From contig CALMGM010000010.1 of the NCBI GenBank assembly GCA_937863685.1, positions 148,158-212,157 on the forward strand: a stretch of 64,000 bases of DNA, read 5' to 3'. Positions 1 to 64,000 of this stretch are shown here, in pieces; positions within the stretch are counted from its first letter, which is position 1; each line of letters starts with the position of its first letter. The stretch is from an uncultured bacterium (GTDB taxonomy: Bacteria; Edwardsbacteria; AC1; EtOH8). A program made the position numbers and the translations under genes. The notes under the pieces are model-generated. The model saw only the letters and a program-made list of their open reading frames with translations. It was not told the origin of the DNA and searched no databases.

Positions 1-153
1 CGCAAGCAAAACAATGCTGTATTGCTCAGGACAAGTTTTTACCACGGAAGCACTGAATTTTCAGAAATAAGAAACATGGAAAATAACGGTTTTAAGTCCC
101 TTCCATTGGTATTTCAGTAGTTCCGTGTTTCAGTGGTTGGTTTCGCAGAGGTC
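1..153. other. Intergenic region with imperfect inverted repeat
   Basis: No convincing gene is seen. An A-rich stretch holds CCACGGAAGCACTGAA near 42-57 and an approximate reverse complement, TTCCGTGTTTCAGTGG, near 121-136. Words of the type 'accacggaagcact' are common in dispersed intergenic repeats of many environmental bacteria. The pair lies just beyond the 3' end of the minus-strand lpxH gene and may act as a processing hairpin, but the stem is imperfect and the loop long. Confidence 0.35.
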
Positions 154-882
154 TCATTTTAAGTATTCCAGGCTTAAAACGCCGTCCCGGAACACCGCAT
201 AGGAAAAACTGTTGATAAAATCGCCCAGGTTGACATAGATATTGCCGGCCTCTTCATGGAACAGCGGCCGGTGGGTATGGCCGATCAGCACATGATCGAA
301 CCCTTGGGAGAATTTTACCCGGGCAGCCTCGATCATCGGCCCGGGATCGAGATGCATATCCCTGGTCAGGTGACGGCGGGAAATTTGCGAGAACCATTTG
401 GCCAAAGGGACCCCCAGATCGGGGTGCAGCAGGCGGTACAGCCAGATGGTGAAAGGATTCCTCAGGACGACCTTGAGCACCTTGTATCCCAGATCGCCCT
501 TGCCCATGCCGTCCCCGTGGGCCAGGAACATCCTTTTGCCGTCAACCTCCAAAGCCAGAGGTTGGCGATGGACCGTTATCCCCAGGTCCCGGGCCAAGAA
601 ATCCCCTGCCCAAAAATCGTGGTTGCCCACCAGCAGATCGATCGCCACCTTCCGGGACCGCAGTTCCTTCAGCAGTCCGATGACCTCCAGGTGCTCCTTC
701 TGGACCACGGTGCGGTACTCGAACCAGAAATCGAACAGGTCCCCCAGGATGAAAAGCCGGTCCTGGGGGCCGGATATCAGGCCGAACAGCTCCCGCAATC
801 TTAAAATCTTCCGCTGGTCATCCCCGGCCGGGCCGGCCGAACCCAGGTGAACGTCGGAAATAAAATATATCGCACTTGACAT
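154..882 (-). CDS. lpxH: UDP-2,3-diacylglucosamine diphosphatase (LpxH-like)
   Basis: A calcineurin-like metallophosphoesterase of 242 residues, matching the length of LpxH. LpxH cleaves the pyrophosphate of UDP-2,3-diacylglucosamine to give lipid X on the cytoplasmic face during lipid A synthesis. The metal-binding blocks are in order: DVHLG near residue 10, GDLFDFW near 48, GNHDFW near 87, AHGDGMG near 122 and GHTHRP near 200. The start is placed at the ATG at 882, giving MSSAIYFISDVHLG; the frame stays open 22 codons further up but that extension is AT-rich and unlike the family. It is the only minus-strand gene in the window, diverging from the lipoprotein gene at 1016. YbbF/Lpp-type paralogs (LpxH2) share these motifs, so the exact substrate is a family inference. 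Confidence 0.85.
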   Translation of the reverse strand: MSSAIYFISDVHLGSAGPAGDDQRKILRLRELFGLISGPQDRLFILGDLFDFWFEYRTVVQKEHLEVIGLLKELRSRKVAIDLLVGNHDFWAGDFLARDLGITVHRQPLALEVDGKRMFLAHGDGMGKGDLGYKVLKVVLRNPFTIWLYRLLHPDLGVPLAKWFSQISRRHLTRDMHLDPGPMIEAARVKFSQGFDHVLIGHTHRPLFHEEAGNIYVNLGDFINSFSYAVFRDGVLSLEYLK

Positions 883-958
883 TTTGAAATATTTCGTGAT
901 AATGTTACTGACAGGTAAGACTATATCACATGGTTTATTAAAAGGCAATATATTTTTA

Positions 959-987
959 TTGACATTTGCCGCCGGTATGCATAAAAT
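959..987 (+). promoter_or_regulatory. Sigma-70-type promoter
   Basis: TTGACA at 959-964 and TAAAAT at 982-987 are separated by 17 bases, close to the bacterial housekeeping consensus. It sits 29 bases before the start codon of the lipoprotein gene at 1016, which has an AAAGGTG ribosome-binding site. It probably drives 1016-3102. Confidence 0.65.
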
Positions 988-1015
988 GAAAGATAGATAT
1001 TTCTAAAGGTGAAAA

Positions 1016-1708
1016 ATGAGACAGCAAATTTTCTCCATGCGCGCAACAATTGCCGTGATGCTGGTTACTATGGTTATCTTGGGCTGCGGGAAGAAACAGG
1101 CCGAGATAAGCGAAGGGATAACGCCCAATGCGCTTAACTTTTACATACTGTACCAGGAGATCGGGGCCATCCGGGAAAAGGTCCAGGCTTCGGGGACCGA
1201 ACAGATGCCGCAGTATCTTCCCATCTACCAGGAACTGATGACCCGCAGCCGGAAGATGCTGAAGGACAACGAAACCTCCAGGGAACTGAAAAAATATCCG
1301 GAGATAAATTCGGCCATGGATTCCTGCCTGGCCGCAGGGACGGCATTTCTGGAACTGGAGGCCAGGGCCATCCAGGCCCGGGTCGGGCTGGCCGACGTCA
1401 AACAGCAGATATCCGACCTCCGGCAGTCGGTAAAAAACAACAGCATCCTGGCCCAGAAGCAAAAACCCAGGATGGATGCCCTGGCCGACCAGCAAACAAA
1501 TCTTCAAAAGCGGCTGGACGGGTTTCAGCCGGTCCTGAACCGGAACAGCCAGGCCTGCGCGTCATTATTGAAAAGGTACAACCATCTGATCCTTCAGGGC
1601 AAGATACTGGAATACACCAACCATCCCAAATTGTTCGCCCTGTTCGCCTGGGAAAGGCCGGCCGAAGCCAAAATGCCGGCCAAGAAAACAGCCAAAAAGA
1701 AGCGTTAG
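1016..1708 (+). CDS. Hypothetical coiled-coil lipoprotein
   Basis: A 230-residue protein with an N-terminal lipoprotein signal peptide: a hydrophobic run around residues 9-20 and the lipobox VILGC, with Cys23 as the predicted lipidation site. The mature part is mostly charged helix with heptad-like regions (around residues 60-90 and 120-170) and ends in a lysine-rich AKKTAKKKR tail. No enzymatic motif is visible. The stop codon touches the ATG of the next lipoprotein gene at 1709, so the two are probably co-translated. A periplasmic, inner- or outer-leaflet structural or scaffolding role is possible, but the function is unknown. Confidence 0.7.
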   Translation: MRQQIFSMRATIAVMLVTMVILGCGKKQAEISEGITPNALNFYILYQEIGAIREKVQASGTEQMPQYLPIYQELMTRSRKMLKDNETSRELKKYPEINSAMDSCLAAGTAFLELEARAIQARVGLADVKQQISDLRQSVKNNSILAQKQKPRMDALADQQTNLQKRLDGFQPVLNRNSQACASLLKRYNHLILQGKILEYTNHPKLFALFAWERPAEAKMPAKKTAKKKR

Positions 1709-2884
1709 ATGAAGCTGTTCGGCAAAGCCGCCGTTATTTGCGCCATGGCATGTCTGGCGGCCGGCTGCGGAGAACCGGGAGCCGTCAGGAAGGGGAGGGA
1801 ATTCCTGGAAATGGGCGACCTTTCCCGGGCCCTGGCGCAGCTGGAGAGGGCCGTGTCCGACAATCCCCGGAACGCCGCGGCGCACTTTCTGCTGGCCAGA
1901 GCCTACTGCCTGTGCGACTCCTCGGCCCTGGCGGTGAAGGAATATTCCCTGCTGTCGCAGCTGGACCGCCAAATGGCCGACGACACCCTGCTGCGCCAGA
2001 AGGTTTCGCTGTACCTGGGGCTGGAGCCGTACCCCTCGGTCCGGCTGACCGAGGCCCGGGGCAACGACGCCTTTCCCTGCATCTCCGGCGACGGGAAGCG
2101 GATCGCCTTCTCCTCCAAGCGGGACGGCAATACCGAGCTTTATGTCATGACCGACGGCGGTGAGGACCAGCGGAGGCTCACCAGCAACCGGGCGGTGGAT
2201 TACGGCCCGTCATTCTCTCCCGACGGACTCCGGCTGCTGTTCGTCTCCGACCGCGACGGCAGCGACGAGATATATCTCTACGACCTTTCCTCCGGAAAGG
2301 AGCGGCGGCTGACCTACAGCAAAAGCGACGACTGGCTGCCGTGTTTCTCGCCCGACGGCCAGGAGTTGTTCTGGGTGTCCGACCGCTCCGGAAGGTATGC
2401 CGTCTGGCGGATGCCGCTGGCTCCGGGCAGCCCAAAAGAGGAGAATTCTTCCCGGGTGCTTTTTGAGGACCGGGCCGGCGAGGTGGCCTACTTCGGTCTT
2501 TGCTCCGGTCGCCTGATGGTCCAGAAGGAATGCAAGAACCAGAGCTTTTTGCTGTCGGTCAACATCAGCGACGGACGGGTGGACGAGATAGCCATCCCGT
2601 CCTTCCGGTCGGGGATACCGACCATAGCACTGCCGGACGGTGGATCCATTGCCTATGTCTCGACCTGCGACGGCAATGACGAGATCTATCTCTATCAGCC
2701 GGATAAGAAGCGTTCCGTCAGGCTGACCAACAATGTTTCCGAGGATTTCGTATTCGGCTTCTCCCCCGACGGCCAAAAGATGCTTTACGACTCGGACCGG
2801 GGAGGGGACCGCGACGTCTACCTGATGCGGCTGGACCAGCTGATCACCCGGGACCAACTGATGAGCAGGATCACCAAACTTTAA
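1709..2884 (+). CDS. TPR plus TolB/WD40-like beta-propeller lipoprotein
   Basis: A 391-residue lipoprotein with lipobox LAAGC (Cys20). Residues about 25-95 are tetratricopeptide-like ([19 protein letters not shown], then [16 protein letters not shown]). Residues about 110-385 carry TolB/WD40-type propeller blades with the repeated signature 'FSPDG..L.F.SDRDG..EIYLYDL', for instance near residues 170, 210 and 345. TolB-like propellers on lipid anchors usually act as protein-interaction modules in the periplasm. It directly abuts the preceding lipoprotein gene without a gap, which suggests that the two products work together. No catalytic residues are recognised and the partner is unknown. Confidence 0.75.
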
Positions 2885-2907
2885 TACAAAAAATAACGAG
2901 GGGCACC

Positions 2908-3102
2908 ATGAAGCTCAAGTGCAACGTCTGCGGCTACATTTACGATCCGGAGGCCGGAGACCCCGACGGAGACGTCAGGCCCGGGACCTATTTCGACAAC
3001 CTTCCGCTGGACTGGGTCTGTCCGGAATGCGGGGCGTCGCAGGATATTTTCGAGATAATAGACGACGATTTTGAGGAGGAAGGCGGGGAGGAGGATGAGT
3101 AG
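2908..3102 (+). CDS. Rubredoxin
   Basis: A 64-residue rubredoxin. The two iron-binding knuckles are [13 protein letters not shown] (Cys5 and Cys8) and CPECGA (Cys39 and Cys42), with the conserved aromatic and acidic core between them ([19 protein letters not shown]). A rubredoxin is a small cytoplasmic one-electron carrier used mainly by anaerobes and microaerophiles, for example to feed superoxide reductase or rubrerythrin. This one has an unusually long acidic C-terminal tail ([13 protein letters not shown]). Ribosome-binding site ACGAGGGG precedes the ATG. It follows the lipoprotein genes by 23 bases. No superoxide reductase gene is seen beside it. Confidence 0.95.
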
Positions 3103-3221
3103 TCCTCGTCCCTTTTGTTTTAGAAATATATGTCAAACGCCCCGGCCGGCCGGATATCTTGTTACTCCGGCCTGGAATGCAGGATTGACATTTTTACGAT
3201 AATCATATCAGGGAAGTACCC

Positions 3222-4388
3222 ATGGAACAATGCAGCACCGCCCTGGAAAAGCTGGTTAAAATAGGGATCGCTCTATCCTCGGTGCGCGATCTGAATAAAC
3301 TGCTGGATATCATAGTTACCCAGGCCCGGGAGCTGGCCAACTGCGATGCCGGGAGTCTGTATATAAAGGATGGCGATTCCCTGAAATTCGTGGTCAGTCA
3401 GAACGACACCCTGGCCAGAAAACTGGGCGCATCCCAGCAGGCCGAACCATTCAAACCATTCAACATTCCCATTTCAAACAAAAGCCTTTCCGGTTACGTG
3501 GCCAACAACGGGGTGATAGTCAACATCCCCGACGCCTACGACATCCCGGAGAGCGCCGAATACCATTTCGACAAATCCTTTGATCAGCGCAGCGGGTACC
3601 GTACCCGCTCCATGATCCAACTGCCCATGAAGGACAATGAGGGAGGCATCATCGGGGTTCTTCAACTGATCAACGCCATGGATTCTGTCGGCCAGGTCAT
3701 CCCTTTCAGCAGCGACGATGAGGAGATGTTGCTGTCCATGGCCTCCCAGGCGGCGGTGGCCATCAAGAACGCCAGGCTCAACGACGACATCCGGGAGGCG
3801 CACCTGGACACCATATTTCGGCTGGGCATCGCCGCCGAGTACCGCGACAAGGAGACCGGCAATCACATCCGCCGGATGAGCCATTACTCGACCATAATTG
3901 CCGAACAGATGGGAATGCCGGCCGAGCGGGTGGAGGTGATCAGGCTCTCCAGCCCGATGCATGACATCGGCAAGGTGGGCATCCCGGACGGCATATTGCT
4001 CAAGCCCGGCCGGCTGACCCCGGAGGAGCGGGTGATCATGGAATCGCACACCACCATCGGGGCCGGGATATTAAAGGATTCCAACATCCCACTGCTGCAG
4101 CTGTCGCAGAAGATAGCCCTGAGCCACCACGAGAAGTGGGACGGCACCGGCTATCCCGACAGGGTCAAGGGCGGGGACATCCCCATCGAGGGCCGGATAG
4201 TGGCCCTGGCCGACGTGTTCGACGCCCTGTCCAACAAGCGGGTCTACAAGGAGGCCATGAGCATCCAGGAGACCATGGGGATCATCAAGGACGGCTCCGG
4301 CAGCCATTTCGACCCGGCGGTGGTCGGGGCCTTCGAAAAGGGGATGGACCGGGTGATGGAGATCTATGAACAGTACAAGGAATTATAG
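3222..4388 (+). CDS. GAF domain HD-GYP phosphodiesterase
   Basis: A 388-residue cytoplasmic signalling protein. Residues about 15-175 form a GAF sensor domain (LNKLLDIIVTQARELANCDAGSLYI and a terminal IGVLQLINA). Residues about 195-385 form an HD-GYP domain with HRRMSHY-type metal ligands (NHIRRMSHYS), the HD pair in MHDIGK near residue 247, HHEKWDGTGYPDR near 302-314 and LADVFDALSNKR. HD-GYP enzymes hydrolyse cyclic di-GMP to pGpG or GMP; the GAF ligand cannot be deduced. Its last 120 codons are repeated, with divergence, at 5595-5957, separated by an AT-rich inserted gene. No receiver domain is present, so activity is probably set by the GAF ligand. Confidence 0.85.
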   Translation: MEQCSTALEKLVKIGIALSSVRDLNKLLDIIVTQARELANCDAGSLYIKDGDSLKFVVSQNDTLARKLGASQQAEPFKPFNIPISNKSLSGYVANNGVIVNIPDAYDIPESAEYHFDKSFDQRSGYRTRSMIQLPMKDNEGGIIGVLQLINAMDSVGQVIPFSSDDEEMLLSMASQAAVAIKNARLNDDIREAHLDTIFRLGIAAEYRDKETGNHIRRMSHYSTIIAEQMGMPAERVEVIRLSSPMHDIGKVGIPDGILLKPGRLTPEERVIMESHTTIGAGILKDSNIPLLQLSQKIALSHHEKWDGTGYPDRVKGGDIPIEGRIVALADVFDALSNKRVYKEAMSIQETMGIIKDGSGSHFDPAVVGAFEKGMDRVMEIYEQYKEL

Positions 4389-5594
4389 TTGTTTAATATG
4401 TAGTGGGTGTTTTGATAGCTTACTAATGTTGTGTATGCAGATGTGTTTATATCGGATGATGAATAGAAATATCAATTATTTACATGGTGAATTATGTGGG
4501 AATCGGAGAGTGATAAAATTGCGAAAGTAGGCTATTTGTTAAATGAGATTAACAAAAATGACATTGATGGTGTGTCTTTTTACCTTAACAAAGCCGGTGC
4601 TAATGTCAATGGTTATTTTGATAAAACGACACCTTTGATAAAAGCAGTAGAAAATAATTATTTTAATATTGTTAAATTTCTTCTTGAAAAAGGTGCTTAT
4701 CCATATTATAAATCGTTGGTTTCATTTGAAGAACCAATTGATATTGCACGACGAAAAGGAAACTCAAATATCGTTTCATTACTAAAACAATATCATGAAA
4801 GATTTTATATTCTTTATAATGGACATGAAATGGTAAAGGTGAAGGGATTAAAATGGGGGACGTATTTCTATATTTCAAGGTATCCAATAACTGTAAAACA
4901 ATATATGATATTTTGTGAAAGAACTGGTAGGGCCATGCCCACACCACCTTCTTGGGGGTGGTTGGAAGATCATCCAATATTCCATGTAAACTGGTATGAC
5001 TGTAAAGAATATTGTAAATGGTGTAAGACAAGATTACCGACAGAAATCGAATGGTTTTATGCAGCGGGTGGCCAAGGCTATGCAAGTCCATTTGATTATA
5101 GTGGTAGTAATAATATTGATGAGATTGCATGGTATGACCGGAATTCTGGTGGCAAAACACACCCTGTGGGTAAAAAAAATCCAAATGAATCAGGCATATT
5201 TGATATGAGTGGTAATGTCTTTGAGTGGTGTGATGATTGGTTTATGCCTGGCCATTTTAATGAAATTAAAAAAAACTATCCAAATGGTCCACAAGAAGGT
5301 GAGTATAAAGTTATTAAAGGGGGGTGTTATAATTACGGTCAAACCTATTGTTGGGTAAAATGGCGTAATGGTTTGTTACCTACATGTAACAAATATACAC
5401 CGCCACCAATATTATCTACGAAATCTTATGGTGATCATGATGTAGGTTATGAAGAATATTGTTTTGGTTTTAGAGTTGTTGTGGATGATATTAACAACAA
5501 TGATGATATTGGTGAGAATTGTGATAATAATGATTATATGTTGGATTAATGCATTACTAGTATTAAAGTATTACAGAATTATTTGTTTTATCTG
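4380..5594 (+). other. AT-rich inserted segment between two HD-GYP copies
   Basis: The segment between the stop of the full HD-GYP gene and the truncated copy is strikingly AT-rich with different codon use (AAA, AAT, TAT dominate), while both flanks are GC-rich. An imperfect direct repeat lies at the two junctions: GAATTAT..TTGTTT.AT.TG at 4380-4400 and again at 5576-5594. The segment carries one gene, the ankyrin-FGE gene at 4494. No transposase or integrase is present. This looks like acquired DNA; the mechanism is not visible. Confidence 0.6.
4494..5549 (+). CDS. Ankyrin-repeat / FGE-sulfatase (SUMF1) domain protein
   Basis: A 351-residue protein without signal peptide. Residues about 15-95 contain two or three ankyrin repeats (DKTTPLIKAVENNYFNIVKFLLEKGAYP is one complete unit in two parts). 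Residues about 110-330 match the formylglycine-generating-enzyme/SUMF1 fold: YPITVKQYMIFC, HPIFHVNWYDCKEYCKW, LPTEIEWFYAA, HPVGKKNPNESGIFDMSGNVFEW and a terminal FGFRVV. In this family the fold often serves as a C-type-lectin-like binding scaffold or in protein modification; the two active-site cysteines of true FGE cannot be confirmed. AT-rich base composition and foreign codon use indicate horizontal acquisition. The extreme C-terminus is Asn/Asp-rich. Function unknown. Confidence 0.75.
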   Translation: MWESESDKIAKVGYLLNEINKNDIDGVSFYLNKAGANVNGYFDKTTPLIKAVENNYFNIVKFLLEKGAYPYYKSLVSFEEPIDIARRKGNSNIVSLLKQYHERFYILYNGHEMVKVKGLKWGTYFYISRYPITVKQYMIFCERTGRAMPTPPSWGWLEDHPIFHVNWYDCKEYCKWCKTRLPTEIEWFYAAGGQGYASPFDYSGSNNIDEIAWYDRNSGGKTHPVGKKNPNESGIFDMSGNVFEWCDDWFMPGHFNEIKKNYPNGPQEGEYKVIKGGCYNYGQTYCWVKWRNGLLPTCNKYTPPPILSTKSYGDHDVGYEEYCFGFRVVVDDINNNDDIGENCDNNDYMLD

Positions 5595-5957
5595 ATGCGG
5601 ATCATCATGGAATCGCACACCACCATCGGGGCCGGGATATTGAAGGATTCCAACATTCCCCTGCTGCAGCTGTCGCAGAAGATAGCCCTGAGCCACCACG
5701 AGAAATGGGACGGCACCGGCTATCCCGACAGGGTCAAGGGGGAGGACATCCCCATCGAGGGGCGGATAGTGGCCCTGGCCGACGTGTTCGACGCGCTGTC
5801 CAACAAACGGGTCTACAAGGCGGCCATGACCATTGAGGAGACCATGGGGATCATAAACGAAGGCAGGGGCACCCATTTCGACCCGGCGGTGGTCGAGGCC
5901 TTTGACAAAGGAACGGGGCAGGTAATGGAGATCTATCAGAAATACAAAGAGATATAA
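5595..5957 (+). pseudogene. Truncated HD-GYP domain (C-terminal remnant)
   Basis: About 120 codons highly similar to the C-terminal half of the HD-GYP protein at 3222-4388, starting at the RVIMESHTT position and running to the stop. It retains HHEKWDGTGYPDR and LADVFDALSNKR but lacks the GAF domain, the NHIRRM ligands and the HD pair, so it cannot form the metal site by itself. Differences are scattered at synonymous and conservative positions (EAMSIQET against AAMTIEET), so this is an old tandem paralog and not a fresh duplication. A TTG at 5583 or ATG at 5595/5607 could start translation but no good ribosome-binding site is seen. The 5' part was probably lost when the AT-rich segment arrived. 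Confidence 0.75.
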
Positions 5958-5996
5958 TTTTGTCTGTTAAATAATCAATACAACTGGGAGGGACGG

Positions 5997-6821
5997 ATGA
6001 AGGTCACATTCTACGGAGTGCGGGGATCGATCCCGGCGCCGGGCTGCGATACCAGTCGCTACGGCGGCAACACCACCTGCGCCGAGGTGATCACCTCCGG
6101 CGGCTACCGGATGATCATCGACTGCGGCACCGGGGTCCGGAAGCTGGGGCTCAAACTGTTGAAGGAAAAGGATCCGGCCACCATCCCCATCTTCATCACC
6201 CACGCCCACTGGGACCATGTCCAGGGCCTGCCGTTCTTCCTTCCCATATATCTGCCGAGGTTCAAGCTGATGTTCGTCAGCGCCAACGACAGCTTCGACC
6301 GGCTGTACCAGACCCTCTACAACCAGATGGACGGTTACGTTTTCCCGGCCGACCTGCAGGAGGTGCAGTCCCAGGTGAAGTTCGAGATCATTGACGCCAA
6401 GGGGTTCGATTTCGGCGGGGTCCATTTCGACACCATCCTGAACAACCATCCGGTGCCCACCCACGGCCTGCGGATCAGGGACGGGGGCAAGACCTTCGTC
6501 TTCATCACCGACAACGAGCTTAAGGCCGAGAAGCCGGTCACGCAGTACGATGATTTTGTGGCATTCTGCCAAGGCGCCGAGATACTGGTTCACGATGCCC
6601 AGTACACCGAGGAGGACATGAAGAAGACCCGGGGCTGGGGGCATTCCACCTTCGGCGAGGCCGTAAAGCTGGCCGAGGATGCCGGGGTGAAAAAGCTGGG
6701 GTTCTTCCACCACGATCCGGAGCGGACCGACGACCAGCTGGATGAGATAATAAAGCAGATGCAGGGGACCACCCAGGTAAAATTATTCGGGACCCGGGAG
6801 GGAGAGGTGCTGGAACTTTAG
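5997..6821 (+). CDS. Metallo-beta-lactamase-fold hydrolase
   Basis: A 274-residue MBL-fold protein. The N-terminus MKVTFYGVRGSIPAPG is typical of a cytoplasmic MBL subfamily related to RNase Z and cyclic-nucleotide phosphodiesterases. The HxHxDH zinc motif is THAHWDHVQG near residues 63-72, followed by the later ligands HPVPTHG near 142-148, TDNE near 163 and HDAQY/HSTF near 195-215. Members often sit beside HD or GAF signalling genes, as here, directly after the HD-GYP pair, which suggests a nucleotide-signalling role, but the substrate is unknown. GGGAGGG ribosome-binding site at the expected distance. Confidence 0.8.
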   Translation: MKVTFYGVRGSIPAPGCDTSRYGGNTTCAEVITSGGYRMIIDCGTGVRKLGLKLLKEKDPATIPIFITHAHWDHVQGLPFFLPIYLPRFKLMFVSANDSFDRLYQTLYNQMDGYVFPADLQEVQSQVKFEIIDAKGFDFGGVHFDTILNNHPVPTHGLRIRDGGKTFVFITDNELKAEKPVTQYDDFVAFCQGAEILVHDAQYTEEDMKKTRGWGHSTFGEAVKLAEDAGVKKLGFFHHDPERTDDQLDEIIKQMQGTTQVKLFGTREGEVLEL

Positions 6822-6833
6822 GAGGATATAAAT

Positions 6834-6863
6834 TTTAGCCCGGCCCTTAAGGACCGGGCTAAA
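6834..6863. other. Perfect 10-bp inverted repeat
   Basis: TTTAGCCCGG at 6834-6843 and CCGGGCTAAA at 6854-6863 form a perfect stem; the loop contains the palindrome CCTTAAGG. No T-tract follows, so it is not a clean intrinsic terminator on the plus strand. It lies between the MBL gene and korA and overlaps the region where korA's ribosome-binding site should be. Confidence 0.6.
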
Positions 6864-6870
6864 TGAAAAC

Positions 6871-8601
6871 ATGATCGACCTTTCCATCAAAATAGCCGGG
6901 GCGGCCGGGCAGGGCATGCTGACCATCTCCACCATTCTGGCCCGCTCCCTCACCCGGCAGGGCTATTACATCTACTGCTACCAGGACCTGATGTCCCGGA
7001 TCAGGGGCGGGCACAATTCCTCGGCCATCCGCATCTCCGACCGGCCGGTGGGCGGCCTGGCCGAGGAGGCCAATATCCTGATCGCCCTCAATGAGGAATC
7101 CATAAAGCTTCATTCCGGCGAGATGATACCCAACGGGGTCATCGTCTACGACGACAAATTGCAAATTGAAGATCTTAAAATTCAAAATAATGAATTGAAT
7201 CTGTTTCCGGTGCCGCTGGAAAAACTGGCGGTGGAGGCCGGACAGAACAAAATATTGGTCAATTCGGTGGCCTGCGGGGTGTGCTTCAACCTGATGGAAT
7301 ACGACTTCGACGTGCTGGCCGACACCCTGGGGGACATCTTTGCCGCCAAGGGCGATGCCATGGTGGAGGCCAACATCCGGGCGGCCCGGGCCGGGTTCGA
7401 ATATTCTCAGAAAAAATTCCCCCAGGGATCCTGTCCCTATTGCCGCCTGTATGAAAAACAAAAAGATCCGCCCAAAAGACTGCTGATGGACGGCAGCCAG
7501 GCCGCCGGGCTGGGAGCCATCCTTTCGGGCCTGAAATTCATGTCGGCCTACCCCATGTCGCCCTCCACCGGCATCATGGAATATGTGGCCTCCAAGCAGG
7601 TGGAGCTGGGCATCATCGTGGAGCAGGCCGAGGACGAGATCGCGGCCATCAACATGGCGCTGGGGGCCTCCTTTGCCGGGGTGCGCAGCATGACCGCCAC
7701 CTCCGGCGGCGGCTTCGCCCTGATGACCGAGGGGCTGTCGCTGGCCGGGATGACCGAGACCCCGGTGGTCATCTACATAGCCCAGCGGCCCGGCCCGGCC
7801 ACCGGCTTTCCCACCCGCACCGAGCAGGGGGACCTGATGTTCGCCCTGTACGGCGGGCACGGCGAATTCCCCCGGGCCATTCTCTCTCCGGGCGATGCTG
7901 CGGAGATCATTCAATGCATGAACACCGCCTTCAACCTGGCCGACCGATATCAGATCCCGGTCATCATCCTGGGCGACCAGAACCTGAACGACTCCTTCTG
8001 GACGGTGGATGATATCGATCCCGGGCGCTTCTCCATGGACCGGGGGAAATTGATGGACAGTTGGGATGAATCCAAAGGAGAGTATAAAAGATACCAGCTT
8101 GCTCCCGACGGGATTTCGCCCCGATTGATTCCCGGCAGTCCCGGTGCGGTGGGCTACTGGGACAGCGACGAGCATAGCGAGGAAGGGCATATAGCCGAGA
8201 GCGCCTCTGTCAGGAGACAAATGATGGCCAAGCGGATGAAGAAATTGCATGGTCTGCAGGAGGAATCGCTGGCGCCGGTGATGTGCGGCACCGGCGAAGA
8301 AATTCTGCTGGTCGGCTTCGGCAGCACCAAATGGCCGGTCATGGAAGCAGTGGAAGCCCTAACCCGGCAGGGGGAGAAGATAGCCGGCTTGCACATAAAA
8401 CAACCTTATCCCCTTTCACCGGAGATCAGAACAATATCGGAAGGCTTTGCCAGGATCATTGTGGTGGAGCAGAACGCCACCGGCCAGCTGGAGAAACTGC
8501 TGCTGACCGAACTGGGGATCAAGGCCTCCGGCTCGATCAGAAAATTCGACGGCCGTCCCATGACGGCGAAATATATCACGGACTGCTACCGCGCATTATG
8601 A
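6871..8601 (+). CDS. korA: 2-oxoacid:acceptor oxidoreductase, fused gamma-alpha subunit
   Basis: A 576-residue KorA-type subunit. Residues about 1-185 are the gamma domain (KIAGAAGQGMLTISTILARS and SRIRGGHNSSAIRIS); residues about 205-420 are the alpha pyrimidine-binding domain (MDGSQAAGLGAILSGLKFMSAYPMSPST, EQAEDEIAAINMALGASFAG, TSGGGFALM); about 450-575 is domain II. With a KorB beta subunit it oxidatively decarboxylates 2-oxoacids (2-oxoglutarate or branched-chain/pyruvate analogues) with CoA and reduces ferredoxin. The matching beta subunit is at 11661, separated by a 3-kb secreted-protein gene whose ATG overlaps this stop codon (ATGA). No delta ferredoxin subunit is seen nearby. Substrate cannot be settled from sequence. 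Confidence 0.88.
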   Translation: MIDLSIKIAGAAGQGMLTISTILARSLTRQGYYIYCYQDLMSRIRGGHNSSAIRISDRPVGGLAEEANILIALNEESIKLHSGEMIPNGVIVYDDKLQIEDLKIQNNELNLFPVPLEKLAVEAGQNKILVNSVACGVCFNLMEYDFDVLADTLGDIFAAKGDAMVEANIRAARAGFEYSQKKFPQGSCPYCRLYEKQKDPPKRLLMDGSQAAGLGAILSGLKFMSAYPMSPSTGIMEYVASKQVELGIIVEQAEDEIAAINMALGASFAGVRSMTATSGGGFALMTEGLSLAGMTETPVVIYIAQRPGPATGFPTRTEQGDLMFALYGGHGEFPRAILSPGDAAEIIQCMNTAFNLADRYQIPVIILGDQNLNDSFWTVDDIDPGRFSMDRGKLMDSWDESKGEYKRYQLAPDGISPRLIPGSPGAVGYWDSDEHSEEGHIAESASVRRQMMAKRMKKLHGLQEESLAPVMCGTGEEILLVGFGSTKWPVMEAVEALTRQGEKIAGLHIKQPYPLSPEIRTISEGFARIIVVEQNATGQLEKLLLTELGIKASGSIRKFDGRPMTAKYITDCYRAL

Positions 8602-11600
8602 AAAGTATTTTTCTCCCGGCGGCTGTGTCGCTATCGGTTTTGTTCTGCGGAGAAATTCTGGCCCAGGATTCCCTCAACCTGAGAACGGCGGGGAGTTGGC
8701 CCGGCGGACTGACCTCCGCCGTCAATAAATATTCTGCCGATGGCCATGATTATATCCTGATGGGCAGCGGGAGGCGCTTGAGCCTGCTCAACGTGGACGA
8801 TCCCGCCCATCCCTACATCACCGGCGAGACCGCCGTGTCCGGCGATATCCACCGGATATGGGTCGACAGCGCCTATGCCTATACCGCCAACGACAGGGCC
8901 GGTATCAGCATCATCGAACTTGCCGATCCTTCCCGCATCCGGGTCCGGGGATCCTGCAAAACAAAAGGCCGGGCCAGGGACATCGAGATCAAGCGGCCCT
9001 ATGCTTATGTGGCGGTGGACAGCCAGGGCCTGGCGGTGCTGGACATCACCGATCCGGCCGACCCGGTGCCGACTTCGGAGCTGAATTATTCCGGAGAGGC
9101 CGTCGGCATCGGCCTGGGCGCCGACCATGCATTTTTGGCCTCGGGAACCGACGGGATCAGAGTAATAGATATCAGCGACCCCCATTCGCCGGCCCTGGTA
9201 GCAGATTATGACAGCCTGGGATATATCTACGATCTATCGGTTTCCGGCACATATGCCTATGCGGCGGCCGGGGACTCCGGCCTGAGGATATTGGATGTTT
9301 CGAATCCCGCCGCTCCGGCGCCGGTATCCAGGTTCAGGTTTCAAAGCAAGGCCAAAAGGGCGGTGCCTTATGGAGCAAATGTCTTTGTGGCCGGCGACAC
9401 CGCCGGGCTGAGGATCATCAATGCCGCCGACCCGGGCAAGATCGGGGAAGTGGGCTACTTTAAAACCGCCTGCCGGGCGGTCGATCTCTGTATCATAGAT
9501 GATCATGTTTACCTGGCCGACATGATCGGCGGACTGAGGGTGATCGACGTGTCCCAGATAAAGACCCCGCTGCTGGCCGGCCAGTTCGACACCCCGGGAT
9601 ACGCCAAAAACATGCTGATAAAAAACAACTACGCCTACATCTGCGACGGGGATTCCGGGCTGTGCATAGCCGACATCAGCGATCCGGTTGCCCCGGCGGC
9701 CGTGGGCCGGTATATTTGCCCGGGCTTTGTTTCCTCGGCCAGCATCCCGCTGGATCATGCCTATATCGCCGCCGGAAATGCCGGGTTGAGAGTGGTGGAT
9801 GTTCATGATCCGGCCAACCCCCTGGAGACAGGTTCCTGGGAAAGCCCGGGGTACGCCAGGGCGGTGACCGACGCTGTTATGAGCGACAGCAAAAGGTACG
9901 CCTTTCTGGCCGACGGGGATTCCGGCGTCAGCATGATCTCTGTCCAGTCGCCCGACAACCCGGTCGATACGGCCCGGGCCGTGATGGATGGGTTTGCCGG
10001 CGACATAATCGCCAATAAAGTCGGTGATTATCTTACATTATACGCCGCCATGGGAAGCTATGATTTCCGGAGCATCTCCGTGATGGAGGATACCTACGGA
10101 CTGAACAAGGTGAAATTCAGATTATTGCCCGGCGGAAGCAGCCCGGCCGGGGACTTCAATTATTCCATCGACTTTTACGAAAATACATTTTATGCCTCCA
10201 ATGGCGAGGCGGGCCTTAAGATGACCGGGGCTTACGCCGGCAGTTTCTTCACATCCACCAAAACCAAGGATATGGCAATGGCGGGCAATTACAGGATGAT
10301 CACCGACAAATACTCGGGACTGCAGATCGCCGATTTTATCGCGCCGGGAAACCGGGGAGGGGTGGGGTTTTACGCCGTGCCGGACTCCCTGGAAACGGCC
10401 GTGGTCTCGGGCAATTACGCCTATCTGCTATGCGGCCATGCCGGGATCAAGATCTTGGACGTAACTCAGAAGACCTCGATCGCCGAAGCCGGGGCCTATG
10501 ATATCCCGTTTTCGGCTTACGGCATTAAGATGAAGGATTCCCTGGTTTATGTGGCGGATGTGAATTCGGGTCTCAGGGTCATCGATGTTTCCGATATCGG
10601 GAACCCGCAGGAAACGGGATACTGCCGGACCGCGGGAACCCCTTTCGGGGTCGATATCGCCGACACCATTGTTTTCGTGGCCGACGGCAAAGCCGGACTG
10701 AGCCTGATAAACGTCAAAGATCCGTCAAGGCCGACAGCGGGCGGAAGCTGGAACAGCCCCGGCTTTGCCTACCAGGTAAAGGTGCAGGACGACCAGGCAT
10801 ATTTGGCGGACGAATCCGCCGGGTTGAGGATTATAAATATCACCAATGGGGCCGCACTGGTTGAAACAGGTTTCTATGACACTCCGGGCAACGCTTACGG
10901 CCTCGATCTGAAGGATGATTTCGTTTATATCGCCGACGGCGGCAACGGGATGCTGGTCATCGACATCTCCGACAAGGCTTATCCCGTTCTGGCGGGAAGC
11001 CTTGCCCTTCCGGGAACGGCTTACGACGTCGCTGTCTCCGGGCACTATGCCTATGTGGCTTCCGGTTACCACGGGCTGAGGATCATAGATATCGCCGATC
11101 CGGCCAATCCCAGAGAAATCGGGTTTTATGACACCGCCGGTTATGCCCGGGGGCTGGCCGTCAACGGCAATACGGTCTATGTGGCCGACGGCCAGGCCGG
11201 ACTGGCGGCCCTTGATGTCAGCGATCCGTCTGCGCCCCGGCAAACCGGCCATTATAGCGGCGGCAGCAGTGTCTGGGCGGCGGCGGTTTACGGTGAGCAG
11301 CTGTTCATTTCCGACGGCAACGATATATTAAGGGTCCTGGAGACCTGGCAGTCCCCGCTGCCGCCGGAGAAAAGATACGAACCTCTGGTATCCCAGAACT
11401 ATCCCAATCCATTCAAGTCCAGCACCAGCATCGGTTATTCCCTCTCGGTGCCGGGCCGGGTGGCCATTTCGGTATACAATGTATACGGCCAGAAGGTGGC
11501 CGGGCTGGTGGACCAGGAGAAGGATGCCGGACAGTATTCGGTCTATTGGGACGGTAAGGACCGGCAGGGCAGAATGGTATCCAGCGGCGTTTATATCTAC

Positions 11601-11654
11601 CGGGTCAGCACCCCCGATCTTACCCGGACCAAGAAGATGACGATAATCAGGTGA
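8598..11654 (+). CDS. Secreted LVIVD-repeat propeller protein with FlgD-like C-terminal sorting domain
   Basis: A 1018-residue exported protein. Signal peptide MKSIFLPAAVSLSVLFCGEI ends near residue 23. The body is about 17 LVIVD-type repeats of roughly 43-45 residues, each with a core such as RVIDISDPHSPALV or RIIDIADPANPREI followed by 'G.Y.YDTPGYA..V'. The C-terminal 85 residues (SQNYPNPFKSSTSIGYSL, then GQKVAGLVDQEKDAGQYSV and SGVYIYRV) are a FlgD-like/type IX-like sorting domain for surface anchoring or secretion. Start chosen at 8598, overlapping the korA stop as ATGA; the frame is open upstream inside korA but that part has no homology. Its position between the two subunits of an oxidoreductase is unusual; no enzymatic activity is suggested. 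Confidence 0.85.
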   Translation: MKSIFLPAAVSLSVLFCGEILAQDSLNLRTAGSWPGGLTSAVNKYSADGHDYILMGSGRRLSLLNVDDPAHPYITGETAVSGDIHRIWVDSAYAYTANDRAGISIIELADPSRIRVRGSCKTKGRARDIEIKRPYAYVAVDSQGLAVLDITDPADPVPTSELNYSGEAVGIGLGADHAFLASGTDGIRVIDISDPHSPALVADYDSLGYIYDLSVSGTYAYAAAGDSGLRILDVSNPAAPAPVSRFRFQSKAKRAVPYGANVFVAGDTAGLRIINAADPGKIGEVGYFKTACRAVDLCIIDDHVYLADMIGGLRVIDVSQIKTPLLAGQFDTPGYAKNMLIKNNYAYICDGDSGLCIADISDPVAPAAVGRYICPGFVSSASIPLDHAYIAAGNAGLRVVDVHDPANPLETGSWESPGYARAVTDAVMSDSKRYAFLADGDSGVSMISVQSPDNPVDTARAVMDGFAGDIIANKVGDYLTLYAAMGSYDFRSISVMEDTYGLNKVKFRLLPGGSSPAGDFNYSIDFYENTFYASNGEAGLKMTGAYAGSFFTSTKTKDMAMAGNYRMITDKYSGLQIADFIAPGNRGGVGFYAVPDSLETAVVSGNYAYLLCGHAGIKILDVTQKTSIAEAGAYDIPFSAYGIKMKDSLVYVADVNSGLRVIDVSDIGNPQETGYCRTAGTPFGVDIADTIVFVADGKAGLSLINVKDPSRPTAGGSWNSPGFAYQVKVQDDQAYLADESAGLRIINITNGAALVETGFYDTPGNAYGLDLKDDFVYIADGGNGMLVIDISDKAYPVLAGSLALPGTAYDVAVSGHYAYVASGYHGLRIIDIADPANPREIGFYDTAGYARGLAVNGNTVYVADGQAGLAALDVSDPSAPRQTGHYSGGSSVWAAAVYGEQLFISDGNDILRVLETWQSPLPPEKRYEPLVSQNYPNPFKSSTSIGYSLSVPGRVAISVYNVYGQKVAGLVDQEKDAGQYSVYWDGKDRQGRMVSSGVYIYRVSTPDLTRTKKMTIIR

Positions 11655-11660
11655 GATATT

Positions 11661-12512
11661 ATGAATTCCGACAGCTACCATAGCCCGGATGAGATAGCCT
11701 GGTGCCCCGGCTGTTTCAATAATTCGATACTTAAGGCCATCAAGCAGGCCCTATCCGACCTGGAAATACCGCCCCATCAGGCGGCCTTCAGTTCCGGGAT
11801 CGGCCAGGCGGCCAAGCTGCCGCACTACCTTAAATGCAACCTTTTCAACGGGCTGCACGGCCGGGCCCTGCCGGTGGCCCAGGGCATAAAATTGGCCAAT
11901 CACCAGCTCCTGGTCATCGCCGAGGGCGGCGACGGCGACGGATACGCCGAGGGGGGCAATCATTTCATACACGCCGTCAGGCGGAACATCGGCCTCACCT
12001 ACCTGGTCCACAACAACCAGATCTACGGGCTGACCAAGGGCCAGGCCTCTCCCACCTCGGAATCCGGCTTCGTCAGTCCCACCACTCCGCTGGGAAATCT
12101 CAATTTTCCGGAGCAGCCGCTGACCCTGGCCATTGCCGCAGAATGTTCCTTTGTGGCCCGGGGGTTTGCCGGCGATGCCGGCCAGCTGGCCGAACTGATC
12201 ATCGAAGGACTAAAGAACCCGGGCTTCTCGTTCATAGACATCCTGCAGCCCTGCATAACCTTCAACAGGATCAACACCTTAAAATGGTATCAGGAGCGGA
12301 TCTATAAACTGCCGCCGGAATACGATCCCTACGACAAGCCGGCCGCTTTCGCCAAAGCCCAGGAGTGGGGAGACAAGATACCGACCGGGATCATTTATCG
12401 AAACAAACGGATTCCCCTGGAAAAACAGCTGCCTCAGCTGGCGGGATCATCTTTGCTGAAGGGGGAGCAGAAAAAGGACGATAGGGAATCATTGATCGCT
12501 GAATTCAGATAA
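11661..12512 (+). CDS. korB: 2-oxoacid:acceptor oxidoreductase, beta subunit
   Basis: A 283-residue thiamine-pyrophosphate-binding beta subunit. WCPGCFN near residue 14 and FSSGIGQ near 49 precede the TPP/Mg motif EGGDGDGYAEGGNHFIHA near 92-109 and the NNQIYGLTKGQASPT segment near 119-133. It pairs with the fused gamma-alpha subunit encoded at 6871. Together they give a two-polypeptide ferredoxin-dependent 2-oxoacid oxidoreductase, acting in the cytoplasm. It starts 6 bases after the stop of the LVIVD-repeat gene, so all three are likely one transcript. Length matches KorB (about 280-290). Confidence 0.88.
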   Translation: MNSDSYHSPDEIAWCPGCFNNSILKAIKQALSDLEIPPHQAAFSSGIGQAAKLPHYLKCNLFNGLHGRALPVAQGIKLANHQLLVIAEGGDGDGYAEGGNHFIHAVRRNIGLTYLVHNNQIYGLTKGQASPTSESGFVSPTTPLGNLNFPEQPLTLAIAAECSFVARGFAGDAGQLAELIIEGLKNPGFSFIDILQPCITFNRINTLKWYQERIYKLPPEYDPYDKPAAFAKAQEWGDKIPTGIIYRNKRIPLEKQLPQLAGSSLLKGEQKKDDRESLIAEFR

Positions 12513-12525
12513 AGGGGGTTGCCAT

Positions 12526-12891
12526 ATGGACAGGATCTCTTTTGTAAAGCATAACGGCAAAGATATACTGGTGGTGGATATCTCGGGCATCAGAGAGGTG
12601 GAAGAGAGCATTGCCATTCTGCAGAGCGCCACCCGGCTGGTGAAGACCCAGGCGTCGGGATCGCTACTGATGCTGACCAACGTCAGCGGGACCCATTATG
12701 ACCGGACCGGAGCCGACGCCATCAAAACCTATTCCCGGGAGAACACTCCCTTCGTCAAGGCCAGCGCGGTGGTCGGAGTATCCGGCATCAAACGGCTGGT
12801 GCTGAACACCATAGTCAAGATCACCGGGCGGAAGATCATGCCCTTCGACGATGTGGAAGCGGCCAAGAATTGGCTGGCCGGGCAGCAGTAA
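12526..12891 (+). CDS. STAS/SpoIIAA-like protein, first of a tandem pair
   Basis: A 121-residue soluble protein. Its pattern, a beta strand ISFVKHNGKDILVVDISG, a helix, a strand SLLMLTNVSGTHYD and a second helix with KASAVVGVSGIKRLVL, resembles the small STAS/SEC14-like (SpoIIAA-like) family found beside signalling genes in several phyla. Its 3' neighbour at 12914 is a paralog of the same length with about half its residues conserved. No phosphorylatable serine equivalent to SpoIIAA is certain. Ribosome-binding site AAAGGGGG at 12512. Probably part of the kor operon; role unknown. Confidence 0.65.
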   Translation: MDRISFVKHNGKDILVVDISGIREVEESIAILQSATRLVKTQASGSLLMLTNVSGTHYDRTGADAIKTYSRENTPFVKASAVVGVSGIKRLVLNTIVKITGRKIMPFDDVEAAKNWLAGQQ

Positions 12892-12913
12892 TCAACAAAT
12901 CAGGAGGCATGCT

Positions 12914-13282
12914 ATGGATAGGGTGAAATATCTAAAACACAAAGGCACTGAGATCCTGGTGCAGGACCTGACTGACTCCAAGAGCATAGAGGAGAACATC
13001 GCCGTCTTCGACCAGACCCAGGGCATCATCGCCGGCCGCCCCGATAAGTCAGTGCTGCTGTTGACCGTCCTGATAAACACCCATTATTCGCCCCAGGCGG
13101 TGGACCGGCTGAAAAGATTCTCGGTGGAAGTGACGCCCCACATCAGGGCCAGCGCGGCAGTGGGGATCACCGGCATCAAAAAGGTGGTCTACCAGGCCCT
13201 GTCCAAACTGATCGGGCGAAAGATCCACCTGTTCGACACAGTGGAGCAGGCTTTGGACTGGCTGGCGGAGCAGGAACAGTAA
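12914..13282 (+). CDS. STAS/SpoIIAA-like protein, second of a tandem pair
   Basis: A 122-residue paralog of the protein at 12526: MDRVKYLKHKGTEILVQDLT, SVLLLTVLINTHYSP, ASAAVGITGIKKVVYQAL and RKIHLFDTVEQALDWLAEQ align throughout. The start is placed at 12914 because an AGGAGG site lies 7 bases upstream; an earlier start in the same frame would overlap the previous gene. The conserved ASA.VGI.GIK.. and GRKI..FD..E.A..WLA blocks in both copies probably mark the fold's ligand or dimer surface. The tandem arrangement suggests a heterodimer or subfunctionalised pair. Function unknown. Confidence 0.65.
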   Translation: MDRVKYLKHKGTEILVQDLTDSKSIEENIAVFDQTQGIIAGRPDKSVLLLTVLINTHYSPQAVDRLKRFSVEVTPHIRASAAVGITGIKKVVYQALSKLIGRKIHLFDTVEQALDWLAEQEQ

Positions 13283-13303
13283 ACAAGGAGGCGAGGAATA
13301 TCC

Positions 13304-13822
13304 ATGTCAAGCGAATTTAAGAATATCGACCCCGAGCAGATCGGCGACAATGTCTTCCGGCTTATCGACAAGGACTGGATGCTGATAACCGCCGGCAAAG
13401 CTGACAGTTTTAACACCATGACCGCCAGCTGGGGAGGTCTGGGTATCTTGTGGCACAAGTCGGTGGCCTTCTGCTTTGTCCGTCCCAACCGCCACACCTA
13501 CGGATTCATGGAGAAGGAGCGGAATTACAGCCTTTCGGTCTATCCGGAGAGATACCGGAAGATGCTGGAGCTTTGCGGCACCAAATCCGGCCGGAACGTC
13601 GACAAGATCAAGGAGACCGGGCTGACCCCGCTGACCGGGATCAGCGGAGCGGTATATTTTGAACAGGCCCGGCTGGTGCTGGAATGCCGGAAGATATATT
13701 ATCATGATATCGACCCCCAGAAATTCCTGGACCCTGATATCCACAAGAACTACCCCATCAAGGATTATCACCGGATGTATGTGGGGGAGATCCTCAATTG
13801 TCTGACCAGGCAAAACCAATAA
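13304..13822 (+). CDS. Flavin reductase / flavoredoxin-like protein
   Basis: A 172-residue FMN-binding split-barrel protein of the flavin reductase-like family (flavoredoxin group). Typical features are WMLITAG near residue 24, the FMN-contacting TMTASWGGLGILWHKSVAFCFVRPNRHTYGFME region in residues 35-68 (quoted in parts: TMTASWGGLG, FCFVRPNRHT) and KSGRNVDKIKETGLTP near 93-108. Such proteins bind FMN and pass electrons between NAD(P)H, flavin or iron-sulfur partners in anaerobes. It sits in a redox-rich operon. The natural acceptor cannot be named. Confidence 0.8.
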   Translation: MSSEFKNIDPEQIGDNVFRLIDKDWMLITAGKADSFNTMTASWGGLGILWHKSVAFCFVRPNRHTYGFMEKERNYSLSVYPERYRKMLELCGTKSGRNVDKIKETGLTPLTGISGAVYFEQARLVLECRKIYYHDIDPQKFLDPDIHKNYPIKDYHRMYVGEILNCLTRQNQ

Positions 13823-13847
13823 ACCACCGCTAATCAAAGGAGGAACG

Positions 13848-14483
13848 ATGAAACAAATTATCCTGTTGTCCCTGATCCTGTCCCTGGCTGCTTCCGGCTG
13901 GGCCCAAAGCAAACCCCACGGGATACTCAATTTGAAATCGGTGAACATCAAGATAGACGGGCAGGTGGGGCCGGATGAATACCCCACCAATTTCGTGGAT
14001 TCCCAGACCGGCATCGGGGTCAGCTGGGTAAGCGACGGCAAGCTGCTGTATGTCGCCCTGCAGAGCCCGGCCCAGGGCTGGGTGGCCATAGCCTTCGGCA
14101 ACAGCAAGATCAGGGGCACCTCCATGTTCATCGGATACCACAAACCCGGCGGCGGAAGGGTGGACGAGCATGTGGGAAGCTGGGTATCCACCCACAAGCC
14201 CATAGACAAGCCCTCCCTGGTGAACTTTGCCACCGGAGCCAATCCCCGGGGCGCCGTCATCGAGTTTGCCATGCCGCTGACCCTGTCCAACGGACAGGTG
14301 ATCGTGCCGGGCCAGCCCATGTCATTTGTTCTGGCCTACCACGCCAAAAAGACCTCCTTCAAGGGCCGCCCGTCCAAAAAGAACACCGGGACCCTGCTGC
14401 TGGGCAAACCGGAAAGGGCCGACGATATGCCGGTACAGACCAGCCCGCCGGCCGATACCATCACAAAATCCGATGGGAAATGA
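13848..14483 (+). CDS. Secreted DOMON-domain protein, first of a pair
   Basis: A 211-residue exported protein with signal peptide MKQIILLSLILSLAASGWAQ. The mature part is a DOMON-type beta sandwich: IKIDGQVGPDEYPTNF, GIGVSWVSDGKLLYVALQS, GWVAIAFGNSKIRGTSMFIGY and VIEFAMPLTLSNG. DOMON domains bind haem b or sugars in the periplasm or outside the cell. The Met and His residues that would ligate haem are present (SMFIGYHKPGG, VDEHVGSWV) but coordination cannot be proved. The 18-base gap to its paralog at 14502 shows a tandem duplication. AGGAGG ribosome-binding site. Confidence 0.7.
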   Translation: MKQIILLSLILSLAASGWAQSKPHGILNLKSVNIKIDGQVGPDEYPTNFVDSQTGIGVSWVSDGKLLYVALQSPAQGWVAIAFGNSKIRGTSMFIGYHKPGGGRVDEHVGSWVSTHKPIDKPSLVNFATGANPRGAVIEFAMPLTLSNGQVIVPGQPMSFVLAYHAKKTSFKGRPSKKNTGTLLLGKPERADDMPVQTSPPADTITKSDGK

Positions 14484-14501
14484 TCTCCAGGGAGGATCGA
14501 A

Positions 14502-15083
14502 ATGAAGACAGCGGTCGTGTTATTCTGCCTGTTGCTGTCGGTAGCGGCCTGGGGCGGGGAGACGATCCACCTCCTGCCTCAATATGATAGATGCGCCAGC
14601 ACGGTGGACGGTAAAATAGATAAGGACGAGTACCGGAACTCCTTTACCGATCCAGCCACCGGCATCATGGTCTTCTGGCAGGCCGACAGTGCCAACCTTC
14701 AGGCAGCCTTGAAAAGTCCGGGCTCGGGCTGGCTGGCCATCGGCCTGGGATCGGACAAGATGAACGGGGCCGACATGGTGATCTGTTTTCAGGACGAAAC
14801 CGGCAAATGGCAGGTGGAGGAGCATCTGGGGAAGGTCTTCTTTCGGCATGCTCCGGTTGAGAAACCGAGGTTAGTGGCCGGAAAAGCCGCCTCGATAGAA
14901 GGGAGGACGGTCCTGGAATTTGTCATGCCCCTGAGGCTCTCCACCGGCAAGGAAATAAAACCAGATTCAGGGATCCCGTTCATTCTGGCCTATCATAAGG
15001 ATAAGGTGAAATTTTCCAAACATACCAAGAAGTCGGCAAATATGCTGATACTGTCCCGGAAAGGAGAAAAAACCGGCAAGTAA
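14502..15083 (+). CDS. Secreted DOMON-domain protein, second of a pair
   Basis: A 193-residue paralog of the preceding gene with signal peptide MKTAVVLFCLLLSVAAWG. Conserved blocks are STVDGKIDKDEYRNSFTDPA, GWLAIGLGSDKMNGADMVIC, EEHLGKVFFRHAPVEKPRLV and VLEFVMPLRLSTGKEI. The DMVICF block aligns with SMFIGY in the first copy. The pair precedes a glutaredoxin and an FTR-rubredoxin fusion, so an extracytoplasmic redox function is plausible if haem is bound. Substrate and partner unknown. Confidence 0.68.
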   Translation: MKTAVVLFCLLLSVAAWGGETIHLLPQYDRCASTVDGKIDKDEYRNSFTDPATGIMVFWQADSANLQAALKSPGSGWLAIGLGSDKMNGADMVICFQDETGKWQVEEHLGKVFFRHAPVEKPRLVAGKAASIEGRTVLEFVMPLRLSTGKEIKPDSGIPFILAYHKDKVKFSKHTKKSANMLILSRKGEKTGK

Positions 15084-15092
15084 GGAGTTGCT

Positions 15093-15371
15093 ATGGCCAC
15101 CAAAGTCAAAGGGGCGAACCGGGACCACCGGATCATGCTCTATGCCCTGTCCACCTGCGTCTGGTGCCGGAAGACGAAAAAACTGCTGGACAGCCTTGAT
15201 GTCGAATATGAATATATCTTCGTCGACCTACTGGAGGGATCGGAGGAGGAACAGGTGATGGACCAGGTGGGGCGGTACAATTCCGGGCAGACCTTTCCCA
15301 CCCTGGTGATAGACGGCAAGCGGGTGATAGTGGGCTTCAAGGAGCCGGAGATCAGGAAGGCCTTGTCATGA
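15093..15371 (+). CDS. Glutaredoxin-family protein
   Basis: A 92-residue thioredoxin-fold protein with a CVWC active site (YALSTCVWCRKTKKLLDSL near residues 17-35), the cis-proline region FPTLVIDG near 70 and the C-terminal GF(K)EPEIRKAL helix. It lacks a signal peptide, so it is cytoplasmic. Its stop codon overlaps the ATG of the ferredoxin:thioredoxin reductase-like gene at 15368 (ATGA), suggesting that it is the disulfide partner reduced by that enzyme. This replaces a conventional thioredoxin in the pair. Confidence 0.85.
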   Translation: MATKVKGANRDHRIMLYALSTCVWCRKTKKLLDSLDVEYEYIFVDLLEGSEEEQVMDQVGRYNSGQTFPTLVIDGKRVIVGFKEPEIRKALS

Positions 15372-15874
15372 GAACGGTGAAGGAGATCGAGGCCGAGATC
15401 CGGGCGCTGGCCGACAGCGAGGGATACCGGCTGAACCCCGACCGGGAGATACTGGAGGGGATCATAGAGGGCCTGGCCGCCAACGAGGACAAAATGGGCT
15501 ACTGGAACTGCCCCTGCCGGAAGGCTTCGGGCGACCGGTCCCGGGATCTGGACATCATCTGCCCCTGCCGGTACCGCGATCCGGACCTGAAGGAATTCGG
15601 GCGCTGCTACTGCGCGCTGTATGTCACCCGGGAATATATCGGCCGGGGAATGCCGCCGGATCCCATCCCCGAGAGAAGAAAACCGGATAATATCAAAAAG
15701 ACAACGGAAGACCAGGTTCTGGCTGAGAACGAAATCCCCGGCGACCAGAAAAGCAGGACGATAAAGACCTGGCGCTGCCAGGTCTGCGGCTACCTGTGTG
15801 CCAGGCCGGAGGCCCCGCCGGTCTGCCCCATCTGCCGGGCCAAGAAGGAGCGGTTTGAAGAATACAAGATTTGA
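15368..15874 (+). CDS. Ferredoxin:thioredoxin reductase catalytic subunit fused to rubredoxin
   Basis: A 168-residue fusion. Residues about 1-105 match the FTR beta subunit: the [4Fe-4S]/disulfide cysteines are in NCPCRKASG (about 55), IICPCRYRDP (about 73) and GRCYCALY (about 85), the usual CPC-CPC-CHC pattern with Tyr replacing His in the last. Residues about 128-168 are a rubredoxin-like knuckle pair, WRCQVCGYLC and PVCPICRAKKERF. FTR beta reduces a thioredoxin disulfide using ferredoxin electrons; a fused rubredoxin could deliver those electrons internally. It overlaps the glutaredoxin gene by 4 bases. The linker (residues 105-127) is charged and flexible. Confidence 0.85.
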   Translation: MRTVKEIEAEIRALADSEGYRLNPDREILEGIIEGLAANEDKMGYWNCPCRKASGDRSRDLDIICPCRYRDPDLKEFGRCYCALYVTREYIGRGMPPDPIPERRKPDNIKKTTEDQVLAENEIPGDQKSRTIKTWRCQVCGYLCARPEAPPVCPICRAKKERFEEYKI

Positions 15875-15875
15875 C

Positions 15876-17087
15876 ATGCAAGCACGCTCTTTGCTGGTTT
15901 TGTCGCTTGTCGGGCTGGCTCTGCTGGGTGGCTGCCGGCATAAGCCGGTGTATCCCGAAGTGGGATCGGTATATATCAGCACTGATCCCCCAAAGGCCGA
16001 GGTGCTGATAGACGGCAGCCTGACCCACCGTGTAACGCCGGTAAAGTTGGACGGGATCCCCACCGGCTACCATGTTTTTACCCTGCGGATCAACAATTAC
16101 CAAGCTGTGATTTTTTCCCTGGAGGTGAAGCCGGGGCAGACCAGAATGGTCTTTAAAGACTTTTCTCCCATTGCCCTGTTGAGAAAGGACACATTAAATA
16201 TCACCGCAGGGGATATGTGTTTTTCCGGGGAGCCCGGGGAAGTATTCATCTCCAATAATTGCGACAAAACACTCACCATGATCCGGGTGGACGCCGCCGG
16301 CCAGATTTCGGAAACCGGAAGGATCGATGTCGGCCGTCCGCAGAGGCTGATAGCCGCCTCCCGTTCCGCCAACCGGATTTTTATGACCAAAATAAAGCCG
16401 GATACCTCGGAAGAGCTCTCCGGATTCGAATTGGTATCCGGCAAATTGGTGCGCGATATCTATCTGAATGACATAAAATATTTCTCGGCATTGATCTTCT
16501 CCCCGGACGGCAATATTTTGATAGCGGCCGACAGTTTGAACCAAAGACTGATATTGATAGATTCCCGACTGTGTTCGGTGATCAGGACCATCAGCACGGC
16601 CGGCTGCCCAACCGACCTGTCCTTTGACAGGGGCGACCCCACCAGGATCTATGTCACCCTGAGCGGGACCGATCTGTTCGCCCTGATCGATCTGGAGACC
16701 GGGGCGGTGCTGAACAGCATGACCACCGGGATCTCCCCCGGCGCCATCTTTTGGGACCGGGAATTCACCCAGGTTGGATTCAGCAGCCGAAGCGACCTGA
16801 CCTATACCATCGTGAACAAGAACACTTGGACCAGCGCTTCATCGGCGCGTGATCTAGCCGGCCATTTTGTATGCAGTGCCTGCTGGTCCTCCCGCAGCGA
16901 TTATATTCTTTGGGCCATGGATTATATGCTGGGGACATTATATGTGCCCGACTGGCAGCAGACTTCAAAAATATTCAACGGCAGTTCTTTGGTGTCCTAT
17001 AAGTTGATAAAATTATTGTTATATGACGACAAATTGCTGCTTATGCTTAATGCCGGGCAGCTGGTTGTGGTGAAACTTGAGTTGTGA
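15876..17087 (+). CDS. PEGA-domain and beta-propeller lipoprotein
   Basis: A 403-residue lipoprotein starting MQARSLLVLSLVGLALLGGC, lipobox LLGGC (Cys20). Residues about 30-90 form a PEGA domain (VYISTDPPKAEVLIDGSLT and PTGYHVFTLRINNY). Residues about 105-395 are YVTN/TolB-like propeller repeats (VFISNNCDKTLTMIRVDA, ANRIFMTKIKPD, FSPDGNILIAADSLNQRL, DPTRIYVTLSG). The start at 15876 lies one base after the FTR stop; a longer frame exists but lies inside FTR. Likely a periplasmic or surface binding protein. Function unknown. Confidence 0.72.
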   Translation: MQARSLLVLSLVGLALLGGCRHKPVYPEVGSVYISTDPPKAEVLIDGSLTHRVTPVKLDGIPTGYHVFTLRINNYQAVIFSLEVKPGQTRMVFKDFSPIALLRKDTLNITAGDMCFSGEPGEVFISNNCDKTLTMIRVDAAGQISETGRIDVGRPQRLIAASRSANRIFMTKIKPDTSEELSGFELVSGKLVRDIYLNDIKYFSALIFSPDGNILIAADSLNQRLILIDSRLCSVIRTISTAGCPTDLSFDRGDPTRIYVTLSGTDLFALIDLETGAVLNSMTTGISPGAIFWDREFTQVGFSSRSDLTYTIVNKNTWTSASSARDLAGHFVCSACWSSRSDYILWAMDYMLGTLYVPDWQQTSKIFNGSSLVSYKLIKLLLYDDKLLLMLNAGQLVVVKLEL

Positions 17088-17244
17088 GCCAGACGCGAAT
17101 CAGCAATTGCTGAGCAGGTGCGCCGCCGGGTTTAAAACGCTGGAATATTGGGCCGTTTTGTGATATATTCTCCATTGTCAGCATCGGGGACGATTGTTTT
17201 TTGCCGGACATCTCCCTTCCCTATAAATCAAATAATCGGTAAAC
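17088..17244. other. Intergenic region with palindrome
   Basis: 157 bases without a gene. TCAGCAATTGCTGA at 17100-17113 is a perfect 14-base palindrome. TGATATATT near 17160 resembles an extended -10 promoter element for the gene at 17245, with no clear -35. The stretch divides the redox operon from the glycan-type cluster. Confidence 0.4.
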
Positions 17245-18216
17245 ATGATCCCACAGGTAAAACCCTATAAAAACAACCTCCGGACCCAATGGGAGGAATT
17301 TGTGGCTGCTGCCAATAACGGCACCGTTTTTCACCGGCAGCAGTTTTTAGATTATCATCCCAGGGGCAGGTTCGACAATCACCACCTGATGTTCTACGAC
17401 GGCTGCCGCCTGGCGGCGGTGATGCCGGCCCTGGTCAAGGACGAACCGGGCGGCAAGACCGCAGTATCGTACGGCGGGGCTTCCTATGGCGGCCTGGTGA
17501 CCGCCGGGGGGCTGGGAATAGCCGAGATAAACCGGATGGCCGAAGCGGCCACCGAATACTGGTCCCGCCAGGGGATCAAACGGATGCTGATCACCCAGCC
17601 CCCGCTGATCTATATGAGGCAGCCCACGCAGTATATCGATTTCAGCCTGGCCAAGCTGGGCTATACCTACCTGAAGCGCGAGATCTCCGCCGTCATCCCG
17701 TTGGAATTCCCCGGGGAGGAAGGCATCATCAACAGCTTCCGGCCGGAGACCAGGACCGCCCTCCGTAAATCCCAGCGCTCCGGGGTCGCGGTCAAACTCA
17801 GCGAGAATATCGAGGAATTCTATCATATCCTGGAGAGGAACCTGGGCGCCCGCCACAACGTCAAACCCACCCACACCCTGGCCGAGCTTAAAAAGCTGAA
17901 AAAGCTCCTGCCGGCGGACATTCTTCAGTTCACTTCCTACCTGGGCAAAAAACCGGTGGCCGGGATGACGGTCTTCATCTGCAATCCCAGAGTACTGCTG
18001 GCGTTCTACATCAGCCATGATCAGGACCACCAGGAGCTAAGGCCGGTGAACTCGGTATACCATCAGGTTATAAAATGGGGTTGGGAAAACGGCTTCAAAT
18101 ACCTGGATCTGGGCACCTTCACCCTGAACATGCAGCCCAACTGGGACTTGGGTCGGTTCAAGGAAAGTTTCGGGGCCAGGGGATTTTTAAAAGAAACATA
18201 TGAATTGAGGATATAA
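17245..18216 (+). CDS. FemAB/GNAT-like acyltransferase
   Basis: A 323-residue protein of the FemAB-like (Acetyltransf_6) fold. Signs are WEEFVAAANNGTVFHRQQFL near the N-terminus, VSYGGASYGGLV near 75, IINSFRPETRTALRKSQRSGV near 172-192 and VNSVYHQVIKWGWENGFKYLDLGTF near 275-300. FemAB proteins transfer amino acids from tRNA to peptidoglycan, and relatives act in exopolysaccharide modification. It starts the sugar and glycan cluster, followed after 9 bases by a glycosyltransferase. Substrate unknown. Confidence 0.7.
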   Translation: MIPQVKPYKNNLRTQWEEFVAAANNGTVFHRQQFLDYHPRGRFDNHHLMFYDGCRLAAVMPALVKDEPGGKTAVSYGGASYGGLVTAGGLGIAEINRMAEAATEYWSRQGIKRMLITQPPLIYMRQPTQYIDFSLAKLGYTYLKREISAVIPLEFPGEEGIINSFRPETRTALRKSQRSGVAVKLSENIEEFYHILERNLGARHNVKPTHTLAELKKLKKLLPADILQFTSYLGKKPVAGMTVFICNPRVLLAFYISHDQDHQELRPVNSVYHQVIKWGWENGFKYLDLGTFTLNMQPNWDLGRFKESFGARGFLKETYELRI

Positions 18217-18225
18217 CGACCAGAC

Positions 18226-19293
18226 ATGCGCATCCTGCACATCGCGCCATACAACACTGCCGGGATACCGATCGCTTTCGTTCGAGCAGAGCGAAAGCTG
18301 GGGCATGAGAGCCATCTGGTGACTCTGAATCAGAGCCACCAAGGGTATCCGGAAGACATCTGTCTGAACCTGTCTTTTTGGAAACCGGAAATTGTTGCCA
18401 AACTGAAAAAAATATGTTATCCTAAACCCAGATTTCTTCAGGATTCCAGCCTGGTCCAGCCCCGGCAGGTTCCGCCAGTTTGGAAGCCGGCCAATCGCTT
18501 GGCCGGTCTTCTTATAAATCTCCGGGATCGAATGACCCGGCCTTTGGTAGAGGGTTATATAAAAAAATATCACCTCGATTCATTTGATGTATACCAATTG
18601 GATGGAGGGCATGGTTTTTTAAAGAAAGACAATATCATTCCCCAGTGGCATGCGGCCGGAAAAAAAGTGATCTGCTGCTATTTGGGCAGCGATCTGCGGG
18701 TGCGGGGGGTGATGCCGGAGATTGATGCGATTTCCGATCTAAACATTACTCTGGAATGGGATCACCTGGATCTGCATCCACACATAGCCCACTGCTACGC
18801 GCCGTTTGATACCTCGCAGTTTACTATAGCCGCAAAACCCACACGCGAGAAACTGCGGGTCGGTCATTCGCCAACAAGCCGGTCGCTCAAGGGGACCGAA
18901 CACATCATACAAGCGGTTGAACGAATCGCCCGGCGGCATCCAGTGGAAATGGTGTTGATCGAAAATCTTTCGCAGGCCGAGGCCTTAAAAGCTAAGATCG
19001 ATTGCGACATCGGGATCGATCAAATAAGCCCCTGGGGTTACGGCATCAGCACCTTGGAGTGGCTGGCTATGGGCATCCCGGTAGCCACTTCCATCGCGCC
19101 CCGAATGGCCCGAGAAGTTCAAAATCATCCGCTGGTGGATATCAACGAGGACACCATCGAGAAAAAACTGGAACGCCTGATTACCGACTGCGATTATCGG
19201 AACAACCTGGCTGCCCAGAGCCGTAAATGGCTTGAGGAGACCCATGAGGCTAGTACGGTGGTTGCCAAGATATTGGATATGGCCGGGAGGTGA
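18226..19293 (+). CDS. Glycosyltransferase (GT4/GT-B like)
   Basis: A 355-residue protein of GT-B type. The N-terminal region has MRILHIAPYNTAGIPIAFVRAE, resembling a sugar-acceptor Rossmann domain; the C-terminal domain has VGHSPTSRSLKGTEHIIQAVERIAR near 205-230 and the donor-binding pattern DIGIDQISPWGYGISTLEWLAMGIPVATSI near 264-294 (E-x7-E equivalent). GT4 enzymes use nucleotide sugars to extend lipopolysaccharide or exopolysaccharide. Codon use is less GC-rich than flanking genes, common for glycan genes. Donor and acceptor unknown. Confidence 0.75.
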   Translation: MRILHIAPYNTAGIPIAFVRAERKLGHESHLVTLNQSHQGYPEDICLNLSFWKPEIVAKLKKICYPKPRFLQDSSLVQPRQVPPVWKPANRLAGLLINLRDRMTRPLVEGYIKKYHLDSFDVYQLDGGHGFLKKDNIIPQWHAAGKKVICCYLGSDLRVRGVMPEIDAISDLNITLEWDHLDLHPHIAHCYAPFDTSQFTIAAKPTREKLRVGHSPTSRSLKGTEHIIQAVERIARRHPVEMVLIENLSQAEALKAKIDCDIGIDQISPWGYGISTLEWLAMGIPVATSIAPRMAREVQNHPLVDINEDTIEKKLERLITDCDYRNNLAAQSRKWLEETHEASTVVAKILDMAGR

Positions 19294-19339
19294 AAAAATA
19301 GCAGGCAGGGCACTCAATAAACCATCAATATTATAATCT

Positions 19340-20311
19340 ATGATCAAAAACAAAACTATATTCATTACTGGCGGGGCGGGATTTATCTCGGTTCAACTCT
19401 GTCGCAGGCTAATCGATGACAACCGGATCGTCATTTATGACAGCTTCCGCCGGGACTCCCTGAAGGATTCGGGATTGTCCAATCATCCAAACTTAACGAT
19501 CATCACTGGCGATGTCCTTGATTACCAGCTTCTTAAAAGCAGCATTCCGCCGACGACCCATTTGGTACTCCACATGGCGGCGGTAGCCGGCATCGACACT
19601 GTCATCCAGGACCCGGTTCGCACCATGGAAGTCAATATGATCGGCACTCACAATGTGTTAAAGGCCCTCCATGAATTGGGCAGTATCCCGCAGGTGGAGC
19701 GGTTCATAAATTTTTCCACCAGCGAGGTTTTTGGCGTCCAGGCGGTGAGGGTGAACGAACGGGCAGCCACCAATATGCAGCCGGTGGGAGAAGCCCGTTG
19801 GACCTATGCTGTCAGCAAGCTGGCTGGCGAGCACCTGGTCCACAGTTATTACCAAAAATACAACTTGAAGAGCGTGACAGTACGGCCTTTCAATGTCTAT
19901 GGACCAGGACAGGTGGGGGAGGGAGCCATCCATGACTTCTCGGTGCAGGCAGTGAGGAATACCCCTTTGGAAATCCATGGCGACGGCGATCAGATCCGCT
20001 CCTGGTGCTATATCGATGACATGATCGTCGGCATACTGTTATGCCTGGAGAAGGATCAGGCGGTAGGCGAGTTGTTCAACATCGGCAATCCCCGGGGCAC
20101 CATCACCATATTGGGACTAGCCGAGAACATAGTACATTTAGCAGGATCATCCTCAAAGATCATCCATGTGCCCAAGACCTACGTGGATGTGGATCTAAGG
20201 ATTCCCAGCATCGAAAAGGCCCAGTCGCTGCTGGGGTTTTCCCCTAAGGTGGACCTGAACCAGGGCATCACTGCCACCATCGAGTGGTACCGGAAGCGCT
20301 ACGTTCCATGA
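19340..20311 (+). CDS. NAD-dependent nucleotide-sugar epimerase/dehydratase
   Basis: A 323-residue extended short-chain dehydrogenase. The NAD motif is TGGAGFIS (usual TGGAGFIG, so the last glycine is serine). Ser/Tyr/Lys catalytic set: INFSTSEVFG near 129 and YAVSKLAGEHLVHSYY near 153-168. Substrate-binding NVYGPGQVGEG near 186. It probably acts on a UDP-, GDP- or CDP-sugar. Its stop overlaps the DegT aminotransferase start (ATGA), which suggests that the keto-sugar product goes to that enzyme. Gly-to-Ser at the dinucleotide loop is uncommon but not disabling. Confidence 0.82.
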   Translation: MIKNKTIFITGGAGFISVQLCRRLIDDNRIVIYDSFRRDSLKDSGLSNHPNLTIITGDVLDYQLLKSSIPPTTHLVLHMAAVAGIDTVIQDPVRTMEVNMIGTHNVLKALHELGSIPQVERFINFSTSEVFGVQAVRVNERAATNMQPVGEARWTYAVSKLAGEHLVHSYYQKYNLKSVTVRPFNVYGPGQVGEGAIHDFSVQAVRNTPLEIHGDGDQIRSWCYIDDMIVGILLCLEKDQAVGELFNIGNPRGTITILGLAENIVHLAGSSSKIIHVPKTYVDVDLRIPSIEKAQSLLGFSPKVDLNQGITATIEWYRKRYVP

Positions 20312-21441
20312 GGATCAGACTCTCAAAGCCGTCATTCGCCAGCAAGAAGAAGCTTCTGGCAGCGTTCAGTGATATGCTGGACGACGGCTATCTGGTATCC
20401 GGAGGGAGGGTTCGAGAGTTCGAGAGACTATTCTCCGAATATCTGGGAACGCCGAATGCGGTGGCGGTGAGTTCGGGCACCGCCGCCCTACACCTTGCTC
20501 TATTGGCTCTGGACATTGGACCGGGCGACGAGGTCATCGTTCCGGCATACACATTCCCGGCAACAGCCAATGTAGTGGAGCTGACTGGCGCCAGGCCAGT
20601 ATTTGCCGATATCAATCCCAAAACCTTCACCATCGATCCCAGCCGTGCAAGGGAGGCAGTGACAGAGAAAACCCGGGCCATCATACCGGTTCACCTGTTT
20701 GGAGTGCCGGCCCCCATGGATGCTCTGATGCAGCTGGCCCACGAACGATCTTTGGCAGTGATCGAGGACGCAGCTGGGGCCCTGGGGTCCGAGATATCGG
20801 GAAGGAAGTGCGGCACCATCGGTGAAGCAGGATGTTTCAGTTTTCACCCCCGTAAAGTGACCACCACCGCCGAGGGCGGCATGGTGGTGGCCAGGGATCA
20901 GGCACTGGCCGATCGGGTGCGAATGCTGCGGAGCCACGGCATGTCGTTCAAGGACAACATTCCCGATCTTATTTCGCCGGGCTTCAACTACCGAATGAAC
21001 GAGATGGAAGCCGCCCTGGGGCTGGAACAGGCGGAACGGATGGAAAAAATGGTTCAGGAACGTCAAAGACTATACGAATTATATCGGACCCTGTTGAGAA
21101 ACATCCCCGGCCTGTCCTTTCAGCAATATCCGCAAAATTGCCGGTGCGTCTGGCAAGCGCTGGTTATCCGGTTCGATACAGTTGACAGTCGAACGATGAT
21201 TGACTATCTGGGACAGCGGGATATCGAGGCAACCATCGGCACCTATGCCGTCCCCCAGTTGAGCTATTACAGGGACAAATATAATTTCGGGACGGCTGAT
21301 TTCCCAGAAGCTGCCGAGATATACGGTCACGCCGTAGCCCTGCCGTTCTACAACGGGTTGACCGAGGATGAAGCTGAATGTGTGGCGGCCGCGGTCAGGG
21401 ACCTGATGGAAACCAGCCATCCGGGACAGCGGAAGCGATGA
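20308..21441 (+). CDS. DegT/DnrJ/EryC1/StrS aminotransferase
   Basis: A 377-residue PLP-dependent sugar aminotransferase. Fold-type I landmarks are AVSSGTAALHLAL near 52-65, IVPAYTFPATANVV near 79, IIPVHLFGVPAPMDA near 122, EDAAGALGSE near 154 and the PLP lysine region GCFSFHPRKVTTTAEGGM near 175-192 (lysine in HPRK). GFNYRMNEMEAALG near 225 is also conserved. Such enzymes aminate a keto-sugar nucleotide. The start at 20308 overlaps the epimerase stop; its own stop overlaps the next start (ATGA). It likely forms an amino sugar for surface glycan. Confidence 0.87.
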   Translation: MRIRLSKPSFASKKKLLAAFSDMLDDGYLVSGGRVREFERLFSEYLGTPNAVAVSSGTAALHLALLALDIGPGDEVIVPAYTFPATANVVELTGARPVFADINPKTFTIDPSRAREAVTEKTRAIIPVHLFGVPAPMDALMQLAHERSLAVIEDAAGALGSEISGRKCGTIGEAGCFSFHPRKVTTTAEGGMVVARDQALADRVRMLRSHGMSFKDNIPDLISPGFNYRMNEMEAALGLEQAERMEKMVQERQRLYELYRTLLRNIPGLSFQQYPQNCRCVWQALVIRFDTVDSRTMIDYLGQRDIEATIGTYAVPQLSYYRDKYNFGTADFPEAAEIYGHAVALPFYNGLTEDEAECVAAAVRDLMETSHPGQRKR

Positions 21442-22529
21442 GACCAAACAGCGGGGGACTGCGGCGGACCGCCGTCAATCATTTACGACGGAAAGGAATG
21501 GCGAATCCGGAACGGGTGCGACGCTTGATCTCTGAAACTATTCGGGAGCTGGAGTTGGATTTGCGCGACTTGGTGGTCTTCACTGAGGCCGCCACCGGTC
21601 ATTACGCGGTGACTCCGGTCATCGCCGCCATGGCCGGGGCCGAGGTGTACGCCTTAGCTCGAGACTCGCGGCACGGAAAGACCGAAACGGCGAAATCACA
21701 CTGCCGCAAGCTTGCCCAATACTGCGGAGTGTGGGAGCAAGTGACAGTGGTCACCCGCAAGGACCCCCGGCAGCTGGGCCGGGCGCACATCGTCACCAAC
21801 CTGGGCATGGTGCGGCCGATTGATGAATCCACGGTGGACATGATGGGGCCTCAGGCCGTGGTGCCATATATGTGCGAGGCCTGGGAGGTGCGGCCCGGCG
21901 ATGTTGATTTTAAGGCCTGCGCCGCCCGGGGCATTCCGGTAATGGGCACCGATGAGGATGCCCCGGGGCTGCGGGTGTTCGATTATGTAGGTCCCTTGTC
22001 CCAGCGGATGCTGATGGAGCTGGAGATAGAGGTTCACAAAAGCAGGATCGCCGTGGTAGGTAACGACAAGTTCGGGCGGAGGATAGTAGCCCATCTTTCA
22101 AAGGCCGGCGCCTTGGCCTTCGTGCTGCCCCATTTGCGGGGCCGGATCCACCGCAGCAGCTTGAAGGACTGCGACGGATTGGTGATCGCCGATTATTCCT
22201 CGGAGGAAGTCATCATCGGACAATATGGGCAGATTACGGCGGAGGAGATCGCTAGATCGGCCCCGGGGATTTCAGTTGTTCCTCTATGCGGGGAGGTGGA
22301 TGTCCATAGCCTTGCAGATGAGGGGATTCCCCACTATCCTTCAACCGGTTCCGGCAAACACCGGATGGGATTGACCTTCGCCGCGCTGGGGCCGCGTCCG
22401 ATAATAGAACTGCATGCCGCTGGGTTAAAGGTGGGGGAGGCCATGGCCCGGGCCCGTCTGTTGGGCTTGTCTCGAAAACAAACCCGATCCTTCGCACTTC
22501 AGCATTCTCCGGCTCAGTTAATAAAATAG
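21438..22529 (+). CDS. Rossmann-fold protein of unknown function
   Basis: A 363-residue protein in the same overlapping unit as the aminotransferase. Residues about 45-80 form a first alpha/beta unit (DLVVFTEAATGHYAVTPVIA, GAEVYALARDSRHGKTETA). Residues about 195-230 have a nucleotide-binding style turn (IAVVGNDKFGRRIVAHLSKAG). Other conserved-looking segments are IVTNLGMVRPIDESTVDMMG and VMGTDEDAPGLRVFDYVG. The layout resembles NAD-dependent dehydrogenase or cyclodeaminase-like two-domain proteins but no catalytic signature is recognisable. By location it may make or transfer an unusual sugar. I do not recognise this family. Confidence 0.55.
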   Translation: MRPNSGGLRRTAVNHLRRKGMANPERVRRLISETIRELELDLRDLVVFTEAATGHYAVTPVIAAMAGAEVYALARDSRHGKTETAKSHCRKLAQYCGVWEQVTVVTRKDPRQLGRAHIVTNLGMVRPIDESTVDMMGPQAVVPYMCEAWEVRPGDVDFKACAARGIPVMGTDEDAPGLRVFDYVGPLSQRMLMELEIEVHKSRIAVVGNDKFGRRIVAHLSKAGALAFVLPHLRGRIHRSSLKDCDGLVIADYSSEEVIIGQYGQITAEEIARSAPGISVVPLCGEVDVHSLADEGIPHYPSTGSGKHRMGLTFAALGPRPIIELHAAGLKVGEAMARARLLGLSRKQTRSFALQHSPAQLIK

Positions 22530-22549
22530 GAAACACGATTTATAATGTA

Positions 22550-23755
22550 ATGATGAAATCGATAGCAAGATATATTTCTTTATGCTGCTTGGTGCTGTTC
22601 CCGGTAGTGATTTTTTCAGAGACATTGACCGTGATTGACGCCAGGGGCGGCACCACGGTGATCGGCACCCTGCTGTTCGACCGGGAGGAGTATCTGCCGA
22701 TGGCCGAGTTGATCGGGCCCTGGGAGGGCCAGGCGACCTGGTCGGATATCGAGGGCCGGGCCGAGGTCAAACTGCCGGGCCATACCTTAAGGCTTTCCGG
22801 AGAGAACACCTTTTTTTTGATGGATGGCAGGTCATACAACCTGTACAACCCGGCCAGGGTTTATGATTCCGAACTGTGGGTCCCGCTGGAGCTGTTCACC
22901 CGCTTCCTGATACCGGTCTGGGGCAAGGGGGTGGGCTGGGACCCCCAGGGCCGTAAATTGAGCCTGGGAATGCTGGATCCCCGCCAGGTCAGCATTCCCC
23001 AAGCCAGGCCCCGGCTGCCTCAGGAAACCAGGGTGATCGAGAAGGTGGTGATCGATGCCGGGCACGGCGGCAAGGATCCCGGGGCGGTCGGGCCCACCCG
23101 TCTGCAGGAGAAGGATATCAATCTGGACATCGCCTTCCGGCTGAAGACCATCCTGGAGGACCGGTACGGGGTCAATGTGGTGATGACCCGTGATGACGAT
23201 GTCTTCATTCCCCTGGGCGACCGCACCGCCATCGCCAACCGGGAGGCGGCCGACATCTTTATCAGCATCCACTGCAATGCCGCCCCCAAGAAGAAACGCA
23301 ACCGAAGCACCACCCGGGGGGTGGAGACCTATTTCCTGTCGCTGGCCAAGACCGACGACGCCCGGGCCACCGCCGCCATGGAAAACTCCGCCATCCAGTT
23401 CGAACAGCCGGACAAGAAGAACGCCAATTTCGACGACATCCAGCTGATCCTGTGGGATGTGATGCAGAACGAATTCCTCAAAGAATCCAGCGACCTGGCG
23501 GAATGGATACAGGAGGCGTTGTCCGACGGTCTGGCGGTTCCCAACCGGGGGGTCAGTCAGGCGGGATTTTATGTGCTCAACGGAGCCTACATGCCTTCGG
23601 TGCTGGTGGAGACCTCCTTCATCTCGCATCCCGAGGAGGAAAAATTCCTGAAAAAGACCACCTTCAGGCAGAATGTGGCCGAGGGGATAGCCCAGGGTTT
23701 GAGGGAGTTCGCCAAAAGATATAAATGCAAGTTCGGCAGGATGGAGCCAAAATAA
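22550..23755 (+). CDS. N-acetylmuramoyl-L-alanine amidase (Amidase_3)
   Basis: A 401-residue exported cell-wall hydrolase. Signal peptide about residues 1-24 (SIARYISLCCLVLFPVVIFS). Residues about 25-145 are a Cu-amine-oxidase-N/AMIN-like beta domain. The catalytic domain spans residues about 160-395: zinc ligands VIDAGHGGKDPGA (His), QEKDINL (Glu), SIHCNA (His), and the catalytic LVETSFISHPEE (Glu). It cleaves the bond between MurNAc and the stem peptide in the periplasm and works in cell separation or recycling. Two candidate ATGs occur (22550, 22553). Confidence 0.9.
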   Translation: MMKSIARYISLCCLVLFPVVIFSETLTVIDARGGTTVIGTLLFDREEYLPMAELIGPWEGQATWSDIEGRAEVKLPGHTLRLSGENTFFLMDGRSYNLYNPARVYDSELWVPLELFTRFLIPVWGKGVGWDPQGRKLSLGMLDPRQVSIPQARPRLPQETRVIEKVVIDAGHGGKDPGAVGPTRLQEKDINLDIAFRLKTILEDRYGVNVVMTRDDDVFIPLGDRTAIANREAADIFISIHCNAAPKKKRNRSTTRGVETYFLSLAKTDDARATAAMENSAIQFEQPDKKNANFDDIQLILWDVMQNEFLKESSDLAEWIQEALSDGLAVPNRGVSQAGFYVLNGAYMPSVLVETSFISHPEEEKFLKKTTFRQNVAEGIAQGLREFAKRYKCKFGRMEPK

Positions 23756-23827
23756 CATGCGGCAGCCCGTTCTTACTTCCGCAAATACCCTGGTCTCCCA
23801 ATTCGGCAGATCGGCCGTATTTACAAT

Positions 23828-24628
23828 ATGGTATTCGATAAAATAAAAAACCAGGACCTCGACAGTCTCGGTCCCTTGCAGCCCGAGGGCTGGGGCGATA
23901 TCATCCAGAGCTTCAAATTCTATCTGGAGTCGTCTTTCTGTTTCCCGGTAAAAACCTCTGTCAACGAAAAGATCGCCGGCATCGGAGCGGCCATCATCCT
24001 GGAGGGCACGGCCTGGCTGGCCCACATCATCGTCAGCCCCGAGATCCGGAAACAGGGCATCGGCCGAGAAATAACCGGCCATTTGCTGGACATTACCCGG
24101 GAACAGGGATGCAAAACCGTTTCCCTTATCGCCACCGAACTGGGACGCCCGGTCTACCTGAAAGCCGGCTTTGCCGATCAGGACGAATATGTCTTTTATG
24201 AAAAGGAAAACCGGCTGGAGAAAGGGAATCCTTCGGGAGACATTTCCGGTTTCCGGGAGGAGCACCGGGCCGGCATTTTGGAACTGGACCGGGCACTGTC
24301 GGGCGAAGGGCGATGCCGTCTGCTGAAGAAACACTTCCAGAATTCATACATCCACCTCTCCGGCGGAAGAGTGGACGGCTATTATCTTCCCGGACTGGGC
24401 GAGGGCCTGATAATAGCGGATAATGACCGGGCCGGACTGGATCTTTTAAGACTGAAATTATCGCGCTCCAACAAGAATGTGCTGCCCGCCGGCAACCGGC
24501 CGGGGATGGTCTTTATGCAGGAAAACGGTTTCAGGGAAACCAAGCGGGCCACCCGGATGGTCCGGGGCCAAAAGTTTCCCTGGCAGCCGGACAAGATGTT
24601 CGGTAGGATCGCAGGGAACCTGGGATGA
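23828..24628 (+). CDS. GNAT-family N-acetyltransferase
   Basis: A 266-residue protein with an N-terminal GNAT domain (residues about 40-130): the acetyl-CoA pyrophosphate loop is VSPEIRKQGIGREITGHLLD, and YLKAGFADQDEYVFYEK is the C-terminal GNAT strand. A C-terminal domain (about 140-260) has EEHRAGILELDRALSGEGRC, LIIADNDRAGLDLLR and MVFMQENGF, resembling the GNAT plus C-terminal lobe of YitH-like acetyltransferases. Start at 23828 is the first ATG after a 72-base gap. Lies between amidase and murI; target unknown. Confidence 0.75.
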   Translation: MVFDKIKNQDLDSLGPLQPEGWGDIIQSFKFYLESSFCFPVKTSVNEKIAGIGAAIILEGTAWLAHIIVSPEIRKQGIGREITGHLLDITREQGCKTVSLIATELGRPVYLKAGFADQDEYVFYEKENRLEKGNPSGDISGFREEHRAGILELDRALSGEGRCRLLKKHFQNSYIHLSGGRVDGYYLPGLGEGLIIADNDRAGLDLLRLKLSRSNKNVLPAGNRPGMVFMQENGFRETKRATRMVRGQKFPWQPDKMFGRIAGNLG

Positions 24629-24662
24629 TTATAAATACATTATCATAATATAAGCAAATATA

Positions 24663-25556
24663 ATGTCCCATCATTCACCCATAGGCATATTCGATTCCGG
24701 CTTCGGCGGGCTGACCATCTTCCGAAAGATCCGGGAGCTGATGCCGCAGTATGACTACATCTATCTGGGCGACAACGCCCGGACCCCGTACGGCAACCGC
24801 TCGTTCGAAACGGTGCTCAAGTTCACCGCCGAGGGCGTGCAGTTTCTGTTCTCCCAGGGCTGCCCGCTGATCATCATTGCCTGCAATACCGCCAGCGCCA
24901 AGGCCCTGCGCAGCATCCAGCAGCAGTACCTGCCCAAGACCTATCCCGAACGGAGGGTGCTGGGGGTGATCCGTCCCACCGTGGAGTCCATTCAGGATAA
25001 GACCAGCACCAACACCGTGGCCCTGTGGGGGACCAGCGGGACGGTAAGCTCCCAAAGCTTCGTGCTGGAGACGGCCAAGCACGCCCCCAAGGTCAAACTG
25101 GTGCAGCAGGCCTGCCCCCTGCTGGTGCCGCTGGTGGAGGCCGGAGAACTGGAAGGGACTGGGCTGGAGTATTTCATAAGGAAATACTGGGGGCAGACAG
25201 AGGTCCAAAGCCCGCGAATCGACACCCTGCTGCTGGCCTGCACCCATTATCCGCTGCTCAAGAAACAGATCGCGAAGATCATACCAAGGAACATCAATAT
25301 CCTGTCCCAGGACGAACTGGTGGCGCCCAGTCTGGCCGATTACTTCAAGCGCCACCCGGAGATGGAATCGCTTGTCACCACCGGAGGCGGCTGCCGGTAC
25401 CTGACCACCGACCAGTGCGGGCATTTCGACCGGCTGGCCAGGATCTTCATGGGACAGGATATCTCCTCCGAGAAGATTGAACTCAAAGAGGTGAAACTGC
25501 TGGATAACCCCCGACATATATTGCTGAACGCCGATAATGAAAGCGCTCCGGAATGA
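24663..25556 (+). CDS. murI: Glutamate racemase
   Basis: A 297-residue cofactor-independent racemase producing D-glutamate for peptidoglycan in the cytoplasm. The conserved motifs are GIFDSGFGGLTI, LGDNARTPYGNRS, the first catalytic cysteine in IACNTASAKALR near 80, and the second in LACTHYPLLKKQ near 195. Length exceeds the common 265 residues by a C-terminal extension containing GGCRYLTTDQCGHFDRLARI, a segment seen in some relatives. Its TGA stop overlaps the start of the following gene (ATGA). Confidence 0.92.
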   Translation: MSHHSPIGIFDSGFGGLTIFRKIRELMPQYDYIYLGDNARTPYGNRSFETVLKFTAEGVQFLFSQGCPLIIIACNTASAKALRSIQQQYLPKTYPERRVLGVIRPTVESIQDKTSTNTVALWGTSGTVSSQSFVLETAKHAPKVKLVQQACPLLVPLVEAGELEGTGLEYFIRKYWGQTEVQSPRIDTLLLACTHYPLLKKQIAKIIPRNINILSQDELVAPSLADYFKRHPEMESLVTTGGGCRYLTTDQCGHFDRLARIFMGQDISSEKIELKEVKLLDNPRHILLNADNESAPE

Positions 25557-28500
25557 GTATTTTCAAAAGAAAGAACGGACGAACGGCGGACGCCGGCAGC
25601 TCGGCGGAAACCGGGCATGTCTTCGAAAACCGTATCTCCGAGAACGACCTGAACAGCTATCTCACCAGGATCAGCCAGTTCACCGACCTGCTTCCGGCCA
25701 TCATGGAGGGCATCAAGCAGCTTTCGGCCGCCGACAACATCCATTTGACGGTCATCCAGGAGTTCCAGGATAAACTGGCCGAGATATTCCGGGGACAGGA
25801 GGAGATTGCAGGTTATTCCGCCATGGTACTGGATACCAGCCTGGATTACAACCAGTTGATCCTGGAGACCGAGCAGGTCCTTAAGTCGCTGATAACTTCT
25901 TTCGACCAATCGCTGGAACTTAACCGCCAACTGACCGGCGGATTGGAAAGCCTTTCGGAGATATCCAAACAACTGCAGGACCTGGTGGCGGTGATGACCG
26001 AGATGTCCCTGGCCATCAGCCAGGTCTCCCGGAACGCCGAGATCAAGGCCTTCCATGCCGGCAATGTGGGCCGGGGCTTCGGGGTGATCGCCGAGAACAT
26101 GAACAAGCTATCCCTGGAGCTGAGGCAAGCCGCGGGGAAAGCCCCCGAATTGGATTCCTCCCTTAAGGAAAAGATCGCCCGGGCCGCCCAGGGTTTGGTA
26201 CGGGCCAAGGAGCTGGCGGCCAGCCTTAAGGAGATCTCGACATCTATGGAGGCCGAACTGTCGGATATCTACCAGGCCAACCAGCTGATAGTGCAGGGTT
26301 TTCAGGAGATGCGCCGGCATTCCGACAGCCAGGAGGAGATAAAGGACCGGCTGCTGTCCGGCATTGCCGATATCAGCGAGATCACGGCCAATCTGGGCAT
26401 AAACCAGGAGGTGGTGGCCTCGGTGCTGACCACCGAGATGGCCAGCGTGGGGCAGATAGAATTCGTCCGCGAGCAGTTGGAGGCGGCCCGGGCGGTATGG
26501 CAGAAACGGCCCTCCCCTTCCATCCTGCGGGAGCTATCCTTAAAATTGAAGCATCTCCAGTCGGCTCTGGGGTTTTCCGTCAGCCACTGGCACGGTCTGC
26601 AGGAATCGGTCATTGGGCTGAAGAGCACCGCCCTGCAGGAGGAGAAGATCTCCACCCAGGTATGGGCCGAAATGGAGCGGCTGTTCGGGGGCATCGACGG
26701 GCTGGGCCACGAGGTGCTGCAGATAGTGCTCAAGCTGGAATCGGTGACCAGCCGGGCCGATGGCATCCAGAAAAATTTGAGAATCTCCACCGAGAACCTG
26801 GGATTGCTCCGCCGCCTGCTGGATGAATTCAGGACCATCAGCGCCGGCATCTCCCGGGACCTGGCCGAACTTCAGGAGACCGGCCAGGGGATCCGCTCCT
26901 TTGCGGAGCAGGTCAAACTGCTGGCCTTCTACTCGGCGGTGGAGGTGGCCGATATGGGGCAGTGGACCAAGGAGCTGGAGCCGATAGTCTCGCAGACCAG
27001 AGGCCTGGCCCTGCAGGCCGAAAGCGATTCGGCCAAGATGACTCCGATGCTGGCGGAGCTCCAGAAGCAGTTCCTGAACACCGTATCGCTGCTGGACCGG
27101 AACATAGAAATGGTCGGTCTCAACTTGACCGATATCGCACAGGCCGATATCTCCCTGAACAAGGTGCTGGAGGAGACCGGAAGACTGTCCGCTATCGGGA
27201 GCAGCGCCAAGATCGGGATAGATGCCCAGATGGCCGACCGCAACGGCCTGGTGGAGGTGTATTCCCACTACGCCAATTCATTCCGGGCGGTCAGCAGCAA
27301 CCTGGAGATGATCCAGCGGCTGTTCAAACAGGCCCATGAATCGCTGCTGGGCTTCGGGCAGATCGCCGGACAGCTGTTCGGCCAGATAGACGAACGGATC
27401 TTCAAAGAGGATCTCGGCGGGATATTGAAATTAACCCTGCCCTCGGAGCCCCTGACCCTGGACCCGGCCATGAGGACCGACGCCACATCCAACGAAGTGG
27501 TGGCTCAGATATTCGAGGGCCTGGTGCAGTTCGATGCCGGGGTCAACGTGCTGCCGGCCATCGCCACCCACTGGAGCATATCCGGCGACGGCCTGGAATG
27601 GACTTTCAATATCAAGAAGGGTGTCAAATTTCACAACGGAAGGGAGCTGACCTCCGACGACGTGAAATACACCCTGGAGCGGCTTTTGAGCCCGGCCCTG
27701 AATTCTCCCAACGCCTATTTCGTGGATATGATAGAGGGGGCGGCCGATTTCCGGGCCAGCCGGGTCAATTCCGTCAAGGGGATCAGGATCATAGATCCCT
27801 GCACCCTGGTCATCCGGCTGGAATCGGCCTACATGCCATTTTTGGCAAACCTGGCATCCTCGGTAACGGCCATAGTTCCCAAAGAGGAAGTGTTGAAGGC
27901 CGGAGGCAATTTAAGCAAGAACCCCATCGGAACCGGGCCTTTTAAGTTTAAAGAATGGATCCCCGGCAGCAAAATTGAACTAGCCAGGTTCAACGACTAT
28001 TACGAACAGAAGGTCTCCCTGAAGGGGATAATTTACCATACCGACATTCCCGAGAACCAGCGAAGCGAAAAATTGGAGCACCGGGAGATAGATCAGCTTG
28101 AGGTCAGGGGCAGGGAGAGGGAGGAGATCTGCGCCCGGGGAAATTGCCAGGTGGAGAAGCTTCCGGCCCTGAATGTCCAGTACATCTGCATAAATGTCAG
28201 CATATCCACACCTTTCGTAGATAAGCGGGTAAGGCAGGCCCTTAACTATGCCTTGGATAAAAACAATCTGATCGATGCCAGCAGCCTGCGGGCCGAAGCT
28301 ACGGTGGCCAGGGGGATCTTCCCGCCGGGGTTGGCGGCCTACAACCCGGACCTGGAGGGATATGTCTACAATCCGGAAAAGGCCAAAGCCCTGCTGGCCC
28401 AGGCCGGCTATGCCGGCGGCTTGTCCGGCGAATATCTGATGGATATCCGGGACAACCGGGAGCAGATGGAGCGGGCCGAGATAATAATCAACCAGTGCCG

Positions 28501-28912
28501 CAAGGTGGGCATCATGCTGAAGGCCAATCCCTTGCCCTGGAAGGAGCTGTTGGAGAGGTCCTACGATGGGCAGTCGGTCCTGTCGGTCCGGGGCTGGTCC
28601 TCCGACAACGGCGATCCCGACAATTTCCTCTATCCGCTGTTCCATTCCAAGAACTGGGGCCGGCCGGGGAATACCTCGTTCTATAAGTCCCCAAAAGTCG
28701 ATGAGATGCTGACCCGGGCCCTGGCGGTGAGAAATCCGGTGGAGCGCCTGAATTTTTACCGGGAGATAGAGCAGCTGGTGGTGGAGGACGCCCCCTGGGT
28801 CTTCCTGTATCACTCCATGAAATACATGGCCACCAATCCCTACGTCCACGGCTACCGGATACGCCCGATGGGCGCGGCCCGGCTGAAGGACTGCTGGATG
28901 GAGGCCGACTGA
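25553..28912 (+). CDS. Chemoreceptor-like coiled coil fused to family-5 solute-binding protein
   Basis: A 1119-residue protein without signal peptide or membrane segment. Residues about 30-600 are alpha-helical coiled coil; near 160-186 it has AEIKAFHAGNVGRGF and GVIAENMNKLSLELR, matching the tip of chemoreceptor signalling domains (IEAARAGEQGRGFAVVA in Tsr). Residues about 620-1115 are a complete periplasmic peptide-binding type domain (SBP_bac_5): LTLPSEPLTLDPAMRTDATS, VKFHNGRELTSDDVKYTLER, NPIGTGPFKFKEW, YICINVSISTPFVDKRVRQA and DFN-like LFHSKNWGRPGN. SBP domains normally lie in the periplasm; here the domain would face the cytoplasm. Such fusions might sense an internal ligand and signal to a chemotaxis kinase. 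Function is inferred only from architecture. Confidence 0.78.
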   Translation: MSIFKRKNGRTADAGSSAETGHVFENRISENDLNSYLTRISQFTDLLPAIMEGIKQLSAADNIHLTVIQEFQDKLAEIFRGQEEIAGYSAMVLDTSLDYNQLILETEQVLKSLITSFDQSLELNRQLTGGLESLSEISKQLQDLVAVMTEMSLAISQVSRNAEIKAFHAGNVGRGFGVIAENMNKLSLELRQAAGKAPELDSSLKEKIARAAQGLVRAKELAASLKEISTSMEAELSDIYQANQLIVQGFQEMRRHSDSQEEIKDRLLSGIADISEITANLGINQEVVASVLTTEMASVGQIEFVREQLEAARAVWQKRPSPSILRELSLKLKHLQSALGFSVSHWHGLQESVIGLKSTALQEEKISTQVWAEMERLFGGIDGLGHEVLQIVLKLESVTSRADGIQKNLRISTENLGLLRRLLDEFRTISAGISRDLAELQETGQGIRSFAEQVKLLAFYSAVEVADMGQWTKELEPIVSQTRGLALQAESDSAKMTPMLAELQKQFLNTVSLLDRNIEMVGLNLTDIAQADISLNKVLEETGRLSAIGSSAKIGIDAQMADRNGLVEVYSHYANSFRAVSSNLEMIQRLFKQAHESLLGFGQIAGQLFGQIDERIFKEDLGGILKLTLPSEPLTLDPAMRTDATSNEVVAQIFEGLVQFDAGVNVLPAIATHWSISGDGLEWTFNIKKGVKFHNGRELTSDDVKYTLERLLSPALNSPNAYFVDMIEGAADFRASRVNSVKGIRIIDPCTLVIRLESAYMPFLANLASSVTAIVPKEEVLKAGGNLSKNPIGTGPFKFKEWIPGSKIELARFNDYYEQKVSLKGIIYHTDIPENQRSEKLEHREIDQLEVRGREREEICARGNCQVEKLPALNVQYICINVSISTPFVDKRVRQALNYALDKNNLIDASSLRAEATVARGIFPPGLAAYNPDLEGYVYNPEKAKALLAQAGYAGGLSGEYLMDIRDNREQMERAEIIINQCRKVGIMLKANPLPWKELLERSYDGQSVLSVRGWSSDNGDPDNFLYPLFHSKNWGRPGNTSFYKSPKVDEMLTRALAVRNPVERLNFYREIEQLVVEDAPWVFLYHSMKYMATNPYVHGYRIRPMGAARLKDCWMEAD

Positions 28913-28919
28913 AAATCAC

Positions 28920-29588
28920 ATGATCAATACAATGGCAAGAGAGGACAAAAGAAGCTGCAATCAGCTGAGGCCGGTGAGAATAACTTCCGGCTACCTGAGG
29001 AACACCCCGGAATCGGTGCTGGTGGAATTCGGCAACACGGCCCTGATATGCACCGCCACCCTGGAGGAGAAAGTGCCGCCTTTCCTGAAGGGGCAGGGCA
29101 AAGGATGGGTCACCGCCGAGTACGGCATGCTGCCCCGCTCCGGCCTGGAGAGGGTCCCCCGGGAAAATTTCAAAGGCGGGCGCAGCCTGGAGATCTCCCG
29201 TCTGATAGGCCGGTCGCTGCGGATGTCGGCCGATCTGAAGATCCTGGGCGAGCGGACCGTCACCGTGGGCTGGGTGGCCCTCGGCCTGGCGGATAAAAAG
29301 CTGTTCCGTCAAAAGCTGATCAGAAGATCGTTCCTGGCCGACCAGGCTGCCGCGGTCAGCGTGGGGATCTGCGGAAGATCCCTATTGTTGGACCTGTGCT
29401 ATTCCGAGGATTCATCGGCCGATGTGGACATGAATGTGGTGGCCCTCAAAAAAGGCGGGCTGGTGGAGGTGCAGGGCACGGCGGAGAAAATACCGTATAC
29501 CATAGGCCAGATGGACAAAATGGTAAGCCTGGCCCTGTCCGGGATCAAACAGCTTTTCGCCGAACAAGACCGGGCGCTGAAAGGCTGA
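28920..29588 (+). CDS. rph: RNase PH with in-frame internal deletion
   Basis: A 222-residue RNase PH, about 16-20 shorter than usual. Conserved parts are SVLVEFGNTALICTATLEE (quoted in two: VLVEFGNTALIC, TATLEE), FLKGQGKGWVTAEYGMLPR, GGRSLEISRLIGRSLR, LCYSEDSSADVDMNVV and VEVQGTAEKIPYT. Between ERTVTV and WVALGLADKK the usual DCDVLQADGGTRTASITGA block is missing. That block contains the Gly-Thr-Arg residues that bind phosphate, so phosphorolysis is probably lost. RNase PH trims tRNA 3' ends. No SD is obvious; the gene overlaps closely with the neighbouring RluD-type gene. A sequencing or assembly error of about 57 bases is an alternative. Confidence 0.82.
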   Translation: MINTMAREDKRSCNQLRPVRITSGYLRNTPESVLVEFGNTALICTATLEEKVPPFLKGQGKGWVTAEYGMLPRSGLERVPRENFKGGRSLEISRLIGRSLRMSADLKILGERTVTVGWVALGLADKKLFRQKLIRRSFLADQAAAVSVGICGRSLLLDLCYSEDSSADVDMNVVALKKGGLVEVQGTAEKIPYTIGQMDKMVSLALSGIKQLFAEQDRALKG

Positions 29589-30563
29589 ATGTCAATCCCC
29601 ACCGACATCACAGTATCCTCACAACAGAAACCGGTCCGGCTGGACAGGTATCTTATCTGTCAAGGCTTGAACATCTCTCGCAACCGGATACAGGGCCTGA
29701 TCCAATCCGGGAACATCACCGTCAACGGCCGCGCCGCCTCCCCCTCATATCTGGTCCGGCCTGGCGACCAGGTCCATCTCCGGCAGGAGGCCGGACCATT
29801 AAAAAGAGGCCGGCCTGAAGCAGAGGACATCCCGCTGGATGTGGTCTTTGAAGACAGCGACCTGATGGTGGTCAACAAGCCGGCCGGGATGGTGGTGCAC
29901 CCGGCGGCCGGCAATTACAGCGGAACCCTGGTCAACGCCCTGCTTCACCACTCAAATCACCTTTCGGATGCCGGGGACGGCCAGCGTCCCGGCATACTGC
30001 ACCGGCTGGACAAGGATACCTCGGGCCTGCTGTTGGTGGCCAAGACCGAACGGGCCCATGCCAAACTGGCCCTGCAGATGGGGGCCCGAAAGATCACCCG
30101 GCGCTACCAAGCGCTGGCCTGGGGACCAATGGAGGAGCCGGAGGGGACCATCAACGCTCCCATCGGCCGGTCCGCTTTCGACCGCAAGAAGATGGATGTC
30201 TCGGCCATCCGGGGGCGGAATGCGGTCACCCACTACCGGGTGCTGGGCCACTATAAAATGATCAGCCACCTGGAGCTGAAGCTGGAAACCGGGCGCACCC
30301 ACCAGATAAGGGTGCATCTCAAACATCTGGGGCATCCCATAGTCGGAGATGTTGCTTACGGCGGCACCGGCCGGCCGGTGATAACAGCTTATGCCAGGCA
30401 CGATCCCAAGCCGGCCGAAAAGATCCTGGATTCCATTGACCGCCAGGCCCTGCATGCCGCGGTCCTGGGGTTCATCCACCCGGCCACCGGAAAATACCTG
30501 GAGTTCTCGGCGCCGCTTCCGGACGACATGGAGGGTCTGATCAAAATGCTGAAAACCCTTTAA
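29589..30563 (+). CDS. rluD: RluD-type 23S rRNA pseudouridine synthase
   Basis: A 324-residue protein of the RluA family. Residues about 15-75 form an S4 RNA-binding domain (LDRYLICQGLNISRNRIQGL). The catalytic aspartate is in HRLDKDTSGLLLVAKT near residue 139. Other motifs are VVNKPAGMVVHP near 94 and TGRTHQIRVHLKHLGHPIVGD near 233. It converts specific uridines of 23S rRNA (positions 1911, 1915 and 1917 in the E. coli enzyme) to pseudouridine. It starts one base after the rph stop. The precise target could be that of RluD or a relative. Confidence 0.88.
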   Translation: MSIPTDITVSSQQKPVRLDRYLICQGLNISRNRIQGLIQSGNITVNGRAASPSYLVRPGDQVHLRQEAGPLKRGRPEAEDIPLDVVFEDSDLMVVNKPAGMVVHPAAGNYSGTLVNALLHHSNHLSDAGDGQRPGILHRLDKDTSGLLLVAKTERAHAKLALQMGARKITRRYQALAWGPMEEPEGTINAPIGRSAFDRKKMDVSAIRGRNAVTHYRVLGHYKMISHLELKLETGRTHQIRVHLKHLGHPIVGDVAYGGTGRPVITAYARHDPKPAEKILDSIDRQALHAAVLGFIHPATGKYLEFSAPLPDDMEGLIKMLKTL

Positions 30564-30566
30564 CCC

Positions 30567-30596
30567 TTGACAAATACGATGATAAATTGGTATATT
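30567..30596 (+). promoter_or_regulatory. Sigma-70-type promoter
   Basis: TTGACA at 30567-30572 and TATATT at 30591-30596 with an 18-base spacer precede the OmpA-family gene by 51 bases. The gene also has a strong AGGAGGAG ribosome-binding site at about 30637. A second TTGACA at 30614 has no obvious -10. Confidence 0.6.
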
Positions 30597-30647
30597 TAAT
30601 TTTGTTATATCTTTTGACAAAATAATGAACGGTTTAGGAGGAGTATC

Positions 30648-32648
30648 ATGAGGTTTCTTAAGACGCTGGTATTGTCGGTCCTGATGTCGGCATTGTTCAT
30701 AAGCGCCGGGCAGGCCTACAATCCGCCGGCCTTCGACGGGGGCAACGGCACTTTCAAGGTCTCATCGGCCCGGACCCTGGGCCGGGGCATGCTGGGAGTG
30801 GGTTTTTTGGAATCGGACCTGTTCTCCCAGACATTGATAAAGGGCGAACCTTTCTTTCAAGGCGACACCATGACCGGGGGCAAGGGGGACCAGCAATATA
30901 CCGGCTGGTCCCGGCTGTCCATAACCTACGCCCCGCTGGATTATTTTGAGTTCTCCATCGCCCCCCGGATGTTCGTGGTCTACGACCGGCATTCCAACGT
31001 GGAGGGTATTACCGGCCGGACCAGGTATGACAAGATCAATTACGATCTGGCCCAGTTCTGGCTGAGGGACCTGCTGATAAAGACCAAGGTCTCCTATCCC
31101 TCCAAGGTCTACGGAAAGGCAAAGTTCTCCTATGCGGTGGGGCTGGAGCCGTTTGTGTCGATAGGTTTTCCGGTGACCACATCGTACATCTATACCGATA
31201 ATCCTTCGGTTCCCGACCGGGCGGATTCCGCTTTGGTCACCCATGGCTTCATCGACCTGGTGGGCCACACCGCCGATTTTGGCGCCAAATTCCTTACCAC
31301 CCTTACCCTGGGTCCGGCCTCCCTGCACGGTAACATTGGATACCTGAAGGCCGGCAACGCCAAGGAATCGTTCGGCATCCGGACCGATACTCTGGTATGG
31401 GCCGCCGACACTTTGATGGATACCACCGATTTAGCCGGCCTGGTTTATCCCGCGGCGGTCGGCATTCCGGTCAGGGAGAACAAGATCATGTGGGGCACCG
31501 CCTTCGAGATAGACGCCGGGCCATATGTCACGTTTGTGCTGGAGGCCAACGGAGAAAAGCTCAAGAGTAAAAAGTCATATTTCCACGGCAGCCCGGCCAA
31601 GATCACGCCCGGCATCCGGTTCAAGACCCCGGGCGGCTTCACCATCGACGGCGGCTGCGAGTTCAAGATGACCAAGAATTCCTCGGCCCCGGAGTGGAAC
31701 GCCCTGTTCGGATTCTCGGTTTCCTCCCAAACCCTGGCCAAGCCCAAGCCGGTGCCCCAGGGGGTGATCTCGGGCAAGGTGCTGATCGCCAACACCGATT
31801 CCGTACTGATGGCCACCATCACCATGCCGGGATATCTGGTGGATTCCACCAACCAGCCCAAGCCGATATTGCAGAAGGCCGACGGCAGCTTCACCATCAC
31901 CGTTCCCCCGGGAACCTACCGGATGCGGGTGGCGGCCGGCGACTCCTTCCTGTGGCAGGAGCGGGCGGCGGTGGTGACCGACGGCCAGACCCTGATGATG
32001 GACTTTCCCATCAAAAGAAAAGAATACCCCAAGGGCACCATCACCGGCAAGGTGGTGGACAAGAAGACCGGCAATCCCATGGGCGCCACATTGTATTTCT
32101 ACGGCCCGGACCGCAAGGCCATGGACAACCCGGTCACCAGCGACCTGCTGACCGGCATCTACAGCGTCCAGCTGCCGCCCAACATCTACAACATCCAGGC
32201 CCATGCCGAGGGTTACAACATCGAAACCGCCCCGGCTCCGGTCAACGACAAGCAGACCTTCATCCAGAACTTCGAGATGCGGATCATCCCCAAGAAGGGC
32301 GAAAAGGTGGTGCTGGCCGGCATCAAGTTCCGCACCGGCAAGGCCGACATCATGGCCAGCTCCTATCCCATCCTGGACGAGGCCGCCAAGCTGCTGAAAG
32401 AGAATCCCACCATCAAGGTGGAGATCGGCGGACACACCGACAGCCGCGGCAGCGCCGCCAGGAACCAGAGGCTGTCCGAGGCCCGGGCCATCTCGGTGCG
32501 CAATTACCTGATCAACCGGCACGGCATCACCGGCGACCGGCTGACCGCGGTGGGCTACGGCGAGGATATGCCGATGGAGACCAACAAAACGGCCAGGGGC
32601 CGGGCGGCCAACCGCCGGATCGAATTCGTGGTGATGAGCCAGCAGTAA
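30648..32648 (+). CDS. OmpA-family outer-membrane protein with carboxypeptidase-regulatory-like domains
   Basis: A 666-residue exported protein with signal peptide MRFLKTLVLSVLMSALFISA. Residues about 30-350 are beta-rich and may form a barrel or membrane-associated region. Residues about 375-540 hold two CarboxypepD_reg/PEGA-like modules (GVISGKVLIANTDS, GTITGKVVDKKTGNPMGAT, each followed by a PP(G/N) turn). Residues about 560-665 are an OmpA C-terminal peptidoglycan-binding domain with GGHTDSRGSAARNQRLSEAR and AANRRIEFVVM. It has a strong ribosome-binding site. Likely anchors the outer membrane to the cell wall. Confidence 0.82.
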   Translation: MRFLKTLVLSVLMSALFISAGQAYNPPAFDGGNGTFKVSSARTLGRGMLGVGFLESDLFSQTLIKGEPFFQGDTMTGGKGDQQYTGWSRLSITYAPLDYFEFSIAPRMFVVYDRHSNVEGITGRTRYDKINYDLAQFWLRDLLIKTKVSYPSKVYGKAKFSYAVGLEPFVSIGFPVTTSYIYTDNPSVPDRADSALVTHGFIDLVGHTADFGAKFLTTLTLGPASLHGNIGYLKAGNAKESFGIRTDTLVWAADTLMDTTDLAGLVYPAAVGIPVRENKIMWGTAFEIDAGPYVTFVLEANGEKLKSKKSYFHGSPAKITPGIRFKTPGGFTIDGGCEFKMTKNSSAPEWNALFGFSVSSQTLAKPKPVPQGVISGKVLIANTDSVLMATITMPGYLVDSTNQPKPILQKADGSFTITVPPGTYRMRVAAGDSFLWQERAAVVTDGQTLMMDFPIKRKEYPKGTITGKVVDKKTGNPMGATLYFYGPDRKAMDNPVTSDLLTGIYSVQLPPNIYNIQAHAEGYNIETAPAPVNDKQTFIQNFEMRIIPKKGEKVVLAGIKFRTGKADIMASSYPILDEAAKLLKENPTIKVEIGGHTDSRGSAARNQRLSEARAISVRNYLINRHGITGDRLTAVGYGEDMPMETNKTARGRAANRRIEFVVMSQQ

Positions 32649-32666
32649 ACGGCTATCATCATAATC

Positions 32667-32708
32667 AAGGCGAAGGATGGAAACATCCTTCGCCTTTTTG
32701 TTATTTTT
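32667..32708 (+). terminator. Intrinsic terminator
   Basis: Stem AAGGCGAAGGATG / CATCCTTCGCCTT (32667-32679 with 32684-32696), GAAA tetraloop, followed by TTTTGTTATTTTT. A textbook rho-independent terminator ending the OmpA-family transcript. Confidence 0.9.
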
Positions 32709-32725
32709 CGCATCAGCTTTTCGGG

Positions 32726-32755
32726 TTGACAATAACCCCGCAATTAAGCTATTAT
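32726..32755 (+). promoter_or_regulatory. Sigma-70-type promoter
   Basis: TTGACA at 32726-32731 and TATTAT at 32750-32755, spacer 18, right after the terminator and 18 bases before the next gene. It would drive the sugar-nucleotide genes 32774-36971. Confidence 0.6.
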
Positions 32756-32773
32756 TAACCATCTATCAACCCG

Positions 32774-34021
32774 ATGGTAATCAGTCAAATGCATAATATC
32801 ATCTTATACGAGGATCATCTTTATCCCGAGCTGTATCCCCTGACCTATTTAAGGCCGGTCTGGGACTTGAAGTGCGGGGCTTTTTCGCTGAAACAGCGGC
32901 TGGAAAAGGGCGTCAAGCCGGCCATCGTTCACCAATGGACCAGCCGGGGAAGAAGTGCCTTCTCCAATAAAACAGAACTCGGCAAAGGGGCGGTGATCTT
33001 GGTCAACGGGCGGGCATACATCTCCCAAAAGGACCTGTCCGCTTTGCTGAAAACCAAGGGTAAGGCGGCCATCACGGTCGGCGGCTTTATTGCCGCGCTG
33101 AAACTGGATGATGCGCCGGGCATTGGAAAAATATTATCCTCCGAACCGGATGAAAGCATTTTGCTCAAGCTGGCCGAAGGGGCCAAAGAAATTTCATCGT
33201 CGGCTAAAATGTTTCGCTATCTGTGGGAATTGGTCGATCACAATAGCCAGGCCATAGCGCACGATGCCGGTTATTTCAAGAGCAGTTCCTTCCCATTGCC
33301 CAAAGGGTCGTACCTGCTGGGGAAACGCAGCGATCTGAAATTATCGGCCAAGGCCGTCATCGAGCCGGGTTCGGTGATAGACACCCGGCAGGGGCCGGTG
33401 ATCATCGAGGCCGGGGCGGTCATCCGGCCCTTCAGCCGGATAGAGGGGCCCTGCTATATCGGCCCCGAGGCGCTGATAGACGGGGCCAAGCTCCGGCCCG
33501 GGGTTTCCGCCGGGCGGGGCTGCAAGCTGGCCGGCGAGATCGAGGAATCGGTGATAATGGATTTTTCCAACAAGCACCATGACGGATTTCTGGGGCACAG
33601 CTATCTGGGCAGCTGGGTGAACCTGGGGGCCCAGACCTGTAATTCGGACCTCAAGAACAATTACGGCAGCGTTACCGTCTGGGCCAACGGAAAATACGTC
33701 GACTCCGGCCGGATCAAGCTAGGCTGTTTCATAGGCGATCACAGCAAGACCGCCATCGGCACCATGATCAACACCGGCGCGGTGGTGGGCATCGGCTGCA
33801 ACATCTTCGGCGGGCCGGTGAAAAAATACCTGCCGTCCTTCAGCTGGGGATGCAGCGAGGGAGCCCACGATCATAAACTGGAGAAGGCCCTGACCACTTG
33901 CCGGATGGTCATGGAGCGGCGAAAACAGGAGATATCGGAAGCCGATATCGAGCAGATGAAAAAGATATTTGACGCTACGGCCCGGGACCGGGAAAATATT
34001 TCCGGAGGCAAGAATAGATGA
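32774..34021 (+). CDS. GlmU-like sugar-phosphate nucleotidyltransferase / acyltransferase
   Basis: A 415-residue protein with features of the alternative bacterial GlmU-like family. Residues about 1-200 are a divergent nucleotidyltransferase domain (NIILYEDHLYPELYPLTYLR, RPVWDLKCGAFSLKQRLEKG). Residues about 200-380 form a left-handed beta-helix (hexapeptide repeats: VIEPGSVIDTRQGPVIIEAG, GPCYIGPEALIDGAKLRPGV, GAVVGIGCNIFGG). It is probably an activator or acetyltransferase for UDP-GlcNAc-type sugars. An upstream ATG (32774) or MHNIIL ATG at 32789 may be the start. Overlaps the next gene by ATGA. Confidence 0.75.
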   Translation: MVISQMHNIILYEDHLYPELYPLTYLRPVWDLKCGAFSLKQRLEKGVKPAIVHQWTSRGRSAFSNKTELGKGAVILVNGRAYISQKDLSALLKTKGKAAITVGGFIAALKLDDAPGIGKILSSEPDESILLKLAEGAKEISSSAKMFRYLWELVDHNSQAIAHDAGYFKSSSFPLPKGSYLLGKRSDLKLSAKAVIEPGSVIDTRQGPVIIEAGAVIRPFSRIEGPCYIGPEALIDGAKLRPGVSAGRGCKLAGEIEESVIMDFSNKHHDGFLGHSYLGSWVNLGAQTCNSDLKNNYGSVTVWANGKYVDSGRIKLGCFIGDHSKTAIGTMINTGAVVGIGCNIFGGPVKKYLPSFSWGCSEGAHDHKLEKALTTCRMVMERRKQEISEADIEQMKKIFDATARDRENISGGKNR

Positions 34022-36522
34022 AAGCTGTCATAATGGCCGGGGGCTTCGGCACCCGCTTGCGGCCGCTGACCTGCAAGATACCCAAGCCGATGGTTCCCAT
34101 GGTCAACCGGCCGATGATGGAACATATCATCATGCTGTTGAAGGAGCATCAGATCACCGAAATGGTGGCCCTGCTGTTCCACCAGGCGGAGAGCATCTCG
34201 GACTATTTCAGCGACGGCAGTGATTTCGGGGTTAAGATAGATTACATCCGGCCGGATGCCGACTACGGCACCGCCGGCGCGGTGGGCATGGCCCGGGAGC
34301 TTTTAAAGGAGCCGTTCATCGTCATCTCCGGCGACCTGCTGACCGACTTCGACCTGGGCGGGATCATCGCCTTTCACAATCAAAAGAAAGCCCTGGCCAC
34401 CATCACCCTGACCCGGGTGGCCAACCCGCTGGAGTACGGGATAGTGATCACCGACCAGGATGACAAAATCAGCCGCTTTCTGGAGAAACCCACCTGGGGA
34501 CAGGTGTTCTCCGACACCATCAACACCGGGATCTACGTCTTTCAGCCGGAGATCTTCGACCTGATCCCCCATAAAAAGGAATTCGATTTCTCCAAGGATC
34601 TCTTTCCCCTGATCCTGTCCCAGAAAAAACCTCTCTACGGCTGCATTACCAGAGGCTATTGGCGTGATATCGGCAACATCACCGAGTACCGGCAAGCCCA
34701 CCAGGATGCCCTGAAGGGCGAGGTCCGGGTGGATATCGAGGGCGACCGGCTCAATTTGATCGGCAAGGATATCTGGGTGGGCAAAGGCTCCAGCATCAAC
34801 GCCAAGAATTCCCGGCTGACCGGAGCGGTGATCATGGGGAAGAACGTCACCGTGGGACAGGGAACCCACCTGCATGACGTGGTCATCGGGGACGACTGCC
34901 ATTTAGGCGATGATGCCTTCATCGAACATTCCATCATCTGGTCCGGCTGCAACATCGGCGACAGGGCCCGGGTCGAGGAGGCCATAATCTGCGACCGGGC
35001 GGAAATAGGCAGCCAGGCGATCATCGAGCAGAATGTCATTTTAAGCAGCCAGGTGAAGATCGGCAGCCAGGCCCGGGTCAGCGCCAACGTCAAGGTGTGG
35101 CCGGGAAAATCGGTGGACGACCAGGCGGTGCTGACCTCCAGCCTGATCTGGGGCGACCGCTGGCTCAAGGAATTCTTTGCCGGACCCCGGGTGACCGGAC
35201 TGGCCAACATGGAGATGACCCCGGAGTTCGCCGCCAAGCTGGGGGCGGCCTACGGGGCGCTGCTGGGCAAGGGTTCGGTGGTGCTGACCAGCCGGGACAG
35301 CCACCCGGTCAGCCGGATGATCAACCGGGCGGTGATCTCGGGGCTTCTTTCGGCCGGGGTCAAGGTCCACGAACTGCGGGCCCTGCCCATTCCCATCGTC
35401 CGCTACCAGCTCAAGACCGGCGGGGACCAGGGCGGGTTGCATACCCGCAAATCGCCCTTCGATCCCAAGATGGTGGACATCATCTTCTTCGACAAGGACG
35501 GCAAGGACCTTCCGGCCGGCAAGATCAAGAATCTTGAACGGATGTTCCTGCGGGAGGACTTTCCCCGGGCCGAGCCCGAGGACACCGGAGTCATCGAATT
35601 TCCGCACCGGGTGATGGAGGGCTATCGGGAAGGTCTTCTTTCATATATCGACACCCAGGCCATCCGGGAGGCAAAATACAAAGTGGTGATAGATTACGCC
35701 TACGGCGCGGCGGCCGGGATATTTCCCTCCATTCTGGGAGAGCTGGGCATCGAGGTGGTGGCCCTCAACGCTTTTGAGAACCCGGAAAAGCTTACCAAGA
35801 CCGGGGATGATTTCGTCGCCGCCCAGCAGAGGCTGTCCCAGATGGTGCAGTCCATAAAAGCCGATGTGGGCTTCCTTCTAGACAGCGGAGCCGAGCGGGT
35901 CTATCTGGTGGACGAGCAGGGCCGGATAATGGACGAAGACCATTCCTTGGCGGCGGTCTCCCTGTTGGTGATGAAGAGCCGGAAGATCAAGGAATTGGCG
36001 GTGCCGGTGACGGCCTCGCGGGCCATCGAGGAGATGGCAGAAAAATACCAGGTGAAGGTCAAACGGAGCCGGATAGACAACCGTTCGTTGATAGAGGAAG
36101 CCGCCGGCGAAACCGTGGCCTTTGTGGCCAGCCGGAGGGGCGGTTACATATTCCCGGATTTCCAGCCGGCCTTCGACGCCATGCTGTCCATCACCAAGAT
36201 CTTGGAGCTGATGGCACTGACCGGCAGCAAACTGGGAAGCATCTCTTCCGAGATCCCGCAAAGCCACATGATCAAGAGGAACATCCCCTGCCCCTGGAGC
36301 AAGAAGGGCCTGGTGTTGCGGACACTGATGGAGCAGACCAAGGACCACCCGGAAAAGCAGTTCATCGACGGCATCAAGTTATTCTATGGCCGGGACTGGG
36401 TGCAGGTTTTGCCAGATCCCAACCGGGAGCTGTTTCACATCAACGCCGAGGCCGACGATCAAAACCGGGCCCTGGAACTGGTGAATGAATACACCAAGAA
36501 GATAGAAGAATGTTTAAAGTAG
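34018..36522 (+). CDS. Mannose-1-phosphate guanylyltransferase-type protein with phosphomannomutase-like domain
   Basis: A 834-residue fusion. Residues about 1-235 are a nucleotidyltransferase (MKAVIMAGGFGTRLRPLTCK, KPMVPMVNRPMMEHI, FSDGSDFGVKIDYI). Residues about 250-370 are hexapeptide repeats (IGDDCHLGDDAFIEHSIIWS, IGSQAIIEQNVILSS). Residues about 390-830 align with phosphohexomutases: MTPEFAAKLGAAYGALLGKG, TSRDSHPVSRMINRAVISGL, VDIIFFDKDGKDLP. The SHNP catalytic-serine motif is replaced by GGLHTRKSPFDP, so mutase activity is doubtful. Product may be GDP-mannose or a related sugar nucleotide. Such fusions are known in actinobacteria and candidate phyla. Confidence 0.82.
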   Translation: MKAVIMAGGFGTRLRPLTCKIPKPMVPMVNRPMMEHIIMLLKEHQITEMVALLFHQAESISDYFSDGSDFGVKIDYIRPDADYGTAGAVGMARELLKEPFIVISGDLLTDFDLGGIIAFHNQKKALATITLTRVANPLEYGIVITDQDDKISRFLEKPTWGQVFSDTINTGIYVFQPEIFDLIPHKKEFDFSKDLFPLILSQKKPLYGCITRGYWRDIGNITEYRQAHQDALKGEVRVDIEGDRLNLIGKDIWVGKGSSINAKNSRLTGAVIMGKNVTVGQGTHLHDVVIGDDCHLGDDAFIEHSIIWSGCNIGDRARVEEAIICDRAEIGSQAIIEQNVILSSQVKIGSQARVSANVKVWPGKSVDDQAVLTSSLIWGDRWLKEFFAGPRVTGLANMEMTPEFAAKLGAAYGALLGKGSVVLTSRDSHPVSRMINRAVISGLLSAGVKVHELRALPIPIVRYQLKTGGDQGGLHTRKSPFDPKMVDIIFFDKDGKDLPAGKIKNLERMFLREDFPRAEPEDTGVIEFPHRVMEGYREGLLSYIDTQAIREAKYKVVIDYAYGAAAGIFPSILGELGIEVVALNAFENPEKLTKTGDDFVAAQQRLSQMVQSIKADVGFLLDSGAERVYLVDEQGRIMDEDHSLAAVSLLVMKSRKIKELAVPVTASRAIEEMAEKYQVKVKRSRIDNRSLIEEAAGETVAFVASRRGGYIFPDFQPAFDAMLSITKILELMALTGSKLGSISSEIPQSHMIKRNIPCPWSKKGLVLRTLMEQTKDHPEKQFIDGIKLFYGRDWVQVLPDPNRELFHINAEADDQNRALELVNEYTKKIEECLK

Positions 36523-36971
36523 ATAAAAACAGGATGATCCTGGCCGCGTCGGGGCTGATGGCCCTCATCATCTTTGTCATAGTTTACAACAGCTGGCTGA
36601 GCCCCAAAGCCAGGGTCAAAGCCACCGTGGAGCGGACCACCAAGGCCTTTCTCACCAAGAACAAAACACTGATCCTGGACAACATAGCCTTGGATTTTTA
36701 TTGCGATTCGTTCGACAAGCCCAAAGTGGACACCAGCCTGGCCCTGTTCTTCCGGGAGTTCGAAAAAACCAAGGTCATCCTGAGCGAACAGAAAATTCAC
36801 GTGACCAACGATGAGGCCATGGACACCATCGGGGTCATCGTCTTGGTTGGCCGGGGAGGCGAGCAGGGGTTCATTTTGGGGTCTTTCGGCAATCCAGCCC
36901 GGTTGACCCTTAAATTGAAAAAACGTAAAAAATGGCAGATAACCGGGGTCGAGGGTTTGAAAATCTATTGA
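36510..36971 (+). CDS. Small membrane-anchored protein (NTF2-like)
   Basis: A 153-residue protein with one N-terminal transmembrane helix (residues about 9-27, ILAASGLMALIIFVIVY) and a soluble outer part, VERTTKAFLTKNKTLILDNI, that resembles an NTF2/SnoaL-like fold. It begins 13 bases inside the preceding gene in a different frame. The orientation of the helix (positively charged N-terminus) predicts an extracytoplasmic domain. No function is recognised. It is followed by an intrinsic terminator. Confidence 0.6.
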   Translation: MFKVDKNRMILAASGLMALIIFVIVYNSWLSPKARVKATVERTTKAFLTKNKTLILDNIALDFYCDSFDKPKVDTSLALFFREFEKTKVILSEQKIHVTNDEAMDTIGVIVLVGRGGEQGFILGSFGNPARLTLKLKKRKKWQITGVEGLKIY

Positions 36972-37001
36972 TTTTAAGGTATAATTACCGAGAACCAGAC
37001 G

Positions 37002-37036
37002 ACACCGAACTGAAAATTTAGGTTCGGTGTTTTTTA
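37002..37036 (+). terminator. Intrinsic terminator
   Basis: Stem ACACCGAAC / GTTCGGTGT (37002-37010 with 37022-37030) followed by six Ts. It closes the sugar-nucleotide transcript before lysS. Confidence 0.85.
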
Positions 37037-37070
37037 TACATTTCACCCGATAGCAAACCAGGAGAATCAG

Positions 37071-38546
37071 ATGTCCGAACATTTGGAAAACCAGATCCCG
37101 GAGAGGGCCGAGAGAATTCATAAACTTGAGGAACTAAGGAAAATGGGGATAGAGCTCTATCCCTACTCCTATCAGGCCGATATCAAAGCGACCGAGATCC
37201 TGGCCGCACCGGACCAGCTGATCGAATCGGGCCGCGAGGTGAAGGCGGCCGGCCGGATAGTGGCCATCCGGGGCCACGGCAAGGCGGCCTTTCTTCACCT
37301 TTCGGACGACAGCGGCAGGATACAATGCTACATTCGCCAGGACGAGGTAGGCGAAGAAAGCTATAAGGCTTTTAAGCTGTACGACCTAGGAGATTTCATC
37401 GGGGTGGCGGGAAAGATCTTCCGGACCAAGACCGGCGAGGTAACCATTCACGCCAAGGAGGTGGTGCTGCTGTCCAAATCCCTTTTACCGTTGCCGGAGA
37501 AATTCCACGGCCTGCAGGATGTGGAACTGCGTTACCGCAAGAGGTATCTGGACCTGATCGCCAACCCGGAGGTCAAACAGTTGTTCGTCAAGCGTACCCG
37601 GTTCGTCAAGGCCATGCGTGATTTTATGGATCAAAAAGGATTCATGGAGGTGGAGACTCCCTGTCTGGAGCTGATCCCCGGCGGGGCCGACGCCCAGCCG
37701 TTCACCACCCACCACAACACGCTGGACATAGATATGTTCCTGCGGATATCGCTGGAGCTCCACCTGAAGCGATTGATCGTGGGCGGCTACGACAAGGTCT
37801 ATGAGATGGGCCGGGTGTTCCGAAACGAGGGGATGAGCCCCCAGCATCTGCAGGAATTCACCATGATGGAGTTCTACTGGGCCTATGCCGATTATAATCA
37901 ATTGATGCCCCTGGTGGAGGAGATGTACATAACCCTGCTGGAAAAAACCTTCGGCAGCTTGGAGATCAAATTCGAAGACAAGACACTTAATTTCAAAGAG
38001 CCTTGGCCCCGGTACGATTACCGGCAACTGCTGATCGACAAGGCCGGGATCGATCTGGACCAGTATCCCACCACCGAATCGCTGATGCCCAAACTCAAGG
38101 AGATGGGCATCAAGCCCGATCCCAAACTGGGCCGGGGACGGCTGATAGATCAGCTGTATAAAAAATTCGTCCGGCCGGAGCTGGTCCAGCCATGCTTTTT
38201 GATAGACCATCCGCTGGACGTTTCGCCTTTGGCCAAGAAACACCCCACCCGGGAGGGATATGTCCAGCGCTTCCAGGTGCTGTTCGCCGGGGCTGAGGTG
38301 GGCAACGGGTTCTCCGAGCTCAATGATCCGCTGGACCAGCGGGCCAGGTTCGAGGAGCAGGCCCGGCTGCGGGAGAAGGGCGATGCCGAGGCCCAGATGT
38401 ACGATAAGGATTTCGTGGAGGCCCTGGAACACGGAATGCCGCCCTGCGGTGGATTCGGGGTGGGGCTGGATAGATTCTTCGCCATCGTCAGCAATTCAAC
38501 ATCGGTGCGGGAGATCGTGTTCTTCCCGACCATGAAGCCGGAGTAG
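37071..38546 (+). CDS. lysS: Lysyl-tRNA synthetase (class II)
   Basis: A 491-residue class II aminoacyl-tRNA synthetase. OB-fold anticodon domain about residues 55-150 (VKAAGRIVAIRGHGKAAFLH). Catalytic core: motif 1 FMEVETPCLELIPGGADAQPF, motif 2 YEMGRVFRNEGMSPQHLQEF near 245, EVGNGFSELNDPLDQRARF near 405-425 and motif 3 GFGVGLDRFFAIV near 460. It charges tRNA-Lys with lysine. A TGGAGAATC ribosome-binding site precedes the ATG. It begins the block containing lolC/E, the HEAT protein and typA. Confidence 0.95.
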   Translation: MSEHLENQIPERAERIHKLEELRKMGIELYPYSYQADIKATEILAAPDQLIESGREVKAAGRIVAIRGHGKAAFLHLSDDSGRIQCYIRQDEVGEESYKAFKLYDLGDFIGVAGKIFRTKTGEVTIHAKEVVLLSKSLLPLPEKFHGLQDVELRYRKRYLDLIANPEVKQLFVKRTRFVKAMRDFMDQKGFMEVETPCLELIPGGADAQPFTTHHNTLDIDMFLRISLELHLKRLIVGGYDKVYEMGRVFRNEGMSPQHLQEFTMMEFYWAYADYNQLMPLVEEMYITLLEKTFGSLEIKFEDKTLNFKEPWPRYDYRQLLIDKAGIDLDQYPTTESLMPKLKEMGIKPDPKLGRGRLIDQLYKKFVRPELVQPCFLIDHPLDVSPLAKKHPTREGYVQRFQVLFAGAEVGNGFSELNDPLDQRARFEEQARLREKGDAEAQMYDKDFVEALEHGMPPCGGFGVGLDRFFAIVSNSTSVREIVFFPTMKPE

Positions 38547-38558
38547 TCACTTTCTTAG

Positions 38559-38653
38559 GTCATCGCGAGCAAGGCGATGCTGTCGCACTAACGAAGCGAT
38601 CCATTTTTTAGATTGTTTCATTTGTGAAAAAGAACAGCCAATTTCGCAATGAC
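38559..38653. repeat. Dispersed intergenic repeat with terminal inverted repeats
   Basis: GTCATCGCGA at 38559-38568 is inverted as TCGCAATGAC at 38644-38653. The 95-base unit starts GTCATCGCGAGCAAGGCGAT, a type found as scattered intergenic repeats in many environmental genomes. It has no coding potential and lies between lysS and the lolC/E-type gene. Only one copy is in this window. Confidence 0.6.
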
Positions 38654-38716
38654 TATGTTTTAGATTAAAGCAATATAGAACATTATATTTTCAAATGCAA
38701 ATTGCAAAATAATTGA

Positions 38717-39949
38717 ATGTCCTACGAATTTTTCATAGCCTTAAGGCATCTCAAGGCCAAACGAAGGACCGGGTTCATTTCAGTGGTCAGCCTGATCTCC
38801 CTGGCAGGGATCACTGTGGGCGTGGGGGCTTTGGTTATAGTTCTTTCGGTAATGAACGGTTTTCAGACCGACCTACGGAACAGGATACTGGGAACCAACG
38901 CCCACGTGATAATTCTCAAATACCACAACCAGCCGATCGAAGGTTATCATGAACTGATCGCCCGGATAGATTCTATGCCGGGCATCATCGGCAGTTCGCC
39001 CTTCATCTACACCAAGAGCATGGTGGCGGTGGACAGCCGGGTGGACGGGGTGGTATTGCGGGGGGTGGATCCCGAAATAGAAATATCGGTCACAGATATT
39101 TCCCGTAATATGATCACCGGGGATTACGATTTTACAGCCTATCCCGACAGCCTGCCGGCCATCGTGCTGGGATTGGACCTGGCCGACCGGCTGGTGGCCC
39201 ATCTGGGCGACACGGTCACCGTGGCCTCGCCCCAGGCGGCCCGGCCCACACCGCTGGGACTGGTTCCCCGGGCCAGACAGTTCAGATTGGTGGGGGTGTT
39301 CGACGCCGGGATGTATGAATATAATTCCACCCTGGCCTTTATCAGTTTAAAAGAGGCCCAGGATTTTCTGGATATGGGCGCCGCGGTGACGGGCATCGAG
39401 GTCAAGATCACCGACATCTACCAGGCCCAGCAGGTGGGGAGGGAGATCGTTAAAAAACTGGGCCCGGCCCAGTACCGCTATAACGATTGGATGCAGTTGA
39501 ACTGGAGCCTGTTTTCGGCCCTCAAACTGGAGAAGACGGTGATGTTTTTGATTCTGGTGCTGATCATCATGGTGGCGGCCTTCAACATAATCTCCAGCCT
39601 GATCATGACGGTCATCGAGAAGACCCGGGAGATCGGCATTCTAAAATCAATAGGAGCCACCTCCCGCAGCATCATGCGAATATTCGTTTACGAAGGGTTG
39701 ATGATCGGCCTGGTGGGGACGATGCTGGGTTTGGGTCTGGGTTATGTGATGTGCCTGCTGCTGGCCAAATATCAGTTCATCGATCTGCCGGCCGACGTGT
39801 ATTTCATAAATAAACTGCCGGTGCAGATTCAGCTTTGGGATTTTGTTTTGGTGGCGGCGGCGGCGGTATTGATCAGCTTTTTGGCCACCATCTATCCGGC
39901 CTGGAAGGCGTCGCGGCTGGACCCGGTGGAAGCCATAAGATACGAATAA
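38717..39949 (+). CDS. LolC/LolE-type lipoprotein-releasing ABC permease
   Basis: A 410-residue permease with four predicted transmembrane segments, one near 20-45 (VVSLISLAGITVGVGALVIV) and three after 270 (VMFLILVLIIMVAAFNII, GLMIGLVGTMLGLGLGYVM, FVLVAAAAVLISFLATIY). The large periplasmic domain about 50-265 and SIGATSRSIMRIFVYEG are typical of the LolC/E-FtsX-MacB superfamily. It would release lipoproteins from the inner membrane with an LolD ATPase, which is not encoded beside it. Consistent with many lipoproteins in the window. Confidence 0.83.
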   Translation: MSYEFFIALRHLKAKRRTGFISVVSLISLAGITVGVGALVIVLSVMNGFQTDLRNRILGTNAHVIILKYHNQPIEGYHELIARIDSMPGIIGSSPFIYTKSMVAVDSRVDGVVLRGVDPEIEISVTDISRNMITGDYDFTAYPDSLPAIVLGLDLADRLVAHLGDTVTVASPQAARPTPLGLVPRARQFRLVGVFDAGMYEYNSTLAFISLKEAQDFLDMGAAVTGIEVKITDIYQAQQVGREIVKKLGPAQYRYNDWMQLNWSLFSALKLEKTVMFLILVLIIMVAAFNIISSLIMTVIEKTREIGILKSIGATSRSIMRIFVYEGLMIGLVGTMLGLGLGYVMCLLLAKYQFIDLPADVYFINKLPVQIQLWDFVLVAAAAVLISFLATIYPAWKASRLDPVEAIRYE

Positions 39950-39976
39950 TGATAAATTCAAAATAAAAAATCAAAT

Positions 39977-41011
39977 ATGAAAAACAAGTTAATACCATTG
40001 ATATTTGCAGCAGCCGTCTGTTTTTCCATTAGACCTGCGCTGGGATTCGACCGGGTATATACCATGGGCGATAAGATCGATTCCTCCCCCCTGATCGTCT
40101 ATGCCAATGTTGCCGAGATCAGAGAACTGACAGTCAACCGCAAAAAAGCCAAGGATCAGGAAGAGATCGTAGGGGATTATCTTTATCGCCTGAAAGTACT
40201 GGAGATCGTCAAGGGCAGCCCCAGAATAAAGGAGATCAATGTCATCCAGTCGCCGGAGTTCCGGGCCGATCCGCGGTATTTTACCGAGGGCCAGAATGTC
40301 ATCGCTTTTTTAAGGCCCAACAGCCTTTCCGGGAAATTCCTGTCCAGGTACCGCTTGCCGAGAATGTCCTATTACGAATGCTTCGCCAACAAGCAGGGGG
40401 CGGTGGCGGTATCGGATTCCAGCAGGGAATTCTATCTGGGAAGCATCAAGAAATACATCTCGGCCAAGCGGGCCAAAAGATCCAGGAGAGCGGCAGAATG
40501 GGCCTCTTTGCTGGAAAACGCCCCCGATGAACTTAAAGAAAATGCCCTGCTGGAGCTTTCTACCAAGGCGTATTATCCGGCCCTGAATACTTTTGTGCGA
40601 CATCTGGGAGAAGAAAATCTGACCTCGCTGGCTTACAAGAATCTGAAGAATTTCCCACCGGACAGCCTGGAGGCCCGGCTGGATTCGCTGATGAAGTTCC
40701 AGAAAAGCGACTCCCGTCTGGTGAAGGTCAATCTATTAAAGCTGGTCTCTCATATCCACGATGACAAGGTCTTCAAGTTCCTTCAAAGATCGTTAAAGGA
40801 CGACAAGTTCGAGGTGCGGGCCACCGCCGCCAAAAGCCTGGAAGGCTGGACCGACAAGAAAGCCGTTAAGTCCCTCAAGAAGGCTCTGAATGACGACGAC
40901 GATTACGTGCGTAATGCAGCCTACGAGGTACTGATCAAACAGGGGTTTAAGATCGAAAAGAACGAAGGATTCAGATACAAGATCCTGCAGGAACCGGGAA
41001 AGAAAAATTAG
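39977..41011 (+). CDS. Exported HEAT-repeat protein
   Basis: A 344-residue protein with signal peptide about residues 1-23 (LIPLIFAAAVCFSIRPALGF). The N-terminal part (30-150) is beta-rich (VYANVAEIRELTVNR, YLYRLKVLEIVKGS). From about 185 onwards are alpha-helical HEAT-like repeats (LKLVSHIHDDKVFKFLQRSL, AKSLEGWTDKKAVKSLKKAL, NAAYEVLIKQGF). Probably a periplasmic binding or scaffold protein. It lies downstream of the LolC/E-like permease and upstream of typA. No enzyme motif is seen. Confidence 0.7.
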   Translation: MKNKLIPLIFAAAVCFSIRPALGFDRVYTMGDKIDSSPLIVYANVAEIRELTVNRKKAKDQEEIVGDYLYRLKVLEIVKGSPRIKEINVIQSPEFRADPRYFTEGQNVIAFLRPNSLSGKFLSRYRLPRMSYYECFANKQGAVAVSDSSREFYLGSIKKYISAKRAKRSRRAAEWASLLENAPDELKENALLELSTKAYYPALNTFVRHLGEENLTSLAYKNLKNFPPDSLEARLDSLMKFQKSDSRLVKVNLLKLVSHIHDDKVFKFLQRSLKDDKFEVRATAAKSLEGWTDKKAVKSLKKALNDDDDYVRNAAYEVLIKQGFKIEKNEGFRYKILQEPGKKN

Positions 41012-41031
41012 AACAAGGACTGTTAATTTAA

Positions 41032-42867
41032 ATGACCGACAACAAACTAAGAAATATCGCCATCATCGCCCACGTGGACCACGGCAAGACCACCCTGGTG
41101 GACGCCCTGCTCCGGCAGAGCGGGCTTTTTAGGGACAATCAGGAAGTTCCGGAACTGGTGATGGATTCCAACCCGTTGGAGCGGGAGCGCGGCATCACCA
41201 TCTTCTCCAAGAATGCCTCCATCCATTACAACGGATACAAGATCAACATCGTCGATACCCCGGGGCATGCCGATTTCGGCTCCGAGGTGGAGCGGGTGCT
41301 GTCCATGGTGGACGGAGTCCTGCTGTTGGTGGATGCGGTGGACGGCCCCATGCCCCAGACCCGGTTCGTGCTGCAGAAATCATTGAAGCTCCATCTTAAG
41401 CCCATCGTGGTGATAAACAAGATAGACCGTCATGATGCCCGGCCCGATTGGGCCCTGGACCAGGTGTTCGACCTGTTCGTCTCCTTGGATGCCGCCGATG
41501 AACAGCTGGATTTCCCGGTGGTATACGCTTCGGGCAAATCGGGCACCGCCACCCTGGATCTGGCAAAACCCGGTGACAATATCCTTCCCATTTTCGATGT
41601 GATCATCAACAAAGTTCCGCCGCCGCCAGGCGACCCCGATAAGCCGCTGCAGATGCTGGTTACCAGCATGGATTACAATGACTACGTGGGGCGGTTGGCC
41701 ATCGGCCGGATCCTTAACGGGAGGATGAGATCCGGCCAGCTGGCGGCCCGGATCAAGAAGGACGGCGCCACCAAGATCGAGAAGATCACCCGGATCTACG
41801 GCTTCGAGGGGCTTAAGCGGATAGAGGTGCCGGACGTAAGGGCCGGAGATATCCTGGCCCTGGCCGGCTTCCCGGAGATCAACATCGGAGAGACCATCGC
41901 CGATGCCGAGAACCCCCAGGCCCTGCCCTATGTGGATATCGATCAGCCCACCATCTCCATGCTTTTTTCGGTGAACAACAGCCCCTTCTCCGGCCAGGAC
42001 GGAGCTTACGTGACCTCCCGCCAGATCAGGGACCGGCTGGCCCGGGAGCTGAAATCCAACGTCGGACTTAAGATCGAGGACACCGGCTCGCCCGACTCCT
42101 TCAAGGTCTCCGGGCGGGGCGAACTTCACCTGTCCATTTTGATAGAGACCATGAGGCGGGAGGGATACGAACTGCAGGTATCCCGGCCGGAGGTCATCCT
42201 CCGGGAGATCGACGGCAAGACCTGCGAGCCGTTTGAATACCTGGTGATAGACGTGGACGACGCTTACGTTGGCGCGGTGATGGAGAAGCTGGGCCAGCGC
42301 AAGGCCGAGCTGCAGAACATGAAGGCCGACGGCAAGGGCCGGACCCGGCTGGAGTTCGGCATCCCGGCCCGCGGTCTGATAGGCTTCCGGGGACAGTTCC
42401 TGACCGATACCCGGGGAACCGGCATTATGCATCACAATTTTCTGGATTACCAGGCCTACCGGGGCGAGATCAGCGCACAGGTCAACGGAGTGCTGATAGC
42501 CATGGAGACCGGCACCGCCACTTCCTATGCGCTGGATTCCATCCAGGAGCGGGGGATGCTGTTCGTGGCCCCGGGGGACAAGGCTTATCAGGGCATGGTG
42601 ATCGGGGAAAGGCCCAAGGAGAATGACCTGGTGGTCAATGTCACCAAGGCCAAGAAGCTGGGCAACCAGCGGTCCTCCACTTCAGAAGAAGCCATTCGGC
42701 TGACCCCGCCCAAGATCATGACCCTGGAGGAGGCGCTGGAGTTCATCGCCGATGACGAGCTGGTGGAGGTTACCCCCAAGGCCATCAGGCTAAGGAAGAA
42801 AATTTTGTCGGATATCGACCGCCGGCGTTCGCGTCGGGTCAAACCCGGGGCGGAACCCGAGGAATAA
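41032..42867 (+). CDS. typA: Translational GTPase TypA/BipA
   Basis: A 611-residue ribosome-associated GTPase. G1 is [15 protein letters not shown] near 14-28, G2 RGITIF near 52, G3 [20 protein letters not shown] near 78 and G4 NKIDR near 128. Domains II, V and the C-terminal domain follow ([41 protein letters not shown] in parts, [19 protein letters not shown]). It assists 50S assembly or growth under stress. Length matches the family. Confidence 0.94.
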
Positions 42868-42935
42868 GAATTTTAATAATGGGACACGGATTAGCACAGA
42901 TTTTGTATCAGAAGTTTGCTTAACCGAATTTTAAT

Positions 42936-42960
42936 GTCATTCCTGCGAAGGCAGGAATCC
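42936..42960. repeat. Dispersed palindromic repeat
   Basis: GTCATTCCTGCGAAGGCAGG followed by AATCC; the central part TTCCTGC-GAAG-GCAGGAA is a perfect 7-bp hairpin. This short element occurs as a scattered intergenic repeat in many genomes. The frame through it runs into the CDF gene but this region is not part of the protein. Confidence 0.6.
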
Positions 42961-43002
42961 AGAAAAAACCAGGGAAAATTATCAAAATCCACCGGATCAA
43001 TT

Positions 43003-43866
43003 ATGAGCATTACCAAAAAAGGCATGGCCCTGTTCACTCTGGCCGGGGGGCTGGTTATCTTTGGAATGAAGCTGGCAGCTTACTTTCTGTCCGGTTCGGT
43101 GGCCCTGCTGTCCGACGCCATGGAATCGGTGGTCAATATCATCGCCTCGGGCATAATGCTGTACGCCGTCTATCTGGCGGACTCCCCGGCCGACAGGTCC
43201 CACAACTATGGACACCAGAAGGTGGAGAACATCTCCAGCCTGATCGAGGGATTTCTGATAATCGTAGCGGCGGTGCTGATAACCGAAAAGGCCATAGTTC
43301 GGCTGCTGCGTCCCGTAGATTTGTTCAATGTCAATCTGGCGCTGGTCGTCTCGCTGGCGGCCACCGCCTTGAACGGCCTGCTGTCCTGGATGCTGATAAG
43401 AACCGCCCGCCGGTTCGGCTCCATAGCCCTGGAAGGGGATTCCAAGCATCTGCTTTCCGATGTGCTGTCCTCGGTAGCCGTGGTGGCGGGGCTGATGGTG
43501 GCCAAGCTCACCGGCTGGGCCTTTCTGGATTCGGCTTTGGCCATCGGCGTGGCCTTGCTGCTGGTGCAGATGGGAATAGACTTGATAAAAAAATCATCCA
43601 CCGAACTGATGGATCAATCCTGTCCCGAAGAGGAAGCCAGAATTATAGAATTGCTGAAAAAACACGATGGGCTGTATGTGGATTTTCACGACATCAAGAC
43701 CCGGCGCAGCGGGAATCGGGTCTTTGCCGAGCTGCACCTGACGGTCAAGGGCGATAAGACCGTAGAAGAGGCCCACAACTTGACCGATCATCTGGAGGAG
43801 GATCTGCAGAACGAGATGCCGGAGGTATCAATAACCATACACGTGGAAACCCCGCCCAAGAAATGA
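43003..43866 (+). CDS. Cation diffusion facilitator family transporter
   Basis: A 287-residue CDF (cation efflux) membrane protein with six predicted helices. Metal-site residues are in LLSDAMESVVNIIASG near 30-45 and HNYGHQKVENISSLIEG near 62-78; a second site is SKHLLSDVLSSVAVVAG near 145-162. The C-terminal cytoplasmic domain (about 205-285) has DFHDIKTRRSGNRVFAELHL. It exports divalent metals such as Zn, Mn or Fe in exchange for protons. The start is placed at MSITKKG (43003); an upstream in-frame ATG lies in the repeat at 42936. Confidence 0.85.
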   Translation: MSITKKGMALFTLAGGLVIFGMKLAAYFLSGSVALLSDAMESVVNIIASGIMLYAVYLADSPADRSHNYGHQKVENISSLIEGFLIIVAAVLITEKAIVRLLRPVDLFNVNLALVVSLAATALNGLLSWMLIRTARRFGSIALEGDSKHLLSDVLSSVAVVAGLMVAKLTGWAFLDSALAIGVALLLVQMGIDLIKKSSTELMDQSCPEEEARIIELLKKHDGLYVDFHDIKTRRSGNRVFAELHLTVKGDKTVEEAHNLTDHLEEDLQNEMPEVSITIHVETPPKK

Positions 43867-43894
43867 ATAAATTTGTTTTTATTAAAAATTTCTC

Positions 43895-43923
43895 TTGACA
43901 AGATATACTATTTAGTATACAAT
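43895..43923 (+). promoter_or_regulatory. Consensus sigma-70 promoter with operator-like palindrome in the spacer
   Basis: TTGACA at 43895-43900 and TACAAT at 43918-43923 with exactly 17 bases between. The spacer contains a perfect inverted repeat TATACTA-TT-TAGTATA at 43904-43919, whose right arm overlaps the -10. A wider pair TTGACAA (43895-43901) and TTGTCAA (43928-43934) also brackets the site. This is consistent with a regulated promoter bound by a dimeric repressor. Confidence 0.7.
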
Positions 43924-43929
43924 CCGGTT

Positions 43930-51728: not shown

Positions 51729-52390
51729 TTGTGACGAAGGATGAATTGACGGACATTACGGTCCAGTCACTGCAAGTCTTACATACCCGCCTCCATGGCC
51801 TCGGCTGTTATCCGGCGCAGCACTTGGAAGGATCCTATATCAGCCGCGATCAACTCAACCAGTCTGAGGGAATTGGTGTCCAGCCACTATGGTATTTGGA
51901 CAATGGCAGCACTACTTTTGAGCGTTCAACCCACGACAATCAATGGCACGTGCGTTGGATACTAAGAGAACGGGGGATCACTCTTTGCGGGCCGGAGCCC
52001 AAATCACTTCTCGCTTCAATCCCGATTGAGGCCATGCTGGCAGAAGTAAAAGCGACGATGCGCCTTATAGCGGACCTCTATGTTGCCGAAATCGATCAGC
52101 CTCTTGGCTTTTGGAATTCCCGGTTCGGTCAATCGTTTGCCGTGCTGGCTTATTGCCGTATGCTGCATACACTCCGCACTGGGACAGTACAATCCAAGTT
52201 CGCCGGTATGGAGTGGGCCAAACAAGCCTTGGATTTGGAATGGGTTGACCTAATCCAGCAGGCCTGGGAAGAACGGGAAGGGGTCCGTCATTGCGTGAAA
52301 AGGTGGCAACACGCAAATGAGGAAGCACTGCAAAAAACGCTTGAGTTCATTCGATACGCGGTTTTAAAAACGGAGAAAAGTAATGCCTGA
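51549..52390 (+). pseudogene. Aminoglycoside-type nucleotidyltransferase with homopolymer frameshift
   Basis: The N-terminal half (GVYLVGSLATGDFDLDSDVD) is in the frame of the preceding GNAT; the C-terminal half (51731-52390, TKDELTDITVQSLQVLHTRL... ending LKTEKSNA) is one frame shifted. At 51722-51726 the run is five Ts; with a sixth T the frame would read SDVD-FLVVTKDEL, the expected nucleotidyltransferase sequence. The catalytic GS...D.D residues are thus separated from the helical DUF4111-like domain. Either a recent inactivation, a sequencing error or programmed slippage. Confidence 0.72.
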
Positions 52391-53231
52391 TCCGACCCAG
52401 TCAAGCACCAGCACTATGACGCTGAAACAGGTCCTCAACCGGTTGAAAGCGCATCCAGCGGTTGACGGAATCCTGCTGGTTGGCACTACCGATAGCGACA
52501 AACTGACTCCGGTCAGTGATTACGACATACTAATAGTCCTATCCGAGTCTCCGGTCCCGCTGCAGGTTGGCATCACCTATATAGATCATCGACTGACCGA
52601 CTTGCTGTTCGCTACCGTCAACGAAGTTGACCGGATTATAACCGAAAAACAACAGTTTAAACCGTTTGCCTACCTGCTCAGCGTCTCCCGATGGCTACAG
52701 ACGGGAAAAATAGTTTTCGACCGCACCGGTCGACTGCAACGAGCGAAGGACACATTACAAAACAGCAACCTGGCGCTCCCGACCAGCGAATACGACAGCT
52801 ATGGCATTTGCTTCGGTATCAATTTCGACTATCTTCACAACCGTCGCATGGCAGAATCTGACGACCCTGTCTATCAGACAGCATTGGATCTGCGATTTTG
52901 TTTCACTCTTAACAACCTGTTCTGGGGGTATTTCAGCCTACGGGGCATTCTTTGGGAGGGCGAAAAAAAGGCTGTTCGGTACTTGGAAATACACGATCCG
53001 GAGTTCATGAGACTTATTCGGCAATGTTTGGCTGAGACCGAACGAAAAGTCAAATTCCAACTGCTCGAGAATATCGCTGAAATCGTTACGGCCCCAGCTG
53101 GCGGGCTTTGGGCAGGCAAACCAATGGCAATTGCCACAAAGGATGAAGGGAATCAAAAGATAGAAGATATTGAGATGGCATCTATGTTTTGGGAGCAATT
53201 GATAGGCATTGAGCCAATGCAAGAAAAGTAA
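52383..53231 (+). CDS. Nucleotidyltransferase-fold protein
   Basis: A 282-residue protein with a Pol-beta-type nucleotidyltransferase domain: VDGILLVGTTDSDKLTPVSD followed by YDILIVL near 25-52 gives the G(T)..D.D motif with the two catalytic Asp. A helical C-terminal region follows (KPFAYLLSVSRWLQTGKIVF, YQTALDLRFCFTLNNLFWGY). Related enzymes adenylylate aminoglycosides or other substrates. It overlaps the end of the frameshifted nucleotidyltransferase by 8 bases. Substrate unknown. Confidence 0.7.
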   Translation: MPDPTQSSTSTMTLKQVLNRLKAHPAVDGILLVGTTDSDKLTPVSDYDILIVLSESPVPLQVGITYIDHRLTDLLFATVNEVDRIITEKQQFKPFAYLLSVSRWLQTGKIVFDRTGRLQRAKDTLQNSNLALPTSEYDSYGICFGINFDYLHNRRMAESDDPVYQTALDLRFCFTLNNLFWGYFSLRGILWEGEKKAVRYLEIHDPEFMRLIRQCLAETERKVKFQLLENIAEIVTAPAGGLWAGKPMAIATKDEGNQKIEDIEMASMFWEQLIGIEPMQEK

Positions 53232-53274
53232 ATATGGAAATAGTTTTTTAATCTAAGTAAACAAAATCATAACC

Positions 53275-53366
53275 AGGAGGAAATCATGAAATTCACATTC
53301 TGATCCGGGCCTGTATAATATGGTCTGGCATAAAATATTGAACCTTCAAATATTGAGGGCCATATG
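53275..53366 (+). promoter_or_regulatory. Leader ORF and alternative RNA stems before the ABC-F gene
   Basis: AGGAGG at 53275-53280 is followed 5 bases later by a five-codon ORF ATGAAATTCACATTC and TGA (53286-53303; MKFTF). Two mutually exclusive stems follow: CCGGGCC/GGTCTGG (53305-53311 with 53322-53328) and ATATGGTC/GGCCATAT (53318-53325 with 53358-53365). The second overlaps the SD (GAGGG) and start codon of the ABC-F gene at 53364. This is typical attenuator logic for ARE ABC-F genes, but a simple ribosome stall on MKFTF would favour the blocking stem, so the sign is unclear. Confidence 0.5.
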
Positions 53367-54947
53367 TCAATTATAAATGTGAAAAATATATCCCATTATT
53401 GGGATTATAGCAACCATTCTGTTTTTACGGATGTAAATTTCAGTTTAAATTACGGCGAAAAAGTGGGATTGATCGGTCCCAATGGATGTGGCAAAACAAC
53501 GTTGCTTAACATTGTTTCCCTACGGCTCCCGCCAACAAGCGGGGAGGTAATATGCTCCGATATGCCAAGGGAGTATGGATACTTGCCTCAACAGGATGAA
53601 ACAACTTCTGCTATTGATCTTTATTCATTTGTATATTCAGTAAAACCGGATCTTTGGTCGCTTCAACAAAAAATGAATTCAGACAACAGCATTGATGGTG
53701 AAGCATATCTGCAATTTACCGAGAAAAACTGTTTTCGGTTTAGGGCTTTAGTTGAAAAAACGTTAAGTGGATTAGGCTTTGATCCCGATCAATGGAAGCA
53801 ACCGTTTGACCAATTAAGTAGCGGCCAGCGTTCGCGCGCCTGGCTGACCAGAACCATTCTTTCGGATCCGGAAGTTCTTTTTTTGGATGAGCCGACCAAT
53901 CATCTTGATCTTGAAGGCAGGGAATTCCTGGAAAGTTTTATACGGTCGTTTAAAGGTGCCGCGTTGGTAGTATCTCACGACAGATATTTTCTCAACCAAA
54001 CTGTAAGCCGGATACTTGAACTGCGGCGGGGGAAATTGCAGGACTACCCCGGCAATTACGATGCATACCATGCCCTACGCCAGGCCCGAGAAAATAGGCG
54101 GTGGCAGGAATATGATCTGCATAATAAAACAATCCACAAATTAGAGATCGAAGCCACCGCCCGGATGGCCTGGTCGCAGCGTACAGAGCGGGGCTGGAAG
54201 CGAGAGCCGGGGGATAAGCAACCGAGTGACAAGGCTAAACGATACGCCAAAAAAATGGCAAAGCGAGCCAAGGCCGTACGAACCAAAATCGAACAGAAGC
54301 TGGAACGTGAGCGGGCGGATAAGCCTTTCGTTGAAAAACGGGTGAAACTCAAGTTTCCTCATCTGGAGAATCTGCCCGGATACGTGTTAACAGTAGACGA
54401 ACTTTCTAAGCAATATAATGGTAAAGTTGTGTTTTCGGATTTTTTGCTGTCCCTGCAGGCCGGTGAACGGGTGATCATCAGCGGGCCGAATGGTTCCGGG
54501 AAAAGCACTGTAATGAAAATACTGGCGGGTGAGATACAACCGGATAAAGGGGAGTTCCATTGGGCTAAGAGGGTGACGTTGGGCTATTATCCGCAGGAGC
54601 AAATATCGCTGGACCCGGAAGCAACAGCTTTGGAGGAAGTAATGAAATGCGGTTGCACCACTGAACAGGCTTGGACATTTTTGGGCGCTTTGATGTTACG
54701 GGAGGATTATGTGCTAAAGCCCATCAGCATGTTTTCTGCCGGAGAAAGGGCTAAAATTATTATTGCCCGCCTGTTTTTATCCGGGGCCAATGTATTATTG
54801 CTGGACGAACCAACCAATCATCTTGATATAGACGCCCGCGAGGCCCTGGAAAGAGCGTTGACTGTTTATTCCGGCTCTATCCTTATGGTTACCCATGACC
54901 GGTATTTGATTGATAAACTAGCGACCAGGGTGATAACCTTCAGTTAA
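53364..54947 (+). CDS. ABC-F family ribosomal-protection-type ATPase
   Basis: A 527-residue soluble protein with two ABC domains. NBD1: Walker A GPNGCGKTT near 35, signature QLSSGQRSRAWL, Walker B VLFLDEPTNHLD. NBD2: GPNGSGKST near 365, FSAGERAKIIIARL, VLLLDEPTNHLD. The interdomain linker (about 230-325) is long and rich in Lys/Arg (KRYAKKMAKRAKAVRTKIEQ), the part that contacts rRNA in the ribosome exit/E-site region. No transmembrane domain. ABC-F proteins of this type restore translation stalled by antibiotics or difficult peptides. Its leader has regulatory-looking features. Confidence 0.85.
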   Translation: MSIINVKNISHYWDYSNHSVFTDVNFSLNYGEKVGLIGPNGCGKTTLLNIVSLRLPPTSGEVICSDMPREYGYLPQQDETTSAIDLYSFVYSVKPDLWSLQQKMNSDNSIDGEAYLQFTEKNCFRFRALVEKTLSGLGFDPDQWKQPFDQLSSGQRSRAWLTRTILSDPEVLFLDEPTNHLDLEGREFLESFIRSFKGAALVVSHDRYFLNQTVSRILELRRGKLQDYPGNYDAYHALRQARENRRWQEYDLHNKTIHKLEIEATARMAWSQRTERGWKREPGDKQPSDKAKRYAKKMAKRAKAVRTKIEQKLERERADKPFVEKRVKLKFPHLENLPGYVLTVDELSKQYNGKVVFSDFLLSLQAGERVIISGPNGSGKSTVMKILAGEIQPDKGEFHWAKRVTLGYYPQEQISLDPEATALEEVMKCGCTTEQAWTFLGALMLREDYVLKPISMFSAGERAKIIIARLFLSGANVLLLDEPTNHLDIDAREALERALTVYSGSILMVTHDRYLIDKLATRVITFS

Positions 54948-54983
54948 ACCTATAGGACAGAAGAACAAACAGGTGCAATTACA

Positions 54984-55751
54984 ATGATCGACATCAACCA
55001 CATCAGGCAATGTGAAACCGATTTCCCAAAGGATTTCGCCAATACCATTGACACTTATTACGGGAAGTTGTTTTATAATGCGGACAATAAAGAATCCCAT
55101 GACAGCAATCATGCCGTCATTCTCGATCTGGCCGTAGATATTGATAAAACACTTGATGATATCGCATCATTTTATGAAAATATTAAAATATCGCCGCGTA
55201 TTTATTCGGCCTATATACCAAGAGAAGAGGAAATACTGCGGCCTTATTTTAACAAACATAGTTTTATATTCAGGGAATTTGACGAAAATCAATTTTTTGA
55301 ATGGCAAAACCCCTCAACCATAAATACGTCGAACGATATAACTATCAGGAGGGTGTCTGAAATCGATACGCGGATGGTGGAGATGATCTGGTCGGAAGAC
55401 GAAAGTGATCGGGCGGTAAAAGTTTTGAGCAATCATCTTAAGACTGATTCATTTCACTTGTTGGCAGGATATCTGGGCGATGTGCCAGTGACCATGGGAT
55501 CGGTCAAGGTCATGAACGGTTTATCCCGGGTGGATGATGTGCTGACCCATAAAAAATATCGGGGCAAAGGCTATAGTCGGGCTTTGATTAATTATATGTT
55601 GAAGTATCATTCATCTATTTCCAAGAATCGTCTATATTTATATGCTTCAAATCCAACGGCCATAAAAATCTATCGTGAAACGGGATTTGCGGATTTGCCG
55701 TTTACTTTGAAATATTGGAGCGCCTGGAAGGAAAGCGTTGAAGGTTATTAA
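54984..55751 (+). CDS. GNAT-family acetyltransferase
   Basis: A 255-residue protein. The N-terminal 110 residues are a helical/acid-rich region of unknown role; residues about 115-250 are a GNAT domain: ITIRRVSEIDTRMVEMIWSE, GSVKVMNGLSRVDDVLTHKK and YRGKGYSRALINYMLKYH (acetyl-CoA loop near 192-208), then LYASNPTAIKIYRETGF. It follows ABC-F by 36 bases. Composition more AT-rich than the housekeeping genes. Substrate unknown. Confidence 0.8.
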   Translation: MIDINHIRQCETDFPKDFANTIDTYYGKLFYNADNKESHDSNHAVILDLAVDIDKTLDDIASFYENIKISPRIYSAYIPREEEILRPYFNKHSFIFREFDENQFFEWQNPSTINTSNDITIRRVSEIDTRMVEMIWSEDESDRAVKVLSNHLKTDSFHLLAGYLGDVPVTMGSVKVMNGLSRVDDVLTHKKYRGKGYSRALINYMLKYHSSISKNRLYLYASNPTAIKIYRETGFADLPFTLKYWSAWKESVEGY

Positions 55752-55759
55752 TATTGATT

Positions 55760-56266
55760 ATGCATACATCATCTTCACATACAATCAAGGAACTGTCCGA
55801 ATTCAACCTGCCCCAAGTATTCAATGTTTACCGGCAATGCGAGGATTTTTTGGCGCTGGGGCCGGTCCCTTGCGCTTCGATGGAAATGGTGCGAAGCGAC
55901 TTCCGACATTCTTTGAAGGAAGGCGGGATATTTTGTGGTATCTATGATGATCAGAATAAAATGGTCGGTATTGTGGATATGGTCCTTGCTGGGTTCGAAG
56001 GAAATTCGGAATATGCATTTATTTCACTGCTGATGATCGCCTTGCCTTATCGCAACCAAGGCATAGGGCATAAAATAGTCGTTGCTGTTGAGGAACGCAT
56101 CAAGACAAACATAAATATTAAAACCATCTTTTCGGCTGTTCAAACCAATAATCATAGGGCGATTGAATTTTGGAAAGGATTGGGCTATCAAATAAATGGC
56201 GGCCCTCACAAGCAACTGGATAAAACAATAGTCTATAATCTACGCAAGGATGTATCCCCTGTTTGA
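55760..56266 (+). CDS. GNAT-family acetyltransferase
   Basis: A 168-residue single-domain GNAT. Core: GGIFCGIYDDQNKMVGIVDM, ISLLMIALPYRNQGIGHKIV (acetyl-CoA loop near 90-110), FSAVQTNNHRAIEFWKGLGY and the C-terminal strand QLDKTIVYNL. Start at ATG 55760, 8 bases after the previous gene; a TTG start at 55754 would add only two residues. It ends the run of acetyltransferases. Substrate unknown. Confidence 0.8.
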   Translation: MHTSSSHTIKELSEFNLPQVFNVYRQCEDFLALGPVPCASMEMVRSDFRHSLKEGGIFCGIYDDQNKMVGIVDMVLAGFEGNSEYAFISLLMIALPYRNQGIGHKIVVAVEERIKTNINIKTIFSAVQTNNHRAIEFWKGLGYQINGGPHKQLDKTIVYNLRKDVSPV

Positions 56267-56281
56267 CATCTAAAATTACAC

Positions 56282-56311
56282 TTGTGATTAAAGTAATATC
56301 GTTAATTATAA
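56282..56311 (+). promoter_or_regulatory. Candidate promoter
   Basis: TTGTGA at 56282-56287 and TTATAA at 56306-56311, spacer 18. It would start transcription of the structured leader that precedes the RNHCP gene. A SD-preceded 11-codon ORF (56324-56359, MKRKYLHTAHL) lies just downstream. Confidence 0.45.
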
Positions 56312-56316
56312 CGAAA

Positions 56317-56651
56317 GGAAAACATGAAACGGAAGTATCTTCATACTGCTCATCTCTGACTCTGGGGGACGACGCCTAAAGTCAGTGAGATCTGGCAAAC
56401 GCCTACCGATGGAGGGTGAATAAACCCGCCCTACAGTGGCCGGGACAATACTTGTCAATAAAACCGGCCGAGGTTCGGATCCGGGGATGAAAAAAGCCCC
56501 GGTGAAGTTGGAATCGGAAGTAATCGCCGTCCCTAAAGGATGGCGGTAAATCGGCCCCTAGTTGGATCAAGCCTGGAACCCGTAAGGGAAGAACGAACGG
56601 AACCCCGGCTCCTTATTCTTTGTACAACCTACAAGATAAGGAGACCGGAGG
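56317..56651 (+). ncRNA. Candidate large structured leader RNA / riboswitch
   Basis: About 330 nt, without a long ORF, highly paired and rich in A-runs between stems. Stems include CTGACT/AGTCAG (56356-56361, 56380-56385), GGCCGG/CCGGCC enclosing GACAA-TAC-TTGTC (56438-56469), CCGGGG/CCCCGG (56481-56486, 56497-56502) and CGCCGTCC/GGATGGCG (56525-56532, 56538-56545). The last hairpin, CCTTATTCTTTGTA/TACAAGATAAGG (56611-56641, two bulged Ts), covers the AAGG of the Shine-Dalgarno AAGGAG at 56638 of the RNHCP gene. That is how a translational riboswitch works. A GGTTCGGATCC loop resembles a T-loop. It may be related to the raiA motif or another large ornate RNA; this cannot be decided by eye. 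Confidence 0.6.
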
Positions 56652-56975
56652 ATGAGCCGAAACACGGAAAACACCGGATTTCGCTGTGCCCATTGCGGCA
56701 ACGCAGTGGAACCCGTAACCAACGGAAGTTACCGCAATCATTGCCCGTTCTGCCTGCATTCACTGCATGTGGATATCGTGCCGGGAGATCGGCGAAATTC
56801 ATGCCATGGCCTTATGGAGCCGGTCGGGCTGCATAAGAGCAAAAAGGGATTCCAGTTGGTATTCCGATGCCGCCGGTGCGGATCTCGTGGAGTGAACCGG
56901 GTGGCCAACGACACCCAGCAACCGGACAACTTCGATTTGTTGCTTAAGATCATGCAGCAGGGCTGCAAGGTTTAA
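56652..56975 (+). CDS. RNHCP-domain zinc-ribbon protein
   Basis: A 107-residue RNHCP-family protein. Cys pairs: FRCAHCG near 12-15, the family-naming YRNHCPFCLHSLHVD near 28-42, CHG near 53 and FRCRRCGSRGVNRVA near 73-87. Four CxxC-like pairs suggest two zinc ribbons; the protein is probably nucleic-acid binding, cytoplasmic. The gene has its own promoter candidate, structured leader and terminator. SD AAGGAG lies 8 bases upstream and is hidden in a hairpin. The family's function is not established. Confidence 0.85.
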   Translation: MSRNTENTGFRCAHCGNAVEPVTNGSYRNHCPFCLHSLHVDIVPGDRRNSCHGLMEPVGLHKSKKGFQLVFRCRRCGSRGVNRVANDTQQPDNFDLLLKIMQQGCKV

Positions 56976-56997
56976 TGATTGTAAGGGAAAAAACATC

Positions 56998-57033
56998 AAG
57001 AGCCTCCGGGTATTCCGGAGGCTCTTATTTTTG
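56998..57033 (+). terminator. Intrinsic terminator
   Basis: Perfect 12-bp stem AAGAGCCTCCGG / CCGGAGGCTCTT (56998-57009 with 57015-57026), loop GTATT, followed by ATTTTTG. It ends the RNHCP transcript and isolates polA. Confidence 0.92.
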
Positions 57034-57113
57034 CTTGTTTTTTGCAATAGGGTGTGATATCTTAATAACATGGTTCCCCCATAATCTAAAATCTAATATC
57101 AAAAATCCATACG

Positions 57114-59720
57114 ATGCCTACAGTAATGCTAGTCGACGGCACGGCCCTGGCCTACCGGGCTTATTTTGCCTTCATTCGCAATCCGCTGATAAATTCCAAG
57201 GGCGAGAACACCAGCGCCAGCTACGGCTTTGCCACCATCCTGGTCAATCTGCTTAAAAAACATAAGCCAGATTATCTGGGGGTGGCCTTCGATACCAAAG
57301 CCCCCACCTTTCGCCACGCAAAGTTCGAGGCCTATAAGGCCCAGCGTCCCGGCATGCCGGACGAGCTGAAAGCCCAGCTGCCGCGCATCAAGCAGGTTCT
57401 CAAGGCCATGGAGATAGCGGTGCTGGAGAACGACGGCTTCGAGGCCGATGATGTCCTGGCCGGACTGGCCAAGCAGGCCGAGGCCAAGAACTGGCCCAGC
57501 TACATAGTCACCGGCGACAAGGACCTGCTGCAGATAGTCACCGATAAGATCAAGGTCATCCGGCCCCGGACCGGAAAGAACGAGGAGCAGATATTCGGGC
57601 CGGCCGAGGTCCAGCGGGAATACGGGGTGATCCCCGACAAGATCAAGGATATCTTCGCCCTGTCGGGAGATGCGGCGGACAACGTCCCGGGCGTGCCGGG
57701 CATCGGTCCCAAGACCGCCACCGAACTGATAATAGAATTCGGGTCGTTCGATAACTTATATCAGAACCTGGACCAGGTCAAGAAGCCCCGGATAAGAAAA
57801 CTGCTGGAGGACAATAAAGAGCAGGCCCTGATGTCCCGGGAACTGGTGACCCTGCACCTGGACGAACTGCCGCTGGTCTCGCTGTCGGACCTGAGGATCC
57901 ATGAGCCGGACCGGGAGAAGGTGGCCCAACTGTTCCGGGAACTGGAATTCGGTTCGCTGCTGAGGGAGTTTCAGGCCGGGCAGGTGAAGAGCGTGGATTT
58001 CCAGACCATCCGGGCCGGGACCGACCTGGAGCTGGTGCTGGGCAAGATCAAGAAGGCCGGGGAATTTTATTTCGAGCCGGAGTTCCGCCAGGACAAGATT
58101 TTTAGGGCAGCGGTGATGGTGGACAGCAAACCGCTGATTGTGGAGAATAAGAACCTGGCCAAACTCAAGCCGATCTGGGAGAACCATAAGATCATCAAGA
58201 TCGGCCACGACCTCAAATCCACCATTCGCAAAAGCGGCCTGGGCATGAACGGACCGATGTTCGACACCATGCTGGCATCATACTTGATCGATCCATCATG
58301 GCGGCACCATCAATCGCTGGAGTCCCTGGCCGGTGAGCATCTGGGCCTGGCCTTCGAGGCGGCCCAGCCATCCGCCAAGAAACAGACCGAGCTGGCCTTC
58401 GATGTCGACGATGAGACACGTGATCAGATGTTGGGGCGCCGGTTGGATGCCATTAAATCCCTCAAGGAAAAATTCCAGCAGGAGATGGATGAGAGAAATT
58501 TGACCGAGCTGTTCCAAAAGGTGGAGATGCCCCTGCTGGCGGTGCTGGCTGATATGGAGTCGGCCGGAGTGCTGCTGGATATGAAATTCTTCAAAAACAT
58601 GTCACATGAATTGGAAAAGCAGATCGGCAAATTGGAAAAGGAGATATACAAAGAGGCCGGCGAGGAGTTCAACATCAATTCGCCCAAACAACTGGGAGTG
58701 ATCCTTTTCGAGAAATTGAAGGTGGGCAAGGCCAAAAAGACCAAGACCGGATATTCTACCGATGTTTCGGTGCTGGAGTCATTCGCCAATGTTCATTCCC
58801 TGCCGCAGTTGATCCTGGATTACCGTCAGCTGTTCAAGTTAAAATCAACCTATGTGGACGCCCTGCCGGCCCTGGTCAGCGAAAAGACCGGCCGGCTGCA
58901 CACCACCTTCAACCAGGCCCTGACCGAGACCGGGCGGCTGTCCTCCTCCGATCCCAACCTGCAGAACATTCCCATGCGGGAAGGGGTGGGCCGGGAGATC
59001 CGCAAGGGATTTATCGCTGCCAAGGGCCATCTTTTATTGTCAGCCGATTATTCCCAGGTGGAACTGCGGCTGGTGGCGCATCTTTCCGGCGACCAACGTC
59101 TGCAGCAGGCCTTCCGTTCAAAACGCGACATTCATACCGAGACGGCCTGCGCCGTGTTCGGCTGCCAGGAGGGCCAAGTTGCGCCCGATATGCGACGCAA
59201 GGCCAAGGCCATTAATTTCGGCATCATCTACGGCATGGGGCCCTATGGGCTGGCCCAGCAGCTGGGCATCGGGGTGGGCGAGGCGGATACTTTCATTAAG
59301 CAGTATTTCCAGCAGTTCCCGCAGGTGCAGGCCTGGATCGCTTTGACCACCGCCCAGGCCAAAAAGGACGGGTTCGTCTGCACCATGCTGGGCCGGAGAC
59401 GCTATCTGCCGGAGATAAACTCCGACAACGGCCAGAGACGGGCTTTTGCCGAGCGCACCGCGGTCAATACCCCCATCCAGGGGACGGCCGCCGATCTGAT
59501 CAAACTGGCCATGGTCAACATCGCCAGAAGATTTGCGGATGAGGAGTTGAACAGCCGGATGATACTGCAGGTGCATGATGAATTGCTGTTCGAGGTGGAG
59601 AAGGGCGAACTGGCCAGGGTGAAAAAAATAGCCAAGCAGGAGATGGAGAACGCCATCGAGATCTCGGTGCCGGTCATCGTGGAGATGGGCGAAGGAGAGA
59701 ACTGGTTCCAGGCGCATTGA
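57114..59720 (+). CDS. polA: DNA polymerase I
   Basis: An 868-residue Pol I. 5'-3' exonuclease/flap domain about 1-290 (LVDGTALAYRAYFAFI, VTGDKDLLQIV, GVPGIGPKTATELI). A 3'-5' exonuclease-like domain about 300-480 lacks the expected acidic residues: FYFEPEF stands for the DxE motif and GHDLKST for NLKYD. The polymerase domain about 480-868 has motif A DYSQVELRLVAHLSG, motif B RRKAKAINFGIIYGMGPYG and motif C LQVHDELLFEV. So it probably lacks proofreading, like several bacterial Pol I enzymes. Functions in repair and Okazaki fragment processing. Confidence 0.94.
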   Translation: MPTVMLVDGTALAYRAYFAFIRNPLINSKGENTSASYGFATILVNLLKKHKPDYLGVAFDTKAPTFRHAKFEAYKAQRPGMPDELKAQLPRIKQVLKAMEIAVLENDGFEADDVLAGLAKQAEAKNWPSYIVTGDKDLLQIVTDKIKVIRPRTGKNEEQIFGPAEVQREYGVIPDKIKDIFALSGDAADNVPGVPGIGPKTATELIIEFGSFDNLYQNLDQVKKPRIRKLLEDNKEQALMSRELVTLHLDELPLVSLSDLRIHEPDREKVAQLFRELEFGSLLREFQAGQVKSVDFQTIRAGTDLELVLGKIKKAGEFYFEPEFRQDKIFRAAVMVDSKPLIVENKNLAKLKPIWENHKIIKIGHDLKSTIRKSGLGMNGPMFDTMLASYLIDPSWRHHQSLESLAGEHLGLAFEAAQPSAKKQTELAFDVDDETRDQMLGRRLDAIKSLKEKFQQEMDERNLTELFQKVEMPLLAVLADMESAGVLLDMKFFKNMSHELEKQIGKLEKEIYKEAGEEFNINSPKQLGVILFEKLKVGKAKKTKTGYSTDVSVLESFANVHSLPQLILDYRQLFKLKSTYVDALPALVSEKTGRLHTTFNQALTETGRLSSSDPNLQNIPMREGVGREIRKGFIAAKGHLLLSADYSQVELRLVAHLSGDQRLQQAFRSKRDIHTETACAVFGCQEGQVAPDMRRKAKAINFGIIYGMGPYGLAQQLGIGVGEADTFIKQYFQQFPQVQAWIALTTAQAKKDGFVCTMLGRRRYLPEINSDNGQRRAFAERTAVNTPIQGTAADLIKLAMVNIARRFADEELNSRMILQVHDELLFEVEKGELARVKKIAKQEMENAIEISVPVIVEMGEGENWFQAH

Positions 59721-59780
59721 GCAGGGTAAATTGGAAAAGGATAATCACGGATTTTATAATAGACTTTAAAGGTCAGTAAA

Positions 59781-60113
59781 ATGAGAAAACAAATAATCCT
59801 CATAATTTATGCCTTTTGCCTGATGCCATCGGGGCTGATGGCCCAAAAGGATTCAACCGCGGCCAAAGAACCTGTCAGGCAACCGATCTCAGACACCACA
59901 GCCTCAAAGAAAACAGTTCCGATAGCTCCTTTAGCAGCCGTGATCGATTCCAACGATGACAATAATTTCTTGGAGCTGTATTACTACGGACCGGATATGG
60001 ACGGAAGCTCCGACATCTACGATCCCTGGGACATCTATCCCGACCGGGAAGGAGATGCCGCGGAACGCGAGGCCGAGGACCGGGACAGCCAGGAACGGGA
60101 TACCAGGGAATGA
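59781..60113 (+). CDS. Small exported acidic protein
   Basis: A 110-residue protein with signal peptide about residues 1-21 (IILIIYAFCLMPSGLMAQ). The mature part is Thr/Ala-rich then strongly acidic (YYGPDMDGSSDIYDPWDIYP, EGDAAEREAEDRDSQERDTR), without cysteine. No family recognised. It lies between polA and the MFS gene. Confidence 0.55.
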   Translation: MRKQIILIIYAFCLMPSGLMAQKDSTAAKEPVRQPISDTTASKKTVPIAPLAAVIDSNDDNNFLELYYYGPDMDGSSDIYDPWDIYPDREGDAAEREAEDRDSQERDTRE

Positions 60114-60134
60114 CGATCAGTTACATCCGCTAAT

Positions 60135-61355
60135 ATGCTTAACAAATTATTCGGCTTCTATTCGTTATTCACTAAAAAGGAAAGACTGATATTCTGGTTG
60201 ATCCTGCTGTCCTGCATTTTCGACGGAATGACCCAGGGAGTGATACTGCTGCAGGAGACCATAGCCCAGAAGGCCCTGGCCGCCAGCGATCTCCAGATAT
60301 CAGTGATCGGACTGCTGGCCAACGCCACCATGCTGCTGTCGCTGGTGGTCAGTTTCTTCTTCAGCAACCGCAGCAAAAAATGGATACTGATCCCCGGGCT
60401 GGTGCTGGGCCGGCTGATCTTCCTGCTGGCCTTTCTGCTGGAGGGAGCCAATCTTTTCCTGTTGTTCATGTTCTTCTACTATTCGCTGTACGCCGTCCAA
60501 GGGCCGATAATAAATTCATTTTACCAGAAACACATCGCCCAGAAGAAGGGCCAGGTATTTGGCCTCACCCGGATGGTGCTGATGATCTTCTCCATGGCCA
60601 CTTCATTGATAGTGGGACGCCTGCTGGATCTTTCCCCGCAGCTTTACAAGCCCATCCTGATGAGTATCGCCGTCACCGGGGGAATAACTTACCTGCTGTT
60701 CATCATCATTGATTCCCGGATCTCCTACCGCCAGGAATCAAGATACCGGATGAGGCGCACCGCCAGAGACCTGAAGCTGATGTTCCGGCGCACCGATTTT
60801 TTGATGTTCGAGCTGACATTCATGACCTACGGGATGGCATTCATGGTGATGGTCCCGGCAGTACCGCTGTTCCTCCTGAACCAGCTGAAGTTCAGCTATT
60901 TCCAGATGGCCCAGGCCAAAGGGGTCTTCGCGCAGATATTCATGATAGCCCTGATACCCCTGGCTGGAATGATATTCGATCGGATCAATCTATGGAAGAT
61001 AGCCGCCATATCCTATGCCATCATGGTGGGATATCCTTTGCTGATGTTCCTGGCCAGTCTGTATAACAGCCGGACACTGGCTTATTCCAGCTTATGTTTT
61101 TTTTCGCTGGGCCTGACCGGCATCGTAGTGCTGTGGAACTTGGGCTCGCTGCATTTTGCCGGGGAACGGGACTCCCTGGTCTACCAGGGTCTGCATGTGA
61201 CCCTGACCGGTGTCCGGGGATTCTTGGGTCCGCTGTTGGGATACTACCTTCTTTCCCGGGTGGGTTATCAGGCCGATTTCATTTTGGCCATGGTCCTGTT
61301 TGCCGGGGCCTCGGGAATGAGCTGGTATTTTAAACGGAAATACAGTCAAACTTAA
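60135..61355 (+). CDS. Major facilitator superfamily transporter
   Basis: A 406-residue protein with about 12 predicted helices, such as LIFWLILLSCIFDGMTQGVI, NATMLLSLVVSFFFSNR, PGLVLGRLIFLLAFLLEGAN and GVRGFLGPLLGYYLLSRVGY. The MFS cytoplasmic loop residues between helices are weakly kept (SFFFSNRSKKWILIPGLVLG). Substrate unknown. ATG 60135 follows a 21-base gap and weak SD. Confidence 0.78.
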   Translation: MLNKLFGFYSLFTKKERLIFWLILLSCIFDGMTQGVILLQETIAQKALAASDLQISVIGLLANATMLLSLVVSFFFSNRSKKWILIPGLVLGRLIFLLAFLLEGANLFLLFMFFYYSLYAVQGPIINSFYQKHIAQKKGQVFGLTRMVLMIFSMATSLIVGRLLDLSPQLYKPILMSIAVTGGITYLLFIIIDSRISYRQESRYRMRRTARDLKLMFRRTDFLMFELTFMTYGMAFMVMVPAVPLFLLNQLKFSYFQMAQAKGVFAQIFMIALIPLAGMIFDRINLWKIAAISYAIMVGYPLLMFLASLYNSRTLAYSSLCFFSLGLTGIVVLWNLGSLHFAGERDSLVYQGLHVTLTGVRGFLGPLLGYYLLSRVGYQADFILAMVLFAGASGMSWYFKRKYSQT

Positions 61356-61362
61356 TTTATCC

Positions 61363-63168
61363 ATGAGAAAGATTGATCTCAAGCAAAATCTGCGTAAAAT
61401 GGCTCAAAGCCCGTTCCTGTGGATCATTCTGGCCGGAACTGTGGTGTATTTCCGGACGCTGTTCTACGGTTATACCTTTGACGACGGTCAATTGATCGTG
61501 AACAACCGCTACTACTTAAGCGACTGGCATAATATCTTCACTGCCTTTACCAGAAATCCCTACTGGAACACCAATCTTTCATACTATCGCCCAGTGCTGA
61601 CCCTGTCATTTATGCTGGATTTCAGGTGGGGGGGGATAACCCCGTTCTTTTACCATCTCTCGAACATAGTTTTCCACCTGATGGGCAGCTGCCTGCTGTA
61701 TATTTTGCTGCTGAAGCTGGAACTCGGCAAAAAGGCCTCGGCCTGCTGGGCCGTGATCTTTACCGTCCACCCGGTGTTTTCCCAGGCAGTGGCCTGGATC
61801 CCGGGCCGGAATGACAGCCTGCTGACGCTGTTCTCCCTGGCCTCGTTCATAATGCAGATCGAATATTCCCACCAGGGCAAAGCGAGATATTTTTTTTGGC
61901 AGGTATTTTTTCTGGCCCTGGCCATGCTGACCAAGGAAACGGCCGTACTGCTGCCGGTTTTGCTGTTGTTCCATTGGTTGATCATCGCCCGGCAGAAGGT
62001 ATTGGCCCGGTGCTCCCTGGCCCTGCTAGGGGCTTGGGGCTTACTGTTGACGGTATATTTGTCCGTCAGATGGATAATATTCGATTTGCAAAAAATTCGA
62101 TTATACAGTTTTCATGACAGTTTTACAGGCTTGATGAGCTATTTTGGAAAAGTACTGCTGCCGGTAAACCTTTCGGTACTGCCGATCAATATAAACATCA
62201 ATATCTATTACGGGCTGGCGGTGACCCTGGTGGTCATTATCATGGTGACAGCGGGGGGGATAAAAAATCGATGCCTTTTCTGGTTCGGCTTGATCTGGAT
62301 GATCCTCTTTCTGTTACCCACTTTTATTGATATCACCGACTTTCCTCATTTTCTAGAACACCGATTATACCTTCCGGCAGTTGGCATTCCTCTGTTTGCC
62401 AGCCAGATAAAACTACCAGGGGCGGGGAACTATTTAAGACCCAGGGTAAAGGTGATGATCTGTTGGTTGATGATTTTGGTATTTGGCACCATCAATTTTC
62501 GGCACCAGCAGGTATTTGCTGACTCTCGAAACTTTTGGGAAAACGCCGTGGAGACCTCGCCGGACAGCTATTTTGTCCATTATATGCTGGGACTGGTGCA
62601 TTATAACCAGAATGACCTTAACTTGGCTGAAGTAGAATTTAACCGGGTCCTCCAGATAAAATCGAATTCAAAGTGGACCTATGACAATCTGGCCAAGATT
62701 CACGAAAGAAGGGGGCAGATCTCCGCGGCTGACGAGGACTACCGGCAGGCCATTTCCCTTTTTCCGAGTGATCCGGTGATGCATAATAATTACGGCACTT
62801 TTATGCTTGACCAGAAACAATGGAGCCGGGCCGAAAGTGAGTTCTTCAAAGCCAGGTCTCTGATCGACCAAAAGACCAAGCCCCAGGATGTAGCATCTAT
62901 ATATTATAATCTGGCCTTGATGGATATCATGAATTCCCGCTTGGAAAAAGCCCGGGAAAACCTGGAGGCCTCGATAACCCAGTCCCAGTACGACTATAAA
63001 ACACTGGAGCTGCTGGCCAATATTTACTACCGGCTGGGAGAGCCCTATAAAGCCGGGGAATATTATTTAAAGGCGGTAAGGCATGGCTTGCCACCCAACC
63101 AGGAGGTGTTGGATATCCTCCGGCCCTATCTGCCCAACAGCAATATCAGAAAACATGAGCGGCCATAA
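61363..63168 (+). CDS. TMTC/PMT-like membrane protein with TPR domain
   Basis: A 601-residue protein. Residues about 15-395 contain roughly 9-10 membrane helices with an early extracytoplasmic loop and motifs of TMTC/dolichol-mannosyltransferase type (YGYTFDDGQLIVNN, YYRPVLTLSFMLDF, HLSNIVFHLMGSCLLYILLL, VHPVFSQAVAWIPGRNDSLL, LTKETAVLLPVLLLFHWLII). Residues about 410-590 are TPR repeats (SYFVHYMLGLVHYNQNDLNL, AKIHERRGQISAADEDYRQA, ELLANIYYRLGEPYKAGEYY). TMTC proteins in eukaryotes attach mannose to proteins. Start overlaps nothing; stop overlaps coaE by 14 bases. Confidence 0.72.
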   Translation: MRKIDLKQNLRKMAQSPFLWIILAGTVVYFRTLFYGYTFDDGQLIVNNRYYLSDWHNIFTAFTRNPYWNTNLSYYRPVLTLSFMLDFRWGGITPFFYHLSNIVFHLMGSCLLYILLLKLELGKKASACWAVIFTVHPVFSQAVAWIPGRNDSLLTLFSLASFIMQIEYSHQGKARYFFWQVFFLALAMLTKETAVLLPVLLLFHWLIIARQKVLARCSLALLGAWGLLLTVYLSVRWIIFDLQKIRLYSFHDSFTGLMSYFGKVLLPVNLSVLPINININIYYGLAVTLVVIIMVTAGGIKNRCLFWFGLIWMILFLLPTFIDITDFPHFLEHRLYLPAVGIPLFASQIKLPGAGNYLRPRVKVMICWLMILVFGTINFRHQQVFADSRNFWENAVETSPDSYFVHYMLGLVHYNQNDLNLAEVEFNRVLQIKSNSKWTYDNLAKIHERRGQISAADEDYRQAISLFPSDPVMHNNYGTFMLDQKQWSRAESEFFKARSLIDQKTKPQDVASIYYNLALMDIMNSRLEKARENLEASITQSQYDYKTLELLANIYYRLGEPYKAGEYYLKAVRHGLPPNQEVLDILRPYLPNSNIRKHERP

Positions 63169-63781
63169 ATATAAAAACAAGCTGATCGGACTGACCGGAG
63201 GAGCCGGATCGGGGAAAAGCACCGTGGCCAAGGTCTTCCAAAGACACGGGGCCTGCGTCATTGATGCCGATAGTTTGGGGCACGGACTGCTGAAAGGAAA
63301 ATCGTCCTGCTTTGCCAAGGTTATTAAAACTTTCGGGCCCGATATTTTGTCCGCTAAAAAGACCATAGATCGCGATCGGCTGGGGGACCTGGTATTCTCC
63401 GATCCCGCAAAAATGCGCCGGCTCAATCGTATCGTGCATCCAGTGCTGCTGGAGGAGATCAGAAAGCGCATCAAGACATGCCGGGTAAAATATCCCGGCC
63501 GCCCCGTCGTGATAGATGCCGCGTTAATCATGCAGTGGGGCCTGGATAAAAAACTCGACTTATTGGTAATGGTGGACTCACACAAAAAACTGCGGTTGTC
63601 AAGGATGCAAGCCCGGGGAATATCAAGAAATAAAGCCCTGAGAATAATGACCTCCCAGATGCCGGTACGGAGGATCAGGGAAAAGGCCGGGCTGATCATC
63701 AGCAATAACGGCACTATCGGGCAACTGAAAAAAAGTGCCGCCCGGGCCTGCAAAGATATCCTTAGGCAAAATATCCGATAG
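63155..63781 (+). CDS. coaE: Dephospho-CoA kinase
   Basis: A 208-residue kinase with P-loop GLTGGAGSGKSTVAKVF near 11-27, DADSLGHGLL near 39-48 and RDRLGDLVFSDPAKMRRLNR with IVHP near 77-98 (the lid and nucleotide site); IDAALIMQWGLDKK near 123-136. It phosphorylates dephospho-CoA at the 3' position of ribose, the last step in CoA synthesis. Start at 63155 lies inside the preceding gene; an upstream frame start gives an unconserved extension. Confidence 0.9.
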   Translation: MSGHKYKNKLIGLTGGAGSGKSTVAKVFQRHGACVIDADSLGHGLLKGKSSCFAKVIKTFGPDILSAKKTIDRDRLGDLVFSDPAKMRRLNRIVHPVLLEEIRKRIKTCRVKYPGRPVVIDAALIMQWGLDKKLDLLVMVDSHKKLRLSRMQARGISRNKALRIMTSQMPVRRIREKAGLIISNNGTIGQLKKSAARACKDILRQNIR

Positions 63782-63796
63782 GTCATAAAAAAAGGA

Positions 63797-63826
63797 TTGA
63801 ATTGCCGGGTCATTTTATCATACAAT
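63797..63826 (+). promoter_or_regulatory. Candidate promoter
   Basis: TTGAAT at 63797-63802 and TACAAT at 63821-63826, spacer 18. A GCCGGG/CCCGGC inverted repeat (63804-63809 with 63835-63840) overlaps it. It could drive the partial gene at 63866. Confidence 0.45.
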
Positions 63827-63865
63827 ATGGATGGCCCGGCAACCGGCAAAGCAAAGGATGGCATT

Positions 63866-64000
63866 ATGAACAGAACAGACTGGCTAAAAAGGCTGAATCC
63901 TATATTGTTCCTGACCTTGGTCGCCCAGGCAATTACCGGGGCGGGATACTTTTGGCTCGGCGGCGAGATCTTGGAGGAGATCCACCTATTCGGAGGGTTT
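63866..64000 (+). CDS. Partial membrane protein gene (runs off the end)
   Basis: ATG at 63866 with AAAGGA site (63853-63858). The visible 45 residues, MNRTDWLKRLNPILFLTLVA then QAITGAGYFWLGGEILEEIH, show one hydrophobic helix (about 11-30) and a histidine in IHLFGGF. This resembles DUF4405-like or cytochrome-b-type small membrane proteins, but is too short to call. Continues beyond the window. Confidence 0.6.
   Translation, partial: MNRTDWLKRLNPILFLTLVAQAITGAGYFWLGGEILEEIHLFGGF

Follow-up and report, generated by a model that had tools for sequence, protein, structure and literature searches.

Leaders of ribosomal protein mRNAs that mimic rRNA represent a known mechanism of control (PMC7247131), in which, as in the cases of S15, L20, L1 and S7 (str operon), a protein-binding site of rRNA is imitated beside a translation start. 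The sensing of ribosome-targeting antibiotics by short upstream open reading frames (uORFs) is another known mechanism (PMC12121999), and attenuators such as toiL-topAI, erm and cat carry a short uORF and a ribosome-binding site that is hidden by pairing and is expected to be opened by a stalled ribosome. A further point of reference is D3LH, a self-contained S7-binding fragment of 236 nt from the 3' major domain of 16S rRNA, in which core helices of the head are retained. Here we describe an mRNA leader of about 300 bases from a genome of Candidatus Edwardsbacteria, a conserved RNA with a 16S-like part and a tiny upstream gene that is folded over the start signals of a gene encoding an RNHCP protein. 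The leader is a genuine cis-regulatory RNA, conserved and marked by an unusual 16S-like domain; judging from sequence, it is closest to an rRNA-mimicking leader and a uORF attenuator combined.

Like the ribosomal protein leaders, this leader resembles a protein-binding site of rRNA in both sequence and structure, but the RNHCP gene does not encode a ribosomal protein, the leader has a built-in uORF, and it mimics several helices of one 16S domain, enough to match a 16S model. Unlike toiL-topAI, erm and cat, it places a 180-nt 16S-like domain between uORF and gene, and the last codons of its uORF pair with the start codon itself. In contrast with D3LH, it belongs to a natural mRNA, the 5' strands of its h28-h30 equivalents are not derived from 16S by sequence, its h41 is shortened, and its h42 and h43 loops are changed. 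The raiA motif is likewise a large structured RNA before a gene, and kinship with it or with some other big ornate RNA had been guessed in a preliminary description of the locus; no such Rfam family matched at either the gathering or a relaxed threshold.

The locus lies in a window of 64,000 nt, the whole stretch of DNA analyzed, and all features of the leader and its gene are on the forward strand. The RNHCP gene (56652-56975; PF12647, 104.2 bits) encodes a zinc-ribbon protein of 107 amino acids. Its Shine-Dalgarno (SD) sequence AAGGAG occupies 56638-56643, with the start codon 8 nt downstream, and 3' of the gene (56998-57026) a hairpin of 13 pairs and a trailing T run together resemble an intrinsic terminator. 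To our knowledge RNHCP is a named protein family with no known function, and no paper on RNHCP proteins was found in the literature searched. AlphaFold, given two sequences, modeled the protein poorly (pLDDT 50). Residues 49-86 weakly resemble phage antitermination protein Q at sub-threshold level (PF03589, E 1.7e-4; PDB 7ubj, E 0.7). The folding energy of the leader was -125.8 kcal/mol (z = -5.5 against dinucleotide shuffles; 0 of 100 shuffles). These data uphold the long leader without a long ORF, the stems, the SD sequence within a strong hairpin and, as a terminator-like hairpin, the terminator after the unit that the preliminary description had reported, while the promoter-like pair it had placed at the locus was not detected by a promoter scan. 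The 11 codons that it gave as the upper limit of ORF length turned out to be a conserved uORF, which it had overlooked. Neither the 16S resemblance of the center of the RNA nor the pairing of the start codon with the end of the uORF figured in it.

A scan with all Rfam models, as that description had proposed, returned only one match above gathering score in the whole window, to bacterial small subunit rRNA (RF00177; 56403-56554; 61.5 bits, cut-off 50). With just 152 nt covering model positions 926-1370, the match is to a contracted version of part of the 3' major domain. It sits inside an mRNA leader and not in a near-full-length gene (~1500 nt) of an rRNA locus; the genome's own 16S is located elsewhere, on contig C3. 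The leader resembles a piece of 16S, not a 16S gene. The 16S gene of the genome is itself a partial match (G000:C3:107130-108018; model positions 9-902) near a contig end.

The 16S-head-like domain (56389-56568) was delimited with RF00177, a leader-only covariance model (R1), pair counts and a sequence-only profile. It comprises a closing helix in the position of h28 (56389-56395/56562-56568) and helices resembling h29 (56406-56410/56513-56517), h30 (56413-56418/56427-56432), h41 (56438-56443/56464-56469), h42 (56481-56486/56497-56502) and h43 (56525-56532/56538-56545). Two stems noticed previously fall in this domain, GGCCGG/CCGGCC at 56438-56469 and CGCCGTCC/GGATGGCG at 56525-56545. The domain is self-contained; it imitates 16S h41-h42-h43 in fold and in many nucleotides and carries helices in the positions of h28, h29 and h30. 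Note that the 5' strands of the h28-h30 equivalents showed no sequence likeness to 16S 920-956, only correct pairing, so that their equivalence is structural. The sequence-only profile of 16S 1225-1396 scored 10-39 bits in all 12 leaders tested, with a maximum of 6.2 bits in 1000 shuffles of each of three leaders. Model R1, built from four leaders alone, matched 151 of 386 genomes at E <= 0.001; leaders scored 240-253 bits and the rest at most about 55, and the non-leader matches, where examined, were true 16S genes, aligned over 1179-1398 (E. coli numbering). A permuted head, with the 3' part of the leader as a copy of 16S 1098-1125, was considered (4 of 1000 shuffles; Edwardsbacteria only) and is not claimed.

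The identity of the copied domain makes uS7 the main rival to RNHCP as ligand, because a 236-nt core of this same domain is the minimal 16S fragment known to bind S7 (PMC3548175). The architecture would be unchanged, but the leader would be bound by one of the head's ribosomal proteins, uS7 (or uS9) being the likeliest, and RNHCP output would report free uS7, in other words how head proteins and 16S rRNA are balanced. In the str operon, S7 autoregulates through a 16S-like mRNA site (PMC10931766), and the leader retains a counterpart of U1240, where a cross-link to S7 is documented. However, the second S7 contact, C1378, is not preserved, the chlamydial leaders have a shorter h43, and the known ribosomal leaders control operons of ribosomal proteins, a class to which RNHCP does not belong. 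We regard a head ribosomal protein as an unlikely ligand.

Twelve leaders from two phyla, Edwardsbacteria and Chlamydiota, were compared in an unfitted MAFFT alignment (A7), in which all 34 core pairs were 100% paired and 16 of the 34 showed two-sided changes; these counts compare mainly two lineages, so that the independent events are fewer than the cells counted. The covariation score of the core was reached by none of 500 shuffles, and partners slid by 1-3 columns paired at only 20-46%. For example, the Edwardsbacteria sequence of h29 is CCGAU/AUCGG and the chlamydial one UCAGC/GCUGA. RNAalifold added two helices, P1 and P2, which were 98.5% paired and showed compensatory changes. Helix P1 joins a stretch after the uORF stop (56363-56371, UGGGG..CG, inside the conserved GGGGACGACGCC motif) to a stretch before the SD hairpin (56598-56607, CGGAACCCCG), and P2 joins 56382-56385 (UCAG) to 56573-56576. 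A variable hairpin at 56578-56589 (ACCCGUAAGGGA) follows, the spot at which the leader of a second Edwardsbacteria genome (G003) has an insertion of ~90 nt. Insertions of ~20-90 nt, some of them inverted repeats, occur in four leaders (L005 from G003, L006, L207 and L216) at differing sites: the h42 loop, the h28-h29 linker and the variable hairpin.

The preliminary description, which proposed a large structured leader hiding the RNHCP start, had named a lack of covariation or a degraded gene as findings that would speak against it; the outcome was the opposite, with conservation and covariation across two phyla. The same data bear on the suggestion that a decayed 16S fragment came to lie before RNHCP by chance. 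The 1225-1396 block is indeed recognizable as 16S by its profile, but the leader is conserved before RNHCP in both phyla, compensatory changes extend to strands that are not 16S-derived, and the h43 loop is specific to the mimic. A chance fragment would require a grossly wrong alignment, and we give it a very small probability.

The 5' part of the leader contains the uORF, whose 11 codons (56324-56359; MKRKYLHTAHL-stop, TGA) are preceded by an SD region (AAAGGAAAAC, 56314-56323) that is purine-rich at the same position in other leaders. Among the 13 leaders with an intact 5' end, with the uORF required to end at the 5' edge of the RNA, an in-frame uORF of 8-14 codons with its own SD was present in 12 (0.31 expected from shuffles); the exception, in G009, has its frame off by one base. 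The last uORF codons (GCUCAUCU, 56348-56355) form the 5' strand of helix P0, which pairs with 56650-56657 (GGAUGAGC), a stretch that includes the RNHCP AUG; the helix is both conserved and covarying in all 13 leaders. The mean energy of P0 was -13.3 kcal/mol with true partners and -9.9 kcal/mol with partners swapped between leaders (permutation p 5e-5). Furthermore, a hairpin over the RNHCP SD (56603-56651) folds in all 13 leaders at about -17 to -24 kcal/mol. The leader carries two features of a uORF attenuator, a conserved short uORF with its own SD (12/13) and conserved pairing that buries the SD and start codon of RNHCP (13/13). The 5' strands of P0 and P1 lie under the expected footprint of a ribosome at the uORF, and the lower stem of the SD hairpin shares bases with the 3' strand of P1, so that the two may compete.

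We therefore consider a conserved cis-acting attenuator architecture highly probable. The 16S-like part, the uORF and the folding over the start signals together suggest that ribosome state turns RNHCP on or off. In the default state, RNHCP would be held off by P0 and the SD hairpin; a ribosome that slows or stalls close to the uORF end would cover the 5' strand of P0 (and of P1) and open the start region, and RNHCP would consequently rise when translation is disturbed. Such opening by the uORF ribosome is, on balance, the probable route. A point against it is the lack of an obvious partner to release the SD hairpin once P0 opens. The 16S-like domain would act as a decoy of a binding site in the 30S head, and a head-binding protein, most simply RNHCP itself, would stabilize the closed form and repress RNHCP synthesis; the direction of this regulation, repression or activation upon binding, is one that we infer. 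RNHCP as the ligand of the domain is a tentative assignment. For the full explanation, in which the ribosome on the uORF reads out a translational attenuator joined to a 16S-like decoy that binds RNHCP or another 30S-head protein, we hold confidence and doubt to be evenly balanced.

An RNA acting in trans, or as a ribonucleoprotein with RNHCP, for instance a 30S-head decoy sequestering a head-binding factor, would make control of RNHCP secondary. Between genera, the DNA of the leader and that of the gene are conserved to about the same degree, and the leader retains 16S-like nucleotides at unpaired positions (73/119 identical to E. coli), as such a role would lead one to expect. However, P0 and the SD hairpin bind the RNA to the RNHCP start and covary with it, and no standalone copies were found apart from one decayed remnant; this reading is quite improbable.

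The taxonomic distribution of the leader likewise links it to its gene. In the Edwardsbacteria family, RNHCP and leader co-occur in the same 3 of 10 genomes, the leader directly upstream of the gene, and both are absent from the other 7. In Chlamydiota, RNHCP was present in 12 of 234 genomes and the model found 12 leaders in 10 genomes. Of these 12, 11 stand before RNHCP or its remnant; in this phylum the leader precedes 10 RNHCP genes or pseudogenes, with truncated leader copies besides. On a plasmid of Ca. Protochlamydia naegleriophila, blastn placed the leader directly before the RNHCP gene. The decayed remnant mentioned above is a chlamydial match near recA without RNHCP (L226), one RNHCP locus (L210) has kept only the 3' part of the leader, and in-frame stops interrupt five chlamydial RNHCP genes (L208, L213, L214, L215 and L216), which indicates that the leader-RNHCP unit decays often. 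Leader-bearing RNHCPs group together in a protein tree, where two label changes were required, and may have a single origin. Among the RNHCP homologs of other phyla that were examined, most have no leader before them, so RNHCP can do without it. Two matches to the pattern in genome and viral sequences (L017, L019) were judged to be due to chance on inspection of their sequence. No second leader motif was found at 120 viral loci with the h43-loop pattern, the model found no leader in six further viral matches, and a protein-pattern search of viral contigs revealed no relatives.

Upstream of RNHCP in the window are genes for an ABC-F ribosomal-protection protein (53364-54947; 442 bits, cut-off 380), an AadA/ANT(9)-like protein, GNATs, two ABC exporters and RsgA. 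RsgA is encoded on the contig of RNHCP in all three Edwardsbacteria genomes (G003 and G009 included), and rsgA overlaps RNHCP on plasmid pOCN014 of Vibrio coralliilyticus (L147); the zinc-finger domain of RsgA contacts h29 (PMC9032327). In two human gut phage-type contigs (L142:1230-1440 and L143:1220-1430), RNHCP follows short candidate leader peptides, MKLNTLTLERVA and MKSKTMLLERVR, and their leaders also carry a strong hairpin and resemble ribosome-mediated attenuation. Gene context, i.e., ABC-F, RsgA and other leader peptides, suggests that RNHCP is a gene of stress or resistance tied to the ribosome, possibly to the 30S subunit.

The resistance-type neighbors also invite the reading that the 16S-like domain is an antibiotic riboswitch binding a ribosome-targeting small molecule directly. 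Besides the ABC-F, AadA/ANT(9)-like and APH(9)-like neighbors, it could draw on the GGGGACGACGCC motif, which resembles 16S 1184-1195, a segment that we take to adjoin the spectinomycin site. But this likeness is weak (7 of 1000 shuffles), the opposite strand of h34 is absent from the leader, and the ANT(9)- and APH(9)-like matches are remote and far below cut-off; we judge such a riboswitch very improbable.

Returning to the attenuator with a 16S-like decoy, a broader proposal is that the 16S-like domain is a domesticated fragment of the 16S head and acts as a built-in 30S model, so that ribosome state would be read twice per mRNA, by the uORF ribosome and by the binder of the domain, in order to control RNHCP as a protection or repair factor of the 30S head. 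We hold this to be doubtful. By imitating a defined portion of the 30S head, the conserved leader offers a concrete target for tests, the binding of RNHCP to h29/h41-h43 of 16S and to its own leader. Through such leaders, rRNA mimicry would extend beyond ribosomal protein operons to another gene family and be combined with uORF sensing. Leaders of this kind also risk being annotated as rRNA fragments.

Two minor observations concern neighboring genes. At 50952-52390 of the window, a GNAT ORF continues into an apparent aminoglycoside-adenylyltransferase start and the next ORF is a C-terminal AadA_C, possibly, from sequence, a broken aadA-like gene. On a Streptomyces plasmid (L149), two RNHCP genes lie upstream of an FBP-domain gene.
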